From contig NZ_SOEB01000001.1 of NCBI RefSeq assembly GCF_004365965.1, positions 248,001 to 312,000 of the forward strand: a stretch of 64,000 nt of DNA. The letters run 5' to 3'. Source of the DNA: Rhodovulum visakhapatnamense. Its GTDB lineage: Bacteria > Pseudomonadota > Alphaproteobacteria > Rhodobacterales > Rhodobacteraceae. The notes under the pieces are model-generated. The model made no database searches, had not been told where the DNA came from, and saw only the letters and a list, made by a program, of their open reading frames with translations. Position numbers and translations under genes: made by a program. Shown here piece after piece: positions 1 through 64,000 of this stretch (its first letter is position 1; each line of letters starts with the position of its first letter).

Positions 1-1248
1 GGCCCCCATCCGCGCCGCGAGCCGGGCGTTCCCGGCCCAAAGCACGCCCTCGTCGTCGACCCCCACCATGCCCTCGCCGGGCACCGCACGGGCCTCGCGC
101 ACGGGGACCGGCTTGAGCCCCCGAGCGGCGGCGGCGCGGCGGATCGCATCGGCGATCGGGTGTTCGGAATGGGCCTCGAGCCCGGCCAGCCGCGCGAGGA
201 AGATATCGGGATCGCCCTCGCAGGCCAGGTCGACCACCTCCTGCCGCCCGGTGGTCAGGGTGCCGGTCTTGTCGAAGGCGAAACTGTCGACCCGGGCCAG
301 CGTCTCGAGCGCGGCGCCGCCCTTGAACAGGACGCCGCCCCGCGCCGAGGCCGACAGCGCCGACAGGATCGCGGCCGGAACCGAGATCACGATGGCGCAG
401 GGGCTGGCCGCGACCAGCAGCGTCGCCGCCTTGTAAAGCGCCGCGTGCCAGCCAAGGCCCAGCCAGACGAAAATCGCGAAGGCCAGCACCGCGCCCGCGA
501 GCACGGCCACCGTATAGCGCTGGCCGAACCAGTCCGAGAAGCGTTCGGACGGCGCGCGGGCGGCCTGGGCCTCGGTGACCAGCGCGATCATCCGCGCGAC
601 GGTGCTTTCGGTCAGCGGCCGGGCGACCTCGATGGCCAGCACGCCATGCAGGTTCACCGTCGCCTCGAAGACCTGCGCGCCGGGCTGCTTGTGCACGGGG
701 ACGGATTCGCCGGTGATGGTGGATTCGTCGATCGCCCCCTCGCCCTCGCGGATCGTGCCATCGACCGGCACACGGGCGCCGGGGCGCAGGATCACGATGT
801 CGCCCGGCATCAGATCGGCCACCGCGACCTCTTCGGTCTCGCCCGAGGCCCTGCGCCGCAAGGTGCGGTCGGGGCGCAGTTCCATCAACGCCTCGATGGC
901 GCGGCGGGCGCGGCCCATGGCGCGGTGTTCCAGCGTGGTCGACAGGCTGAAAAGCGTCAGCAGCACCGCGCCCTCGGCGGTCGCGCCGACCGCCGCAGCC
1001 GCCAGCGCCGCGGTCACCATCAGGAGGTCGATATCGAGTTCGCGCTCGGTCCAGAACGCCCGCAGCGCCCGCATGGCCGCCGGAATGCCGCCCGCGGCAT
1101 AGACCAGCGCCAGCGCCGCGGTGCCCGCGACCGCAGGCCAGCCGGTGTCGGGAAAGGGACCCCATCTGAGTGCGGCGGCCGTCAGCATCCCGGCCAGGGT
1201 CAGCCCGGTCAGGGCCAGGCGACGAAGGTCTTCGGTCGGCAACGTCAT
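1..1248 (-). CDS. P1B-4-type heavy-metal (Co/Fe) exporting P-type ATPase, C-terminally truncated by the window edge
   Basis: An ATP-driven inner-membrane metal exporter. The 416 residues in the window begin directly with hydrophobic helices and lack an N-terminal HMA or Cys metal-binding domain. Visible motifs are the actuator TGES (in STITGESVP), the membrane motif SPC (AASPCAIVIS), the phosphorylation loop DKTGTLT and the SEHP motif of the ATP-binding domain. SPC in place of CPC, with no N-terminal metal domain, is the signature of the P1B-4 subgroup (CoaT, CtpD, PfeT), which exports cobalt or ferrous iron. The ATG at 1248 has a GGAAGA ribosome site. The rest of the ATP-binding domain and the last helices lie outside the window. 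Substrate is inferred from subgroup only. It lies downstream of nifK on the same strand, beyond a terminator. Confidence 0.86.
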   Translation of the reverse strand, partial: MTLPTEDLRRLALTGLTLAGMLTAAALRWGPFPDTGWPAVAGTAALALVYAAGGIPAAMRALRAFWTERELDIDLLMVTAALAAAAVGATAEGAVLLTLFSLSTTLEHRAMGRARRAIEALMELRPDRTLRRRASGETEEVAVADLMPGDIVILRPGARVPVDGTIREGEGAIDESTITGESVPVHKQPGAQVFEATVNLHGVLAIEVARPLTESTVARMIALVTEAQAARAPSERFSDWFGQRYTVAVLAGAVLAFAIFVWLGLGWHAALYKAATLLVAASPCAIVISVPAAILSALSASARGGVLFKGGAALETLARVDSFAFDKTGTLTTGRQEVVDLACEGDPDIFLARLAGLEAHSEHPIADAIRRAAAARGLKPVPVREARAVPGEGMVGVDDEGVLWAGNARLAARMGA

Positions 1249-1420
1249 GATCGGGTCTTCCGGTCTGGCAGGCGCCCGGCCGCAGGTCGTGTCCCTGCGG
1301 CCCGGGCGGCCCATGGCTGGTCCGCGCCCGGGATATATCCTGTCGTGCGGCCTGCGTCAGCGGCCTTGAACGCGACGCGACCATGCGCCTCTTCGGGGCC
1401 GCGGGCGTCGGAGGCGGGGC

Positions 1421-1460
1421 GAAAAAGACATGCGGCCGGTCCTTTCGGACCGACCGCATG
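1421..1460 (-). terminator. Rho-independent terminator after nifK
   Basis: A 14-bp stem with one mismatch (1429-1442 pairing with 1447-1460, loop TTTC) is followed, in the minus direction, by TCTTTTTC. It lies about 80 bases past the nifK stop and should end the nifHDK transcript. Nothing else was seen in the gap 1249-1542. Confidence 0.8.
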
Positions 1461-1542
1461 CCGGGGGAGACGCCCTTGGGAAGCTGCGGTCCCGGCGAGG
1501 GACTTGGGATTGGGACAGGATCGCCGGAACCGTCGAGGGGCG

Positions 1543-3081
1543 TCAGCGGGTGAGATCGAAGGAAATGTCGGTCTCGCCCAGGGTCCCCGTCTCGGTGTCG
1601 AGCTTGTCGAAAATCGTGTCGAGGATCTTGACCAGAACGGTCATGCCGCCCTGATAGCCGAAGGTCGGGAAGCGGTGATGGTGGTGACGGTCGAAGATCG
1701 GGAAGGTCAGCCGGATCAGCGGGATGTTCAGGTCACGTTCCAGATACTTGCCGTAGCTGTTGCCGATCAGCAGGTCGGTCGGCTCGGTCGCGAGGATCGA
1801 GCGCAGGTGCCACAGGTCCTTCCCGGCCCAGACCTGGCAGCCCTGCCCGTAGGGCGAGGAGGCCAGCAGCTCTTCCATCTTCTTGGCCCAGTCCTTCGAG
1901 CCGTTGGTCGCCAGGCAATGGGTCGGCTCGCCGCCGGTTTCCATGACGAACTTGGCCATCGCGTAAACGAAGTCCGGATCGCCGTAGATCGCGTAGGTCT
2001 TGCCGTGCAGATAGGCCTGGCTGTCGGCCATCGCATCGACGAGGCGGCCGCGCTCCAGCGTCAGGCAATCGGGAACCGCCTTGCCGGTCAGCTCCGAGAC
2101 CGTCATCAGGAACTCGTCGGTGCCGGCGACGCCCATCGGATAGTGCAGGGCGGCGGTTTTCTGGCCCTTCTCTTCGCAGAATTCCAGCGTCCGGCGGGTG
2201 CAGTATTCCTGCAGCGACAGGGTCGCCTTGGCGTTGATCGCGGCCTTGACGTCATCCAGCTTGGTGCCGCCGGCATACATCTGGTAGTCGCCGTCCGAGG
2301 GGGTGTCGTAGACATCCGACACGTCCGACAGGATGGTGTATTCGACGCCCATGGCGGCCAGCATGCGGTTCATCTCTCGGATGTTGGCGACCGCGAAGCC
2401 GTCGAAGCCGGGGATGATGTTGATGCTGTCGGTCTCGGCCCGCTCGGCATCCTTCCAGAAGTGGGTCAGGATGCCTTTCTGCATGTTGTCGTAGCCGTCC
2501 ACATGGCTGCCGACGAAGGCGGGGGTGTGGGCGAAGGGCACGTCGAAGTCCTCGGGCACCGAGCCCTTTTCCTTCGACTGGATGATGAACGAGTTGAGGT
2601 CGTCCCCGATCACCTCGGCCATGCAGGTGGTCGAGACGGCGATCATCTTCGGCTGGTAAAGCGCATAGGTGTTGGCCAGCCCGTCGACCATGTTCGTCAG
2701 CCCGCCGAACACGGCCGCGTCTTCGGTCATCGACGACGACACCGCCGAGGCCGGTTCCTTGAAGTGACGGCTGAGGTGCGAGCGGTAATAGGCGACGCAG
2801 CCCTGCGAGCCGTGCACGAAGCTCATGGTGCCTTCATAGCCCGCGGCGGCGAAGACGGCGCCCAGCGGCTGGCAGGCCTTGGCCGGGTTGATGACCAGCG
2901 CCTCGCGGGCGAGGTTCTTCTCGCGGTAGTCCCAGGACTTGGTCCAGTCGAGGATCTCGGTCACCTGGGGCGCGGTCGGCGCATTCTCGAACGTCGCCCG
3001 CTTGTTCTTGAACATTTCCTTGTATTCGGGCTCGTGGAACAGCTTGTTGTGGTCGAGCACCTTGTCTGCCGATTGGGGCAT
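1543..3081 (-). CDS. nifK: Nitrogenase molybdenum-iron protein beta chain
   Basis: Beta subunit of the MoFe protein, which with NifD forms the alpha2beta2 component that reduces N2; it holds half of the P-cluster ligands. The 512 residues match the usual length. Cys70, Cys95 (in GSQGC) and Cys153 (STTCMAEV) sit at the P-cluster ligand positions. The ATG at 3081 has an AAGGA ribosome site. It is the last gene of nifHDK, 95 bases after nifD, and is followed by a strong terminator. No nifE or nifN follows in this window, so the cofactor scaffold genes must lie elsewhere. Confidence 0.98.
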
Positions 3082-3176
3082 GGCTTGGGATCCTTCTTCG
3101 GGCCGTCCGCATTCCGAGACGCGGCCGAAAGGGTTGAGGGAGCTGGCGGGAGGTCTCGGCCCCCCGCCGAAGGGCG

Positions 3177-4649
3177 TCAGGCCGATTTCTTCCAGGGCGC
3201 GTCGAACAGGCCCCAGACCGGGTTGTTGATCGCCAGATCCATGTCGCGGGCGAAGATCGCGAAGCCGTCATAGCCGTGATAGGGGCCGGAATAGTCCCAG
3301 CTGTGCATCTGGCGGAACGGGATACCCATCTTCTGGACCGGGTACTTTTCCTTGATGCCCGAGCCCACGAGGTCGGGGCGCATGCCTTCGATGAATTTCT
3401 CGAGCTCGTAGCCGGTCACGTCATCGTAGATCAGCGTGCCTTCCTTGATGTACTCGCCGGTCCGCTTGTAGTCGTCGCCATGGGCGAATTCGTAGCCGGT
3501 GCCGACGATCTCCATGCCGAGGTCGTGATAGGCGTCGACCACGTGGCGCGGCCGCAGCCCGCCGACGTACAGCATGACCTTCTTGCCTTCGAGGCGGGGC
3601 TTGTACTTCGCCAGCACCGCGTCGACCAGCGGCTGGTACTTGGCGATGACCTCTTCGGCCTTGTCCTGGATGGTCTTGTCGAACTTGGCGGCGATGGCGC
3701 GCAGGCTTGCGGCGATCTGGGAGGGACCGAAGAAGTTGTATTCCATCCAGCCGACGCCGTAATTCTCTTCCATGTAGCGGCAGATGTAGTTCATCGACCG
3801 GTAGCAGTGGATGAGGTTCAGCTTGGCCTTCGGCGCGTTCTCGATCTCGGCAAGCGTCGCGTCGCCGGACCAGGACCCGACCACGTTCAGGCCGATTTCC
3901 TCCAGCAGCATCCGCGAGGCCCAGGCGTCGCCGCCGATATTGTAGTCGCCGATGATGTTGACGTCATAGGGGCCGGGCTGGTAGCTCGACTCTTCGCCGC
4001 CGTTGAACACCCAGTCGCGGATCGCGTCGTTGGCGATGTGGTGGCCCAGCGACTGCGACACGCCGCGGAAGCCTTCGCAGCGGACCGGCACGATGGTCTT
4101 GCCGATGTCCTTCTTCTTCTTCTTCGAGACGGCCTCGATATCGTCGCCGATCAGGCCGATCGGGCATTCCGACTGGACCGAGATGCCCTTGGCCAGCGGG
4201 AACAGCTCGTTGATCTCGTCGATCGTCTTTTCAAGCTTCTTGTCGCCGCCGAAGACGATGTCCTTTTCCTGGAAGTCGGTCGTGAACTGGAAGGTCACGA
4301 AGCTGTCGACGCCCGTGGTGCCGGTATAGTAGTTGCGGCGCTGGGACCAGGAATAGTGACCGCAGCCCACCGGGCCGTGGCTGATATGGACCATGTCCTT
4401 GACCGGACCCCAGACCACACCCTTCGAGCCGGCATAGGCACAGCCGCGGATGGTCATCACGCCGGGGACCGACTTGATGTTCGATTTGACCGTGTCGCAT
4501 TTCGACACGATCTCGGTTTCTCCTTCGGCCACGGGGGCCGCCACGCCCAGGTGCTTGGCGCGTTTCTTGGCCGACTTGGCGGGATAGGCGGAGAGGACCT
4601 CTTCGATCAGCTTTTCGGGCGCGATCGGATCGGGAATGTCTTTAGCCAT
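3177..4649 (-). CDS. nifD: Nitrogenase molybdenum-iron protein alpha chain
   Basis: Alpha subunit of the MoFe protein; it carries the FeMo cofactor. Length is 490 residues, normal for the Mo enzyme. P-cluster ligands are seen as Cys70, Cys96 and Cys162; the FeMo-cofactor ligands are Cys282 ([10 protein letters not shown]) and His449 ([10 protein letters not shown]). A run of five lysines near residue 177 is a local peculiarity. The ATG at 4649 has AAGGAG upstream. The gene lies 58 bases after nifH with a stem-loop between them, and 95 bases before nifK. The motifs fit the Mo, not the V or Fe-only, form. Confidence 0.98.
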
Positions 4650-4676
4650 CTGGCAGGCTCCTTGGGGCGGGGTGGG

Positions 4677-4700
4677 GGGGCCGGCTGGCGCGCCGGCCCC
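4677..4700 (-). other. Stem-loop between nifH and nifD
   Basis: A perfect 9-bp GC stem (4677-4685 with 4692-4700, 6-base loop) lies just past the nifH stop with no U-run behind it. Such structures are known between nifH and nifD in other diazotrophs and are thought to stabilise nifH mRNA, giving more Fe protein than MoFe protein. That role here is inferred. Confidence 0.5.
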
Positions 4701-4707
4701 GCGATAC

Positions 4708-5952
<1,245 letters not shown>

Positions 5953-6780
5953 TCAGGCGGGGGCGGCCAGCGCCTCGGTCACCGCATCGAGCGGCAGGTC
6001 GAGCCGTTCGATCCCGAGTTCCTCGAGAAAGCGCGCCTCCATCCGGGTCAGATCGCCCTCGATGACCGCGGCATGGCCTTTGGCCGAGCGTTTGGCGATC
6101 TGGCGGGCGAAGGTTCTCAGCATCTGGTCGTCGAACCGGCAGCCCAGGAACAGGAAGGGGCGGCCGGTACGGCGGTTCTGCACCTCTTCGGGGATCGGCG
6201 ACTGGATGTCGATCTCTGTCAGAACCTCGACATAGTCGTTGTCGGACATCAGGAAGGCATGGCCTTCGCGGATCAGCCCGTGGGGCTTGTAGATCAGCAT
6301 GTCCCAGGCGGGATCGGGCTCTTCGCCCACAAGGCTGCCCGCCGCATCATAGGCGCGGGTCCAGATCTCGCTCCATTCGCCGTGGCGGCTGACGCCCTGA
6401 ACGAAGCCCCACCCGCCGGAGCCCTCTGCGGCCGCGATCAGCGCGCCGTCATACCAGGCATCGACCACCAGCGGCGGACGGACCTGCGCGATCCAGCGAT
6501 GCACCGGCCCGGGGTCGGGCCGTCCCGCGAAGGCTTCCTGCACGATGGCATCGAGGGTGCGGCGGAACCGCCGTCCCTCGACATATTGCGCCACCGACCA
6601 CAGATTGCCCGAGGCGCGTTTCGGCGCGCGCACCCTGGCCTCGATCGCGGCACAGAGCGCCCCGGGCGAGGCGGGCTGGCCGCCGGCGGCGGTGGCGGCG
6701 ACGCCCGCGCCCAGATAGGGCACGCGGCGCCCGGCCGCGACCTCGTCGAGCAGGGCGGACAGCCGGTCCGCGGCCGCCAT
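5953..6780 (-). CDS. SIR2-like (SIR2_2 type) protein, last gene of the nifB operon
   Basis: A 275-residue soluble protein with SIR2-type features: VPYLGAGVA near the N terminus (dinucleotide-binding loop), IYKPHG in the middle (position of the catalytic His), SDNDYVEV, and FLGCRFDDQML near the C terminus, typical of the SIR2_2 family. The usual TTN-x-D segment that contacts NAD is replaced by VDAWYDG, without the Asn, so deacylase or NADase activity is doubtful. The ATG at 6780 is preferred over the GTG at 6789 because GGAG lies 8 bases before it; the gene overlaps the end of nifT. Its position implies co-expression under NifA. A role in nitrogen fixation is inferred from context only. Confidence 0.7.
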   Translation of the reverse strand: MAAADRLSALLDEVAAGRRVPYLGAGVAATAAGGQPASPGALCAAIEARVRAPKRASGNLWSVAQYVEGRRFRRTLDAIVQEAFAGRPDPGPVHRWIAQVRPPLVVDAWYDGALIAAAEGSGGWGFVQGVSRHGEWSEIWTRAYDAAGSLVGEEPDPAWDMLIYKPHGLIREGHAFLMSDNDYVEVLTEIDIQSPIPEEVQNRRTGRPFLFLGCRFDDQMLRTFARQIAKRSAKGHAAVIEGDLTRMEARFLEELGIERLDLPLDAVTEALAAPA

Positions 6781-6785
6781 CCCGC

Positions 6786-6995
6786 TCACTCCGTCGAGAG
6801 GCGGCGCGCCTCGATCGTGATCGGCAGCGAAGGCGGCGTGTCATAGGCGGGCATGTCGAACACCCAGCCATTGGTCAGCTTCGCCCAGCCGCCCCAGATC
6901 CCGGGATGCTCGGAATCGACGATCAGCTCTTCGAGGTCCTTCTTGGCCACGTAGACTTCCATGCCCTTGGGCGTGTCGCGAACGGTGATCTTCAT
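6786..6995 (-). CDS. nifT: NifT/FixU family protein
   Basis: A 69-residue small protein of the NifT/FixU family, whose function is unknown and which is usually dispensable for fixation. It has the family pattern: MKITVRD start, VAKKDLEE, then WGGWAKLTNGW and the closing LPITIEARRL. Its start overlaps the nifZ stop in an ATGA, and its end overlaps the beginning of the SIR2-like gene, so the three are translationally coupled. Confidence 0.9.
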   Translation of the reverse strand: MKITVRDTPKGMEVYVAKKDLEELIVDSEHPGIWGGWAKLTNGWVFDMPAYDTPPSLPITIEARRLSTE

Positions 6996-7279
6996 GCGGT
7001 CTTCTCCTTGGCGGGGGTGTCGAGGCTGTCGAGTTCGTCGCGGCGCATGCCGACGATCGAGCGGCTGTCGATGAATTCGACCGCGTAGACGTAGAACTGC
7101 TGCAGGAAGGTGCCGATGTCGCGCACATAGCCGACCTCGCCCTTCCTGACCACGAATTCGCCGATCTCGCGGCCGGGCACGGTGCCGTCGTTGCGGATAT
7201 GCTTGCGCGCGCGAACCTTCTCGCCGGGCTGGAAGGCGGGCGGGCCGTAAATCTCGATTTCCTTGTCATCCGTCGACAT
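6992..7279 (-). CDS. nifZ: NifZ family protein, MoFe protein maturation
   Basis: A 95-residue protein. NifZ acts in P-cluster maturation of the MoFe protein in other diazotrophs. The family core is plain: FQPGEKVRARKHIRNDGTVP, then GEVGYVRDIGTFLQQFYVYA. The start at 7279 (MSTDDKEIEIYG) is chosen for the AAAGGA site and because upstream residues match nothing; the frame is open to 7384 inside the preceding gene. It overlaps the LRV gene by 14 bases and nifT by 4. Confidence 0.92.
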   Translation of the reverse strand: MSTDDKEIEIYGPPAFQPGEKVRARKHIRNDGTVPGREIGEFVVRKGEVGYVRDIGTFLQQFYVYAVEFIDSRSIVGMRRDELDSLDTPAKEKTA

Positions 7280-8054
7280 CGCTGTTCCTTTCGGCGGGAG
7301 GGGCGGCGGCACCGATTTCGGCCAGCCGGTCGGCGGCGGCCTGACGGACCGGCGCTTCGGGGTCGTCCAGAAGCCTGCGGGCAAGCGCGGCCCCGGCGCG
7401 TTCGGCCACCGCGTGACGGACCCTGAGGTCGCTGTCCTCGGCGAGCGGCCCGAGCCGGGCGGGGTCGATCCGATGGGCCACGGCGCGGCGCACCGCAGGG
7501 TCGGGGTCGACGATCAGCGGACCCAGCCAGCGCGGCGCCACCCGCTCGGCGACCAGCTTGCGGATCTCGGGGGCGGGGTCACGGGTCAGGATCGGCAGCA
7601 CACCGGGATCGGCGCGCCGGGCCGCGACCTGCCGCACGAACGGATCGGGGTCGCGCAGAAGCGGCACCAGATCGGCAAAGGGCATCCGCCAGGCCAGCGC
7701 GATCCGCACCTCGCGGTCGGGATCGTCGAGCGCGGCCTTCGACTGCGCGGCGGGCAGGCGGACCGCCGCGACCGCGCGCACCCCCGGATCGGGGTCGTTC
7801 AGCAGCGGGCGCAGGCGGAAGATGTTGGCGATCCGCGCGGCATGGGCGCGGGTCTCCGAATAGGGATCGTCGAGACAGCTGTCGGCCGTGTCGGGGTTCA
7901 TCATGAAGAACCGCGCGATCCTTGCCGCATAGCGGTCGAAGGCGCAGGACCAGCCCGGGCCGCATTGCCGACGGGCCAGAAGCCCGGAAAACCGGCAGGC
8001 GGCGCAGTCAAGCGCCGTTCCCTGCCAGTCGACCGGGTCTGGACCGCCGGTCAT
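7266..8054 (-). CDS. 4Fe-4S-binding leucine-rich repeat variant (LRV) protein
   Basis: A 262-residue protein with an N-terminal cysteine cluster (CAACRFSGLLARRQCGPGW then SC, four Cys near residues 15-35) followed by about eight helical repeats of roughly 24 residues rich in D-P-D and V-R motifs (LLNDPDPGVRAVAA, LLRDPDPFVRQVAA). This matches the LRV protein from the Azotobacter vinelandii nif region, whose repeats form a right-handed helical superhelix capped by a [4Fe-4S] domain. Its job in fixation is not known. ATG at 8054, 8 bases after fdxN; it overlaps nifZ. Confidence 0.9.
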   Translation of the reverse strand: MTGGPDPVDWQGTALDCAACRFSGLLARRQCGPGWSCAFDRYAARIARFFMMNPDTADSCLDDPYSETRAHAARIANIFRLRPLLNDPDPGVRAVAAVRLPAAQSKAALDDPDREVRIALAWRMPFADLVPLLRDPDPFVRQVAARRADPGVLPILTRDPAPEIRKLVAERVAPRWLGPLIVDPDPAVRRAVAHRIDPARLGPLAEDSDLRVRHAVAERAGAALARRLLDDPEAPVRQAAADRLAEIGAAAPPAERNSDVDG

Positions 8055-8062
8055 GGGCGGGC

Positions 8063-8257
8063 TCAGGCCGGAACGCAGGTGTTCGGCACCGGGCAGACGG
8101 CCGCGCATTGCGGGGCGTCGAACTGGCCTTCGCATTCGGTGCATTTCTCGGCATCGATGATATAGGCGTCGCCCTTGAACTTGATAGCGGCGTTCGGGCA
8201 TTCGAATTCGCAGGCGCCGCAGACGGTGCATTGCGATTTGACGATTTTCAGGGCCAT
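8063..8257 (-). CDS. fdxN: nif-specific 2[4Fe-4S] ferredoxin FdxN
   Basis: A 64-residue bacterial ferredoxin. Two cluster motifs are visible: C-x2-C-x2-C-x3-CP ([12 protein letters not shown]) and C-x2-C-x8-C-x3-CP ([18 protein letters not shown]); the 8-residue insert is typical of nif-linked ferredoxins. It probably supplies low-potential electrons, either to NifH or to NifB chemistry. ATG at 8257 with AAGGAG. It follows nifB by 31 bases. Confidence 0.93.
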
Positions 8258-8288
8258 GGGAGTCTCCTTGGGTTTGGTCTTGGTCGGG

Positions 8289-9767
8289 TCACGCGCTCTC
8301 GGCAGTCCGTCCGGGGTGCGCGGTTTTCGAGTGCAGGACGGCGGCGATGGCCGTCTCGATGTAATCCTGGGCGAGGCCGTCGATCGCCTCGATACCTGCC
8401 TCGGCCAGGCGTTTCTTCGGACCGGCTCCGATCTTGGAACAGAGCACGTAGGGCACATCCTCAAGCACCCTCAGGATCTCGTCCATGCGCGCTTTGTCGC
8501 CATGCCCGCCCAGGCAGTAATTGTCGGCGCGGCGGTGGCCGACAAAGCGGATGCCCTCGGCATCGGCTTCGTAGATCTGGAATTCGGTCACCTTGCCGAA
8601 ATGCATGTTGATGCGGCCCGAGCCGCGGGTGCAGACCGCAAAAAGCGTCGATTTCCCGGTCTCGGCCACGGTCGCCTCGGCCTGCGCCGCGGCGGCGGCG
8701 CGGTCGCGGCGTTCATCGGCCACCCAGTCGCGATAGGCGGTGCGGGCTTCGGTCGCGTCCGCGATCACCTCGGGCAGCTTGTCCAGCGTGAAGTCCTGGC
8801 CCCGGTCCTCGCCCAGAAGACCGACCGCATCGGCGCGGCACTGGCGGCAATGGCGCATCAGGTTGGCGCCGCCCGCGCAGGCGTCCTGCACCTTCTTCAG
8901 CTCGGCGCCGGTCGGCCCGCGCTGCCCGGTCAGGCCGAAATGGGTGCCATGGGCCGGGTCCGAGATCAGCGGCATGATGTTGTGCAGGAAGGCGCCGCGC
9001 GCCTTCACGGCCTTGTTCACCTCGATCAGGTGGTCGTCGTTGATGCCGGGGATCAGGACCGAGTTGACCTTCACCAGGACGCCGCGCGCCTTCAGCATCT
9101 CGAGGCTCAGCAACTGGCGGTCGCGCAGGATGGTGGCGGCCTCGATCCCGGTGCGGCGCTTGCCGTCGTAGAAGATCCAGGGATAGATGTGCTGCCCGAT
9201 TTCGGGGTCGATGGCGTTGATGGTGATGGTGACGTGGTCGATGTTCATCGCCACGATCTCGTCGATATGATCGGGCAGGGCGAGCCCGTTCGAGCTGAGG
9301 CACAGCTTGATGTCGGGCAGGTCCTTCGAGACCAGATCGAAGGTGGCCTTGGTGCGGCGCCAGTCATAGGCCGCATCGCCCGGGCCTGCGATCCCCAGCA
9401 CCGACAGCTGCGGCACCGAGGCCGCGACCGCCAGCACCTTGCGGGCTGCCTGTTCGGGCGTCAGTCGTTCCGACACCACGCCGGGGCGGCTTTCATTGGC
9501 GCAGTCGTACTTGCGGTTGCAGTAGTTGCACTGGATGTTGCAGGCGGGCGCGACCGCCACATGCATCCTGGCGAAGTAGTGATGCGCCTCTTCCGAATAA
9601 CAGGGGTGATCCTTGACCTTGGCCCAGGTCTCGGGGTCCATGTCGGCCGGGCCCTGCGACGATCCGCAAGAGCCCGAGGAACAGCCGCCGCCCTTGGCCA
9701 TCGCCTCGCCCATGTCCTTGCGGGACGCGACCTGAAGGCCGGAAATCGGGATCAGAGTGGCGGACAT
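8289..9767 (-). CDS. nifB: Nitrogenase cofactor biosynthesis protein NifB (radical SAM, NifX-like tail)
   Basis: Makes NifB-co, the 8Fe-9S-C core of FeMo-cofactor, by radical SAM chemistry. In the 492 residues, the SAM cluster cysteines are Cys76, Cys80 and Cys83 ([15 protein letters not shown]). The last 120 or so residues form a NifX/NafY-like domain ([15 protein letters not shown]). The N terminus has a [12 protein letters not shown] segment common in NifB. The start at 9767 is set by family length and GAGGAGA; the frame is open further up but runs through the sigma54 promoter. First gene of nifB-fdxN-LRV-nifZ-nifT-SIR2-like. Confidence 0.97.
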
Positions 9768-9808
9768 CGGCACGTCTCCTCGCAGAAATCGGGTTCCGGG
9801 TAGGTAGA

Positions 9809-9824
9809 AGCATTCAGCGTGCCA
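9809..9824 (-). promoter_or_regulatory. Sigma54 (-24/-12) promoter of nifB
   Basis: Minus strand TGGCACGCTGAATGCT has the canonical GG/GC spacing, about 40 bases before the nifB ATG. Its first eight bases are identical to the nifH promoter. Confidence 0.87.
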
Positions 9825-9909
9825 AGTCTTGTGGGCAGACCGGACCCCTTGTTTGCAGTGCGTTCGGGCGCTGCGGCGCGGGCGGCGACGGAACAACGAT
9901 CCGACAGAA

Positions 9910-9925
9910 CGTCCGAAACCCGACA
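9910..9925 (-). promoter_or_regulatory. Near-consensus NifA site for nifB
   Basis: CGT-N10-ACA, one base off TGT-N10-ACA, lies about 90 bases above the -24 box, the same offset as the nifH site. The N10 (ccgaaacccg) resembles that of the site above nifA. No perfect site was found between nifB and nifA. Confidence 0.5.
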
Positions 9926-9958
9926 AAGAGGTGTGGGCGGTGCTGGGGCGCACACGAA

Positions 9959-9986
9959 AGGGGCGGCCCCGTCCGGGACCGCCCCT
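9959..9986 (-). terminator. Hairpin after nifA
   Basis: A 12-bp stem with one mismatch (9959-9970 with 9975-9986) is followed, in the minus direction, by TTTCG. It lies 30 bases past the nifA stop and just above the nifB activator region, so it probably insulates nifB from nifA read-through. Confidence 0.5.
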
Positions 9987-10016
9987 CGTTTCGTCTGCGT
10001 CGGTGTCGAGGCCCGC

Positions 10017-11807
10017 CTAGAACCGGCGCAGCGGAATGTTGTGCTTTTTCAGCGCATAGCCGATCTGGCGCGGGGTCAGGCCCAGAAGCCGCGCGGCCTT
10101 GGCCTGCACCCAGCCCGCGCGTTCCATCGCGTCGACCAGCCGGGCACGCTCGTCCTGGGGCTCGGGCTCGGGCGGACGCGCCGCGGCGGCAGGCGCCTGG
10201 CAGGCGGGGGCCGCCGCCGGTCCCTCGCCAAAGCCGATCGGACAGGCGGTCGCCGGCGGGCGCTGGCCCGACCCGCTGTCGATCACCGGCAGGGGCGTGC
10301 GCACGGCAGCCAGCCCGCCGATCGGAGACTGCTCGCCCGTCTGCATCCGCCACAGCTCGGCCGAGAGGCAGGTACCCTGATGGCAGGCCAGTTCCTGCGC
10401 GCCGATCTCGCTGCCCGAGGACAGCGCCGCCACCCGGCTGATGCAGTTTTCCAGCTCGCGCACATTGCCCGGGAACTGACAGCGCGCCAGCGCCGAGACG
10501 GCCTGCGGCGTCATCCGCTTGTTCATGCCGTTCTGTTCGTTGAACCGGTCGAGGAAGGCCTGCGCCAGTTTCGGAACGTCCTCCAGCCGGTCGCGCAGCG
10601 GCGGCAGCAGGATCGGCACCACGCAGATCCGGAAGTACAGATCGGCCCGGAACGCACCGCGCGCCACCGCCGCCTCGAGATCGCGGTTGGTGGCCGTCAC
10701 CAGCCGCACGTCGACGCGCAGCGTCTTGGCGCCGCCCACGCGTTCGAATTCGCCCTCCTGCAGGATGCGCAGCAGCTTGGCCTGGAATTCGGGGCCGATC
10801 TCGCCGATCTCGTCAAGGAACAGCGTCCCCTTGTCGGCCAGTTCGAACCGCCCCTTCTTCTGCGCCACGGCGCCGGTGAAGGACCCTTTCTCATGGCCGA
10901 ACAGCTCGGATTCCAGCAGCGACTGGCTCAGCGCGGCGCAGTTGACCTTGACGAAGGGCTTGTCCTTGCGGTCCGACAGCGCATGCACCGCGCGGGCGAA
11001 AAGCTCCTTGCCGGTGCCGCTTTCGCCGCGCAGAAGCACCGGCGTCCGGGTCGTCGCCACCTTGCGGATCTGCGCGATCACCGACTTGATCGCCGGGCTG
11101 TCGCCGATGATGCCCCGGATCGGTTCGGCCGGAACCCGCGCCTCGGCCACGGATTTCTCGTTGGCATGGCGCAGCGCCAGCCGCGCCTCTTCCATCAGCC
11201 GTTCGCGGTCGCGCGCGACCAGACGGCGGAACTTGACCGACTGTTCGAGGATCGCGGCGACCATGGTCATCACCCGCTGGTCCTCGTCGATATTGGGGTA
11301 AAGCTCTTCGGTCAGGTCGCGCCAGGCGCCGAGCACGCCGATCACATAGGGCGAATGCACCTGTTCGCGGATCGGCACGGCGATGAAGGCAAAGCGGTCA
11401 TGCGGCGCCTGCGGCGGCAGCGCCTCGGGGCCAAGCTCGCCCGCCACGTCGCAGGAGACAAGCGCCACCCCGGTCCGGAACACCGCCCTTGTGGCGGCGA
11501 CCGGCATCGCGCGGCTGGCCGCGGGCGCGCTGGCCGCCCCGCGCGAGGTGGCCGCGATCACGAAGGGGTTGACCTTGCCGGATGCGGTCTGGCCGGCGCC
11601 GCTGTCGTCGAGCAGCGCCAGAGCACCCATTTGAAGGCCCATGAACGAGGACAGGACGTTCAGGACGGACGGCATGGCCGCGACCGGGTCGCTTGCGCCG
11701 GTCAGGATCTTGGCGGCCTCGCAGACGGTATCGAGCGGAAACCGCTCGCGGACGTCAAACTTGGGCAGCGCGGGGCTGCCGCTCAGAGTGATACTGGTGG
11801 AGGACAT
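10017..11807 (-). CDS. nifA: Nif-specific sigma54-dependent activator NifA
   Basis: Master activator of nif promoters. The 596 residues run as a GAF domain (about 25-185), an AAA+ domain with Walker A GESGTGKE at 261-268, a linker, and a Fis-type helix-turn-helix in the last 45 residues ([19 protein letters not shown]). The cysteine set C443-x11-C455-x19-C475-x4-C480 is exactly that of oxygen-sensitive NifA proteins, so O2 sensing should be intrinsic rather than through NifL. The sigma54 contact loop reads GSFTGA instead of GAFTGA. A Pro/Ala-rich spacer of about 90 residues precedes the DNA-binding domain. It is transcribed toward nifB. Confidence 0.97.
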
Positions 11808-11832
11808 CGCGCATCTCTATGCTTCTGATTGA

Positions 11833-11862
11833 ATAATTCCAACGCTTTGCGCGCTTGTCCAA
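11833..11862 (-). promoter_or_regulatory. Possible sigma70-type promoter of nifA
   Basis: Minus strand TTGGAC, an 18-base spacer, then AATTAT, ending about 26 bases before the nifA ATG. No convincing sigma54 box was found here. Confidence 0.3.
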
Positions 11863-11867
11863 TGGAT

Positions 11868-11883
11868 TGTCGGAAACGGGACA
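11868..11883. promoter_or_regulatory. TGT-N10-ACA element upstream of nifA
   Basis: A perfect TGT-N10-ACA (11868-11870 and 11881-11883) sits about 60 bases before the nifA start. Without an obvious sigma54 promoter, it may mediate autoregulation or repression. The remaining gap to 12076 shows no gene. Confidence 0.5.
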
Positions 11884-12076
11884 AAATGACAGGTTACTTT
11901 CCGTTTTCTTTAATCGCCCTGCCTGAATGAAAGACAGTTGATGTCGCGCTGCCGCATATTTCGGCGGTCGTTTGAAATGAATCGGACATGATTTGTCATT
12001 GGCGGCGCAATCTTTTCACCCCGTGCCCGCCGGGACGGGTCTTGGCCGAGTCGAAACCGGGGCGGGGCCTGCAAAG

Positions 12077-12106
12077 GGAAGGGCCGGCGCGATGGCCGGC
12101 CCTTCC
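12077..12106 (-). terminator. Hairpin after the diheme peroxidase gene
   Basis: A perfect 12-bp GC stem (12077-12088 with 12095-12106), about 25 bases past the stop, followed in the minus direction by CTTTGC. The U-run is weak. Confidence 0.5.
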
Positions 12107-12132
12107 GAGGTTCGCGGAGACAGACGGCCGGG

Positions 12133-13176
12133 CTAGCGTTGCATCACCTCGGCGGTCGGGCGCGGCGTGGCATCGGTTTCCGGCGGCAGCACCGGCGTGG
12201 TGATCGCGGGCATGGTGCCGGTCAGGCTGTCGAGGAAGGCCACGATCCGGGTCGCTTCCTCGTCCGAGACATCCTCGCCCAGCTGGGCCGCGCCCATCAC
12301 CTGCACGGCGGTCTTCAGGTCCCAGACCTTGCCCGAATGGAAATAGGGCGCGGTCAGCGCGACGTTGCGCAGCGGGGCCGCGCGGAACACGTATTCGTCG
12401 CTGGCCGTGGCGGTCACCGAATAGCGGCCCTTGTCGCCCTCGGGCAGGATGTCGGCGCCGGGTTTCTCGACCAGACCGAAGGGGAAATAGCCGTTCCCGC
12501 CCAGGTTGACGCCGTTGTGGCAGGTCACGCAGCCCTTGTCGACAAAGAGCTGAAGCCCCTCTTTCTGGGTGTCATCCAGCGCCATCTCGTCGCCGTTCAG
12601 GAAGGCGTCGAAGGGGGCGGGGGTGATCAGCGTGGCCTCGAAAGCCTCGATGGCGCGGGCCATGTTGTCGAAGCTGACGGCATCGGCCTCGCCCGGGAAG
12701 GCGGCCTCGAACCAGTCGACATACTGCCCCATGGATTTCAGCGTCACGACCACGTTGTCGGGGGTGTTGGCCATCTCGACCCCGGCCTGCACCGGCCCCT
12801 TGGCCTGGGCCTTCAGGTCTTCGGCGCGGCCATCCCAGAACTGGGCGATGTTCAGCACCGCGTTCAGCACGGTGGGCGCGTTGCGCGGGCCTTTCTGCCA
12901 GCCATGGCCGATCGAGGTTTCCAGGTTGTCGTCGCCGCCGGTGGTCAGGTTGTGACAGGAATAGCAGGAAAAGACGCCCGAGGCCGACAGGCGCGGGTCG
13001 AAGAACAATGCCTTGCCGAGGTCGATCTTTTGAGGCGTCACGCGGTTGTCGGCCATTTGCGGCACGGTCGAGGGCAGGGGCTCGAAATAGTCGAGCGCCA
13101 TGTCGCGCAATTCGGACGCCGAGGCCGGAACGGCGAGTGCGGTGGAGAGAAGGGCTGTTGCAAGGAGGCGTGTCAT
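12133..13176 (-). CDS. Periplasmic diheme cytochrome c peroxidase (CCP/MauG family)
   Basis: Reduces H2O2 to water in the periplasm with electrons from c-type cytochromes. The 347-residue protein starts with a Sec signal (MTRLLATALLSTALAVPASA) and has two haem-binding motifs, CYSCH about 70 residues in and CVTCH near the middle, as in bacterial CCP. The start at 13176 is set by the signal peptide, although the ribosome site is weak; an upstream ATG at 13257 would put 27 charged residues before the signal. An FnrL-type site lies about 70 bases upstream. This is one of two CCP/MauG-like genes in the window. Confidence 0.9.
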   Translation of the reverse strand: MTRLLATALLSTALAVPASASELRDMALDYFEPLPSTVPQMADNRVTPQKIDLGKALFFDPRLSASGVFSCYSCHNLTTGGDDNLETSIGHGWQKGPRNAPTVLNAVLNIAQFWDGRAEDLKAQAKGPVQAGVEMANTPDNVVVTLKSMGQYVDWFEAAFPGEADAVSFDNMARAIEAFEATLITPAPFDAFLNGDEMALDDTQKEGLQLFVDKGCVTCHNGVNLGGNGYFPFGLVEKPGADILPEGDKGRYSVTATASDEYVFRAAPLRNVALTAPYFHSGKVWDLKTAVQVMGAAQLGEDVSDEEATRIVAFLDSLTGTMPAITTPVLPPETDATPRPTAEVMQR

Positions 13177-13243
13177 GGGAGGAACCGTTTCTTTTTGGAT
13201 GGCGCGCGCAAGGTTGAAATTAGAAGACTTCCAGATGGAAGCT

Positions 13244-13257
13244 TTGACCTGCATCAA
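13244..13257. promoter_or_regulatory. FNR/FnrL-type operator upstream of the peroxidase gene
   Basis: TTGAC-CTGC-ATCAA, one base from the FNR consensus TTGAT-N4-ATCAA. It suggests induction under oxygen limitation. Nothing else was recognised between 13258 and 13551. Confidence 0.72.
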
Positions 13258-13551
13258 GTTTGCCCGCCATTGCGGTCGCTGCGGCCGCAGGTCGCAATCG
13301 GGTGCGGTGCCGGGGCGTGGTGGCAGGGTCGAGCCGACCGGGAAAACGGTTCGGAATCAGGATGCTCAACCGGGTTCCGCATGTTGCGCACAAGCCGGAC
13401 GTGTCGCGCGGCCTTCAACCGGCGGCGACATCGCCGCATGGGACTTGCCCCGGCAGGGGGGGCTGAGATGCACGAAAGCCTCCGGGCGTCCGGTGGTGGC
13501 TTGACCGGCCGGCATCCGCTGGCGCCTGCACGCTCGTTCCCGGCGCCCCGG

Positions 13552-14046
13552 TCAGACCGCGCCGATCGGACCCATCAGTGCGGCGAGGACCTGTTCGACC
13601 GACCGGTTTTCCGCGGCGGGCGGGTCTGCGATCCAGAGCCCGGGTTCGGGGTCGATGCCGCGCGCGGGGGGCAGTGCCTCGAGGGCCGCGCCAAGGCTGC
13701 CCGGCGACAGCGCTCCCGCGACCGCCGCCCGCGCGGTCGGCAGCGCGGCGTCGCACCATTCCTCGGCCGCGTCCCAGTCGAGGCCGGGCAGCCTGCAGCA
13801 GGCCAGCGGGAAGGCCCGGCCCGACCTGTCGCGGCTGGGCAGGATCAGCGCGGTCAATGTTCCCTTGCCCAGCTCCAGCGTGGCCCTGAGCCCGGTTTCG
13901 GGCCAGGACCCGGGCCAGGCCGAGCGCGTCGCCAGATGCGCCGTCATCCAGCGGTCGAGCGCGATCCGCATCATCCCGGGCACGCCCTGGGTGACGAAAT
14001 CGCCCGCGCTCGGGATCTTTCCGAAGAAACCGGTGGCAGGGGTCAC
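13552..14046 (-). CDS. TagF-like type VI secretion-associated protein
   Basis: A 164-residue protein matching the N-terminal TagF domain: GFFGKIPSAGDFVTQGVP at the start, then WPETGLRATLE and SGRAFPLACC. TagF proteins are post-translational regulators of type VI secretion. The GTG at 14046 is chosen for the GGAGG 5 bases before it and because the family starts just here. It lies 160 bases after the Hcp-like gene on the same strand. No other type VI gene (sheath, TssM, ClpV) is in the window. Confidence 0.8.
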   Translation of the reverse strand: MTPATGFFGKIPSAGDFVTQGVPGMMRIALDRWMTAHLATRSAWPGSWPETGLRATLELGKGTLTALILPSRDRSGRAFPLACCRLPGLDWDAAEEWCDAALPTARAAVAGALSPGSLGAALEALPPARGIDPEPGLWIADPPAAENRSVEQVLAALMGPIGAV

Positions 14047-14205
14047 GGGGCCTCCGGACCGACAAGAGCCGCGATGGCCCGGCATGTCGCCGCGCCCGCA
14101 AGCGTCACACTGATACGCGATGGCCCGGGACATGACGGCCCGCGACATGACAGCCCGCGCGGACCCGCGTCGGCACGGGGCGGATGCGACCGGGACCCGC
14201 CCACC

Positions 14206-14688
14206 TCAGGCGCGGGCCCCGATATCATGGCCGATTTCGTGCCCGTTCCCGGACGAATGGCCGGCGGCCTGCCCGGTATGGCGGATGTTGGCCGCCTCGA
14301 AGACCAGATCGAGCCGCTCCTGCAGGACCGCGGGGTCCCCGTCGGCTCCGACGATCTCGTAATGGCTGACCGTCGCATTGCTCAGGGTGATTGTCAGATC
14401 GTCCAGATCCATGTCGTTGGAGGGCGTCCGCAGCATGATCGCCGCCTCGGGGAAGGACTTGCCGAGAAGAAGCGCCAGCGCGAGATGCGGCGAGGCGGCG
14501 TCGTCCCATTTCCAGACCGCAAGCGGACCCACGCCGGGGCGGCCGCGCACACGCCCGGTTCCGGCGCGGGTGCGCAGGTCGCGGCCGAGCGCCCATTGGA
14601 TGTCGAAGACGTCGATTTCGCGTTCATGCCCGACGCGGACCGATTCCCCCTCGACATCCGGCAGCTTCATGAAGGCGGTCAGGGTCAT
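14206..14688 (-). CDS. Hcp-like type VI secretion tube/effector protein
   Basis: A 160-residue protein of the Hcp family, which forms the inner tube of type VI secretion systems. The start MTLTAFMKLPDVEGES followed by GHEREIDVFDIQW is the family pattern, and SFPEAAIMLRT and DLTITLSNATVSHYEI fit the later beta strands. The last 25 residues are rich in His and Gly (GHSSGNGHEIGHDIG), which is not usual for Hcp. ATG at 14688 with GGGAGGA. Paired with tagF downstream; otherwise isolated. Confidence 0.85.
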   Translation of the reverse strand: MTLTAFMKLPDVEGESVRVGHEREIDVFDIQWALGRDLRTRAGTGRVRGRPGVGPLAVWKWDDAASPHLALALLLGKSFPEAAIMLRTPSNDMDLDDLTITLSNATVSHYEIVGADGDPAVLQERLDLVFEAANIRHTGQAAGHSSGNGHEIGHDIGARA

Positions 14689-15187
14689 GGCGGTCCTCCC
14701 GGGAAAAAGGCGCTGAGGGGACAAGGGCTTCCGGAACGCGCCGCCGTTGCCGGATCCGCAATCCGGTTCCGGCAGTGCCCTCAAACGGCACCGGGCACGC
14801 AAACGAGTCGATCAACGCCTAAATCCGTAAAAACAGTTTCAATCCGGCGATAATCTCAGAATCATGCGTGCACTGCAACGGTGCGGAAATTTTGTTGCTG
14901 ACCCTGTGTCGCGGCCTGGGGGGGGCGCGTTCCTTGGAGGCGAAAGATCCGCCCGCACCGGAGGGTGCGAGCCGCAAGGGGCCCCGCCGTCTGCCTCGGG
15001 AGCCCCTGCCCGGGTCCGGTCTGCATTCAGCGGCTTCGCATCTGCCTGGGGTCTCGCTCAAGATCGTGACCGGAGGCGATCTTCTGCGGGCGAGCGCTGA
15101 CCGACGCGCAAGGGGCGCGGATCGGGGGGCATCCGTCCGGGCGCGATGGGGGCCGGAGCGGCGGAGACACCTGGTTGTTTGCGGACG
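14689..15187. other. Intergenic region upstream of hcp
   Basis: About 500 bases with no supportable gene on either strand; open frames here have no ribosome site or recognisable motif. It must hold the hcp promoter, but no clear box was seen. The sequence around 14820-14900 is AT-richer than its surroundings. Confidence 0.5.
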
Positions 15188-15221
15188 CGGTGCGGCGAAC
15201 GCCCCTTCGGCCGCCGCACCG
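15188..15221 (-). terminator. Hairpin after hemB
   Basis: A perfect 10-bp stem (15188-15197 with 15212-15221) about 75 bases past the hemB stop, without a clear U-run. Confidence 0.4.
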
Positions 15222-15293
15222 TTCGACGGGATCGAGGGCGTTTCCTCCCCCTCTCGATCCGCTCCGATCAGCTCCGATCCGCGCAGACGGGGT

Positions 15294-16295
15294 CTAGCGC
15301 GCGTTCAGGATCTTCGCCGCGGCGGGGGCGAAATAGGTCAGGATGCCGTCGCAGCCCGCGCGTTTGAACGCCATCAGGCTTTCCATCATCACCTTGTCAT
15401 GGTCGAGCCAGCCGTTCTGGATCGCGGCCATCAGCATCGCGTATTCGCCCGAGACCTGATAGGCATAGGTCGGCACGCCGAATTCGGTCTTCACCCGGCG
15501 GCAGATGTCGAGATAGGGCATGCCGGGTTTCACCATGACCATATCGGCGCCCTCCATCAGGTCGCGCTCGATCAGCCGCACCGCCTCGTCGGAATTGGCC
15601 GGGTCCATCTGATAGGTCTTCTTGTCACCCGTAAGCGCCCCCGAGGCGCCGACCGCGTCGCGGAACGGACCGTAGAAGGCCGAGGCGTATTTCGCCGAAT
15701 AGGACATGATGGTCACGTCCTGATGGCCGTTTTCCTCTAGCGCCTTGCGGATCGCGCCGATCCGGCCGTCCATCATGTCCGAGGGCCCCAGGATATCGGC
15801 CCCGGCCTCGGCCTGGGCCAGCGCCATCTTGACCAGCGCTTCGACGGTTTCGTCGTTCACGATCACGCCGTCCCGCACGATGCCGTCATGGCCGTTCGAA
15901 TTGTAGGGGTCGAGCGCGATATCGGTCATCACCGCGATTTCGGGAACTTCCGCCTTGATCGCGCGGATCAGCCGGTTCGACAGGTTGTCGGGGTTCCAGG
16001 CCTCTTCGCAAAGCTCGGTCTTCAGCGAGACGTCGGTATAGGGAAAGATGCAGACCGCCGGGATGCCCAGCGCGGCCGCCTCCTTGACCGCCGCGACCGA
16101 CAGATCGACCGACCGCCGCATCACGCCCGGCATCGAGGGCACCGGCTCTTCGACACCCTCGCCCGCGCGCACGAAGATCGGCCAGATCAGATCGCCCACC
16201 GACAGCGTGGTCTCGCTGGTCAGCGCACGCAGCGCCGCAGTGCGGCGGGTCCGGCGCAGGCGCGTGGTCGGGAAGGGGGCAACGGTCGGGCGCAT
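15294..16295 (-). CDS. hemB: Delta-aminolevulinic acid dehydratase (porphobilinogen synthase)
   Basis: Condenses two 5-aminolevulinate molecules to porphobilinogen, the second common step of haem, bacteriochlorophyll and cobalamin synthesis. The 333 residues include the two active-site lysines, Lys202 (MSYSAKYASAFYGP) and Lys256 (VMVKPGMPYLD). The segment DIALDPYNSNGHDG lacks the cysteines that bind catalytic zinc in the Zn enzymes, so this is the zinc-independent type known from Rhodobacter. ATG at 16295 with AAGGAG. Single gene, divergent from the gene at 16402. Confidence 0.97.
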   Translation of the reverse strand: MRPTVAPFPTTRLRRTRRTAALRALTSETTLSVGDLIWPIFVRAGEGVEEPVPSMPGVMRRSVDLSVAAVKEAAALGIPAVCIFPYTDVSLKTELCEEAWNPDNLSNRLIRAIKAEVPEIAVMTDIALDPYNSNGHDGIVRDGVIVNDETVEALVKMALAQAEAGADILGPSDMMDGRIGAIRKALEENGHQDVTIMSYSAKYASAFYGPFRDAVGASGALTGDKKTYQMDPANSDEAVRLIERDLMEGADMVMVKPGMPYLDICRRVKTEFGVPTYAYQVSGEYAMLMAAIQNGWLDHDKVMMESLMAFKRAGCDGILTYFAPAAAKILNAR

Positions 16296-16401
16296 GGCAA
16301 GGGCTCCTTCAACATTTTCTGCGACTGCGTTACACCCAACCGGGCCCCTCTTAAAGGGCGGGAATCGTCCCAGGCCTCAGCACAGAGGAAAGGCGCGCCA
16401 G

Positions 16402-16923
16402 GTGGATCTTTGCGGCAGAGTTTTCGATCTGATCGACATGCGGTCCTTTTCGAACCTGTGGTACTGGATCGCGCTGGCCGTGCTGTGGTCGACCTCCAGC
16501 CACTGGGTGCTGGGCGTGCCCTTCGACCTGATCCAGCGGGCGCGCCGCCGGGGCGGTCAGGCGGCCGAGGATGTGGCGACGCTGGTGGGCGTGAACGCGC
16601 GGCGGTATCTTTACATCGCGTCCGAGGCCGGGCTCTGGATCGCCGCGTTCACCGGCTTTGCGCTGGCGGTGCTTTTCGTGCTGGGCTTCGGCTACGGGGT
16701 CGAATTCTGCCAGGCGGTGTTTCTGCTGGTCGCGCCGACGACGCTGGTCGGGCTCTGGTCGGTGCGGACCGCGCGCCGCTATGCCAAACGCGCCCCCTCG
16801 GGCGAGGCGCTGTACCGGATGCTGCGCTGGCACCGTCTGGGGGTGCAGGCGATGGGCATCGTTTCGGTCTTCGTCACCGCGATGTGGGGCATGTGGATGA
16901 ACATGGTGGTCACCGGGCTCTGA
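16402..16923 (+). CDS. Conserved Rhodobacterales membrane protein
   Basis: A 173-residue protein with about four membrane segments (WYWIALAVLW, LWIAAFTGFALAVLF, CQAVFLLVAPTTLVGL, AMGIVSVFVTAMWGMW). Homologues recalled from Rhodobacteraceae carry the old label component of SufBCD complex, for which I know no experimental support and see none here. The GTG at 16402 is preferred over the ATG at 16438 because relatives have a few residues before the DMRSFSNLWYW segment and an AGGAAAGG site fits. It lies 67 bases before mfd on the same strand. Function unknown. Confidence 0.72.
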   Translation: MDLCGRVFDLIDMRSFSNLWYWIALAVLWSTSSHWVLGVPFDLIQRARRRGGQAAEDVATLVGVNARRYLYIASEAGLWIAAFTGFALAVLFVLGFGYGVEFCQAVFLLVAPTTLVGLWSVRTARRYAKRAPSGEALYRMLRWHRLGVQAMGIVSVFVTAMWGMWMNMVVTGL

Positions 16924-16990
16924 GTGCCGCGCCCGGCTTCGGGCGGGTTGCGGTTGACACCGCCCGCGCCGCACGTATCTGAACCTTCCC

Positions 16991-19900
16991 ATGGAAGATC
17001 CGCGTCACATCACCGCCGGCGGTGCCCCCGAAGGGTTCGATGCCCGGCTTCTGGCCCGCGAGCTGACCCGAAGCGGCCGGCCCATCGTTCATGTCGCCCG
17101 CGACGACAAGCGGCTGGCGGCGATGCGCGCGGCGCTGGCCTTCTTCGCGCCCGAGGCGGTGGTGCTGGACTTTCCGGCCTGGGACTGCCTGCCCTATGAC
17201 CGGATCTCGCCCAATGCCGATGTCGAGGCGGCGCGGATGGCGACGCTGGCCACGCTGGCGGCGGGGCTCTCGGGTCGGTTCATCCTGCTGACCACGCTTG
17301 GCGCCGCGACCCAGCGCGTCCCCGCGCGCGAGGTGCTGCAGGGCGCCTCCTTCACCGCGCGGGTCGGCATGCAGATCGACGAGGCGGCGCTGAAGGCCTT
17401 CCTTGTCCGCATGGGCTTCACCCAGGCGCCGACGGTGATGGAACCCGGCGACTATGCGATCCGGGGCGGGATCGTCGATATCTACCCGCCGGGCGAGGCC
17501 GGGCCGGTGCGGCTCGATCTTTTCGGCGACGTGCTCGATGGCGCGCGCCGCTTCGATCCGGCGACCCAGCGCACGACCGAGAAACTGAAATCGGTCGAAC
17601 TGGCGCCGGTGTCCGAGGTCATTCTGGACGAGGCCGCGATCACCCGCTTCCGGCAGAATTACCGGATCGAGTTCGGCGCGGCGGGCACGGACGACCCGCT
17701 TTACGAGGCCGTCAGCGCGGGGCGCAAGCATGCCGGGGCCGAGCATTGGCTGCCCTTCTTCCACGACCGTCTGGAAACGATCTTCGACTATCTGCCCGGG
17801 GCCGCGATCTATCTGGACGATCAGGTCACGCCCGCGCGGCTGTCGCGTTGGGAGACCATCGAGGACCAGTACCAGACCCGGCGCGAGGCGATGGCGCAGA
17901 AGGGCCGGATCGACACGGTCTACAAGCCCTGTCCGCCGGGGCTGATGTATCTGGACGACACCGCCTGGGAGGCGGCCGTGGCGGGCCACCGGGTGGTACA
18001 GCTGGCGCCGTTGCAGCAGGGGCTGGGGCCGGGCGTCATCGACGCGGGCGGCCGGATCGGGCGCAATTTCGCACCCGAGCGAAAGCTGGAACAGGTCAGT
18101 CTTTTCAGTGCCTTGAAAGACCATATTCAGACTCGGCGCGAAGAGGGTGCGGTGGTCGTCGCGTCCTATTCCGAAGGCGCGCGCGAACGGTTGCAGGGGC
18201 TTCTCGAGGATGAGGGGCTGAGCGAGGCCACGCTGATCTCGGACATTCGCGAGGTGGCCGAGGGGCGCGGGCTCTATCTGACGGTCTGGGCGCTGGAACA
18301 TGGCTTCGAGGGGCCGGGCCTGACCGTCATCTCGGAACAGGACGTGCTGGGCGAGCGGCTGATCCGCGGCCCGAAGAAACGCCGCCGGGCCGAGAATTTC
18401 CTGACCGAGACGCAGTCGCTTTCGCCGGGCGATCTGGTCGTGCATGTCGAGCATGGGGTCGGGCGCTATACCGGGCTCGAGACCATTGCCGCGGCGGGCG
18501 CGCCGCATGAATGTCTGGCGCTCGAATACGCGGGCGGCGACCGTCTGTATCTGCCGGTCGAGAATATCGAACTGCTCAGCCGCTACGGCCATGACGAAGG
18601 GCTTCTGGACAAGCTGGGCGGCGGCGCCTGGCAAGCCAAGAAGGCCAAGCTCAAGGAACGCATCCGCGAGATGGCCGACAAGCTGATCCGGGTGGCGGCC
18701 GAGCGTGTGCTGCGCCACGCCCCGATCCTTGAGCCCGCCCATCACATGTGGGAGGCGTTCTCGGCGCGCTTTCCCTATCAGGAGACCGACGACCAGCTGG
18801 CCGCCATCGAGGATGTGCTGACCGACATGGCCTCGGGCACGCCGATGGACCGGCTGATCTGCGGCGATGTGGGCTTCGGCAAGACCGAGGTCGCGATGCG
18901 CGCGGCTTTCGTCGCGGCGATGTCGGGGGTGCAGGTCGCGGTTGTGGCGCCGACCACGCTGCTGGCGCGCCAGCATGCCAAGGGCTTTGCCGAACGCTTC
19001 CGGGGGTTCCCGGTCGAGGTGCGGCAGCTGTCGCGCTTCGTGCCCGCGAAGGAGGCCGCCGCGACGCGCGCCGGGCTGGCCGAGGGCACGGTCGATATCT
19101 GCATCGGCACCCATGCGTTGCTGGCCAAGGGCGTCAGGTTCCGAAATCTGGGCCTGCTGATCATCGACGAGGAACAGCATTTCGGCGTCGCCCACAAGGA
19201 GCGGCTGAAACAGATGCGGTCCGACGTGCATGTGCTGACCCTGACCGCGACCCCGATCCCGCGCACCCTGCAGATGAGCCTGACCGGCGTGCGCGATCTG
19301 TCGATCATCGGCACGCCGCCGGTCGACCGGCTGTCGATCCGCACCTATGTCAGCGAATTCGACACGGTCACCGTCCGCGAGGCGCTTCTGCGCGAACATT
19401 ATCGCGGCGGGCAAAGCTTCTTCGTGGTGCCGCGCGTCAAGGACCTGCCCGAGATGGAGCATTTCCTGCGCGAACAGGTACCCGAGGTCAGCTTCATCAC
19501 CGCCCATGGCCAGCTGGCGGCGGGCGATCTCGACGAGCGGATGAATGCCTTCTACGACGGCAAGTACGATGTGCTGCTGGCCACCACCATCGTCGAATCC
19601 GGGCTCGACATCCCGACCGCCAATACCATGATCGTGCACCGCGCCGACATGTTCGGGCTGGCGCAGCTGTACCAGATCCGGGGCCGGGTCGGGCGCTCGA
19701 AGGCGCGGGCCTATGCCTATCTCACCACGAAGCCCCGCGCGCCGCTGACGCCGCAGGCGCAGAAACGGCTGCGCGTGCTGGGCTCGCTCGACACGCTGGG
19801 GGCGGGCTTCACGCTGGCCAGCCAGGATCTCGACATCCGCGGCGCGGGCAACCTGATTGGCGAGGAGCAGTCTGGCCATGTCCGCGAGGTGGGCTTCGAG

Positions 19901-20434
19901 CTTTACCAGTCGATGCTGGAAGAGGCGATCGCCCGCATCAAGTCGGGCGAGCTGGAGGGAATGGCCGATACCGACAGCGACTGGTCGCCCCAGATCAATC
20001 TGGGCGTGCCGGTGCTGATCCCGGACGATTACGTGCCCGATCTCGACGTGCGGCTGGGGCTTTACCGGCGGCTCTCGACGCTCTCGACCAAGGTCGAGCT
20101 GGAAGGCTTTGCCGCCGAACTGATCGACCGTTTCGGCAAGCTGCCGAAAGAGGTCAACACGCTTCTGCTGGTGGTCCGCATCAAGGCGATGTGCAAGGCT
20201 GCGGGCATCGCCCGGCTCGACGGCGGGCCGAAGGGCGCGACCGTGCAGTTTCACAACGACAAGTTCGCCAATCCCGCCGGGCTGGTGGCCTTCATCCAGG
20301 ACCAGCAGGGGCTGGCCAAGGTCAAGGACAACAAGATCATCCTGCGCCGCGACTGGAAGAAGGACAGCGACAAGATCAAGGGCGCCTTCGCCATCGCTCG
20401 CGATCTGGCCGAAAAGGTGCGCCAGACCGCCTGA
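16991..20434 (+). CDS. mfd: Transcription-repair coupling factor
   Basis: Removes RNA polymerase stalled at DNA lesions and recruits UvrA. The 1147 residues are full length. The order is the UvrB-homology module (FPAWDCLPYDRISP), the polymerase-interaction domain around 450-530 (GDLVVHVEHGVGRYTGLE), the RecG-like translocase with Walker A GDVGFGKTE, DEEQ box (IIDEEQHFG) and motif VI (QIRGRVGRS), then the C-terminal TRCF domain. It converges with the MFS gene, only 8 bases away and with no evident terminator between them. Confidence 0.98.
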   Translation: MEDPRHITAGGAPEGFDARLLARELTRSGRPIVHVARDDKRLAAMRAALAFFAPEAVVLDFPAWDCLPYDRISPNADVEAARMATLATLAAGLSGRFILLTTLGAATQRVPAREVLQGASFTARVGMQIDEAALKAFLVRMGFTQAPTVMEPGDYAIRGGIVDIYPPGEAGPVRLDLFGDVLDGARRFDPATQRTTEKLKSVELAPVSEVILDEAAITRFRQNYRIEFGAAGTDDPLYEAVSAGRKHAGAEHWLPFFHDRLETIFDYLPGAAIYLDDQVTPARLSRWETIEDQYQTRREAMAQKGRIDTVYKPCPPGLMYLDDTAWEAAVAGHRVVQLAPLQQGLGPGVIDAGGRIGRNFAPERKLEQVSLFSALKDHIQTRREEGAVVVASYSEGARERLQGLLEDEGLSEATLISDIREVAEGRGLYLTVWALEHGFEGPGLTVISEQDVLGERLIRGPKKRRRAENFLTETQSLSPGDLVVHVEHGVGRYTGLETIAAAGAPHECLALEYAGGDRLYLPVENIELLSRYGHDEGLLDKLGGGAWQAKKAKLKERIREMADKLIRVAAERVLRHAPILEPAHHMWEAFSARFPYQETDDQLAAIEDVLTDMASGTPMDRLICGDVGFGKTEVAMRAAFVAAMSGVQVAVVAPTTLLARQHAKGFAERFRGFPVEVRQLSRFVPAKEAAATRAGLAEGTVDICIGTHALLAKGVRFRNLGLLIIDEEQHFGVAHKERLKQMRSDVHVLTLTATPIPRTLQMSLTGVRDLSIIGTPPVDRLSIRTYVSEFDTVTVREALLREHYRGGQSFFVVPRVKDLPEMEHFLREQVPEVSFITAHGQLAAGDLDERMNAFYDGKYDVLLATTIVESGLDIPTANTMIVHRADMFGLAQLYQIRGRVGRSKARAYAYLTTKPRAPLTPQAQKRLRVLGSLDTLGAGFTLASQDLDIRGAGNLIGEEQSGHVREVGFELYQSMLEEAIARIKSGELEGMADTDSDWSPQINLGVPVLIPDDYVPDLDVRLGLYRRLSTLSTKVELEGFAAELIDRFGKLPKEVNTLLLVVRIKAMCKAAGIARLDGGPKGATVQFHNDKFANPAGLVAFIQDQQGLAKVKDNKIILRRDWKKDSDKIKGAFAIARDLAEKVRQTA

Positions 20435-20442
20435 GCGGAGCC

Positions 20443-21639
20443 CTAACGCTTCGGCACGGTCAGCATCACGGCAAGCGCCGCGCCCACGGCGATGAAACAG
20501 CCGGTGGCCAGCGGCCGCGGCGTGCCGTCGAAAAGAAGCCCGATGGGCGAGGCCAGAAGCGCCGACAACGCGGTCGCGAAGGCGCCGATGATCGAGGCCG
20601 CCATCCCCGCCACATGGCCGAGCGGCTCCATCGCCAATGCGTTCAGGTTGCCGATGGTCAGTGCGTTCATCCCGAAGAAGGTGATCGACCACAGGATATA
20701 GGCCGGAAACTCGGCCCAGCCCGGCAAGAGGTGCAGCCAGAACGCGGCCATCATGACCCCCGACAGGACGAATTGCGCCATCAGCGCGGTCCGGATCAGG
20801 TAGCGCATGCCCAGCCGCCCGACCAGCATCGCGTTGAGAAAGCTCGCAGATCCGGCGCAGACAGCGACCACGCCGAACCAGACGGGAAAGCTGTCGCCCT
20901 TGTCGAAATAGATGTCATAGACCTGCTGGGTCGAGGTCAGGAACCCGAAGAACCCGGCGAAGATGAAGGTCTGCACCAGCGTCGCGCTACGCGCGACCGG
21001 CGAGCCCAGCACCTCGCGCGCCGCCGCCAGAAGCGGGCCGGGGCGCAACGGGCGGCGCGACTCGGGCGGCAGGGTTTCGGCCTGGCGCAGCCCGAACCAG
21101 CCCATCGAGACGACCGAAAAGACGAGGAAGGCGCCGAAGATCCCGCGCCAGCCGAAGCCCGCCATGATCACCGCGCCGACCGAGGGCGCCAGCGCCGGCA
21201 GCAGCGTGAAGATCGTCATGACGAAAGAGACGATCTTCGCCATGTCGCGCCCCGAATACAGGTCGCGCACCACGGCCAGCGCCACCACCCGGACGCCCGC
21301 CGCGCCGAAGCCCTGGATCGCCCGGCCGATCAGCAGCCATTCGAGGCTTTGTCCAAGCCCCGCGATGGCCGCGCCCAGCATATAGGCCAGCGCGGTGCCG
21401 AGGATCACCGGCTTTCGCCCGAAACAGTCCGACAGCGGCCCCATGATCAGCGTACCCGCCCCCATGCCCAGCATGAAGCTCGTGACCACGAATTGCGCTC
21501 GGTTCAGCGTCTCGGGCGTCAGTTCGGCGCCGATCTCGGGCAGGGCGGGCAGCATCGCGTCGATCGAGAAGGCGACGGTTGCAAAAAGCAACGCCGTCAT
21601 GGCGACGAATTCGACCCGCGAGAGACGCCGTGCGGCCAT
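20443..21639 (-). CDS. MFS drug/metabolite exporter, Bcr/CflA family
   Basis: A 398-residue inner-membrane major facilitator with 12 predicted helices. The loop after helix 2 reads GPLSDCFGRKPV, the conserved MFS motif A, and the overall pattern (SIDAMLPALPEIG at helix 1, RAIQGFGAAGVRVVALAVVRD at helix 4-5) matches Bcr/CflA proteins, which export bicyclomycin, chloramphenicol or dipeptides. Actual substrate unknown. ATG at 21639 follows an AAAGGA site. Monocistronic. Confidence 0.9.
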   Translation of the reverse strand: MAARRLSRVEFVAMTALLFATVAFSIDAMLPALPEIGAELTPETLNRAQFVVTSFMLGMGAGTLIMGPLSDCFGRKPVILGTALAYMLGAAIAGLGQSLEWLLIGRAIQGFGAAGVRVVALAVVRDLYSGRDMAKIVSFVMTIFTLLPALAPSVGAVIMAGFGWRGIFGAFLVFSVVSMGWFGLRQAETLPPESRRPLRPGPLLAAAREVLGSPVARSATLVQTFIFAGFFGFLTSTQQVYDIYFDKGDSFPVWFGVVAVCAGSASFLNAMLVGRLGMRYLIRTALMAQFVLSGVMMAAFWLHLLPGWAEFPAYILWSITFFGMNALTIGNLNALAMEPLGHVAGMAASIIGAFATALSALLASPIGLLFDGTPRPLATGCFIAVGAALAVMLTVPKR

Positions 21640-21789
21640 GAGCTGTCCTTTCCTGCTGAGGGATTAGATCCGGGCGGGCGAAGCGCCCGAAAGCCGCCGG
21701 TCCGGCCTCTCGCCCTTAGACGATCCTGCGAGGTCGGACAAGGCAGCGCCACTGTGCGTCAGTGCACAACTTGCGGGACCTGCTGCGGA

Positions 21790-22440
21790 TCAGTGCGGCC
21801 CGGCGGCGGTCGGCGCGCCTGAGAGCTCGGCGATGACGTCGAGCCAAAGCTCGGTCGGCTGGGCGCCCACCAGCACATGCGTATCGGCCAGGATGAAGGT
21901 CGGTACCCCGCTCACGCCCCGCTCGCGCGCATGGGCGTCGCGGGCGCGCACCCCGTCCAGATCGGCGTCACTGGCCAGAAGCCGCGCGATCATCGTCCCG
22001 TCGAGCCCGGCCGAGGCGGCCAGGTCGGTCAGCACCTCCGGGTCGCCAATGTCGCGGCCCTGCTGGAAATAGGCCTCGAAAAGCGCGGTCACGACCTCGG
22101 TCTGGCGGTGTTCGATCCCGGCCCAGTGGATCAGCCGGTGTGCGTCGAGCGTGTTCGGTGTGCGGGCGATGGCGGCAAGGTTCAGCTCGATCCCGGTCTC
22201 GCGGGCGCGGCGGTCGATTTCGGCATAGGCGCGAACGGCCTCGGTCTGGCCGCCGAACTTGGCCTCGAGATAGGCGCGCCGGTCCATGCCCGCGCGCGGC
22301 ATGCCGGGGTTCAGCTGGAAGGGCTGCCAGGCGATGGTGAAGGGATGGTCGGGGCGCTCGGCCAGGGCCGCGTCCAGCAGCCGCTTGCCGATCAGGCACC
22401 AGGGGCAGATCGGATCCGAGAAGATATCAAGCCGGATCAT
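21790..22440 (-). CDS. DsbA-family thioredoxin-fold oxidoreductase (FrnE/HCCA isomerase-like)
   Basis: A 216-residue cytoplasmic thioredoxin-fold protein with CPWC near the start (DIFSDPICPWCLIGKRLL), the VSGVPTFIL cis-Pro loop, and the large helical insert of DsbA. This pattern matches FrnE-like DsbA proteins and 2-hydroxychromene-2-carboxylate isomerases; no signal peptide. ATG at 22440 is preferred to 22452 since GAGG lies 6 bases before it. It overlaps the acyl-CoA synthetase end by 14 bases, so the two are one operon. Confidence 0.88.
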   Translation of the reverse strand: MIRLDIFSDPICPWCLIGKRLLDAALAERPDHPFTIAWQPFQLNPGMPRAGMDRRAYLEAKFGGQTEAVRAYAEIDRRARETGIELNLAAIARTPNTLDAHRLIHWAGIEHRQTEVVTALFEAYFQQGRDIGDPEVLTDLAASAGLDGTMIARLLASDADLDGVRARDAHARERGVSGVPTFILADTHVLVGAQPTELWLDVIAELSGAPTAAGPH

Positions 22441-23956
22441 GCGCGGCCTCATGGCGTTGCCGGATCAGGCGGCGGTTGAGCTTGCCATTGGGGTTCTTCG
22501 GCAATTCGTCGAGATGGACGTAAAGCCGGGGCTGCTTGTAGCGCGCCAGCCGCTCGGCGGCAAAGGCGGCCAGCTCGGCCTCGTCCAGCGGCGTGCCGGT
22601 ATAGAAGGCGGCAATCACGGTGGTGTCGGCCTTGACCGCAATCTCGGTCGCGGCGACCTCGTGGATGGCGGGGTGTTCCATCAAGGCGCGTTCGACCTCC
22701 AGCGGCGAGACCCGCACGCCGCCCGCGTTCAGCATGTCGTCGCCGCGCCCCAGATAGGTGATGGCGCCATCCTGGGCCATTTCGACCATGTCGCCGGTCA
22801 GGAACCATTCGCCCGCGAACCGCGCGCGGGTCTCGGCCTCGGCCTTGAGATAGCCCAGCATCACCCCCGGATCGCGGTTCGAGACCGCGAGCTGCCCGGG
22901 CTCGCCGCGCGCGACGGGGGCGTTGTCGGGGCCCAGAACGGCGATGCGGCGCCCGGCCTGCGGATAGCCCGAGGCCGGAAGCGGCGCGGGACGCGCGGGG
23001 CTGCCCGAGACGAAGGTCGAGCATTCGGACATGCCGAGCGCCTCATAGACGAAGGTGCCGGTCGCCTCGCGCCAGGCGGCCCGGGTGGCTTCGGGCATCT
23101 TCTCGCCCGCCGACAGCCCGTGGCGCAGCTTCGGCAGCACGATTTGCGGATGCGCCTTCAGCATCTGCCGGTAAACCCCCGGCGCGGCGGCGAAGAGGGT
23201 TGCATCGAAGCGGCGCAGCAACAGCGGCAGGTCGCCCGGCTGCACCCCCGGGGCCGGGATCAGCGCCGTCGCGCCGATGGCCCAGGGATCGAGAAGCCCG
23301 GTGCCCAGCGTATAGGTCCAGTTGAAGGCTCCGGCATGCAGCAGCCGGTCCTCGGCCGAAAGCCCGTACCAGCCGTCCCACATCATCCGCCGCGCCCAGA
23401 CGGCGCGGTGCCCATGGATCACGCCGCGCGGCTGGCCCGAGGTGCCCGAGGTATAGACCACATAGGCGGGCCGGTCCGGATCGCCCAGCACATAGTCGGC
23501 GGGCGCGTGAGTGTAAAACCCGCGCTGGGTCTCGATATCCAGCACCGGCGCGGGGCAGTCCTCGGGCAGCGCCACGTTCGGCCCGGCGAAGATCGCCACC
23601 GGCTCGATCTCGGCGGCGAGCTTGCCGATCTCGATGCGCGTCAGCATCGCCGAGGTCGGCACCGGCACCAGCCCGGCGGCGATGGCCGCCAGATAGGCGA
23701 TCGGGAACTCGACCCCGTTGCCCAGCCGCAGCAGCACCCGGCCGCCCTCCGGCAGGCCCATTGCCAGAAGGCCTGCGGCAAGGCCGCGCACTGCGGCCTC
23801 GAGCCGGGCATAGGACCAGCGCTCGGCGCCATGCGGGCCGACGATGGCCAGCGCCACCTTGTCGGGCGACAGCGCGGCGGGGGCCAGCACATAGGCGGCC
23901 AGGTTGAACGGGGCGGGGCAAGGCGCGGGCGCGCCCTCATCGAAGATCGCGTGCAT
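22427..23956 (-). CDS. AMP-forming acyl-CoA synthetase, benzoate-CoA-ligase-like
   Basis: A 509-residue ANL-superfamily ligase that activates a carboxylic acid to acyl-AMP and then acyl-CoA. Visible motifs: YTSGTSGQPRGV (P-loop), YEALGMSEC (A5), WFLTGDM and YLGRGDDMLNAGGVRVSPLEVE hinge region, and the catalytic Lys in NPNGKLNRR near the end. The hinge and benzoate-ligase-like layout suggest an aromatic or short branched acid, but the substrate cannot be read. The start at 23956 gives a family-like N terminus. It is divergent from an XRE-cupin regulator, with a palindrome between them, and is followed by the DsbA-like gene. Confidence 0.88.
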   Translation of the reverse strand: MHAIFDEGAPAPCPAPFNLAAYVLAPAALSPDKVALAIVGPHGAERWSYARLEAAVRGLAAGLLAMGLPEGGRVLLRLGNGVEFPIAYLAAIAAGLVPVPTSAMLTRIEIGKLAAEIEPVAIFAGPNVALPEDCPAPVLDIETQRGFYTHAPADYVLGDPDRPAYVVYTSGTSGQPRGVIHGHRAVWARRMMWDGWYGLSAEDRLLHAGAFNWTYTLGTGLLDPWAIGATALIPAPGVQPGDLPLLLRRFDATLFAAAPGVYRQMLKAHPQIVLPKLRHGLSAGEKMPEATRAAWREATGTFVYEALGMSECSTFVSGSPARPAPLPASGYPQAGRRIAVLGPDNAPVARGEPGQLAVSNRDPGVMLGYLKAEAETRARFAGEWFLTGDMVEMAQDGAITYLGRGDDMLNAGGVRVSPLEVERALMEHPAIHEVAATEIAVKADTTVIAAFYTGTPLDEAELAAFAAERLARYKQPRLYVHLDELPKNPNGKLNRRLIRQRHEAAHDPA

Positions 23957-23978
23957 GCCAGAGGTGCTAGCCGCGCGA

Positions 23979-23994
23979 CCTTGCGGTTGCAAGG
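23979..23994. promoter_or_regulatory. Palindrome between acyl-CoA synthetase and XRE regulator
   Basis: CCTTGC-GGTT-GCAAGG, a perfect 6+6 palindrome, sits in the 61-base divergent gap, 24 bases before the regulator ATG. It is a good candidate operator for that regulator. Inference from position and symmetry only. Confidence 0.42.
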
Positions 23995-24017
23995 GGCAAG
24001 CTCTAAGAGCGGAGCGC

Positions 24018-24641
24018 ATGGACGAGCAGAGCGAACACAGCCTGATCCGCATCGCCCGCGCCCAGGGAGAGGCCGAGGCGGCCGAACCGCTGGATCTGGG
24101 GCGCCGGGTGCGCGAGCTGCGCACCGAGAAGGGCTGGACGCTGGAACAGGCGGCCCGCCAGGCGGGTCTTGCGCGCTCGACCCTGTCCAAGATCGAAAAC
24201 GACCAGATGTCGCCGACCTATGACGCGCTGAAGAAGCTTGCGACCGGGCTGGGCGTGTCGGTGCCGCAGCTGTTCACGCCGATGCGGGGCGCGCGGGCGG
24301 GCGGGCGGATGGCGGTGACGCGCACCGGCGAGGGCGCGGCCCATGCCACCGCCACCTACGAGCACGAGCTGATGGCGGGCGCGCTGGCGCGCAAGCGCAT
24401 GATGCCCTACCGGACCCGGATCCGCGCCCGCGACGTGGCCGAGTTCGACGGCTGGGTGCGGCACGAGGGCGAAGAGTTCCTTTATGTGCTGACCGGCGTC
24501 GTGCGGCTTTACACCGAATTCTACGCGTCGGTGGACATGCGGCGGGGCGACAGCGCCTATTACGATGCGACCATGGGGCACAATCTGGTCTCGGTCAGCC
24601 AGGAGGACGCGACCGTGCTTTGGGTGACCTCGGTCGATTGA
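24018..24641 (+). CDS. XRE-family regulator with C-terminal cupin domain
   Basis: A 207-residue repressor or activator: helix-turn-helix at about 27-85 (TLEQAARQAGLARSTLSKIEN) and a cupin sensor domain in the second half (HEGEEFLYVLTGVVRLY). XRE-cupin proteins usually control an adjacent catabolic operon and bind its substrate or CoA ester. Here the divergent acyl-CoA synthetase is the evident target. ATG at 24018 follows GAGCGGAG; the frame is open upstream but crosses into the synthetase. Confidence 0.88.
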   Translation: MDEQSEHSLIRIARAQGEAEAAEPLDLGRRVRELRTEKGWTLEQAARQAGLARSTLSKIENDQMSPTYDALKKLATGLGVSVPQLFTPMRGARAGGRMAVTRTGEGAAHATATYEHELMAGALARKRMMPYRTRIRARDVAEFDGWVRHEGEEFLYVLTGVVRLYTEFYASVDMRRGDSAYYDATMGHNLVSVSQEDATVLWVTSVD

Positions 24642-24658
24642 CGCGTCCGGCGCGGGTC

Positions 24659-24784
24659 CTAAAGCGCGTTCCGAACGGCGCGGGCGCTGGCCGAGATGTC
24701 CTTGCCCACCCCCTCGACGGTCGAGCATCCGGCCATCGCGAGCGCCAGCGCGACAAGAAGCAGACGGGGAAGAATACGGGCCAT
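24659..24784 (-). CDS. Entericidin-like small lipoprotein
   Basis: A 41-residue lipoprotein: signal MARILPRLLLVALALAMAGC with a lipobox ending at Cys20, then STVEGVGKDISASARA, the entericidin EcnA/B pattern. Entericidins are small envelope lipoproteins first described as a toxin/antidote pair; elsewhere they are mostly single genes of unclear role. ATG at 24784 follows GAGGAGAA and starts 1 base past the stop of the binding-protein gene, so it is translationally coupled to it. Confidence 0.85.
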   Translation of the reverse strand: MARILPRLLLVALALAMAGCSTVEGVGKDISASARAVRNAL

Positions 24785-24785
24785 C

Positions 24786-26618
24786 TCAGTTCTCCTCGGA
24801 CCACCAGACATCGGGCAGGAAGCCGACCCAGTCGCCATAGACCGGGATCGTCCCGGGGTAGTGCAGCCGGGCGGCATGGGCAAGATGCGAGCTGGGCGCG
24901 TACCAGATCGGGATGACATAGCGCCCGGTGGTCAGCACCCGGTCAAGCGCGCGGGTCGCGGCGATGAAGTCGTCTCTCCCGGTGGCGTTCAGAAGGGACC
25001 GGATCATCGCCTCGGCGGCGGGGCTGTCGATGCCCATCCAGTTGCCGGTGCCGGGCTGGGTCACGCCCGCCGCCCCCCAGTACAGCCATTGCTCGTTGCC
25101 CGGAGACAGCGACAGCGCGCGGGCGTAGACCGTCATGTCGAAATCGTAGGACGCGGTGCGCTGGACATATTGCGCCGCATCGACCTGGGTCACGCGGACC
25201 TCGATGCCCATCCGCTGCAGCGCATCGGCAAACAGGGTCACGATGCGTTCGCTGTCCGAGGCGCCCTGCACCAGCAGGATCTCGAACCGGAAGGGCGCGC
25301 CCTTATCGTTTCTGAGCCTGCCCCCGGGGCCGACCGTCCACCCGGCTTCGGCCAGCCGCGCCAGCGCCGCGCGCAGGTTCCGGCGGTTCTGCGGCCGCCC
25401 GTCCGAGACCGGCAGCGCATAGCCGTCCAGCGCGCCGGGCAACAGGCTGTCGGCAAAGGGGGCCAGAAGCGCGCGCACCTTTCCCTCGGCCGGACCCGGA
25501 CGCATGCCGAGTTCGGAATTCGAGAAATAGGACGCGATCCGGGGCTGGGTGCCGCCGGTCAGGGTCTGGTTGATGAATTCGAAGTTGAACGCGAGGATCA
25601 TCGCGTCGCGCACCCGCCAGTCGGCGAAGACCGGCCGCCGCGTGTTCATCGCGAGGCCCGAAATGCCCGAGGGCCGGTGGTGCGGGATCTCGGCCTTGAC
25701 GATGCGGCCGTCGCGGACCGCCGGAAAGTCATAGGCGCTTTGCCAGCGGGCATCGTTCGTTTCGCGGTAGATGTCGACCTCGCCCGCGGTGAAGGCCGCG
25801 AACAGCGCGGCCCCGTCGGCGTAGTAGTCGTGGCGGATCACGTCGAAATTGTGCTGGCCGCGGTTGAAGGGCAGGTCGCGCCCCCAATAGTCGGGATTGC
25901 GGCGCAGGCTGACGAAGCGGCCCGGCTCGACTTCCGAGACGACGTAAGGCCCGCTGCCGATGGGCGGCTCAAGCCCGCTGCGGGTGAAGTCGCGGCCTTC
26001 CCATTGCGCCTTCTTCAGGATCGGTCTCAGCCCCAGGATCAGCGGCAATTCGCGGTCGGGCGCGTTGAAGGTGAACCGCACGCTGCGCGGCCCCACGGCC
26101 TCGGCCCGGGCGATCTTCTCATAGCCGTTGCGATAGCGCGGATGACCCAGCGTGCCCAGCGTCTCGACCGACCAGAGCACATCCTCGACCGTGACCGGGC
26201 TGCCATCCGAGAACCGGGCCTCGGGCCGCAGGGTGAATTCGACCCAGTCGCGATTCGGGCCGGTGGTGACGGTTTCGGCCAGAAGCCCGTAAAGCGTAAA
26301 GGGCTCGTCCCAGGATCGGCCCATCAGGCTTTCGTAGCTTTCATGGCCCAGCGCCCAGGGCGCGGTGCCTTTCAGCAGGAACGGGTTCAGGCTGTCGAAA
26401 CTGCCGGTCTCGCCCAGCACGATTCGCCCGCCCTTGGGCGCGTCGGGATTGGCATAGGGCAGGGCCACAAAATCCGGTGGGAGAGCCGGGTCGCCATACA
26501 TAGCGATGCCATGGGCGGGGGCAGGCGCGGCGGCCTCGGCCAGGCCGAGACCGGCCGAGAGAATCACGCCGAGTGCTGCGCCTGCGACTCGCGCCGCGCG
26601 AAGGGGGATGCCTGTCAT
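24786..26618 (-). CDS. Extracellular solute-binding protein, family 5 (YejA-like)
   Basis: Periplasmic binding protein of a peptide-type ABC importer, 610 residues, with a Sec signal in the first 35 residues (AGAALGVILSAGLGLAEAAA). The patterns GIAMYGDPALP, PDAPKGGRIVLG, SFDSLNPF and NRGQHNFDVIRHDYY are typical of YejA (microcin C or oligopeptide uptake). No yejB, yejE or yejF permease or ATPase gene is next to it, so it is an orphan here or its partners lie elsewhere. The ATG at 26618 has only a weak AAGG. The entericidin-like gene follows directly. Confidence 0.92.
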   Translation of the reverse strand: MTGIPLRAARVAGAALGVILSAGLGLAEAAAPAPAHGIAMYGDPALPPDFVALPYANPDAPKGGRIVLGETGSFDSLNPFLLKGTAPWALGHESYESLMGRSWDEPFTLYGLLAETVTTGPNRDWVEFTLRPEARFSDGSPVTVEDVLWSVETLGTLGHPRYRNGYEKIARAEAVGPRSVRFTFNAPDRELPLILGLRPILKKAQWEGRDFTRSGLEPPIGSGPYVVSEVEPGRFVSLRRNPDYWGRDLPFNRGQHNFDVIRHDYYADGAALFAAFTAGEVDIYRETNDARWQSAYDFPAVRDGRIVKAEIPHHRPSGISGLAMNTRRPVFADWRVRDAMILAFNFEFINQTLTGGTQPRIASYFSNSELGMRPGPAEGKVRALLAPFADSLLPGALDGYALPVSDGRPQNRRNLRAALARLAEAGWTVGPGGRLRNDKGAPFRFEILLVQGASDSERIVTLFADALQRMGIEVRVTQVDAAQYVQRTASYDFDMTVYARALSLSPGNEQWLYWGAAGVTQPGTGNWMGIDSPAAEAMIRSLLNATGRDDFIAATRALDRVLTTGRYVIPIWYAPSSHLAHAARLHYPGTIPVYGDWVGFLPDVWWSEEN

Positions 26619-26702
26619 GGTGCTCGGGCCTTGTTCCGGCTGGGCCTTGTTTTGCTTGACCGCGAGCCTACGCGGAGCACCGTGGCTTTTCAAACTTTTA
26701 GC

Positions 26703-26731
26703 TTGGCCCTCGGCGCCGGATTGCGTATAAA
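26703..26731 (+). promoter_or_regulatory. Sigma70-type promoter of a candidate small RNA
   Basis: TTGGCC, a 17-base spacer, then TATAAA (26726-26731). Spacing is ideal and the -10 is five of six. No protein gene follows on the + strand before the terminator at 26787. Confidence 0.55.
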
Positions 26732-26737
26732 GAACCC

Positions 26738-26812
26738 ACTGCTCGATAGGTTTCTTGCCTGTATGAAACCTGCCTCAATAACTTAACGCCCGCCTTGTGC
26801 GGGCGTTTTTTT
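26738..26812 (+). ncRNA. Candidate trans-acting small RNA, about 75 nt
   Basis: Between the promoter at 26703 and a textbook terminator ending in seven T lies a short stretch with no reading frame worth calling. It can fold into a 7-bp stem (AGGTTTC at 26748-26754 with GAAACCT at 26765-26771, loop of 10 bases), a single-stranded linker rich in A and C (about 26772-26786), and the terminator hairpin. That is the layout of an Hfq-dependent sRNA. Family and targets unknown; start site estimated. Confidence 0.5.
26787..26812 (+). terminator. Strong Rho-independent terminator
   Basis: CGCCCGC (26787-26793), loop CTTGT, GCGGGCG (26799-26805), then TTTTTTT. It has no + strand protein gene upstream, which is why a small RNA is proposed. 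Confidence 0.88.
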
Positions 26813-26984
26813 CTGCGCGTTCGATGGATATCCCGGGCAAGAGAATCGACCGGGCGCGGGGCGCATCGGGTCCCGGCCGCAGCGGCCTCCGCCTACAGGC
26901 CGCAGCCGGTCGAGCCAATTCACTTCGGCTCCCGTTCGCGTGTGTTTCCCTGCTATGCCGCCGTCCCCGCGCCATGTAGGATTT

Positions 26985-26996
26985 CTGCAACTGCAG
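26985..26996. promoter_or_regulatory. Possible PhaR site upstream of bdhA
   Basis: CTGC-AACT-GCAG, an inverted repeat like the CTGC-N-GCAG sites recalled for the polyhydroxybutyrate regulator PhaR, lies 21 bases before the bdhA start. Suggestive only. Confidence 0.35.
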
Positions 26997-27017
26997 CATT
27001 CACGAAAGGGGTTTCAA

Positions 27018-27791
27018 ATGTCGCTTTCCGGAAAAACCGCCATCGTCACCGGGTCGAACTCGGGCATCGGGCTTGGCGTGGCGCATGAGCTGGCCCGGGC
27101 GGGCGCCGATGTTGTGCTGAATTCGTTCACCGACCGCGACGAGGATCACAAGCTGGCCGAAGAGATGGCCGCGCAGCACGGGGTGAAGGTGCGCTACATC
27201 AAGGCCGACATGTCCAGCGGCGAGGAATGCCGCGCGCTGATCGAAAAGGCGGGCGCCTGCGATATCCTGGTCAACAATGCCGGCATCCAGCATGTCGCCC
27301 GGATCGACGAATTTCCGGTCGCCAAGTGGGATGCGATCATCGCCATCAACCTCAGCTCGGCCTTCCACACCACCGCCGCGGCGCTGCCGGTGATGCGCAA
27401 GGCGGGCTGGGGGCGGATCGTCAACATCGCCTCGGCCCATGGCCTGACTGCCAGCCCCTTCAAAAGCGCCTATGTCGCCGCCAAGCACGGCATCGTGGGC
27501 TTCACCAAGGTGACCGCGCTGGAAACGGCCGAAGAGCCCATCACCTGCAACGCGATCTGCCCGGGCTATGTGCTGACGCCGCTGGTCGAGGCGCAGATCC
27601 CCGACCAGATGAAGACCCACAACATGGACCGCGAGACGGTGATCCGCGAGGTGATGCTGGACCGCCAGCCCTCGAAGGAATTCGCCACGGTCGAGGAGAT
27701 CGGCGGCACGGCCGTGTTCCTCTGTTCGGACGCCGCCAAACAGATCACCGGCACGACGATCAGCGTCGACGGCGGCTGGACCGCGCTGTGA
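27018..27791 (+). CDS. bdhA: D-beta-hydroxybutyrate dehydrogenase
   Basis: Cytosolic short-chain dehydrogenase that oxidises 3-hydroxybutyrate to acetoacetate with NAD, in polyhydroxybutyrate breakdown. The 257 residues have the cofactor loop TGSNSGIGLGVA, NNAGIQHVA, catalytic Ser/Tyr/Lys (IASAHGL, SAYVAAKHG) and NAICPGYVLTPLVEAQI, which is characteristic of BdhA. ATG at 27018 with GAAAGGGG. The patatin gene follows 7 bases later, so they form one operon. Confidence 0.95.
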   Translation: MSLSGKTAIVTGSNSGIGLGVAHELARAGADVVLNSFTDRDEDHKLAEEMAAQHGVKVRYIKADMSSGEECRALIEKAGACDILVNNAGIQHVARIDEFPVAKWDAIIAINLSSAFHTTAAALPVMRKAGWGRIVNIASAHGLTASPFKSAYVAAKHGIVGFTKVTALETAEEPITCNAICPGYVLTPLVEAQIPDQMKTHNMDRETVIREVMLDRQPSKEFATVEEIGGTAVFLCSDAAKQITGTTISVDGGWTAL

Positions 27792-27798
27792 GGGCGCG

Positions 27799-28842
27799 AT
27801 GACGACCCGGCGCATCAACCTGGCGCTGCAGGGCGGGGGCGCGCATGGCGCCTTCACCTGGGGCGTGCTGGACCGGCTGCTGCTGGACCCCGAGATCGAG
27901 ATTGCGGCGATCTCGGGCGCCTCGGCGGGCGCGATGAACGGCGCGGCGGTCAAGGCCGGGCTGGTCTCGGGCGGCCGCGAGGCCGCGCGCGAGAATCTCG
28001 ACTGGTTCTGGGAACAGGTGGGGGCGGTCGGCGACATGCGGCTGACCAGCTGGATGGCGGCCTTCCTGCCGGGCGCGGGGGCGGTGGCGCAGTTCATGGA
28101 ACACGCCCTGCCGATCTCGCTGATCGACAATGCCAGCCGCTCGGTCAGCCCCTATGCGCTGGGGCCGTTCTACCGCAACCCGCTGGAACGGGTGGTGCGC
28201 CGCTTCGATTACGGCAAGGTCTGCGCCAAGGCCGAACCGCTTCTGTTCGTCGGCGCCACCAATGTGCGCACCGGCAAGGTGCGGGTCTTCCGCGGCGACG
28301 AAATCGACGGCGACGTGTTACTGGCCTCGGCCTGCCTGCCGACGCTGTTTCAGGCGGTCGAGATCGACGACCCCGACACCGGCCGGACCGAGGCCTACTG
28401 GGATGGCGGCTATACCGGCAACCCGGCACTCTTTCCGCTGTTCGCGCCGGAACTGCCCGAGGACATCGTGGTGGTGTCCATCAATCCGATGGAACGCGAC
28501 GAGGTGCCCCGGACGCCGCAGGACATCCAGAACCGGATCAACGAGATCAGCTTCAACTCGTCGCTGCTGCGGGAGCTCAGGGCGATTTCGCAACTCGAAC
28601 AGCTGATCGCCGAGGGCCGGATCGATGCAGGCTCGCTGAAGGTGCCGCGGATTCACATGATCTCGGATGACGGGCTGATGAACAGCCTCAGCATCGTCAC
28701 CAAGCTGATGCCAAGCCCGATCGTGCTGGCCGAACTGAAAGAGGCCGGACGGGCGGCGGCGGACCGGTTTCTGCGCGAGGTCAAGCCCGCCTTGCAGACC
28801 GCCAGCAGCGTGAACCTCAAGCGGATGTGCGAAGGGACCTGA
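27799..28842 (+). CDS. Patatin-like phospholipase
   Basis: A 347-residue lipid acyl hydrolase with the Ser-Asp dyad motifs: oxyanion loop QGGGAHGAF, nucleophile GASAG (residues about 40-44) and DGGY with the catalytic Asp. No signal peptide, so it acts inside the cell. Its tight coupling to bdhA suggests a link to polyhydroxybutyrate granules or membrane lipid turnover, but that is inference. ATG at 27799, 7 bases after the bdhA stop. Confidence 0.93.
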   Translation: MTTRRINLALQGGGAHGAFTWGVLDRLLLDPEIEIAAISGASAGAMNGAAVKAGLVSGGREAARENLDWFWEQVGAVGDMRLTSWMAAFLPGAGAVAQFMEHALPISLIDNASRSVSPYALGPFYRNPLERVVRRFDYGKVCAKAEPLLFVGATNVRTGKVRVFRGDEIDGDVLLASACLPTLFQAVEIDDPDTGRTEAYWDGGYTGNPALFPLFAPELPEDIVVVSINPMERDEVPRTPQDIQNRINEISFNSSLLRELRAISQLEQLIAEGRIDAGSLKVPRIHMISDDGLMNSLSIVTKLMPSPIVLAELKEAGRAAADRFLREVKPALQTASSVNLKRMCEGT

Positions 28843-28850
28843 GCCGCCGG

Positions 28851-29465
28851 TCAGGTCCCGAGGATCAGCCGCGCCGCGATGGCCCACATCACCGCGGCGA
28901 TCAGCGCGTCAAGCACCCGCCAGGCGACGGGGCGCGCCATCGCCGGGGCAAGGACGCGCGCGCCGTAGCCGAGCGCGAAGAAGAAACAGAACGAGGCCAG
29001 CACCGCCCCCAGCGCAAAGGCCTCGCGCGCGGCGCCGGGGTCGAATTCGGTCGAGACGGCGCCGATCAGGCCCAGAGTGTCCAGATAGACATGCGGGTTC
29101 AGCCAGGTCAGCGCGGCGGCCGTGCCCAGCACCGCCCAGACGCTGCCCGCCCGGCCCTCGGCGGTCAGCCGGTGCCCGCCCTGCCAGGCGGCGCGGGCGC
29201 GAAGCGCGCCATAGACGATCAGGAAGGCCGCCCCGCCAAGGCTCAGCGCCTGCGGCAGCCAGGGCAGGGCGCCGGTCACCGCGCCGAAGCCTGCGACCCC
29301 GGCCGCGATCAGCACCGCGTCCGACAGCGCGCAGAAAAGACACAGCGCAAAGACATGGCAGCCCAGAAGCCCCTGGCGCAGAACGAAGGCGTTCTGCGCC
29401 CCGATGGCGAGGATCAGCGACAGCGAGGTCGCGAATCCGGTCAGTGCCGGTCCCAGAACGGTCAC
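28851..29465 (-). CDS. LysE/ArgO-family amino acid exporter
   Basis: A 204-residue inner-membrane protein with six hydrophobic segments. SLILAIGAQNAFVLRQGL near the start and TWLNPHVYLDT in the middle are hallmarks of the LysE/ArgO group, which exports lysine or arginine. It converges with the patatin gene (8 bases apart) and lies 13 bases after the DUF502 gene in the same direction, so it may share that transcript. Substrate inferred from family. Confidence 0.9.
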   Translation of the reverse strand: MTVLGPALTGFATSLSLILAIGAQNAFVLRQGLLGCHVFALCLFCALSDAVLIAAGVAGFGAVTGALPWLPQALSLGGAAFLIVYGALRARAAWQGGHRLTAEGRAGSVWAVLGTAAALTWLNPHVYLDTLGLIGAVSTEFDPGAAREAFALGAVLASFCFFFALGYGARVLAPAMARPVAWRVLDALIAAVMWAIAARLILGT

Positions 29466-29478
29466 GCTGCGGGCGCCT

Positions 29479-30255
29479 TCAGGCGCCGAGCCGTTCGCGC
29501 TGGCGCGGGCGCCGGGCGGCCTCCTGCACGGCGCGAGGGGCGGCGGCGGCGGCCGCGGCCAGAACCCGGGGGTCTTCGGGCGCCACCAGCCCGGCCGAGA
29601 TCACCAGCTTGGCGGCTTCCTCGACGCTCATCTCAAGCTCGATCACCTCGCTTTGCGGCACGAACAGCAGAAAGCCCGAGGTCGGGTTGGGCGTGGTCGG
29701 CAGAAAGACCGACAATAGGGGTTCTTCGCCCGGGATCACGCGCTTGATCTCGCCTTTGGCGCTGGTCGAGACGAAGGCCAGCGCCCAGATCCCCGGGCGC
29801 GGATATTGCACCAGCACGACCCGGTCGAAGCTGGTCTCGGTCTGGGCGAAGACGGTCTCGGCGATCTGCTTGAGCCCGTTATAGACCGACCGGATCACCG
29901 GCATCTGCCCGACGACCCGTTCGCCCCAGCCGATGAAGGACCGCCCGACCATGCCCTTGGCCATCCAGCCGACAACCAGGGTGAAGATCAGGAAGAAGAT
30001 CACGCCAAGGCCGCGGATGTCGATGCCGATATATTGCTCGGGCTGGAACTTCTGCGGCACGAAGGGCAGCACGAAGCCGTCGATCCAGCCGGTCACGGTC
30101 CAGATCAGCCAGACGGTCAGGCCGACCGGGGCGATCACCACCAGCCCGGCCAGGAAGTTGTTGCGAAGCCGCGCGAGGACGCCGCGCCAGAAGGGGCGCG
30201 GATGCGGGTCCTGCGGTTCGGGATGGTCGGCAGAGGGCTCTTTGGTCTCGAACAT
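29479..30255 (-). CDS. DUF502 family membrane protein
   Basis: A 258-residue protein with two N-terminal membrane helices (NFLAGLVVIAPVGLTVWLIW and GVIFFLIFTLVVGWMAKG) and a conserved soluble part, MPVIRSVYNGLKQIAETVF and VVLVQYPRPGIWALAFVS, which defines DUF502. Function unknown. The C terminus is Ala/Arg rich and divergent. The ATG at 30255 has its GGGAGA rather far away (14 bases), so the start is less sure; it begins MFETKEPSADHPEP. Confidence 0.9.
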   Translation of the reverse strand: MFETKEPSADHPEPQDPHPRPFWRGVLARLRNNFLAGLVVIAPVGLTVWLIWTVTGWIDGFVLPFVPQKFQPEQYIGIDIRGLGVIFFLIFTLVVGWMAKGMVGRSFIGWGERVVGQMPVIRSVYNGLKQIAETVFAQTETSFDRVVLVQYPRPGIWALAFVSTSAKGEIKRVIPGEEPLLSVFLPTTPNPTSGFLLFVPQSEVIELEMSVEEAAKLVISAGLVAPEDPRVLAAAAAAAPRAVQEAARRPRQRERLGA

Positions 30256-30430
30256 GTGTGGCTGAAATCTCCCGTGTCGGACCATACCTAGGCAGGGGCC
30301 TGCCGCCCGGCAATAGCCGCGCCGAGAAGCGGCGAGGATTTCGGCGCCAGAGGGGCGCCGACCGGGCATTCCGCCATCGGTCTGCCTCTTCGCCGGGCGA
30401 TCCGGAGCCGGCGGCAGGCGGCGTGTCCGC

Positions 30431-31330
30431 TCAGGCCAGGCGGAGGGCGATTTCGGCCGCGAGCCGGGCGTTCGCGCGCACCAGCGCGATATTGGCCTCG
30501 AGCGTGCGCCCACCGCTGAGTTCATAAAGCCGGGCCAGCAGGGCCGGGGTCACGTCCTTGCCCGAGGCCCCGGCCGTGTCGGCCATCGCCCGGGCGATCA
30601 TCGGCTCGATCTCGGCGCGGGGGATTTCGTCTTCCTCGGGGATCGGGTTGCCGACAAGCTGGCCGCCCGGCAGGCCCAAGAGCCCGCGCATCCGGTGGGC
30701 GGCGGCGATTTCGGCGGCGCTGTCCATCCGGAGCGGCGCGGCCAGACCGGACGAGCGCGACCAGAAGGCCGGGAAGGCGTCGCTTTGATAGCCGATGACC
30801 GGCACGCCGAGGGTTTCCAGCACTTCCAGCGTCTTCGGCAGGTCGAGGATCGCCTTGGCCCCGGCGGAAACCACGGTCACCGGCGTCTGCGCCAGTTCCT
30901 GCAGGTCGGCCGAGACGTCGAAGCTGGTTTCGGCGCCGCGATGCACGCCGCCGATGCCGCCGGTCGCGAAGACCGCGATCCCGGCCAGGCGGGCGCAGAT
31001 CATCGTGGCCGCGACCGTGGTCGAGCCGGTGATGCCGCGCGCCAGTGCCGCCGCCAGATCGGCCCGGCTGAGCTTGGCCACGCCCCCGGCCCGGGCCAGC
31101 GCCTCAAGCGCGTCGGGCGCCAGTCCGGCATGGATGCGCCCCTCGATGACGGCGATGGTGGCGGGCACCGCACCCGCCGCGCGCACCTCGGCCTCGACCG
31201 CCAGCGCGGTTTCGAGATTGCGCGGCCAGGGCATGCCGTGGGTGACGATGGTGCTTTCCAGCGCGACGATGGGCGCGAAGGCGGCCTTGGCGTCGGAAAC
31301 TTCGGGCGAGTAGCTCAGCGAGAGGGGCAT
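30431..31330 (-). CDS. psuG: Pseudouridine-5'-phosphate glycosidase
   Basis: Splits pseudouridine 5'-phosphate into uracil and ribose 5-phosphate in pseudouridine salvage. The 299 residues are of normal length and carry the family blocks VALESTIVTHGMPWP, ARGITGSTTVAATM, FATGGIGGVHRGAE, VSAGAKAILDLP and GYQSDAFPAFW. The ATG at 31330 overlaps the end of the kinase gene by 16 bases. Together with psuK this is a complete catabolic pair. Inner frames extending up to 31960 are shadows. Confidence 0.95.
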   Translation of the reverse strand: MPLSLSYSPEVSDAKAAFAPIVALESTIVTHGMPWPRNLETALAVEAEVRAAGAVPATIAVIEGRIHAGLAPDALEALARAGGVAKLSRADLAAALARGITGSTTVAATMICARLAGIAVFATGGIGGVHRGAETSFDVSADLQELAQTPVTVVSAGAKAILDLPKTLEVLETLGVPVIGYQSDAFPAFWSRSSGLAAPLRMDSAAEIAAAHRMRGLLGLPGGQLVGNPIPEEDEIPRAEIEPMIARAMADTAGASGKDVTPALLARLYELSGGRTLEANIALVRANARLAAEIALRLA

Positions 31331-32217
31331 GGATCGGCCTCGGCGGTGACATGACGGGTGGCGGCGGCAAGAGCTGCGGCAAGCGCCGCCTCGGCAGGGA
31401 CGCCGCCCAGTTCGGCGGCGATATGGGCGGCCATCAGCGCGTCGCCCGCGCCAGTGACATGGGCGGCCTCGACAGGCGCCGGGCAGGCCGCGACAAGCCG
31501 GTCGTCCGACGCGAAGGCGGCCGCTTTGGAGCCATCGGTGACCAGCACCCGCGCCGCGCCTGCGGCCCGGAGCGTGGCGGCCGCCGTCGGCGCGTCGGCA
31601 AGCTCGCGCCCCAGGATCAGCCCCGCCTCGGCCCGGTTCAGATAGAGCGTCGCCCCGGGCCGGGCAAGGAAGGGCGCGATCCGCTCGGCCTTGCCGGGGC
31701 TTGCGGGCGCCACGCGCAGATCGGCGGCGGCGAAGGCCGGATGGGCGGCGATCTTGGCCAGAAGCCCGGGCAGCAGGTTGCCGTCCAGCACCACGGTGCC
31801 CGCGAAGGGCCGGTCGGGCGTGCCGAGCGGACCCTCGATCAACGGCGCCAGCACCGCGGCTCCGGCGGCCTCCAGCCCGCCCGCATCGGCGATCGCGGCC
31901 ACGAGCCCGGTCGCATCCTCGATCGCCATATAGATGTCGGTGGGCTGCGCGCCGCGGCAAAGCCAGCGGGTCTCGATCCCCAGCGCGGCCGTCGCCGCGA
32001 TCAATGCTTCGCCCTCGGCGTCGCGCCCGACCGCGCCCAGGACCGCCGGGCGGAGACCGTGCCGCGCCAGAGCCGCCGCCACGTTCAGCGCCACGCCGCC
32101 GGGGCGGCGCGAGATCCGGCCCGGGCGGTCGTCGCCCGGCGCCATCGGGCGGGGCGCGCGGCCGATCACGTCCCAGAGGACGGCACCGATGCAGAGAAGG
32201 AGAAGATCCGCGCTCAT
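31315..32217 (-). CDS. psuK: PfkB-family carbohydrate kinase, probable pseudouridine kinase
   Basis: A 300-residue ribokinase-fold kinase. PfkB signatures are RRPGGVALNVAAALARHG (motif 1) and AHVTGAGDALMAAHIAA (motif 2, GAGD anion hole and catalytic Asp). Overlap with psuG makes pseudouridine the likely substrate; the kinase supplies the 5'-phosphate that PsuG cleaves. ATG at 32217 with AAAGG. No pseudouridine transporter is next to it. Confidence 0.88.
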   Translation of the reverse strand: MSADLLLLCIGAVLWDVIGRAPRPMAPGDDRPGRISRRPGGVALNVAAALARHGLRPAVLGAVGRDAEGEALIAATAALGIETRWLCRGAQPTDIYMAIEDATGLVAAIADAGGLEAAGAAVLAPLIEGPLGTPDRPFAGTVVLDGNLLPGLLAKIAAHPAFAAADLRVAPASPGKAERIAPFLARPGATLYLNRAEAGLILGRELADAPTAAATLRAAGAARVLVTDGSKAAAFASDDRLVAACPAPVEAAHVTGAGDALMAAHIAAELGGVPAEAALAAALAAATRHVTAEADPCPSR

Positions 32218-32261
32218 GGCGCCTTTCTGATCCGCGTCCCGGCCGGTGACAAGTCGCGGGA

Positions 32262-32290
32262 TTTGGGTATTTTCGCCAGAAAGAAGCGGC
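32262..32290. repeat. Third copy of the dispersed intergenic repeat
   Basis: TTTGGGTATTTTCGCCAGAAA followed by GAAGCGGC. It matches the GGGTATTT and (A)AGAAG blocks of the copies at 5793 and 57157. It lies in the gap between psuK and rpsB, which also holds the rpsB leader; a 7-bp hairpin (32354-32360 with 32368-32374) is present there. Confidence 0.5.
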
Positions 32291-32439
32291 AGGGCTTGTG
32301 CGGGCGGCCGAATGACGGTATTCGCGCGCTACTTCGACAGGCGGGGCTGGGCCCTGCGGGGAGACATCCCGCAGCGGTCCGCCGGTTGGGCATTTGCCCT
32401 TGACGTCCCGCCCAGGCGCAAACCGGAAAGGACAAGGAC

Positions 32440-33216
32440 ATGGCGCTTCCCGATTTCTCCATGCGTCAGCTGCTGGAAGCTGGCGTTCACTTCGGTCACC
32501 AAACGCAGCGGTGGAACCCCCGCATGGCGCCCTTCATCTATGGCGACCGCAACGGCATTCACATCATCGACCTGACCCAGACCGTTCCGATGCTGGACCA
32601 GGCGCTGAACGTGATCCGCGATACCGTGGCGCGCGGCGGCCGCATCCTCTTCGTCGGCACCAAGCGGCAGGCGCAGAAATCGGTGGCCGAGGCGGCCGAG
32701 AAATGCGCCCAATACTACATGAACCACCGCTGGCTCGGCGGTACGCTGACCAACTGGAAGACCGTGTCGCAGTCGATCAAGCGTCTGAACGAGATCGACG
32801 AGCGCATGTCTGCCGGCGCCGAGGGCCTGACCAAGAAGGAACGGCTGCACATGGAGCGCGAGCAGACCAAGCTGCAGGCGTCTCTGGGCGGGATCCGCGA
32901 AATGGGCGGTCTGCCGGATCTGCTGTTCGTCATCGACGTGCGCAAGGAAGACCTGGCGATCCTCGAAGCCCGCAAGCTGGGCATTCCGGTGGTCGCGGTG
33001 GTCGATACCAACTGCTCGCCCGACGGCGTGGACTATATCATCCCGGGCAATGACGACGCGGCCCGCGCGATCCAGCTGTATTGCGACCTGGCCAGCCGTG
33101 CCGCGCTGGACGGCATGAGCGCGCAGATGGATGCCGCCGGCGTCGATATCGGCGCGCTGGAAGAGGCGCCGGTCGAGGAACTGCTGGCCGAGGCCCGGAC
33201 CGAGGAAGAGGCCTGA
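32440..33216 (+). CDS. rpsB: 30S ribosomal protein S2
   Basis: Small-subunit protein needed for S1 binding. 258 residues, starting [21 protein letters not shown], with [19 protein letters not shown] and [12 protein letters not shown] family blocks and an acidic C-terminal tail. ATG at 32440 after GAAAGGAC. It is followed by tsf at 83 bases, the usual bacterial order. Confidence 0.98.
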
Positions 33217-33242
33217 GCCTCATCCGCTGTCACGGAATCGAT

Positions 33243-33269
33243 ACCGGGCGCGGCTAGAGCCCGCCCGGT
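33243..33269 (+). other. Stem-loop between rpsB and tsf
   Basis: An 8-bp stem (33243-33250 with 33262-33269) with no U-run; possibly an attenuating or mRNA-stabilising structure. Confidence 0.35.
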
Positions 33270-33299
33270 CACCCAACGACTATCGAGGAGAGCCGAACC

Positions 33300-34196
33300 A
33301 TGGCGATCACCGCTGCACTGGTGAAGGAACTGCGCGACAAGACCGGCGCGGGCATGATGGATGCCAAGAAGGCGCTGACCGAAACCGATGGCGACATGGA
33401 CGCCGCGGTCGACTGGCTGCGCACCAAGGGTCTGGCCAAGGCCGCTAAGAAATCCGGCCGCACCGCCGCCGAGGGCCTGGTGGCCGTCGTCGTCGAGGGG
33501 GGCAAGGGCGTCGCGGTCGAGGTGAACTCGGAAACCGACTTCGTGGCCAAGAACGCCGAATTCCAGGCGATGGTCGCGGAGATCGCCAAGGCGGCCATCG
33601 GCGTCGATGACATCGAGGCGCTGAAAGCGGCCGATCTGGGCGGCAAGTCGGTGGCCGACACGCTGACCGACAAGATCGCCACCGTCGGCGAGAACATGAC
33701 GCTGCGCCGGATGGCGAAGATCGAGGGCGACCAGCTCGTGGCCTATGTCCATAACGCGGCCGCCGACGGCATGGGCAAGATCGGCGTTCTGGTCGCGATG
33801 ACCGGCGGCGACGAGGCCTTCGGGCGTCAGGTGGCGATGCACGTCGCCGCGGCGAATCCGGCGGCGCTGTCCGAGGCCCAGATGGACCCGGCCGTGATCG
33901 AGAAGGAACTCGCCGTCCAGACCGCCAAGGCTCTGGAAGAAAACGCGGGCGCCGCGAAACCGAAGCCCGAGGCGGTGATCACCAACAACATCATCCCGGG
34001 CCGGATGAAGAAGTTCATCGCGGAATCGACCCTGATGGGTCAGGCCTTCGTGGTGAACCCCGACCTGACCGTCGAGGCGGCCGCCCAGGCCGCCGGTGCC
34101 ACCATCACCGGCTTTGTCCGGATCGAGGTCGGCGAAGGCATCGAGAAGGCCGAAGAGGACTTCGCGGCCGAAGTGGCGAAAGTCGCGCAAGGCTGA
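33300..34196 (+). CDS. tsf: Translation elongation factor Ts
   Basis: Guanine-nucleotide exchange factor of EF-Tu. 298 residues, with the N-terminal [18 protein letters not shown], the TDFVAKN exchange motif ([15 protein letters not shown]), and [13 protein letters not shown] near the end. ATG at 33300 after GAGGAGAG. Followed by a good terminator at 34268. Confidence 0.98.
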
Positions 34197-34267
34197 TCTG
34201 GCGCTGATCCTGTCCGCCGGGGCCGCAAGGCCCGGACGATCAAACGACGACACGGCCCAAGACAAGG

Positions 34268-34300
34268 CGGCGCGGCACCCGGACGGGGCCGCGCCGTTTT
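34268..34300 (+). terminator. Rho-independent terminator after tsf
   Basis: A perfect 9-bp GC stem (34268-34276 with 34288-34296) followed by TTTT. Confidence 0.85.
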
Positions 34301-34348
34301 CGTACCCCGACGCGGGGGGCACGCGGGCTTGCGCGGGCGGGGGCCGTT

Positions 34349-35710
34349 TCAGGACACCAGCCGCGCCGGCTCGATCGGGGCGACGGCGGGCAGCGTGCCG
34401 GGATCGGCCTCGCAGAGCGCGGCGGCCGAAAAGACGCGGTTGCGGCCGCGGATCTTGGCGGCATAAAGCGCCTCGTCGGCCCGGCGGATCGCCGCGGCGA
34501 TGCCGGTCTCGCCGGGATGCGCCATGCTGACGCCGAAGGAGGCCGTCACCGGGCGGGTGGTGGCGCCGATCCGCATCGGGGTATGGGCGGCGATGGCCTG
34601 TCGCAGGCGTTCGGCGGTCTGCACCAGCAGCACCTCGGCCGAACTGGTCATCACCACCAGGAATTCCTCGCCGCCCCAGCGCACCAGAAGGTCGCTGTCG
34701 CGCACGTTCCGGGTCACGATTTCTGCGATGTCGCGCAAAAGCTGGTCGCCTGCGTCATGGCCAAGCGCATCGTTGACCGCCTTGAAGTGATCGAGGTCGA
34801 ACAGCACGACCCCGCGCGCCTCGTCGCGGCTGCCCAGCGCCGCTGACAGGCCGCGCCGGTTCAGGGCGCCGGTCAGCGGGTCGTGACGCGCGGCGTGTTC
34901 CAGCGCGAGGCTCGATTTCTCCATCAGATGACCGATGCTCAGCACCAGCGCCAGCATGATCCAGCCGATGAAGCCGAAGGCAAGCTCCAGCGCCAGATGG
35001 GTGGCGGGATCGGGCCGCACGTTGAGGAAATAAAGAAAGCCCGACATCCAGGGAACGACCAGTGCCCCGGTGACCAGCGCGCGGGTATAGGTGCCATAGC
35101 TGGTCTGGGCGAAAAGCGGCCGCAGGAACGGCTGGTCGCGCAGCTTCAGCGTCTGGGCCGAGCAGACCAGCACCATGGTCGCGAGCGCATAGGGCGACAT
35201 TTCTCCGCGCCAGAGCGTCAGATTGAAGGCGAGCTTGAGGACGCCCATGGTGGTCGCGACCCAGGCCGCGGCCAGGAACAGCAGCGAGGCCTGACGCTGA
35301 TGCGGCTCGGCCAGCAGGCCCAGATTGAGCACGGCAAGCGCGAAGGAGGTTTCGACCGACAGCACGCCACGCAGCCCCACCCCTTCGATCGCGGACTCGA
35401 TCCGGGGATGACCCACGATCTGCATCCAGCCCGGAACCGATGCCTCCAGGAGGTGCTCGATCGCCAGAAGCGCGACGATGGCGGCCATCATGCGGATCGG
35501 GGCGTTGCGGTTCAGGATCTGCGGGCCGGTCAGGAAGACCAGCCCGAAAAGCGCAAAGCCGATGGCCGGCAGGGGATGGAGCGCCGCCGCGCTGTCGTCG
35601 GGGGGAGACACGAGATTCTGAATGAGCCCGAAACCGATCACCAGAAGGATGGCAAGGCCCAGAACGCGCATCGCTCCGGATTTCCGCATTGTCAGGCCAC
35701 TGGTCCACAT
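34349..35710 (-). CDS. Membrane-bound diguanylate cyclase (GGEEF)
   Basis: Makes cyclic di-GMP from two GTP. 453 residues: about seven membrane helices in the first 265, then a GGDEF domain. The active site is intact: FDLDHFKAVND (304-314) and GGEEF at 346-350. An inhibitory I-site, RDSD at 337-340, lies the standard five residues before GGEEF, so feedback inhibition is expected. The start at 35710 could instead be the ATG at 35686 or 35671. The N-terminal half is similar to that of the divergent gene at 35888, so the two are paralogues. Confidence 0.93.
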   Translation of the reverse strand: MWTSGLTMRKSGAMRVLGLAILLVIGFGLIQNLVSPPDDSAAALHPLPAIGFALFGLVFLTGPQILNRNAPIRMMAAIVALLAIEHLLEASVPGWMQIVGHPRIESAIEGVGLRGVLSVETSFALAVLNLGLLAEPHQRQASLLFLAAAWVATTMGVLKLAFNLTLWRGEMSPYALATMVLVCSAQTLKLRDQPFLRPLFAQTSYGTYTRALVTGALVVPWMSGFLYFLNVRPDPATHLALELAFGFIGWIMLALVLSIGHLMEKSSLALEHAARHDPLTGALNRRGLSAALGSRDEARGVVLFDLDHFKAVNDALGHDAGDQLLRDIAEIVTRNVRDSDLLVRWGGEEFLVVMTSSAEVLLVQTAERLRQAIAAHTPMRIGATTRPVTASFGVSMAHPGETGIAAAIRRADEALYAAKIRGRNRVFSAAALCEADPGTLPAVAPIEPARLVS

Positions 35711-35761
35711 CGTACCGCTCGCTCGTCACCATTTATGCGGCGGAATTGGGCAGCGATAGGT

Positions 35762-35776
35762 TTAATATTTGGTTAC
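35762..35776. promoter_or_regulatory. Possible CtrA-type box between the GGDEF paralogues
   Basis: TTAA-N7-TTAC, one base off the CtrA consensus TTAA-N7-TTAA, in an AT-rich 177-base divergent gap. Further TTAA half-sites follow near 35812-35822. Inference only. Confidence 0.33.
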
Positions 35777-35887
35777 GCGCCGCACGTTATTTCGTCCTAT
35801 CGCGCAATCTTATTAACCTTAACTGCGGATTAGGGTCAAAACATTACGGTTTTTGCGCCGAGATTTCCCAGCCTTGGGGGCCAGACC

Positions 35888-37237
35888 GTGCCGAGCCTCG
35901 CCGCCTTTCCCGCCCATGCCCTGTCGCGTCAGGCGCTTCGCCTGCTTGGCCTGGCCATGCTGGTCGCGGCCCTGGCCGGCGCGCTGCCGGTGTCGCTGTT
36001 CCCGCCGCAGCGCGAGGCGGCCGCGCTTCATCCTGCCGCCGCCGCCGGTTTCATGCTGTTTGCGCTGTCGCTGCTCGGGCGTCGGCCCGCCGGACGGTCG
36101 CTGAAGATCTGGACCGGGCTCGGGCTTGGCGCCGCGCTGATCGGCGCGCAGGGGCTTCTTGAGGCCCTGCTGCCCGGCTGGCCGCAGGCACTCTCGGGCA
36201 CGTCGCTGCCGGGGATGCTGGCAACCGGCGCCGGTTTCGACCTGCCATCGGCCTATGCGGTGCTGACCCTGAACCTCGGCCTCGCGGTCAAGCCCTTCAG
36301 CCGGGGCGCGGCGCTCGCGCTGCTGGCGGCCGCCTGGGCGGGGATCTGGTGGTTTCTGATGGGCACCGTCCTGTCGGCCGCGGACGGCCGCCAGCCGGTC
36401 GCGGCCTTCGGACTTGTCTGCATGCTGTTGGGCGGTCTTGCCCTGGGCCATGTGCTGCGGGCCGATCCCGTCCTGCACCCGTTGTTCGCGCGGGGGCGCC
36501 ACGGGCTCCGGGCGCGCGGGCTTCTCGGGCTGGCGCTGGCGATGCCCTGGCTGGCTGGCCTGGCGGCCGAGCGGCTCTTTCCCGAAGCCCGAGCGGCCCG
36601 GCCCGCGCTCGAACTGCTGATCGCGCTTCTGGGGGCGGCGCAGGTCGCGCTGGTGCTGGCGCTGGCCGCCAGCATCGACCGCGCCGTGCGCGCCGAGGCC
36701 CGGACCGAGCGCTTCGACCCGGTCGCCGGGCGCACCAGCCGGTTCCGGCCCGACCGCGACCTGCTGGACGGCAAGGGACCGGTCGGGGTGATCCTCTGTG
36801 CGCCTGCCGGTCACGGGACGGCGACCGATCCTGACGACCGGACGATGGGCCGCGCGCTTCAGAGGGCCACGCGCCATCTCAGGGACGAGGACAGCGTCGG
36901 CCGCTGGCGCGGGCGGAACCTTCTGGTGGTGGCCAATGTGCCCAGCGAGACCGAGCTTGCCCGGATGGCCGAGCGTCTGGCCCTGGTGCTGGCGCCGGAC
37001 CTGCCGGAGGCTGCCATCGGGCTCAGCATGGCCGCTTTCGACGAGCCAAGCGTCGAGGCCGCGCTGCGCCGGGCCGAAGGCGCGCTTTACATCGCCGAAC
37101 GCCGCAGTTCCCGGCACCCGGTCCGCGCCTCGGGCCTGGCGGACGGGGCCGACCCGTCGTCACGGCGGCCCGACAGCGATCCGGAGGGGCAGGGGGGGTG
37201 CACGGGTGGGTCGGGCCCGTCCGCGCCGCGACCCTGA
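35888..37237 (+). CDS. Degenerate GGDEF-domain membrane protein
   Basis: 449 residues. The first 270 resemble the membrane part of the divergent cyclase (REAAALHPAAAAGFMLFALS against the AAALHPLPAIGFALFGLVF block there). The C-terminal half retains GGDEF-like flanks, RDEDSVGRW, LLVVANVPSETELARMAERL and ALRRAEGALYIAERR, but the signature is RGRNL and the metal-binding FDLDHFK block is lost. It therefore should not make cyclic di-GMP. The frame is intact over 1.35 kb, so it is probably expressed. GTG start at 35888; no strong ribosome site. The last 30 residues are low complexity. Confidence 0.75.
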   Translation: MPSLAAFPAHALSRQALRLLGLAMLVAALAGALPVSLFPPQREAAALHPAAAAGFMLFALSLLGRRPAGRSLKIWTGLGLGAALIGAQGLLEALLPGWPQALSGTSLPGMLATGAGFDLPSAYAVLTLNLGLAVKPFSRGAALALLAAAWAGIWWFLMGTVLSAADGRQPVAAFGLVCMLLGGLALGHVLRADPVLHPLFARGRHGLRARGLLGLALAMPWLAGLAAERLFPEARAARPALELLIALLGAAQVALVLALAASIDRAVRAEARTERFDPVAGRTSRFRPDRDLLDGKGPVGVILCAPAGHGTATDPDDRTMGRALQRATRHLRDEDSVGRWRGRNLLVVANVPSETELARMAERLALVLAPDLPEAAIGLSMAAFDEPSVEAALRRAEGALYIAERRSSRHPVRASGLADGADPSSRRPDSDPEGQGGCTGGSGPSAPRP

Positions 37238-37275
37238 AAGGTGGAAGAGATCCGGGAATCTGCGAGAGGAATGAA

Positions 37276-37313
37276 AGGGGCGGCAAACCCCCCTTAACTT
37301 GCTTGCCGCCCCT
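37276..37313 (+). terminator. Hairpin after the degenerate GGDEF gene
   Basis: A perfect 11-bp stem (37276-37286 with 37303-37313) about 40 bases past the stop; no clear U-run. Confidence 0.5.
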
Positions 37314-37685
37314 CGAACCCTTTCGCGAGCCGCCCGCTGGGGTGGACGACCCTGCCGAAAAGGTGCAGGTCGCGACCGCCGAAAAAGGACGACCACAACC
37401 TGCTCCGGTTTCCCGGTTCGGCGCTCTCCGCGAAATTGCGCGGTTCCTCGCCGAGACTGTTCCTTGGCCCAAGGCCACCACTCACGGAACGGCAGAAACT
37501 TGCCGATCTGGCGGCCAAAAGTGTAGTCAGGGAATCCGTACTTCCGGGGAAGCTGAAAATTAAGGAAATTCAACCCAAAGGCGACGACTCTTCGCGCATT
37601 GCGACCTTCGATGTAACCTTACGTCACTTCGGGATGGGCAAGCCCGGTCAAGGGGCTGGGTCTGGGTCTGGATCTCGGGCGACGT
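37314..37685. other. Gene-free gap before the luxR end
   Basis: About 370 bases without a supportable gene. A minus-strand frame beginning TTG at 37573 encodes a Trp/Phe-rich stretch (FGRQIGKFLPFREWWPWAKE) but degenerates into Arg-rich sequence and has no ribosome site; it may be a decayed gene fragment. No luxI-like gene is present. Confidence 0.4.
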
Positions 37686-38441
37686 TTATGGCGACTCGGC
37701 GCGGAAGATCTGGTTCTGGAACCAGGCCTTCAGAACCGCCTGGGCGGTCGTCTCGACATCCAGCGCCTCGCGGGCCAGACGCAGGTGCTTTTCCACCGTG
37801 GCCTGGGTGACCCCGAGGATGGTGGCGATGTCGAGCGTGGACTTGCCGTCGCCGACCCATTCCAGCACCTCGCGCTGGCGCGGGGTCAGCGGCGGGCGCT
37901 GTGCGGCATAGGGCAGGTTGTGCACCTTCAGGTGCATCACGTCGTTCATCAGCTGGATCACGTCGCCATGTTCGGCCCAGATCCGGTCGACATCGTCCTG
38001 ATCGAGCCCCGGCCGGGCCGCAAGCCCGATGGCGCCCTTGGCGCGGACCGAGATTTCGCTGAAGCTGATCGTGTAGCCCGCGACCACGCCCATGGAGCGG
38101 TTGAATTGCAACACTTCCAGCTCTTCGGGCGGAAGTTCGCCCCGGGCCATCCGCTCGGTGATGATCCGCCAGCTGCTGGTGCCTTCGTTCCGCGAGGCCC
38201 AGCGGACCATCGGGGCATTCATGTAAAGGCCCTTGTCGACAAAGGCGCGGACATAGTCCGGCGAATGGTTCGACAGGACGATGACGTCATCGCGGTCGCC
38301 GAAGCTGTTGGCGGCGCGGAATCGCGTGAATCCGTAGATCAGACGGTCAAACCCGAAATCGGCCATCTTCTGGGTGTGCAGCGCCCAAAGCTCTTCGACG
38401 CTACGCGCAGCGATCAAGGCGCTCAGATGTTCAAGGCTCAT
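37686..38441 (-). CDS. LuxR-family regulator with autoinducer-binding domain (LuxR solo)
   Basis: 251 residues: an N-terminal autoinducer-binding domain (about 15-165) and a C-terminal LuxR helix-turn-helix (LTPRQREVLEWVGDGKS, ILGVTQATVEKHLRLAREAL). In the ligand pocket, SPDYVRAF stands where acyl-homoserine-lactone receptors usually have Trp and Tyr, and NAPMVRW stands where they have Asp-Pro, so the Asp that anchors the lactone amide is Asn here. No synthase gene is adjacent. It may sense a non-AHL or a foreign signal. The ATG at 38441 is chosen by family length with GAGG; the frame is open to 38609. Confidence 0.92.
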   Translation of the reverse strand: MSLEHLSALIAARSVEELWALHTQKMADFGFDRLIYGFTRFRAANSFGDRDDVIVLSNHSPDYVRAFVDKGLYMNAPMVRWASRNEGTSSWRIITERMARGELPPEELEVLQFNRSMGVVAGYTISFSEISVRAKGAIGLAARPGLDQDDVDRIWAEHGDVIQLMNDVMHLKVHNLPYAAQRPPLTPRQREVLEWVGDGKSTLDIATILGVTQATVEKHLRLAREALDVETTAQAVLKAWFQNQIFRAESP

Positions 38442-38609
38442 GAAGACCTCGACCTCGCGGTTCCGGAAGCGCACAGACGCACGGACACGGTTTGCCGAAC
38501 TCGACCCATCATGACTGACCCTCCACACATGCCTTTTTGTTAGTTCAGGTAAGCGGCTCCTGTCGAGCGCCGCCGTGCAGCGTAACGGTGGGCAAAACCG
38601 GGCGCGCAA

Positions 38610-39377
38610 CGTCCCGTTTTCCGGGTCCGGTCTTGCAGACGGCGCGGCGGCCGCAGTCTAGCCTTTGTTATCACGGCACTTTGTTCCACTCAACGGAACT
38701 TGCCGCGAGTGACGCTGGGAAACGGCCTGATGGATCCGGGGTTGAATTGGTCGCAGTCGCAGTCGCGCGTCTCGCAAAGTGTTTAAGTAACATAATCATG
38801 ATTATCGGCTTTGTGCTACCGCGCAGTTGTGGCGCCCGTTCGGCGCCGGTCCATGTACCACCCTGACGCTGGCCCTCAAGACCGTGATCCCGGCGCTTCC
38901 GGGCGCCGCTGGCTCGCTGGCGGCGGTCGCCCACTCTGACGCCTATCGCGTGTTCTGCGGGAACGTCCGAGATGCAGGCCGACCGTTCTCTGATCTCGAC
39001 CTATGAACAAGCCGTCTTCGGGCTTGTTCGCCTGACCGGATCGGCGCGTTTGAAGACTTCTTCACGCCGCAACGGCGTCTTGCCGTCGCGCGTGAGATCG
39101 CGTCGCTCGACGGCATCGGCGTGGTGTCCGGTCATGGCGATCACGCGGCGAAGCTGTGTCCGGGCTTCAAGGTCGATCCCGAACCTGTCGGATCTGCGAT
39201 GAGTGCATCGCGACATATCGAGCCGGATCGGCTGCGCGAGACCCTCTGCTTGACCCTCTGCTTGCGCGACGAACGCTATGTCAGTCAGCAGCCTGTCTTC
39301 TCCGACGATCGCTGGCGGATCACCCTTCAGGAAAGCGCATCACACGGGCGCTGCCAGGCAAGTCCGTCGACACCTAA
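38610..39377. other. Low-coding region with an operator-like palindrome and repeats
   Basis: About 770 bases with no recognisable intact gene. It includes the perfect 14-bp palindrome ATAATCATGATTAT (38792-38805) and a hairpin GAACAAGCC/GGCTTGTTC (39005-39013 with 39021-39029). A broken frame from about 39040 to 39350 (AFEDFFTPQRRLAVAREIAS) may be a decayed gene. Together with the transposase remnant to the right it looks like an insertion hot spot. Confidence 0.4.
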
Positions 39378-39644
39378 GAGTTTGCCGATGGCAGCCTCGA
39401 GGGTCGCTGGAAGCGTTTCCGGCTGCCCTGCTCTGCCTTCGACAAGAACCAGCGCGTGACCCATGCGGCGATCGCCGAAAACAAGCGCCTCGGCGCGGCG
39501 CTGGCCGACCTCAAGGAGGGGCATGAAAAGACGCCACCAAGGAAACGCCGGGCCGGCCAACAACGCACCCGCTGCGAGCCGGCCGGTCGCCGCAACGACG
39601 GCTGGAACTCATTGGCCGCCCGGCGCGCAAAGGGACCCGCATAG
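39378..39644 (+). pseudogene. C-terminal remnant of an insertion-sequence transposase
   Basis: Eighty-eight codons, EFADGSLEGRWKRFRLPCSA, then FDKNQRVTHAAIAENKRLG, match the C-terminal tail of integrase-fold transposases of the ISNCY/IS1202-like kind as I remember them (the FDK-RV and ENKRLG blocks). An in-frame TAA at 39375 interrupts it, and no catalytic DDE core is found upstream. Not functional. IS end-like repeats follow at 39710. Confidence 0.55.
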
Positions 39645-39709
39645 CCAGCCAGGGCTGCGATATCCGAGGTCTCCGCCCTGTCAGGCTGTGCTCTCCTCTG
39701 CGCCCGGGT

Positions 39710-39758
39710 GGAACATTTCCGTTTTGCGGAAAGCGGAACATTTCAAAGCGGTTGCAAC
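39710..39758 (+). repeat. Insertion-sequence right-end repeats
   Basis: GGAACATTTC occurs twice (39710-39719 and 39735-39744), separated by CGTTTTGCGGAAAGC, and ends in GGTTGCAACA. The direct-repeat plus TTTTGC layout resembles the ends of the same transposon type and lies 65 bases past the transposase remnant. Confidence 0.5.
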
Positions 39759-39836
39759 AGTGTGACCGCGCAAGAGCCGCTGCCCCGGCTGTTTTCAACG
39801 GCTCCGTCCGGCATTACGTTCCAGGGACCGCCCCTC

Positions 39837-41000
39837 TCACTTCAGCAGATCCTCATAGCGGCGGTCGGTCAGCGTTCCCAGAAACGCCACCAGCGCGTCG
39901 ATCCGTTCGTCGTCAAGCGCAGGTCCGGTCGTCAGTTCGTCCATCGACAGCGTGTCCGGCACTTCTGGCGCGGCCCAGGGTGCGCCCGTTTCCGGGTTGA
40001 TCTGCCGCGCCGCCGCCTTGCTGTTGTATTTGTTGTAGAACAGGATCACGGTCCGCAGATCCTCGAAGACGCCGTTATGCATGTAAGGCCCGGTCACAGC
40101 GACGTTGCGCAGCCCGGGCACCTTGAACTTGCCCGCCTCCGCCGGATCGTCGACCGCCGGATTGGCCAGAAGCCCAAGATCGGTCGCGGTGATGCCGGTG
40201 ACCGCGCGCGCGGCCGTATTCGCCGGGACGCCGATATTGTGATAGCTGTAATCGGTGAAGGTCTCGTCCGCCGCCATGGGAGACCGGCGCAGCTGGTGGC
40301 AGAGATTGCAATTGGTGAACTGCTGCGAAAAGAACAGGACACGGCCCAGCTCTTCTTCATCCGTCAGCTGAACTTCGCCCCGCAAGTATCTGTCATACCT
40401 GGAATCGAAGGGCGCGAAGAGATCGGTTGCCTCGAAGGCCGCGATGGCCGAGGTCGCGGCGCGATAGACGGCTTCGGGGTCCGAGGCGGTCCCGGGGCCG
40501 TAAAGCGCGTCGAGCGTCGCGCCGTAACGCGGGTTTACCAGGATGCGCGCGGCGGCCTCGTTCACATCGGCCAGCCCCATCTCGATCGGGTTCAGCGGCG
40601 GTCCGCCCGCCTGCTCGGCCAGACCGGCGGCGCGGCCGTCATGGAACTGGCCGCCGACATAGCTGCCATCGGCGCGCCGGGCGAAGGTCGGCGAGAACAT
40701 GGCATAGGCGGCGGTCGGTGCGTTGCGGTCGCCCAGCGACTGCCCGTCGGCCCCCAGCGACACCGCCCGCCCCGCCGCGGTCGGCCGCGGATCGATGAAG
40801 GCATGGGCCGGATCGTGGCAGGTGGCGCAGGCCTGGCTGCGGGTCTTCGAGAGGTTGACGTCAAAGAACAGCGCCTCGCCGAAGGCTTCGGGCGTGGCAT
40901 AGGGACCGGCGGTCGCGCCCCCCTCCTCGGCCGACGCCATCCCCGACGCAAATACCAAAACTGCCGCGGCGGTCGCGATGCCCGCTGATCCCATGCGCAT
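39837..41000 (-). CDS. Second diheme cytochrome c peroxidase/MauG-like protein
   Basis: 387 residues with a Sec signal in the first 24 (AGIATAAAVLVFASGMASA) and two c-haem motifs, CATCH near residue 58 and CNLCH near residue 235. VPGLRNVAVTGPYMHNGVFEDL is the conserved block of the CCP/MauG family. Length and spacing differ from the peroxidase at 12133, so it is a distant paralogue; it may act as a peroxidase or on a protein substrate. Start could be 41000 or 40994. No FNR-type site was found upstream. Confidence 0.9.
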   Translation of the reverse strand: MRMGSAGIATAAAVLVFASGMASAEEGGATAGPYATPEAFGEALFFDVNLSKTRSQACATCHDPAHAFIDPRPTAAGRAVSLGADGQSLGDRNAPTAAYAMFSPTFARRADGSYVGGQFHDGRAAGLAEQAGGPPLNPIEMGLADVNEAAARILVNPRYGATLDALYGPGTASDPEAVYRAATSAIAAFEATDLFAPFDSRYDRYLRGEVQLTDEEELGRVLFFSQQFTNCNLCHQLRRSPMAADETFTDYSYHNIGVPANTAARAVTGITATDLGLLANPAVDDPAEAGKFKVPGLRNVAVTGPYMHNGVFEDLRTVILFYNKYNSKAAARQINPETGAPWAAPEVPDTLSMDELTTGPALDDERIDALVAFLGTLTDRRYEDLLK

Positions 41001-41183
41001 GTACCTGTCTTCCCGGAGCCTCGGCGCCAAGTTTCTCGATCCCTGCGCCGCAGGGAAAACGGCCCTGCGACACCGGGCCACCATAGGTCGGCCTCGGTCG
41101 AGGATCAATTCCCGACCAAAAAAATCGGATAAAAACCAAGCCCCGCCGCTTGCGCGCTGGCCGTCAGGACAGGACAGACGGGC

Positions 41184-41876
41184 TCAGCCCAGCGCGTAGC
41201 CCGCGCCGCGCACGGTGCGGACCGGATCGGACCCGCCATGCTGGCACAGCGCCTTCCTCAGACGCCCGATATGGACGTCCACGGTGCGCGTGTCGACATA
41301 GATGTCGCGCCCCCAGACCCGGTCGAGCAATTGCTCGCGGCTCCAGACCCGGCCGGGCTTTTCCATGAAGGTCGAGAGCAGCCGGAATTCGGTCGGCCCG
41401 AGCTTCAGCGGCTTGTCGGACCGGAACACCTTGTGGGTTTCGGCATCCAGCAGGATGTCCTCGAATTCCAGCCGCTGGCCGACGGCCGCCGGGCGCGTGC
41501 GCCGCAGCTGGGCGCGCACCCGGGCCATCAGCTCGACCACCGAATAGGGCTTCACCACATAGTCGTCGGCGCCGGTTTCCAGCCCCCTCACCCGGTCGAC
41601 CTCTTCCGACCGGGCCGACAGCATGATGATCGGCACGCCACGGGTATCGGCGCGCGATTTCAGCCGACGGCAGACCTCGATGCCCGAGACCGAGGGCAGC
41701 ATCCAGTCGAGAACGATGATGTCGGGCGCCTGCTCGTCCACGAGCAAAAGCGCCTCTTCGCCGTTCTCGGCCTTCGAGACCCGAAAGCCCTCGGCCTGAA
41801 GGTTGTAGGCCAGGACTTCACGCTGGGCGGGCTCGTCCTCGACGATCAGGACCGTGGGCTGTTCGGTCGGGCTCAT
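41184..41876 (-). CDS. phoB: Phosphate regulon response regulator PhoB
   Basis: OmpR-type regulator, 230 residues: receiver domain with phospho-acceptor Asp57 (IIVLDWMLP) and acidic pair in IVEDEP, then a winged helix with KLGPTEFRLLSTFME and VDVHIGRLRKAL. Phosphorylated by PhoR under phosphate starvation, it binds Pho boxes such as that before pstS. The ATG at 41876, with GGAG inside the end of phoU, lies 4 bases after the phoU stop, so it is coupled to the pst operon. Confidence 0.96.
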   Translation of the reverse strand: MSPTEQPTVLIVEDEPAQREVLAYNLQAEGFRVSKAENGEEALLLVDEQAPDIIVLDWMLPSVSGIEVCRRLKSRADTRGVPIIMLSARSEEVDRVRGLETGADDYVVKPYSVVELMARVRAQLRRTRPAAVGQRLEFEDILLDAETHKVFRSDKPLKLGPTEFRLLSTFMEKPGRVWSREQLLDRVWGRDIYVDTRTVDVHIGRLRKALCQHGGSDPVRTVRGAGYALG

Positions 41877-41880
41877 GCGG

Positions 41881-42603
41881 TCAGCTCCGGCCGGCATCGA
41901 CCGAGGTCCGGTCGGCTTTCGGGCGTTCGTCCTCGGGCAGATGGCCGGTCGCCAGATAGATCACCTGCTCGGCCATCGAGGTCACGTGATCGCCCATCCG
42001 CTCGATGTTCTTGGCGATGAAATGCAGATGCATGCAGGCGGTGATGTTGCGCGGGTCTTCCATCATGAAGGTCAGGAATTCGCGGAACAGCGCATTGTAC
42101 ATCTGGTCGACCTCCAGATCGCGCTGGCGCACGTCCTCGGCCAGTTCGGCGTCGCGCTGGATATAAGCGTCCAGCGCGTCCTTCAGCATCAGCTCGACCG
42201 CCTTGGCCATCCGCCGGATCGCGCCGGCCGAACCTTCCATCGGCGCCATCTGCACCAGCACGCCGGTGCGCTTGGCCATGTTCTTGGCATAGTCGCCGCA
42301 GCGTTCCAGATTGGCCGAGATCTTCATCACCGACAGCACGGTGCGCAGATCGCCCGCCGAGGGCTGGCGCAGCGCCAGAAGCCGCGCGGCCTCTTCGTTG
42401 ACCTTCTCTTCCAGCGCGTCGATGGCCTTGTCGCCCTTGCGCACCTGTTCGGCCAGTTCCTCGTCCCGGGTCTCGAGCGAATTCGCGGCCTCCAGGATCG
42501 CGGTCTCGACCAGACCGCCCATCTTCATGATGAGAGCCTGGATCGATTCGAGATCGCGGTCGTAGGATTTGACGATATGCGGGTCCTTCATCACGTCCGA
42601 CAT
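41881..42603 (-). CDS. phoU: Phosphate signalling protein PhoU
   Basis: 240-residue helical protein that links Pst transport to PhoR and holds down the regulon when phosphate is ample. The two PhoU repeats show the ERCGDYAKNMAKR and ERMGDHVTSMAEQ metal-binding motifs at about 125 and 215. It lies 13 bases after pstB. Confidence 0.96.
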   Translation of the reverse strand: MSDVMKDPHIVKSYDRDLESIQALIMKMGGLVETAILEAANSLETRDEELAEQVRKGDKAIDALEEKVNEEAARLLALRQPSAGDLRTVLSVMKISANLERCGDYAKNMAKRTGVLVQMAPMEGSAGAIRRMAKAVELMLKDALDAYIQRDAELAEDVRQRDLEVDQMYNALFREFLTFMMEDPRNITACMHLHFIAKNIERMGDHVTSMAEQVIYLATGHLPEDERPKADRTSVDAGRS

Positions 42604-42616
42604 TCTGGAACCTTTC

Positions 42617-43414
42617 TCAGCCGATCCGGCCGGTGATGTAGCTTTCGGTGCGGGGGTCTGTCGGATTGGTGAAGATGTGCCCCGTCTCGCCGTATTCCAC
42701 CAGGCTGCCCAGATGGAAGAAGGCCGTCTTCTGGCTGACCCGCGCCGCCTGCTGCATCGAGTGGGTCACGATGACCACCGAATACTGGCTGCGCAGTTCG
42801 TCGATCAGTTCCTCGACCTGGGCGGTCGCAATCGGGTCGAGCGCCGAACAGGGCTCGTCCATCAGCAGCACCTCGGGTTCGGTCGCGACGGCCCGCGCGA
42901 TGCAAAGCCGCTGTTGCTGGCCGCCCGACAGCCCGGTGCCGGGCGCATCGAGCCGGTCCTTGACTTCCTCCCAGATCGCGGCACGCCGCAGCGAGCTTTC
43001 GACGATCTCGTCGAGATCGGCCTTGCCGCGCGCCAGCCCGTGGATGCGCGGCCCGTAGGCCACGTTGTCGTAGATCGATTTCGGGAAGGGGTTCGGCTTC
43101 TGGAACACCATGCCGACCTTGGCGCGCAGCTGCACCGGATCGACCCGTTTGTCGTAGATATCCTCGCCGTCCAGACGGATGTCGCCCACGACCCGGCAGA
43201 TGTCGATGGTGTCGTTCATCCGGTTGAGGCAGCGCAGGAAGGTGGACTTGCCGCAGCCCGAGGGGCCGATGAAGGCGGTGACCGTCTTGTCCTCGATGTC
43301 GATATCGACATCCTTGATCGCATGGGTATCGCCGTAGAAGACTTGGCATCCATGGGCCGCGATCTTGATGTCCCTCGTCACCGTCGTCCTCGCAAGATCT
43401 GGATTGTCGTACAT
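42617..43414 (-). CDS. pstB: Phosphate ABC transporter ATP-binding protein
   Basis: ATPase of the high-affinity phosphate importer, 265 residues. Walker A is GPSGCGKST, the signature is LSGGQQQR and Walker B is [12 protein letters not shown]. It shows the PstB-specific [10 protein letters not shown] segment. It lies 25 bases after pstA in the operon. Confidence 0.98.
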
Positions 43415-43439
43415 GTCTTAGATGTCCTTTCGCGGCGAT

Positions 43440-44825
43440 CTACCAGCGGCGCTCGAAGCGGCGGCGCAGGATGATGGCGATGATGTTCATGGTCATCAGG
43501 AACAGAAGCAGGATGATGATGCCGCCCCAGGCCCGTTCGTAGAAGGCCGGGTCGGCCCGTTTGGCCCATTCGTAGATCTGCGCGGGCATGGCCGAGTTCG
43601 GCGCGAGAAAGCCCGAGATCGCGCCGTCGGGATAGTTCGAGGCGATGAAGCCCACCATCCCGATCAGCAGAAGCGGCGCGGTTTCGCCCAGCGCCTGCGC
43701 CAGCCCGATGATGGTGCCCGTGAGGATGCCGGGCATCGCCAGCGGCAGCACATGGTGGAACACCGCCTGCATCTTCGAGGCCCCTACCCCCAGCGCCGCG
43801 TCCCGGATCGAGGGCGGCACCGCCTTCAGCGAGGCCCGGGTCGAGATGATGATCGTGGGCAGGGTCATCAGCGACAGCACCAGCCCGCCGACCAGCGGTG
43901 CCGATTGCGGCAGGTGCACGAACTGGATGAAGACCGCCAGCCCGAGGATCCCGAAGACGATCGAGGGCACCGCCGCGAGGTTCGAGATATTGACCTCGAT
44001 GATGTCGGTAAAGCGGTTCTGGGGGGCGAATTCCTCCAGATAGATCGAGGCCGCGACCCCGATGGGCAAGGACAGCAGAAGCACCACGATCATCATGTAA
44101 AGCGAGCCCAGCATCGCCACGCCCAGCCCCGCCTGTTCCGGACGCGCGTCCGAGGCGTCGGGCCCGGTGATGAAGGCCAGGTTGAAGCCCTTGGTCGCGA
44201 CGCCCGCATCGCGCAGCTTGTCGATCAGGTCCAGATGGACCGCGTCGAGGTTCTTGTCGCGCTCGATCGACTCGCGGCTGACGCGCCCCTTGAGATAGCC
44301 GTCGACCCGTGACGAGGCGAGGATCCGCACCGCGACCGTCTGCCCGATCAGGCTTGGATCGGCCAGCACCATGTCGCGCAAGGTCGAGCGGGCGCCATCG
44401 GAAAACAGCTTGTCGAGCGGCGAGGAAAAGCCGGTGACCTTGGCATCGGCCAGCGGCGTGTCGATCCCGTGCGTCTCGATCTCGCGCAGCATCGCCGCGC
44501 GCAGCAGCGGCGAATAGGCGAAGGTCTTGACCGACTTGATATCTTCGAGGTCGCGATTGCCGGTCTTGTCCAGAACGTCCTCGCGGAATTCGACCTGCAG
44601 CGTGTAGCCGGTCTGCTGGAAGGCGCCGATGCCGTTCGAGAAGATGGCGTAAAGCAGCGCCGCCAGGAAGAACAGGCCGACCCCGACCGCGGCGATCCCG
44701 TAAAGCCGGAACCGGGCTTCGGCGGCGTTGCGGCGGCGGGTGCGCGCGTCGGCCTCGAGCAGCGAGCCGGTGCGGGCGGGCCGGGCCGGGCCGGACGATG
44801 CGTCGGTGAAGGGGACGTCGGTCAT
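43440..44825 (-). CDS. pstA: Phosphate ABC transporter permease PstA (long form)
   Basis: Membrane permease, 461 residues, against about 290 in E. coli. The extra length is an N-terminal cytoplasmic segment, one helix (AAVGVGLFFLAALLYAIF) and a roughly 180-residue periplasmic domain, as is usual in alphaproteobacteria. The transport core with GVGASKMQAVFHHVLP (EAA-like loop) is at the C terminus. It overlaps pstC by 4 bases (ATGA). Confidence 0.97.
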   Translation of the reverse strand: MTDVPFTDASSGPARPARTGSLLEADARTRRRNAAEARFRLYGIAAVGVGLFFLAALLYAIFSNGIGAFQQTGYTLQVEFREDVLDKTGNRDLEDIKSVKTFAYSPLLRAAMLREIETHGIDTPLADAKVTGFSSPLDKLFSDGARSTLRDMVLADPSLIGQTVAVRILASSRVDGYLKGRVSRESIERDKNLDAVHLDLIDKLRDAGVATKGFNLAFITGPDASDARPEQAGLGVAMLGSLYMMIVVLLLSLPIGVAASIYLEEFAPQNRFTDIIEVNISNLAAVPSIVFGILGLAVFIQFVHLPQSAPLVGGLVLSLMTLPTIIISTRASLKAVPPSIRDAALGVGASKMQAVFHHVLPLAMPGILTGTIIGLAQALGETAPLLLIGMVGFIASNYPDGAISGFLAPNSAMPAQIYEWAKRADPAFYERAWGGIIILLLFLMTMNIIAIILRRRFERRW

Positions 44826-46285
44826 TCGTACTGCTCCCGGTACTTGCGCACGATGTAAAGGGCGAAGACGTTCAGCCCAAGGGTGATGACGAACAGCGTC
44901 ATGCCAAGCGCGAAGGCGACCAGTGCCTCGGGGCTGGCGAAGTCCGCGTCACCGGTCAGCTGGCTGACGATCTTGGCGGTGACCGTGGTCATCGCCTCGA
45001 ACGGGTTCAGCGACAGGTTGGCCGCGGCCCCTGCCCCCAGCACCACGATCATGGTCTCGCCGATGGCGCGGCTCGCGGCCAGCAGGATGGCGCCGACGAT
45101 GCCCGGCAGCGCCGCCGGAAGGACAACCTGGCGAACGGTTTCCGACCGGGTGGCGCCAAGCCCCAGCGAGCCGTCGCGCATCGACTGCGGCACCGCGTTG
45201 ATGATGTCGTCCGACAGCGAGCTGACGAAGGGGATCAGCATGATGCCCATCACCAGCCCTGCGGTCACGACGGCCGTGCCCGCCTGCATGAGGCCGACCC
45301 CGTCCTGACCGAAAACCTTCAGCAAGAGGGGCCCCACCGTCAGCAGCGCGAAGAGGCCGTAAACGATGGTGGGAATGCCCGCCAGCACCTCGATCATGGG
45401 CTTGGCGAAGGCGCGGACATGCGGTGTGGCGTATTCCGACAGGTAGATCGCCGCGAACAGCCCGATCGGCACCGACACCGCCAGCGCGATGATCGAGATA
45501 TAGAAGGTGCCCCACAGAAGCGGCAGGATGCCAAGGTCGGACCCGCCGCCGAAGCTGGGGCTCCAGGTCGTGCCGAAGAAGAAGTCCCAGGCGGGATAAA
45601 GCCGGAAGAAATCGATGGTGTTGAAGACCAGAGACAGCACGATGCCGATGGTGGTCAGGACCGCGATGGTCGCCGCGAAGATCAGCACATAGCGGATGCC
45701 GGTCTCGACCGAGTTCCGCGCCCGGAAGCTGGGCGTCGTGCGGATCAGCGACAGCGCGAAGCCCCCCAGCGCCAGCGCCAGAACCGCGCCGGTCATCGCC
45801 AGACTGCCCTCGCCCGCAATCCTGCGGTAGCGCTGGGCGGCGAAAAGCTCGGGCGCGCCGACCCTCGAACCCAGCGCCACGCCGACCGCGCCAAGCCGGT
45901 TGCGGACATCGGTAAACTCGGCCCGGATGTCGCGCGCCTGGGCATGGGTCATCGCGCCCTCGGCCACCGCCTTGTCGAGCCCCTCGGCGATGCGGCGCAC
46001 GTCGCTCATCACCAGATCGCGGGTGGTGCCTTCGGAAATGGCGCTGTCGGGCAGCAAGGCCGACACTTTCGCATCGACCACGATCGGCTGCACCAGAAGC
46101 CAGATGCCCAGAAGGAACAGAGCCGGGACGACGGTCAGCAAGGCGACATTGGTGCCGTAGTAAGAGGGCAGCGAATGCAGCAGGCGAATGTCGCCCCCCG
46201 CCCCGCCAAGGGCGCGGCGCCGGCCCAGCACGAAGCCGAGGGCGCCGAGGGCGAACACGATGAGCACGAGCCAGAGAACAGGCAT
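44822..46285 (-). CDS. pstC: Phosphate ABC transporter permease PstC (long form)
   Basis: 487-residue partner permease with N-terminal helices and a periplasmic insert before the standard core (GLGATRSETVRQVVLPAALP loop). The ATG at 46285 is chosen over one at 46312 because GGAG is well placed and MPVLWLVLIVFALGALGF begins a membrane helix. It follows pstS by 78 bases with a terminator-like hairpin in that gap. Confidence 0.97.
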   Translation of the reverse strand: MPVLWLVLIVFALGALGFVLGRRRALGGAGGDIRLLHSLPSYYGTNVALLTVVPALFLLGIWLLVQPIVVDAKVSALLPDSAISEGTTRDLVMSDVRRIAEGLDKAVAEGAMTHAQARDIRAEFTDVRNRLGAVGVALGSRVGAPELFAAQRYRRIAGEGSLAMTGAVLALALGGFALSLIRTTPSFRARNSVETGIRYVLIFAATIAVLTTIGIVLSLVFNTIDFFRLYPAWDFFFGTTWSPSFGGGSDLGILPLLWGTFYISIIALAVSVPIGLFAAIYLSEYATPHVRAFAKPMIEVLAGIPTIVYGLFALLTVGPLLLKVFGQDGVGLMQAGTAVVTAGLVMGIMLIPFVSSLSDDIINAVPQSMRDGSLGLGATRSETVRQVVLPAALPGIVGAILLAASRAIGETMIVVLGAGAAANLSLNPFEAMTTVTAKIVSQLTGDADFASPEALVAFALGMTLFVITLGLNVFALYIVRKYREQYE

Positions 46286-46313
46286 GACCGCTCCGTCTGT
46301 GGGATGAAACAAC

Positions 46314-46350
46314 CTAAAAGACGGAAGGGCGGCGTGGGGGCCGCCCTTCC
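46314..46350 (-). terminator. Attenuating terminator between pstS and pstC
   Basis: A perfect 11-bp stem (46323-46333 with 46340-46350, loop of 6) is followed in the minus direction by GTCTTTTAG. It lies 14 bases past the pstS stop and should make pstS mRNA more abundant than pstCAB. Confidence 0.72.
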
Positions 46351-46363
46351 GGACCTGCCGAGC

Positions 46364-47398
46364 TTAGTTGCTCATGGTCTCTTCGTTGGCAACCTTCGCC
46401 TGGGTCGCCGCCAGTTCCGGGTCCGACACCAGGCCATAGGCGGCCAGCGGGCCGTCGGGGCCGGCCATTTCGTCCGACACGAAGAATTCGGCGAATTCCT
46501 TCAGGCCGGGGATCACGCCGATATGGGCCTTCTTGATGTAGAAGAACAGCGGACGCGACACCGGATATTCGCCCGAGGCAATGGTCTCGGTCGAGGGCGC
46601 GATGCCCGACATGGTCGCCACTTTCAGCTTGTCGGTGTTGTTCTCGTAGAAGGCCAGTCCGAACACGCCGACGCCGTTCGGGTTGGTGTCGATGCGGGCC
46701 AGCGTCTCGGTGTAGTCGCCGTCGATATCGACCGACTTGCCGTCGGTGCGCACCGCCTTGCAGGCCTTCTCGGCGTCTTTCTCGTCCATGCCCATGCCGA
46801 CCATCGCCTCAAGCGCGCCGGTGGCCTTGCAGCCCTCGATCAGCACCTTCTCTTCGAAGACTTCGCGGGTGCCATGCTTGGTGCCGGGGATGAAGGCGGC
46901 GATATCGACCGCGGGCAGCTCGGGATTGGCATCGGCCCAGGTCGAGGCGGTGTTCGCGACCATCTTGCCGTCGACCGGCAGTTCGGCGGCCAGCGCCTTG
47001 AAAAGGTCCGAGGGCGTGAAGGCGGTGAAGGCCGGGCCGTTCAGCTGGCTGGCGAAGACGATCCCGTCATAGCCGATGCGGACCTCGATGATGTCCGAGA
47101 CGCCATTGGCCTTGCAGGTTTCGATTTCCTTGTCCTTGATCGGACGCGAGGCGTTCGCGATGTCGATCGAGGTTTCGCCGACGCCTTCGCAGAAGCGTTT
47201 CAGACCGGCCGACGACCCGCCCGATTCCACGACCGGGGTCGGGAAGTCGAAGTTTTCGCCGAAGGCTTCGGCGACGATCGAGGCGTAAGGCAGCACGGTC
47301 GAGGACCCGGCAACCTGAACGTTGTCGCGCGCCGCGGCGGCGGTCGCCGAAACGGCAGCGATGGCGAGCGCCGAGGCGGTCAGTTTCGCAAAGGACAT
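46364..47398 (-). CDS. pstS: Periplasmic phosphate-binding protein PstS
   Basis: 344 residues with a Sec signal (MSFAKLTASALAIAAVSATA, cut near AAA). Phosphate-binding segments VAGSSTVLPY, ESGGSSAGLKRF and GTKHGTREVFEEKV are visible. First gene of pstSCAB-phoUB, directly controlled by a Pho box. It is followed by a terminator-like hairpin. Confidence 0.96.
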   Translation of the reverse strand: MSFAKLTASALAIAAVSATAAAARDNVQVAGSSTVLPYASIVAEAFGENFDFPTPVVESGGSSAGLKRFCEGVGETSIDIANASRPIKDKEIETCKANGVSDIIEVRIGYDGIVFASQLNGPAFTAFTPSDLFKALAAELPVDGKMVANTASTWADANPELPAVDIAAFIPGTKHGTREVFEEKVLIEGCKATGALEAMVGMGMDEKDAEKACKAVRTDGKSVDIDGDYTETLARIDTNPNGVGVFGLAFYENNTDKLKVATMSGIAPSTETIASGEYPVSRPLFFYIKKAHIGVIPGLKEFAEFFVSDEMAGPDGPLAAYGLVSDPELAATQAKVANEETMSN

Positions 47399-47488
47399 GA
47401 ATAGCTCCTGATTGGTTTCGGCCGCGGGACTGCGGGCGGCCTCGGCCCGGGTCCTAGACCTGCGGCGCCAACCTTTTGTGACACTGAG

Positions 47489-47506
47489 GTAACGGTTTTA
47501 TGACAG
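47489..47506 (-). promoter_or_regulatory. Pho box upstream of pstS
   Basis: Minus strand CTGTCATAAAACCGTTAC, two 7-base direct repeats with a 4-base A spacer, followed by another half (GTGTCAC). It lies about 90 bases above the pstS ATG and just downstream of phoR, so pst is transcribed from its own promoter. Confidence 0.87.
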
Positions 47507-47564
47507 TCGTCATATTCGGCTGCGACATCTCGGGGTCCCGCTTTCGCATTGCCACCATGGGTTG

Positions 47565-48605
47565 TCAGGCCATCGGCAGCATCACCGAAAACGTGCTTCC
47601 CTCGCCCGGAACGCTGTCGATCCGGAATCGGCCGCGATGGCGGTTCACGATATGCTTGACGATGGCCAGCCCCAGCCCGGTGCCGCCCATCTCGCGCGAG
47701 CGGTGGCTGTCGACCCGGTAGAACCGTTCGGTCAGGCGCGGGATATGGACCGGATCGAACCCCTCGCCCCGGTCGATCACGTCGATCCGCACGCCGGGGC
47801 CGCGAAACGCCAGCTCGCGCTCGGACCGGGTCAGGACCAGCCGCAGCACCCCGCCCGAGCCGCCATACTTGATGCCGTTCTCGATCAGGTTGTGAAACAC
47901 CTGGGTCAGCTGATCCTCGTCGCCCAGCACATGGGTCGCCTCCTCGGCCCCCTCCAGCGTCATCTCGACCCCGGCGCCGCGCGCCAGCGCCCGCAGGGTC
48001 TGCACCGAGGTCCGCAACAGCGCGGCGACATCGACCCGCGCGCCGGGCCGCATCCGCTCTTCGGCCTCGACCCGGCTCAGCGACAGCAGATCGCTGACCA
48101 GCCGGTTCATCCGTTCCGCCTCGCGCGCCATGATGTCGAGAAACCGCTCGCGCGCGGCCGCGTCGTCCCGGGCCGGGCCGCGCAAGGTCTCGATAAAGCC
48201 CATCAGCGCGGTCAGCGGGGTTTTCAGCTCGTGGCTGACATTGGCCACGAAATCGCGGCGGATCTGCCCGGCCTGCTCGCGGTCGGAAATATCGGCAAAG
48301 CTGAGAACGACGCCGCCCGCTGCCACGCCTTCAAGCGGGCTGGCGGTCACGTCATAGGTCGAATCGCGCCCCAGATCGCTGCGCAGATAGCGCGCGCGGC
48401 GCGGCTGGCGCAGCCGAAGCGCCTCTTCCACACAATCGAGAAGCGCCGGATGGCGCAGCACGGTCACATAGTGCCGACCGGTTCCGCTGGGGCCGAACAG
48501 GGCCATGGCCGCATCATTGAGGGCGCTGACGCGCTCGTCCCGTCCGATCAGCACCACCGGAACGGGAACGCCGGCAATAATTGACAACCCTAAAGAATCG
48601 TTCAC
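47565..48605 (-). CDS. phoR: Phosphate regulon sensor histidine kinase PhoR
   Basis: 346 residues: PAS domain (about 10-110), HisKA with phospho-acceptor His125 (FVANVSHELKTPL) and HATPase domain with the N box (NLIENGIKY) and G boxes (DRGEGFD, GGTGLGLAIVKH). There are no membrane helices, unlike the E. coli protein; soluble or weakly anchored PhoR is common in alphaproteobacteria. It lies 166 bases upstream of pstS in the same direction. Confidence 0.95.
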   Translation of the reverse strand: MNDSLGLSIIAGVPVPVVLIGRDERVSALNDAAMALFGPSGTGRHYVTVLRHPALLDCVEEALRLRQPRRARYLRSDLGRDSTYDVTASPLEGVAAGGVVLSFADISDREQAGQIRRDFVANVSHELKTPLTALMGFIETLRGPARDDAAARERFLDIMAREAERMNRLVSDLLSLSRVEAEERMRPGARVDVAALLRTSVQTLRALARGAGVEMTLEGAEEATHVLGDEDQLTQVFHNLIENGIKYGGSGGVLRLVLTRSERELAFRGPGVRIDVIDRGEGFDPVHIPRLTERFYRVDSHRSREMGGTGLGLAIVKHIVNRHRGRFRIDSVPGEGSTFSVMLPMA

Positions 48606-48809
48606 TTTTCACCCCATCCCTGAAGACCGGCCCCGGCCCGGCCATGACGGCTGGACGTTACGGAATCGACCTTTGGGCAATTGCCAGATTGCCCACCCGC
48701 GCGCTATAGGCAGACTTGTGTACATGGCGTAATGAACAGCTTGACAGTGTTGTTGACGAGGTTTTCCGAAATTCGGCCGTGATGGCCAGTCGCCAAAAGG
48801 AGCGCGGCT

Positions 48810-49190
48810 ATGGATTATACAGGCCCCGGACAAGCCCCTCATGCCGAACCCGGCCCCGGCCGTGGCGGAATGGCGCTTCTGATCGGTTTCGATCGGGTCG
48901 ATCAGCCCGAAATCGGCATGCCCTTTGCCAGCGCGCGCGTCGAGCGGCTGCCCTACGGTCTGGTTCAGGCCGCGCTGTCCTCGGTGCAATCGGTCGACAT
49001 GGTGGTCTCGCCGCTTCTGACCGAACAGTTCGACGCGATGGATCTGGCCACGCAGCTGGAACTTGGCGGTTATCGCGGGCTTTATGTCGTGGTGACGCCC
49101 GTCGTGCCCAACCCCGAAATCATCCGGCGCGAAATCGCGGCACTTTGCCCGGGCATCACGGTTCAGCTGATCCCCCGCGCGCGGCACTAG
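48810..49190 (+). CDS. Hypothetical protein
   Basis: 126 residues with no signal peptide or membrane helix. ATG at 48810 follows AAAAGGAG, which supports it as a real gene. The sequence MALLIGFDRVDQPEIG, a central helical part, then YRGLYVVVTPVVPNPEIIRR suggests an alternating alpha/beta fold like a receiver domain, but the phospho-acceptor is absent. Not recognised. It is divergent from phoR and converges with the gamma-carbonic-anhydrase-like gene. Confidence 0.72.
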   Translation: MDYTGPGQAPHAEPGPGRGGMALLIGFDRVDQPEIGMPFASARVERLPYGLVQAALSSVQSVDMVVSPLLTEQFDAMDLATQLELGGYRGLYVVVTPVVPNPEIIRREIAALCPGITVQLIPRARH

Positions 49191-49227
49191 CGCCCCTCGC
49201 GTGGCGGAACGGGCCGCCCGGTCGGTC

Positions 49228-49755
49228 TCATATCGCGACAAGACCCGCCCGGTAGCGGCGCGCGTTTTCCTGATAGTGCAGCGCCGACTGCCGCAGCCGC
49301 TCGATGGCCGCCTCATCCAGCTGCCGCACGAACTTGCCCGGCGCGCCCATCACCAGGCTGTTATCGGGGATCGCCTTGCCCTCGGTGATCAGGGCCGAGG
49401 CGCCGATCAGGCAGTTCCGGCCGATCCGGGCGCCGTTCAGCACCGTGGCGCCCATCCCGATCAGGGTGTTCTCGCCGATGGTGCAGCCATGCAGCATCGC
49501 CTTGTGGCCGATGGTGCAGCCCGCGCCGATGGTCAGCGGATAGCCCATATCGGTATGGCAGACGGTGTTTTCCTGGATATTGGTCCTGGCGCCGACGGTG
49601 ATCGGCTCGTTATCGCCCCGAAGCGTGCTGCCGAACCAGATCGAGGCGCCCGCGCCGAGGATCACGTTGCCGATCACGTTGGCGTCGGAGGCAACCCAGT
49701 AGTCGCCGTCCTCGGGCAGGGTGGGGGCAAGTCCGTCAAGCGCGTAAAGGGTCAT
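49228..49755 (-). CDS. Gamma-carbonic-anhydrase-like hexapeptide protein
   Basis: 175 residues of left-handed beta-helix hexapeptide repeats ([35 protein letters not shown]). His residues in CHTDMGYP and [11 protein letters not shown] are at the metal positions of gamma-class carbonic anhydrases. Most relatives (YrdA, PaaY) have no proven role. The ATG at 49755 overlaps the gmk stop by 4 bases. Confidence 0.92.
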
Positions 49756-50393
49756 GGCAGGGCCTCGAATTCGGCCTGCAACGCGCGCACATGCTCGGTC
49801 AGACCGGGCTGCTGGCTGCGCCGCAGGCGGGTGGCGGTGAGGATGGTCTTCAGCTTCTCTTCGGTGGCGTCGAGATCGTCGTTCACCAGCACGAAATCGT
49901 AGCCGTCCCAGTGGCTGATCTCGTCCCAGCTTTTCTGCATGCGCCCGGCGATGGTCTCGGCGGTGTCCTGACCCCGGCTGACCAGACGCCGGCGCAGCTC
50001 GGCGATCGAGGGCGGCAGCAGGAAGATCGACAGCGTGTGCTGGCCAAGCGACGAATTGCGGATCTGTTGCGCGCCCTGCCAGTCGATGTCGAACAGCACA
50101 TCCTGCCCGGCCTCGATGGCGGCACGCACCGGCGCCTCGGGCGAGCCGTAGAAATTGCCGAAGACGAAGGCGTGTTCCAGCATGGCCCCGCGCGCGACCT
50201 GCGCCTTGAAGGCCTGTTCCGACAGGAAATGATAGTCGTGCCCGTCGACCTCGCCCGGCCGCGGCGCCCGGGTGGTGGCCGAGACCGAAAAGGCAATCGC
50301 CGGGTCCCAGTCGCGCAACCGGCGCGCCAGCGTCGACTTGCCCGCGCCCGAGGGCGAGGACAGGATGATCAGCAATCCGCGCCGTGCCGCCAT
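49752..50393 (-). CDS. gmk: Guanylate kinase
   Basis: Phosphorylates GMP to GDP. 213 residues, P-loop [29 protein letters not shown] for GMP binding and [11 protein letters not shown]. It follows yicC by 6 bases, the common order, and overlaps the next gene. Confidence 0.97.
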
Positions 50394-50399
50394 CGGCTC

Positions 50400-51293
50400 T
50401 TACTCCACGTTCTGGACCTGTTCGCGCATCTGATCGATGACCGCCTTGAGGTCAAGCCCGACCCGGGTCAGATCGGCCGATTGCGCCTTGGAGCACAGCG
50501 TGTTGGCCTCGCGGTTGAATTCCTGCATCAGGAAATCGAGCTTGCGCCCGGCCGGTTCGCCCGCCGCCATCAGTGCCCGGGCCGCCGCCACATGGGCCCT
50601 GAGCCGGTCGATCTCTTCGGTGACGTCGGTCTTGACCGCGATCAGCGCCAGTTCCTGCGCGACCCGGTCGGGATCGGCGCCCGCCGCGCCCTCCAGCACC
50701 CGAGCAAGCGCGGTCATCAGTGTGTCTTCCATCTGCCCGCGCCGGGCCTCGGCCGCACGGGCGGCGGTCTCGGCCAGTGACGAAATTGTGGCGAGATGGT
50801 CGCAAAGCACGGTGGTCAACGCCCGGCCCTCGGCCGCCCGCATCGCCACAAAGTCGTCAAGAAGCGGGCCGAGATCGGCGGTCAGCGCCGCCAGCAGCGG
50901 GCCGGTATCGGGGTCGGGCGCGGCGCTGTCGGCAAGCCCCCGCATCGCCAGGATCTCGACCGCGCTCGAGGGCGCCAGACGAAGCCCCTGCCGCGCCGCC
51001 TCGGCCTCGACCCGGGCCAGCAGCGTCAGCGCCGCCGTCAGCGCGGCCGGGTCCACATGCAGGGCATTATGGGCCGAATCGCGGGCCGTGAGTCGCAGCC
51101 CCAGGGTCACGCTGCCGCGCGCCACCCGCCCCTGCACCGCCGTCCGCACCGCCTGTTCCAGCCCGGACACCCAGTCCGGCAGCCTCAGGCGCAGGTCCAG
51201 CCCCTTCCCGTTCACGCCCCGCAACTCCCATGTCCAGACATGCGTTTCCGTCTGTCCGGAGCGGGACGCGAAGGCGGTCATCGACTGCAACAT
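50400..51293 (-). CDS. yicC: YicC family endoribonuclease-like protein
   Basis: 297 residues with the YicC start ([32 protein letters not shown]) and end ([22 protein letters not shown]). E. coli YicC is reported to be a divalent-metal RNase that degrades small RNAs. Usual partner of gmk. Confidence 0.95.
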
Positions 51294-51451
51294 GAACCCG
51301 TTAACCTTCGGTATAAAAAAGGCGCGAATAAGTGGCCATTTTGTGGCAAATTCCTTTCAACAGAGGTCGTATCGCGATAGCACTTCGATCGGGTGGCGAC
51401 AACGCCGCGGACAGGGTGCCCGCGGCGATACCGAGATGCAAGGAGACTGCC

Positions 51452-52090
51452 ATGGTGGAGTCCGAAACCCGTCCCCGCGCTGCGGTGATCGCCCTGTCGG
51501 GATACCGAACCGGAGGCGCCCTGTCCGCCCTGGACGACGTCGAAACCTATTGGGCCGGGCTGCGTGACGATCAGGGCACATTGCCCAGCCGGGCCCAGCT
51601 CGATCCGCGCGGCTTCTCGCGCGCGCTGTCGAACTGCTTCGTGGCCGAGGCGATGGCGCCGCGCCACCTGCGGCTGCGGCTGACCGGCCAGCACATGACC
51701 GACCTGATGGGCATGGACATGCGCGGCATGCCGCTGTCGGCGATGATCCTGCCGGAATCGCGCCCGGTGCTGGAAGACAAGATCGAGGCGCTTCTGGCGG
51801 GCGACGGGGCGGGCGTGCGGCTGACGCTGATCTCGCCGCGCAGCTACAACCGCCAGGCCCTGTTCGCCGGGATGATCCTGCTGCCGCTGGCCCGCGAGAA
51901 CGGCTCGCCCACCAAGATCCTCGGCGCGCTGGCCACGGTCGGCACCGTGGGCTGGACGCCCCGCCGGTTCCAGATCCTCGGCGAAACCGCCAATCCCGAA
52001 CCGCGCCCCGCGCAGGACGCGGGCGAGGCGCGCCGCCCGGCACTGACGGTCATTCAGGGCGGGATCGTCGAACCGGAACCGGCGTTCTGA
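51452..52090 (+). CDS. PAS_5-family (PAS-like) protein
   Basis: 212 residues, soluble. The segment YWAGLRDDQGTLPSRAQLDP, followed by FVAEAMAPRHLRLRLTGQH and LPLARENGSPTKILGAL, matches the alphaproteobacterial PAS_5 proteins, which have a PAS-like sensor fold and unknown ligand. ATG at 51452 with AAGGAGA. Divergent from yicC; followed by a strong terminator. Confidence 0.85.
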   Translation: MVESETRPRAAVIALSGYRTGGALSALDDVETYWAGLRDDQGTLPSRAQLDPRGFSRALSNCFVAEAMAPRHLRLRLTGQHMTDLMGMDMRGMPLSAMILPESRPVLEDKIEALLAGDGAGVRLTLISPRSYNRQALFAGMILLPLARENGSPTKILGALATVGTVGWTPRRFQILGETANPEPRPAQDAGEARRPALTVIQGGIVEPEPAF

Positions 52091-52150
52091 CATCAAGGAA
52101 TGGTCCTCTCCGGACGCCGGGCGACGGGTATCGCCTGTCCGGAGGAAACG

Positions 52151-52183
52151 TCCCGTCCGCCAGAAGGCGGGCGGGATTTTTTT
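52151..52183 (+). terminator. Rho-independent terminator after the PAS gene
   Basis: An 11-bp stem with one G-U pair (52151-52161 with 52166-52176), AGAA loop and seven T. Confidence 0.92.
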
Positions 52184-52273
52184 GTTGTTCTGGAATAGGT
52201 TGCCGGGTGGTCTTGCGCCCTTGCATGAAGCGTCGTCCGGCAGGGGCACTGTGCCCCCGCCGGCCAGAGCGGA

Positions 52274-53644
52274 TCACATGGCGGCTGCGGCCGCGGCCGC
52301 GTCGTTGCGCGCCGACAGTTCCTCGGCGACGAGGAAGGCCAGTTCCAGCGCCTGGCTGGCATTGAGCCGCGGGTCGCAGGCGGTGTGATAGCGCGAGGAC
52401 AGGTCCTCGTCGGTCACCGCGCGCACGCCGCCGGTGCATTCGGTCACGTCCTTGCCGGTCATCTCGAAATGCACCCCGCCGGGGATCGTGCCCTCGGCCT
52501 TGTGGACGGCGAAGAACTCCTGCACCTCGCACAGCACCGCGTCGAAGGGCCGGGTCTTGAAGCCGCTCGGCGACTTGATGGTGTTGCCATGCATCGGGTC
52601 GCAGACCCAAAGCACCTCGGCCCCCATCTCGCGCACCACCTTGATCAGCCGCGGCAGGTGATCGCCCACCTTGCCCGCCCCGAAGCGCGAGATCAGCGTC
52701 AGCCGCCCCGGCACGTTCTTCGGGTTCAGCTTCTCGATCAGGATCTTCAGGTCGTCCTCGGCCATCGAGGGCCCGCATTTCAGCCCGATCGGGTTCATCA
52801 CACCCTGGCAGAAGGCGACATGGGCACCATCGACCTGACGGGTGCGGTCGCCGATCCAGATCATGTGGCCCGAGCCCGCGATCCAGTTGCCCGAGGTCGA
52901 GTCGACCCGGGTCAGCGCCTCTTCGTATTCCAGCAGAAGCGCCTCGTGCGAGGTGAAGAAATCGACCGTCGAGAGCCCGTTCATGGTCTCGCCGTTGACG
53001 CCCGCCGCGGTCATGAAGGCCAGCGTGTCGCTGATCCGGTTGGCCATGTCGCGGTATTTCTCGGCCTCGTCGCGTTCGAGGAAGCCCAGCGTCCAGGCAT
53101 GCACCCGGTGGATATCGGCGAACCCGCCCTTGGAAAAGGCGCGCAGCAGATTCAGCGAGGCGGCGGCCTGGGTATAGGCCTGCAGCATCCGCGCCGGATC
53201 GGGGATCCGCGCCTCGGGGGTGAAGTCGAAGCCGTTGATGATGTCGCCGCGATAGCTGGGCAGCTCGACCCCGTTCATCGTCTCGGTGGGGGCCGAGCGC
53301 GGCTTGGCGAACTGGCCCGCCATCCGGCCGACCTTGATCACCGGCACCTTGGCGCCCCAGGTCAGCACGATGGCCATCTGCAACAGCACCTTGAAGGTGT
53401 CGCGGATGGTGTCGGCGGAAAATTCGGCGAAGCTTTCGGCGCAGTCGCCGCCCTGCAACAGGAAGGCCTTGCCCTGCGCCGCCTGTCCGAGCTTGGCGGT
53501 GAGGTTGCGCGCCTCGCCCGCAAAGACCAGCGGCGGATACTTGGCAAGCTGCGCCTCGACGGCCGTCAGGGCCGCCGCATCGGTGTAGTCGGGCATCTGC
53601 ACCCGCGGGCGGGCACGCCAATCCGATTTCTGCCAGGGGGTCAT
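52274..53644 (-). CDS. aroG: Class II 3-deoxy-7-phosphoheptulonate synthase
   Basis: Condenses phosphoenolpyruvate and erythrose 4-phosphate, the first step of the shikimate pathway. 456 residues, plant/Mycobacterium class: [38 protein letters not shown], and [10 protein letters not shown] with metal ligands. The start at 53644 (MTPWQKSDW) fits family length; the frame is open to 54013 but overlaps the divergent regulator. Feedback control not visible. The symbol follows common alphaproteobacterial use. Confidence 0.95.
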
Positions 53645-53867
53645 CGTCGTGGTTCCATGCTCTTCGTCAATTGGCGCCTTATAAGAGCTGAGACCGCATC
53701 CGGCTACCCGGAATTCGCCGCGCCTCCCCGGCCGTGCCGCCGCCCGCCCGTCGGCGCGCCCGTCAGCCGCGCGGTCATACCCCCTGCCCGCCCGCGCCTG
53801 CGCGCGCAGGCCTTGATCCCGACGGACAATTCTGTATCGCTGATCGACACGACGCGCGGAGGGATGC

Positions 53868-54881
53868 TTGGCCCCGGTTCCCGACAGATCCAGCACCGCA
53901 CTCGCGGCCGCCTCCGGGCGGAAACCGCAGGACGTCGTCTTCGTCCTGCTCGACCGCTTCACAATGATGAGTTTCGCGGGCGTCATCGAGCCGTTTCGCA
54001 TCGCCAACCGCATGGCCGGGCAGACGCTTTACCGCTGGCGGCTGGCGGGCGAAGGCGGCGGCGAGGCGGCCTGTTCGAACGGCAGCCGGGTGCTGCTTGA
54101 CATCGGCCTCGAGCCGCTGGGGCGCGACGAGATCGTCATCGTCTGCGGCGGCATCGACGTGCAGAAGGCCACCACCCGGACGCTGGTCGGCTGGCTCCGG
54201 CGCGAGGCGCGCAAGGGGCTGATCGTGGCCGGGCTGTGCACCGCGGCCCATGCGCTGGCCAGGGCCGGGCTGCTCGACGGCAAGCGCGCCACCATCCACT
54301 GGGAAAACCAGGACGGCTTTCTGGAGGATTTCCCCGAGATCGAGCTGACGCGCTCCGTCTTCGTGATCGATGGCAACCGGATGACCACGGCGGGCGGCAC
54401 CGCCTCGATCGACCTCGCGCTGACGCTGATCGCGCAGACCCATGGCCAGGATCTGGCCAATGCGGTGGCCGACCAGTTGATCTATTCCTCGATCCGCACC
54501 GATCAGGACACCCAGCGGCTGTCGATCCCGACCCGGATCGGGGTCCGCCATCCCAAGCTGAGCCAGGTCATCCAGGTGATGGAGAAAAACCTCGAGGACC
54601 CGATCTCGCCCGCGACGCTGGCGCGCGATGTGGGCATGTCGACGCGCCAGCTCGAACGGCTGTTCCGGCGCTATCTGAACCGCAGCCCGAAACGCTACTA
54701 CATGGAACTGCGGCTGTCGAAGGCGCGCAACCTGCTGATGCAGACCGACATGAGCGTGATCAACGTGGCGCTGGCCTGCGGCTTTGCCTCGCCCAGCCAT
54801 TTTTCGAAATGCTACCGCGCCCATTACGACACCACGCCCTACCGCGAACGCGGCAGCCGCGGCGGGAGGCTCGAGGCGTGA
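53868..54881 (+). CDS. GlxA-family AraC-type transcriptional regulator
   Basis: 337 residues: an N-terminal DJ-1/PfpI-like domain (about 20-190; [17 protein letters not shown]) and a C-terminal AraC helix-turn-helix pair ([38 protein letters not shown]). Relatives such as GbdR and CdhR control betaine or carnitine breakdown. TTG start at 53868 with GGAGGG close by; the ATG 4 bases upstream is out of frame. It precedes the liv operon by 129 bases and might regulate it. Confidence 0.92.
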
Positions 54882-55010
54882 GGCGCCGGACGGGCGCGGG
54901 CGGGCTGTCCTGCGGGCCGGGATCCCGGGGCGCCGAGGCACGCCCTTTTCTTTTTCTTGCGCGGCTTTTACGGTCACGATGAATTTCGTTCCAACACGGG
55001 AGTTCTAAGA

Positions 55011-56195
55011 ATGAAGAAACTGCTTCTGGCCAGCGCGGCCACGCTGGCCCTCGCTGGCGTCGCGAACGCCGAAGAGGTCAAGATCGGCATCCTTCTGGGC
55101 TTTACCGGCCCGCTGGAATCGATCACGCCGAACATGGCCGCGGGCGCGGAACTGGCGATTGCCGAGGTCAACAAGGCCGGCACGCTGCTGGACGGCGCCA
55201 CGGTGAGCTCGGTGCGGGCCGACTCGACCTGCGTCGACGCCGCCGCCGCCACCGCCTCGGGCGAACGGCTGGTCACCTCGGACAAGGTGAACGGCATCGT
55301 CGGCGCCGACTGTTCAGGCGTGTCCGGTGCGGTGCTGCAGAACGTCGCCCGGCCGAACGGCGTGGTGATGATCTCGCCCTCCTCGACTTCGCCTGCCCTG
55401 TCGACCGCCGAGGATGACGGGCTGTTCTTCCGCACCGCGCCGTCGGACGCGCGCCAGGGCGAGGTGATCGCCGACGTGCTGAAGGAACGCGGCATTTCCT
55501 CGGTCGCGATTTCCTACACCAACAACGATTACGGCAAGGGTCTGGCCGACTCGATCCAGTCCGCCTTCGAGGCCGCCGGCGGCACGGTCACGATCTCGGC
55601 CGCGCATGAGGACGGCAAGGCCGACTATTCGGCCGAGGTCGCGGCGCTGGCCTCGGCGGGCGGCGACATGCTGGTCGTGGCGGGCTATGTCGATCAGGGC
55701 GGCAAGGGCATCATCCAGGCTTCGGTCGATACCGGCGCCTTCGACACCTTCTTCCTGCCCGACGGCATGTATGGCGACTCGCTGATCGAGGCCATCGGCT
55801 CGCCGCTCGACGGCTCGTTCGGCACCGTGCCCGGCACCGACAGCGACGGCGCGCAGACCATCCTCGACATGGCGGCCGAGGCGGGCTTCGACGGCACCTC
55901 GTCCTATGTGGCCGAAGACTATGACGCGGCTGCGCTGATGTTGCTGGCGATGCAGGCGGCAGGCTCGTCGGCGCCTGCGGACTACAAGGGCAAGATCATG
56001 GACGTGGCCAACGCGCCCGGCGAGAAGATCCTGCCCGGCGAGCTGGCCAGGGGGCTCGAACTGCTCAAGGCGGGCGAGGACATCGACTATGTCGGCGCCA
56101 CCAATGTCGAGATGATCGGGTCGGGCGAAAGCGCGGGCAGCTTCCGAGAGTTCACCATCACCGACGGCAAGGCGGTCACCGACCGGTTCCGCTGA
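55011..56195 (+). CDS. livK: Branched-chain amino acid/amide ABC transporter substrate-binding protein
   Basis: 394 residues with a Sec signal (MKKLLLASAATLALAGVANA). The fold type is LivK/AmiC: VKIGILLGFTGPLESI, GADCSGVSGAV, ISPSSTSPAL. The specificity cannot be read; urea, amides, branched-chain amino acids or aromatic acids are possible. ATG at 55011 after GGGAG. First gene of a seven-gene transporter operon. Confidence 0.92.
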   Translation: MKKLLLASAATLALAGVANAEEVKIGILLGFTGPLESITPNMAAGAELAIAEVNKAGTLLDGATVSSVRADSTCVDAAAATASGERLVTSDKVNGIVGADCSGVSGAVLQNVARPNGVVMISPSSTSPALSTAEDDGLFFRTAPSDARQGEVIADVLKERGISSVAISYTNNDYGKGLADSIQSAFEAAGGTVTISAAHEDGKADYSAEVAALASAGGDMLVVAGYVDQGGKGIIQASVDTGAFDTFFLPDGMYGDSLIEAIGSPLDGSFGTVPGTDSDGAQTILDMAAEAGFDGTSSYVAEDYDAAALMLLAMQAAGSSAPADYKGKIMDVANAPGEKILPGELARGLELLKAGEDIDYVGATNVEMIGSGESAGSFREFTITDGKAVTDRFR

Positions 56196-56220
56196 GCCGC
56201 GCCGCGACATTAAGGCCGGA

Positions 56221-56253
56221 CGGCCCGGGGCTGAAAAAGGTTGCCCCGGGCCG
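56221..56253 (+). other. Stem-loop between livK and livG
   Basis: A perfect 11-bp GC stem (56221-56231 with 56243-56253) without a U-run, 25 bases past the livK stop. It probably stabilises livK mRNA or attenuates read-through, as for the pstS hairpin. Confidence 0.5.
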
Positions 56254-56310
56254 TGCCATTCGCTAAGCGCCCGCCGCCGGGCAAGGACGCGGCGGCAAAG
56301 GGAAACACCG

Positions 56311-57099
56311 ATGATCAAGGTCGAAAACCTGCACAAGCATTTCGGCGGCTTTCATGCCGTCGACGGTGCCTCGATCGAGATCGAGACCGGCTCGATCACC
56401 GGGCTGATCGGGCCGAACGGTGCGGGCAAGTCGACCCTGTTCAACGTGATCGCGGGGGTGCTGCCGCCGACCTCGGGCCGGGTCCTGATGGATGGCGAGG
56501 ACATCACCGGGCTGAAACCGCACGAGCTGTTTCACAAGGGCCTGCTCAGGACCTTCCAGATCGCCCATGAATTTTCCTCGATGACGGTGCGCGAGAACCT
56601 GATGATGGTGCCCGCGGGCCAGTCGGGCGAAGGCCTGTGGTCGGCCTGGTTCCGGCGCGGCCGGATCGCCCAAGAGGAACGCGCGCTGGCGCGCAAGGCC
56701 GACGAGGTGCTCGAGTTCCTGACGATCTCGCATGTCGCCGACGAGAAGGCGGGCAATCTTTCGGGCGGGCAGAAGAAGCTGCTGGAGCTGGGCCGGACGA
56801 TGATGGTCGATGCCAAGATCGTCTTCCTCGACGAGGTCGGCGCGGGCGTCAACCGCACGCTTCTGAACACCATCGGCGAGGCCATCGTCCGGCTGAACAA
56901 GGAACGCGGCTACACCTTCTGCGTGATCGAGCATGACATGGACTTCATCGGCCGGCTTTGCGATCCGGTGATCGTGATGGCCGAGGGCAAGGTGCTGGCC
57001 CAGGGCAAGGCCGACGAGATCATGCAGAACGAGGCGGTGATCGAGGCCTATCTGGGCACCGGGCTGAAGAACAAGATGAAGGCGGGTGCCAATGCCTGA
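56311..57099 (+). CDS. livG: Branched-chain amino acid-type ABC transporter ATPase LivG
   Basis: 262 residues: Walker A GPNGAGKST, Q-loop RTFQIAHEFSSMTV, signature LSGGQKKLLELG, Walker B IVFLDEVGAG (Glu-Val instead of the usual Glu-Pro), and switch His in IEHDMDF. C-terminal IEAYLG typical of LivG. ATG with AAGGGAA. Confidence 0.95.
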   Translation: MIKVENLHKHFGGFHAVDGASIEIETGSITGLIGPNGAGKSTLFNVIAGVLPPTSGRVLMDGEDITGLKPHELFHKGLLRTFQIAHEFSSMTVRENLMMVPAGQSGEGLWSAWFRRGRIAQEERALARKADEVLEFLTISHVADEKAGNLSGGQKKLLELGRTMMVDAKIVFLDEVGAGVNRTLLNTIGEAIVRLNKERGYTFCVIEHDMDFIGRLCDPVIVMAEGKVLAQGKADEIMQNEAVIEAYLGTGLKNKMKAGANA

Positions 57100-57156
57100 A
57101 ACAGCGCCAGAGACTGGCGCCTGCTGAGACCGGCGTCCGACAAACCGCCCGGCCGG

Positions 57157-57203
57157 TGCCTCTGGCGGGCCCGGGCATGGGTATTTGAACCAAGAAGAAG
57201 AAC
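57157..57203 (+). repeat. Fourth copy of the dispersed intergenic repeat
   Basis: GCCTCTGGCGGG, a spacer, then ATGGGTATTTGAACCAAGAA and GAAGAA, in the livG-livF gap. Nearly the same layout as the copy at 5793. Confidence 0.62.
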
Positions 57204-57215
57204 GGAAGCGCGCGC

Positions 57216-57926
57216 ATGGCAGAGCCTTTCCTGATCGGGGACCGGATGACCGGCGGCTATGGCGGGGCCGATATCCTGCACGGCTGCACGGTGGCGGTCG
57301 AGAAGGGCGAGATCGCCGTGATCGTGGGCCCCAACGGGGCGGGCAAGTCGACCGCGATGAAGGCGGTCTTCGGGATGCTGAACGTGCATGCCGGGGCGGT
57401 ACGGCTGAACGGCGAGGACATCACCCGCCTCAGCCCCCAGGCCCGCGTCGCCAAGGGCATGGCCTTCGTGCCGCAGACCCACAACATCTTCACCTCGATG
57501 ACGGTCGAGGAGAACCTCGAGATGGGCGCCTTCCTGCGCCGCGACGACATTTCGGGCACCATCGACGAGGTCTACCGGCTGTTCCCGATCCTCAAGGAAA
57601 AGCGGCGGCAGGCGGCGGGCGAGCTGTCGGGCGGCCAGCGCCAGCAGGTGGCCGTCGGCCGCGCGCTGATGACCCGGCCCTCGGTGCTGATGCTCGATGA
57701 GCCGACCGCGGGCGTCAGCCCGATCGTGATGGACGAGCTCTTCGACCGGATCATCGAGGTGGCGCGGACCGGCATTTCCATCCTGATGGTCGAACAGAAC
57801 GCGCGTCAGGCGCTGGAGATCGCCGACAAGGGCTATGTGCTGGTCCAGGGCCGCAACGCCTATACCGATACCGGCCGGGCGTTGCTCGACGATCCCGAGG
57901 TGCGACGCACCTTTCTGGGGGGCTGA
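57216..57926 (+). CDS. livF: Branched-chain amino acid-type ABC transporter ATPase LivF
   Basis: 236 residues: Walker A GPNGAGKST, Q-loop FVPQTHNIFTSMTVEENL, signature LSGGQRQQVAVG, Walker B LMLDEPTAGVSP. Second ATPase of the liv system. ATG at 57216 with GGAAG. It follows livG by 116 bases because the repeat is inserted there. Confidence 0.95.
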   Translation: MAEPFLIGDRMTGGYGGADILHGCTVAVEKGEIAVIVGPNGAGKSTAMKAVFGMLNVHAGAVRLNGEDITRLSPQARVAKGMAFVPQTHNIFTSMTVEENLEMGAFLRRDDISGTIDEVYRLFPILKEKRRQAAGELSGGQRQQVAVGRALMTRPSVLMLDEPTAGVSPIVMDELFDRIIEVARTGISILMVEQNARQALEIADKGYVLVQGRNAYTDTGRALLDDPEVRRTFLGG

Positions 57927-57928
57927 GC

Positions 57929-58372
57929 ATGCGACATCTGGCAATCCTTGCGGGATCCCTGGTGGCGCTATCGGCCGACGCGGCGGGGGCGGCGGCCGTC
58001 AGCCTCGACTGCGTGGCGCGGCTGACCTGCGTCAGCAATCTGGACGCGGGCCGCGCGGGCTGTCAGCCGACCGAGCTGCGCTATGCGCTGGAGGTCGGGC
58101 GCAAGACCGGCGCCAAGGTGGTGATGACGCCCGAGGGCGCCGACGAGACCGGGCGGTTCTACGAATTCCGCCGCCTGCCCGGCACCGAGGGCGTGCGCCT
58201 GCAGGCCAGCGGCGGCGGGCTGGAGCCCGGCCAGGGTGCGGGCGTGCTGACCGTCTTCGAGACGCTCGATTTCGTGCTGACGCGGCATGACGCGGTGCTG
58301 CTCGATCCCGAGGGCGGCACGCCCCGGGCGATTGCCGTCACCGTGCATGGCACCTGTGCCGAAAAGGACTGA
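57929..58372 (+). CDS. Small secreted Cys-containing protein inside the liv operon
   Basis: 147 residues: signal peptide in the first 22 (MRHLAILAGSLVALSADAAG), then LDCVARLTCVSNLDAGRAGC, a beta-rich body and a C-terminal VHGTC. The three clustered Cys and the last Cys suggest disulfides in the periplasm. The next gene has the same plan. ATG 2 bases after the livF stop. Not recognised; perhaps an accessory to the transporter. Confidence 0.72.
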   Translation: MRHLAILAGSLVALSADAAGAAAVSLDCVARLTCVSNLDAGRAGCQPTELRYALEVGRKTGAKVVMTPEGADETGRFYEFRRLPGTEGVRLQASGGGLEPGQGAGVLTVFETLDFVLTRHDAVLLDPEGGTPRAIAVTVHGTCAEKD

Positions 58373-58426
58373 AGCCTGTCCGGGCGCAGAGGCGCGCGCC
58401 CCGGACCCGTTCGAAGGAGTCACGCC

Positions 58427-58888
58427 GTGACCCACGCCCCCGAGATCGCGCCCCGGCCGCAGAGACTGGCCGCGCTGGCCGGGCTGCTCGCCCTCTGGGC
58501 CGCGCTTGCCCTGCCCGCCGCGGCCCAGACCGCCGAGCGGACCGCCCCTGATCCCGGCCCCAACGGGTTCGAGATGCGCTGTCATTTCGCCACCGCCTGC
58601 AGCGAGGCCGCGCCCTGCGAGGCGACCGATGTGACGGCTGCGCTCAGCGGACGGATCGGCGGCCTGGGGGCGGGGCTTCAACTGGCGCGCGCCGATCTGA
58701 GCCTTGCCGGCCGTCGCGTCGAGGCCATCGGCACGCTGAGCGGCCCCGGAACCGGCGGCACGCTCTTCCTGCAAGGCGGCGCCGGGACCGAGCGGCACTA
58801 TCTGGCCATCGCCCGCTCCGCCGCGCGCTATACCGTTCATGCGGCCGAGGGGCCGGTTTCCACGACCTATATCGGGACCTGCGAGTGA
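58427..58888 (+). CDS. Second small secreted Cys-containing protein inside the liv operon
   Basis: 153 residues with a signal peptide ending near AAAQT (residue 35), then FEMRCHFATACSEAAPCEAT, a beta-rich body and the end YIGTCE. The Cys pattern and ending resemble the preceding gene, suggesting tandem divergence from one ancestor. GTG at 58427 with AAGGAG. Its stop overlaps the livH start (TGATG). Confidence 0.72.
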   Translation: MTHAPEIAPRPQRLAALAGLLALWAALALPAAAQTAERTAPDPGPNGFEMRCHFATACSEAAPCEATDVTAALSGRIGGLGAGLQLARADLSLAGRRVEAIGTLSGPGTGGTLFLQGGAGTERHYLAIARSAARYTVHAAEGPVSTTYIGTCE

Positions 58889-59898
58889 TGGAATTCCTCA
58901 ACGCCCTTGTGGCTTTCGCCAATTTCGTGCTGGTCCCGGCCACCGCCTATGGCGCGCAGCTCGCGCTTGGCGCGCTGGGGGTCACGCTGATCTACGGCAT
59001 CCTGCGTTTTTCGAACTTCGCCCATGGCGACACGATGGCCTTCGGGACCATGGTCACGATCCTCGTCACCTGGGCTTTGCAGGCGGCAGGGGTTTCGTTC
59101 GGGCCGCTGCCCACGGCCCTGCTGGCCCTGCCCTTCGGGATCGCCGGAACCGCGCTGATGGTGCTTGGCACCGACCGGCTGGTCTATCGCTTCTACCGCG
59201 AACAGCGCGCCAAGCCGGTGATCCTGGTCATCGTCTCGATGGGGGTGATGTTCATCCTCAACGGCGTCGTGCGTATCATCATCGGGCCGGGCGAACAGAA
59301 CTTCGCCGATGGCGAGCGTTTCATCGTCACCGCGCGCGAGTTCAAGACGATGACCGGGCTCGACGAGGGGCTGGCGATCCGCAGCACCCAGGGGCTGACC
59401 ATCGTCACGGCGGTGATCGTGGTGGCGCTTCTGTTCTGGTTCCTGACCTATACCCGCACCGGCAAGTCGATGCGGGCCTTTTCCGACAACGAGGATCTGG
59501 CGCTGCTGTCGGGGATCAACCCCGAACGCGTGGTGGCGATCACCTGGATCATCGTGGCGGCGCTGGCGACCATCGCGGGCGTGCTGTACGGGCTCGACAA
59601 GTCGTTCAAGCCCTTCACCTACTTCCAGCTTCTGCTGCCGATCTTCGCCTCGGCCATCGTCGGCGGCATCGGCAGCCCGCTGGGCGCCATCGCGGGCGGC
59701 TTCCTGATCGCCTATTCCGAGGTGATGGTCACCTATGCCTGGAAGAAGGTGCTGACCTATACCCTGCCCGACAATCTGGCGCCTGACGGGCTCGTGCAGC
59801 TTCTGAGCACCGACTACAAGTTCGCGGTCAGCTTCGTGATCCTGGTGATCGTGCTGCTGTTCCGGCCGACGGGGCTTTTCCGGGGGAAATCCATATGA
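58888..59898 (+). CDS. livH: Branched-chain amino acid-type ABC transporter permease LivH
   Basis: 336 residues, eight or so membrane helices. LivH blocks: TLIYGILRFSNFAHGDTMAFG, AFSDNEDLALLSGINPERV and SAIVGGIGSPLGAIAGGFLI. The ATG at 58888 overlaps the preceding stop by one base; a GTG three bases earlier is possible. It overlaps livM by 4 bases. Confidence 0.95.
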   Translation: MEFLNALVAFANFVLVPATAYGAQLALGALGVTLIYGILRFSNFAHGDTMAFGTMVTILVTWALQAAGVSFGPLPTALLALPFGIAGTALMVLGTDRLVYRFYREQRAKPVILVIVSMGVMFILNGVVRIIIGPGEQNFADGERFIVTAREFKTMTGLDEGLAIRSTQGLTIVTAVIVVALLFWFLTYTRTGKSMRAFSDNEDLALLSGINPERVVAITWIIVAALATIAGVLYGLDKSFKPFTYFQLLLPIFASAIVGGIGSPLGAIAGGFLIAYSEVMVTYAWKKVLTYTLPDNLAPDGLVQLLSTDYKFAVSFVILVIVLLFRPTGLFRGKSI

Positions 59899-61193
59899 CC
59901 ATGCGTGACCGGGCGCTTTTCGCGCTGGTGGCCCTTCTGATTGCGGGCACGGGCTTTCTGCAAAGCTGGAACGCCGCGCTCTTCATCCTGAATTACGGGC
60001 TGATCTCGGCGGTGATGGCGCTGGGGGTCAACCTGCAATGGGGCTATGCGGGGCTTTTCAACATCGGCGTCATGGGCTTTTCGGCGATGGGCGGGCTGGC
60101 CGTGGTGCTGATCGCGATGCCCCCCGTGCCCGAGGCCTGGGCCGCGGGCGGGGTCCGCGTCTGGGCCGGGCTGGCCGTGGGGCTCGGCGTCATTGCCGGG
60201 GCCATCGCGATCTGGCGGAAGATGGCAAAAGGCCGTCTGCGCGGGCTAGCCATGATCGTCTGGCTGATCGCGGGCTTCTTTCTCTACCGCGCGATCTTCG
60301 ACCCGGCGGTCGAGGCGATCGAGGCCATCGACCCGGCCGCGACCGGCTATCTGGGCGGGCTCGGTCTGCCGGTGCTGATCGGCTGGCCGGTCGGCGCCCT
60401 GCTGGCGGCGGGGGCTGCCTGGGTGATCGGCAAGACCGCGCTGGGGCTTCGGTCGGACTATCTGGCCATCGCCACGCTCGGGATCGCCGAGATCATCATC
60501 GCGGTCCTGAAGAACGAGGACTGGCTGAGCCGCGGCGTGAAGAACGTCAACGGCATCCCGCGCCCGGTGCCCTACGAGGTCGACCTGCAATCGAGCGCCG
60601 AATTCGTCGCCCGGGCTCAGGAGCTTGGGCTGGACCCGCTGACCGCCTCGACCATCTTCGTCAAGCTGCTTTATGCGGGGCTCTTCGCCCTTGTGCTGGT
60701 GGTCCTGCTCTGGCTTTGCGAGAAGGCGCTGAAATCGCCCTGGGGCCGGATGATGCGCGCGATCCGCGACAACGAGACCGCCGCCGCCGCCATGGGCAAG
60801 GACGTCACCCGCCGGCATCTGCAGATCTTCATCCTCGGTTCGGCCATCTGCGGGCTCGCAGGCGCGATGATGATCACCTATGACAGCCAGCTCACCCCCA
60901 GCTCGTTCCAGCCGCTGCGCTTTACCTTCCTGATCTGGGTGATGGTGATCGTCGGCGGGTCGGGCAACAACTGGGGCTCGGTGCTGGGCGGCTTCCTGAT
61001 CTGGTTCCTCTGGGTGCAGGTGGAACCCTTTGGCGCCTGGCTGATGGGCGCGATCACTTCGGGCATGGCCGACGGCTCGGCGCTGAAGACGCATCTTCTG
61101 GACAGCGTCGCGCATATGCGGCTTCTGACCATGGGGGTGGTGCTGCTGGTGGTGCTGCGCTTCAGCCCGCGCGGGCTGATCCCCGAACGCTAG
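59895..61193 (+). CDS. livM: Branched-chain amino acid-type ABC transporter permease LivM (long)
   Basis: 432 residues, about 100 more than usual; the extra length is a second group of hydrophobic segments at about 85-180 between the first LivM helices (LQWGYAGLFNIGVMGFSAMG) and the DYLAIATLGIAEI block. The core RAIRDNETAAAAMGKDV and SFQPLRFTFLIWVMVIVGG are intact. Last gene of the operon; no clear terminator was found before the convergent small gene. Confidence 0.95.
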   Translation: MTMRDRALFALVALLIAGTGFLQSWNAALFILNYGLISAVMALGVNLQWGYAGLFNIGVMGFSAMGGLAVVLIAMPPVPEAWAAGGVRVWAGLAVGLGVIAGAIAIWRKMAKGRLRGLAMIVWLIAGFFLYRAIFDPAVEAIEAIDPAATGYLGGLGLPVLIGWPVGALLAAGAAWVIGKTALGLRSDYLAIATLGIAEIIIAVLKNEDWLSRGVKNVNGIPRPVPYEVDLQSSAEFVARAQELGLDPLTASTIFVKLLYAGLFALVLVVLLWLCEKALKSPWGRMMRAIRDNETAAAAMGKDVTRRHLQIFILGSAICGLAGAMMITYDSQLTPSSFQPLRFTFLIWVMVIVGGSGNNWGSVLGGFLIWFLWVQVEPFGAWLMGAITSGMADGSALKTHLLDSVAHMRLLTMGVVLLVVLRFSPRGLIPER

Positions 61194-61200
61194 GCCAGCG

Positions 61201-61449
61201 CTAGCCGTCGCAGGCGCAGCCGGGCCCGACATGGCAGGACCGGCTGCGGCTGATGCAGCTGTCGCCGCAGGCCTTGCCCTTGCTGCAGACCTTGCAGCAA
61301 TAGATCGGCTGTACCGGCGGCGGGGCCAGCAAAAGCAGCCGCGCCGTCGGCGTCAGAGGCGTGACCCGTCCCTGCCCTTGCGCCAGAGCCTCCCCTGCCC
61401 CTAGGATAAGCACCAGGGCGCACAGCGCCCGCATGACCCGTCTGCCCAT
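61201..61449 (-). CDS. Small secreted Cys-rich protein
   Basis: 82 residues: signal peptide (MGRRVMRALCALVLILGAGE ending near ALAQG), a proline-rich middle and a Cys-rich tail, YCCKVCSKGKACGDSCISRS then CHVGPGCACDG, with nine Cys in 34 residues. The same tail motif recurs in many uncharacterised periplasmic proteins; metal binding or a disulfide knot is likely. The ATG at 61449 is preferred over 61455 because GGAGG is 8 bases before it. Confidence 0.8.
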   Translation of the reverse strand: MGRRVMRALCALVLILGAGEALAQGQGRVTPLTPTARLLLLAPPPVQPIYCCKVCSKGKACGDSCISRSRSCHVGPGCACDG

Positions 61450-61586
61450 CGGCATCTCCTCCGTCTTCGGCCCGGTCGTTAATCTTTGTTACCGTCACGG
61501 ACCGCAGCGGAGCAGTCGGGTTTCATGACCTTGACGGCGGCCGCGCGGGGGCGGCAGGCCGTTCACAAAGAGGGGGACCGGCAAAG

Positions 61587-62186
61587 ATGACCGACATCCT
61601 GATCCTCATGCCCGCCGCCGGCGCCTCGTCGCGGATGCGCGGGCGGGACAAGCTGCTCGAGACGGTCGACGGCGAGGCGCTCTTGCGCCGTCAGGCCCGC
61701 CGGGCCGGAGCCAGCGGTGCCCCGGTTCTGGTCACCCTGCCCCGCCATGCGGGCGGTCCCAGAGCCGAACAGCTGGACGGGCTGCCACGCCTCAGGGTCA
61801 CCCATGTCGACCCGGCCGAGGGCATGGCGGCCTCGCTGCGGGCCGGGGCTGAGGCCGCAGCCGCCGCAGGCGCGCGCGGGCTGATGGTGATGCTGCCCGA
61901 CCTGCCCGAGATCGGGACGGAGGATCTCCTCCGCCTGATCGAGAGCTTCGCCGAGGCCCCCGACAGCTGCCTGCGCGCCACAGCCGAAGACGGGCGCCCG
62001 GGCCATCCGGTGGTGTTTCCGGCGCGGCTTTTCCCCGCGCTTGAAACGGTGGCGGGCGATGTCGGCGGCCGCGACCTGCTGGCCCGCGAGACGGTGCGCA
62101 CCCTGGCCCTGCCGGGCGGACGCGCCGTCACCGATCTCGACACGCCCGAAGACTGGACCGACTGGCGCGCCCGGGCGGGGCGCTAA
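61587..62186 (+). CDS. MobA-like NTP transferase (MocA-type molybdenum cofactor cytidylyl/guanylyltransferase family)
   Basis: 199 residues with a Rossmann-type nucleotidyltransferase fold: LMPAAGASSRMRGRDKLLE (nucleotide loop), VMLPDLPEIG (metal Asp) and GHPVVFPARLF. MocA-type enzymes add CMP to molybdopterin for oxidase-type enzymes. The moaA start 1.7 kb downstream supports a molybdopterin link. ATG at 61587. Confidence 0.88.
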   Translation: MTDILILMPAAGASSRMRGRDKLLETVDGEALLRRQARRAGASGAPVLVTLPRHAGGPRAEQLDGLPRLRVTHVDPAEGMAASLRAGAEAAAAAGARGLMVMLPDLPEIGTEDLLRLIESFAEAPDSCLRATAEDGRPGHPVVFPARLFPALETVAGDVGGRDLLARETVRTLALPGGRAVTDLDTPEDWTDWRARAGR

Positions 62187-62614
62187 AGCTCGCCCAGAAC
62201 CCGCATCCGGCGGGCATAGGCATAGAACAGGATCGCCATCGCCGCCGCCCCGGCAATCATCGCGTCGCCGAAATAGCCCGCGACCTCGGTCAGGCCGGGC
62301 GTCGCGAAGCCGATCAGCCAGACCGCCGCCGTGGTCATCCCCAGCGCCGAGAACCCCAGCACCCAGGGCGCCGCGCCGACCCTGAGAAACAGCAGCACCG
62401 CGCCGATCAGCCCGCCCCAGACCGCCACCGCCCAGGCGCCGTCGACAAAGGCGGGAACGGACGTGAAATAGGCCGCCTGCGTCTGGGTGAAGAGCTGCAG
62501 ATACGGCGCCACGCCATATTGAGTCATCACGTAATCGGCGCATCCGGCAAGGTTCCAGAGGATTGCCAGGATTGCCACCGGCATCATGTGCCAGGCCTCG
62601 GACTCGTCGGACAT
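62183..62614 (-). CDS. Four-helix membrane protein of unknown function
   Basis: 143 residues with four membrane helices (MMPVAILAILWNLAGCADYV, AWAVAVWGGLIGAVLLFLRV, VLGFSALGMTTAAVWLIGFA, AMIAGAAAMAILFYAYA). Similar four-helix proteins are common in proteobacteria, with no assigned role. ATG at 62614 with GGGGAAAG; it overlaps the end of the nucleotidyltransferase by 4 bases (convergent). Confidence 0.75.
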   Translation of the reverse strand: MSDESEAWHMMPVAILAILWNLAGCADYVMTQYGVAPYLQLFTQTQAAYFTSVPAFVDGAWAVAVWGGLIGAVLLFLRVGAAPWVLGFSALGMTTAAVWLIGFATPGLTEVAGYFGDAMIAGAAAMAILFYAYARRMRVLGEL

Positions 62615-63254
62615 TTTCTTTCCCCGGGTTCTCTCACGCGCGCCGCCGGATCGTGCCGCGTACTGTGGCACCTGTCCAGCGGGTGCGACGTTTTGCAGGG
62701 GAAACGCTCCGGGCGCAAGAGCCCGGAGTTCATCTGTCGCGGGGCCATGGCCTAAACCAGTGGCACAATCGCCTGCGGAACGCGCACGGGACGCAGGCGA
62801 CCCGAGCTGCCCTGGTTGGATCGGCGCCGACCGACCCGATTTGCCGGTCCCGCGCACGTCCCGCCCTGCGATCGGCCAAGCCCCCGCACAGCCGCCCGAC
62901 CGCCCCCGGATCGGTTGACAGAACCTTAACCCGGGACGCCTTGGGGGGCTACGGTCGAGTATGGCCTAAAGAAGGCATGGGTCTGCCCCGACCTGCGGCG
63001 GGAGCTCCCGCGCCGGGCAAGCCCGGGGGTTTTACCGGCGAAATCGGAAACGATGGGGGCGGTTCGGCGGGGAATCGCCGGGAAAACCCGGCGAACCGGA
63101 AACGATGACCCGCCGCGATCCGGCACGCTCCGGTTCGGCCTGTCTGACAAAACCGGCCACCGCACCCGACAAGGGGCGAAACAATGCGCACCATTCGGCC
63201 GGATCGTTTCGCAAGCTTGCCTTCGTCAAAGCACCGTCCGGGACTCGCCGCGCC
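62615..63254. other. Long gap with hairpins and a short direct repeat
   Basis: 640 bases with no supportable gene. It holds hairpins CTCCGGGC/GCCCGGAG (62707-62714 with 62721-62728) and TCGCCGGG/CCCGGCGA (63075-63082 with 63087-63094, loop AAAA), and the direct repeat CGGAAACGATG at 63045-63055 and 63097-63107. Confidence 0.45.
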
Positions 63255-63824
63255 CTATTCCGATACGTAGACCTTGAGATTGGTCAGCGAGATCGGCGGC
63301 AGCCCCAGCGCCTGCAGCGCCTGCATCGAGACCCGCGTGCCCGCCCCGGGCGAGCTGTCGCTGGGTCTCAGCTCGACCTGCACGCTGGCGCCCGAGACCG
63401 GATCGGCCAGACGGCCGCGCCGGGTCTCGTCGACCAGCGGCGTCACCGCCCAGAACCCCGCCTCGTTCGGATCGCCCAGCGAGGCGGTCGTCACGCCCAG
63501 CTCGCGTTCAAGCCCGAAGACCGGCGCGGTGGCCTCGGCCAGCCCGGAAGGGGCGGTCGGCACCGCGCCCGATCCGGCACCCGATCCGGTACCCGCCCCG
63601 GCCTCGGGACCGGTGGCCTCGGGGACCCCGTCGGTCGGCAGGGTCTCAAGCGCCGAAAGCGGCGCGCCGGGATCGGCCGGGATCTCCTCGGCGGGCGGCG
63701 CGGCGCCGCCGCCAAGCGGAATTCCGGCCCCGTTGCACCCGGCCAGCACCAGAGCCAGTCCCAAACCCGGTCCCAGTTTTCTGGCGGCCGTCCGGCCCCG
63801 GGTCGTTCCGTCTGCGCGCCCCAT
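63255..63824 (-). CDS. Putative lipoprotein of Rhodobacterales
   Basis: 189 residues with a signal and lipobox (GLGLALVLAGC), a long Ala/Pro/Gly-rich low-complexity linker (about 35-95), and a C-terminal folded part (LGDPNEAGFWAVTPLV, QVELRPSDSSPG, LTNLKVYVSE). Relatives I recall from this order are often mislabelled D-galactarate dehydratase. The ATG at 63824 has GAGGAG. Divergent from moaA. Confidence 0.75.
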   Translation of the reverse strand: MGRADGTTRGRTAARKLGPGLGLALVLAGCNGAGIPLGGGAAPPAEEIPADPGAPLSALETLPTDGVPEATGPEAGAGTGSGAGSGAVPTAPSGLAEATAPVFGLERELGVTTASLGDPNEAGFWAVTPLVDETRRGRLADPVSGASVQVELRPSDSSPGAGTRVSMQALQALGLPPISLTNLKVYVSE

Positions 63825-63926
63825 CGGCGGTCTCCTCGATCCAAGCATCGCGCCCCAGCCTAGCGGCTTCGCGCGGGCCCCGAAAGGTTCTTGCCGCGCG
63901 TCCCCCCTGCCCTTACCTTCTGCGAC

Positions 63927-64000
63927 ATGATGCAGCAGCCGCCCCTGATCGACCCTTTCGCCCGCGCCATCACCTATCTGCGTGTGTCGGTCACCGACCG
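63927..64000 (+). CDS. moaA: GTP 3',8-cyclase MoaA, 5' end only
   Basis: The first 24 codons, MMQQPPLIDPFARAITYLRV then SVTD, match the conserved MoaA start just before the radical SAM CxxxCxxC motif, which lies past the window edge. MoaA makes the first intermediate of molybdopterin. Start at 63927 or 63930. Confidence 0.8.
   Translation, partial: MMQQPPLIDPFARAITYLRVSVTD

Follow-up and report, generated by a model that had tools for sequence, protein, structure and literature searches.

The small RNA gene and its surroundings

A gene for an RNA of 75 nt, with a start placed at about 26738/26739, lies on the forward strand of a 64-kb window, by which we mean the whole stretch of Rhodovulum visakhapatnamense DNA analysed here (Table 1). 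On one side it is flanked by a divergent gene whose name, yejA, comes from an earlier sequence reading, and for which a profile search gives only substrate-binding families, below their cut-offs. On the other side lies bdhA, closely followed at 27799-28842 by a gene whose product we take to be patatin-like and which occupies the same place in many relatives. The sole NCBIfam match of that product, CBASS_lipase, reaches 21.3 bits, so far below the cut-off of 200 that we assign it to no family.

Table 1. Features of the small RNA locus, in window coordinates
Feature	Position	Strand	Remark
Divergent periplasmic ABC substrate-binding protein (yejA-like)	24786..26618	-	putative start codon
Conserved upstream element TCAAACTTTTAG	26690..26701	+	adjoins -35 box; consensus ttttcAAAcTTTtag over 161 copies
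-35 box TTGGCC	26703..26708	+	first-position T in 161/161 copies
-10 box TATAAA, spacer 17 nt	26726..26731	+	TATA within expected stretch in 139/161 copies
Small RNA, probably StsR-type, 75 nt	26738..26812	+	extent from promoter spacing, conservation and terminator
Predicted 5' pairing block CTGCTCG	26739..26745	+	complement of CGAGCAG (block B) of dcw leader
Internal hairpin, 8-bp stem, 10-nt loop (26755-26764)	26747..26772	+	unchanged in 58/58 aligned copies
Predicted seed TGCCTGTATGAAAC, loop and 3' arm	26756..26769	+	14-nt Watson-Crick complement of own dcw leader (block A)
Unpaired linker	26773..26784	+	sequence and length both variable
Intrinsic terminator, 9-bp stem-loop (26785-26807), seven T (26806-26812)	26785..26812	+	stem co-varies
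D-3-hydroxybutyrate dehydrogenase (bdhA)	27018..27791	+	downstream neighbour, about 205 nt past RNA

The first-pass annotation had described a stand-alone sRNA gene, with a TTGGCC-N17-TATAAA promoter (26703-26731), one internal hairpin in a 75-base RNA and a seven-T terminator. All these parts are present as it had them, and the gene with its promoter proved to be conserved in copies throughout the family. In our tallies of promoter and synteny, which are limited to 165 loci with an intact 40-nt core, 137 of 161 copies have both TTG and TATA within the stretches where they are expected, and the upstream consensus over 161 copies reads ttttcAAAcTTTtagCTTGGa-N-TATAaag. The A/T-rich, A-tract or UP-like stretch at 26690-26701 is present in most copies and could be either an UP element or the site of a regulator.

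Consensus scans of 25500-28500 are unremarkable for the parts of the sRNA. A sigma-70 scan returned no promoter where 0.3 were expected, and a terminator scan returned two terminator-like sites, both of them the sRNA terminator, against 2.0 expected. The case for the gene thus rests on comparison and conservation. Indeed, scans that do not rise above expectation would suit a chance arrangement of promoter-like and terminator-like sequences with no gene behind it, a reading contradicted by the family-wide conservation, the compensatory changes in the terminator and the conserved promoter, and to which we give next to no probability.

Folding of 26735-26815 yields -25.0 kcal/mol, compared with -13.85 ± 2.52 kcal/mol for 200 shuffles, none of which folded as well (z = -4.42). 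Across 58 aligned copies, seven of the nine predicted terminator pairs have changed on both sides with the pairing kept; one terminator pair is seen as CG, GC, UA and AU, and the outermost is broken or gapped in 13 of the copies. Support from covariation is limited to the terminator, as the internal hairpin is invariant in the same alignment. The conservation of stems in relatives that had been asked of the RNA is therefore borne out for the terminator stem, while covariation is silent on the hairpin.

Could the RNA encode a short peptide? The first-pass annotation saw no reading frame in it; a frame of seven codons (MKPASIT, ATG at 26764) lies inside it. A coding function would agree with ATGAAACCTGCCTCA being unchanged in the 58 aligned copies. 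However, linker indels alter the end of the frame between copies, inspection by eye shows no evident ribosome-binding site, and the letters concerned also serve as hairpin arm and predicted seed. We consider a peptide product hardly credible. By all the sequence evidence, the feature looks like a real sRNA gene of the trans-acting type.

Conservation across the Rhodobacteraceae

How widely is this RNA distributed? A blastn search with 26701-26830 found a match in every one of 37 genomes of the family, compared with none of 24 genomes of other families. A covariance model, built from 58 hand-picked rows among 102 non-identical copies, matched 384 of 394 family genomes, mostly once each, and 345 of the 347 good ones (at least 90% complete, at most 5% contaminated), although one match among the 345 (G428) is weak, at 30.7 bits, and cut by a contig end. 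Of the 10 family genomes without a match, 8 fall short of 90% completeness; the remaining pair, G172 and G194 (90-92% complete, more than 300 contigs), gave no match even with laxer filters. This is the covariance search across the family that had been proposed as a check.

When 385 genomes sampled across the class were searched, 29 gave a match at E up to 0.01. Five of these are family genomes scoring above 102 bits, and the other 24 score at most 32.1 bits, a value that no genome outside the family in this sample exceeds. The 25 loci read from those 24 genomes match at most 23 of the 40 core letters. Since strong matches are confined to the family, the sRNA is a family-level gene as far as the model sees. 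The exact 30-nt core is also present in loci named Neomegalonema (among at least 118 matching stretches). A search of phage records gave no match. In plasmid records the RNA is found on four Paracoccus replicons of 1.5-2.2 Mb, one per strain, filed as plasmid: NZ_CP035287.1 (214500-214572), CP038202.1, NZ_CP038196.1 and NZ_CP038206.1. Beneath these copies the gene table, which is incomplete, has no annotated feature.

The first 40 nt are one identical sequence in 147 copies, of which 117 come from loci (L031-L148) whose selection required 30 of the 40 invariant letters to match exactly, so that invariance of those letters there is by construction. In the best 30 of the 37 family genomes matched by blastn (L001-L030), all 40 letters are identical in each. 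A low-score set of 28 genomes was hand-picked among the lowest scorers and the misses of the covariance search; here, 17 of 26 matched copies keep all 40 letters. The length of the RNA ranges from 71 to 81 nt across 147 of 148 copies, L096 being left out because its locus ends inside the RNA. The linker is the most variable part of the RNA. Over the 60 columns that follow the T run in 143 copies, the share of the commonest base is 64% in the first and no more than 45% in any other; conservation thus stops there.

Among intact-core loci with enough sequence, the divergent yejA-like gene adjoins the RNA in 150 of 159. Downstream, 112 of 151 loci have bdhA within 500 nt and 9 have it at a greater distance; in the other 30 it was not found in the sequence available, which in 8 of them extends at least 4000 nt downstream. 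The RNA, its core intact in all these loci, therefore persists without an adjoining bdhA. Such counts bear on the proposal that the RNA is an attenuated 5' leader of bdhA, started at 26738 and mostly terminated, with read-through feeding the gene. The shared strand and the close spacing in the 112 loci fit this proposal, and according to published work UpsM, the leader-derived RNA considered below, was likewise initially taken for an orphan sRNA. A leader would, however, call for permanent linkage to bdhA, which part of the loci lack while the RNA core stays intact; in addition, conservation ends at the T run, and the sequence to which the invariant part is complementary lies at another place in the genome. 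We regard a bdhA leader as very improbable and continue with a separate sRNA gene.

Does the RNA belong to a named family? Rfam gave no match at the gathering threshold and nothing convincing at a relaxed one, the best being the Leu leader (27.9 bits against 50), the Trp leader and Hrs13; these sub-threshold matches resemble the sRNA in their hairpin-and-terminator layout. The same layout is found in suhB/MmgR (RF00519), an alphaproteobacterial sRNA, but membership was rejected at 19.6 bits against a gathering score of 41. MmgR is linked to polyhydroxybutyrate. As the searched copy of Rfam has no matching model, a covariance model of this RNA would permit its annotation.

A further named RNA is the Intergenic 134 sRNA of Paracoccus denitrificans. 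As described in PMC5107571, it is 84 nt long and confirmed by RT-PCR, is conserved in Rhodobacteraceae, shares its gene context with a putative R. sphaeroides sRNA, and has matches reported in Actinobacteria as well. Size and family conservation are alike; to call the two the same RNA on this description is a guess.

Complementarity with the dcw leader and relation to StsR

In published accounts, StsR (RSs0827) of Rhodobacter sphaeroides is a 72-nt, Hfq-associated RNA (PMC8307010) that binds both UpsM and the dcw operon leader, triggering cleavage by RNase E. It is described there as controlled by RpoHI/RpoHII and induced by stress and in stationary phase, and a strain without it as showing quicker outgrowth and a higher final density; UpsM (RSs0682) is given as 206 nt long, with an RNase E product of 130 nt. 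Further background was taken from PMC11354728, PMC8625941, PMC5089854, PMC6238624, PMC3441632, PMC3688512, PMC3413700, PMC10673084, PMC13414033 and PMC4809877.

Because StsR has been published as binding the dcw leader, we read the mraZ leaders of relatives. For this, 30 genomes were hand-picked from the 37 family genomes matched by blastn; of those left out, G019, G023 and G032 were read later, and G029, G034, G035 and G036 lie outside the set. MraZ was found in 29 of the 30, with G026 lacking a match. As side observations, G026 does have the RNA, and in G194 neither an MraZ match nor the RNA was found.

All 29 leaders contain a block, TCATACAGGC (block A), set in a stretch with 13 to 17 of 17 matches to GCAGGTTTCATACAGGC, the complement of the loop and 3' arm of the RNA. 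The uninterrupted Watson-Crick run between RNA and leader is at least 12 nt long in 27 of the 29 and at least 14 nt long in 26. A second block, CGAGCA (block B), follows 35-44 nt after block A in 28 of the 29 leaders. In R. visakhapatnamense itself, an UpsM-like leader with a terminator and both pairing blocks precedes mraZ (L167), and its run with the RNA is 14 nt. Upstream of this dcw leader, in the own genome and in relatives, lies a conserved stretch, gTTGATTtCCATGAAtTCCCATGGCAT, which resembles MraZ boxes inside the UpsM promoter.

Is such complementarity more than background? Among 1014 windows of 250 nt, taken from both strands of the 64-kb window with the RNA's own place excluded, none has a run of 12 nt, and two reach the duplex energy of the leader. 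Within the 4.43-Mb genome, the 11-nt block TCATACAGGCA occurs twice, once within the RNA gene and once within the dcw leader, while a reversed control pattern is absent from it and occurs once each in 3 of 12 other genomes. A dimer fold of RNA and leader gains 12.9 kcal/mol over the separate folds. Judged by these matches, the loop and 3' arm would be the main pairing seed and the CTGCTCG 5' end a second block. Of the two seeds proposed by the first-pass annotation, the 10-base loop is retained within the main predicted seed; the A/C-rich linker, as the most variable part of the RNA, is unlikely to be one.

The promoter was compared with published descriptions, in which TTG is needed by both RpoH factors, A at -12 by RpoHII and T at -9 by RpoHI. 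In this numbering (TTG at -36 to -34), the sRNA promoter has A at -12 and A instead of T at -9, which suggests an RpoHII rather than an RpoHI type. The own genome holds two strong RpoH-type matches, of 367 and 275 bits, the second under the model cut-off of 323; a third, weaker match is probably the housekeeping factor. As a separate observation, a single COX1-family (PF00115) match at E up to 0.001 was found in the same genome (L149).

Taken together, we propose, with a probability of roughly 0.9, that the sRNA is the own-genome copy of StsR and acts on the dcw leader and UpsM as in R. sphaeroides. The identity is judged from conservation, size, promoter type and target, against published descriptions of the R. 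sphaeroides RNA. Both RNAs belong to the same size class (72 and 75 nt), come from an orphan gene with its own promoter, RpoH-dependent in R. sphaeroides and of putative RpoH type here, where an intrinsic terminator follows, and share pairing, predicted here, with the dcw leader and UpsM, which are the target and system partner and not the sRNA. They differ in rpoE: at the rpoE start, published as a secondary StsR target, 753 of the 1014 background windows pair at least as well with the RNA, so that rpoE is not supported as a target in the own genome.

Might the RNA instead be of the same general kind but no orthologue of StsR, that is, another family RNA likewise complementary to the dcw leader? 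An identification made from published descriptions, and rpoE pairing that is not reproduced in the own genome, leave some room for this. On the other hand, it would demand that two different RNAs share one site in this leader, whereas the RNA found in 384 of 394 family genomes, mostly as one match each, agrees with StsR in size and in published target and has a fitting type of promoter. We judge such a second RNA improbable and retain the identification with StsR. A search for an R. sphaeroides genome among the 394, by way of RpoE of PDB 2q1z, gave 78% identity as its best match, in a genus that holds a single genome, and none was recognised as R. sphaeroides. The titles and abstract parts of the literature searched hold no statement that StsR is conserved throughout the Rhodobacteraceae, and passages of a paper on Ruegeria pomeroyi sRNAs offer no usable link to the RNA. 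As an annotation of the R. visakhapatnamense genome the sRNA is new; as a kind it is known.

Proposed mechanism and leaders without the block

By analogy with published StsR, we propose that an RpoH-type promoter would drive the 75-nt trans-acting RNA under stress and in stationary phase. The dcw operon, headed by mraZ, has a 5' leader in which two blocks separated by about 37 nt would pair with the CTGCTCG 5' end and TGCCTGTATGAAAC of the RNA; the same pairing would take place with UpsM, the small RNA that arises from early termination of this leader. Pairing would expose the leader to RNase E, with a cut near the 3' side of the loop-paired block; UpsM and dcw mRNA would then drop and division would slow. 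Both the action of the own copy in this manner and the placing of the cut with respect to the blocks are inferred from the R. sphaeroides system. A terminator is recognisable in 26 of the 29 leaders, and in these the distance from the end of block A to the UpsM-like 3' end is 128-140 nt (median 136). If lengths carry over, the 130-nt UpsM product set against this median would put the cut about 6 nt downstream of block A; a position between block A and block B is thus predicted, from figures that belong to different organisms. Two predicted blocks with a spacing to the published RNase E product make the mechanism testable base by base.

Do all leaders of the family carry block A? Among 27 MraZ loci of low-scoring relatives (G031, also part of the first leader set, is included, as is G019, in which the block is present), TCATACAGGC was found in 14 and not found in 13. 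In several of the 14 the block is shortened to GGTTCATACAGGC; G172 and G093, both among the 13, have a near form with GTACAG in place of the block. Absence was judged within at most about 1500 nt on either side of the MraZ match, and L267 (G032) starts near a contig end; in some of the 13 loci, the leader may lie elsewhere or be cut. G023 and G032, both without the block, are among the first 37 blastn genomes.

In 7 of the 13 (G353, G426, G377, G122, G233, G023 and G093; loci L224, L231, L233, L235, L237, L240 and L241), the 40-nt half of the RNA is unchanged; in 5 (G098, G032, G141, G405 and G068) it is changed, and in G172 no RNA was found. Leaders without the block alongside an intact RNA are the sole finding outside the known function of StsR. 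Since the 40 nt are intact in these 7 genomes, other targets may exist. We searched 13 hand-picked genomes for TCATACAGGCA and found 34 places, of which 16 loci were read. Besides RNA genes and dcw leaders, these places are mostly inside long open frames; a place in G018 (L288) is located 62 nt upstream of an open frame. A shared second target was not seen in the 16 loci, in a search that covers uninterrupted block-A sites only. Tentatively, and at somewhat less than even odds, we view StsR as a near-universal core RNA of the Rhodobacteraceae, whose 40-nt half would be held fixed by older second targets or by a protein partner.

In one model species, StsR couples cell division to stress and to stationary phase. 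The distribution of the RNA and of its predicted pairing blocks suggests that the same link between stress and division is built into nearly the whole of the Rhodobacteraceae, and the strong constraint on the 40 nt, which persists even in genomes whose MraZ loci yielded no known target site, hints at additional targets of this RNA.
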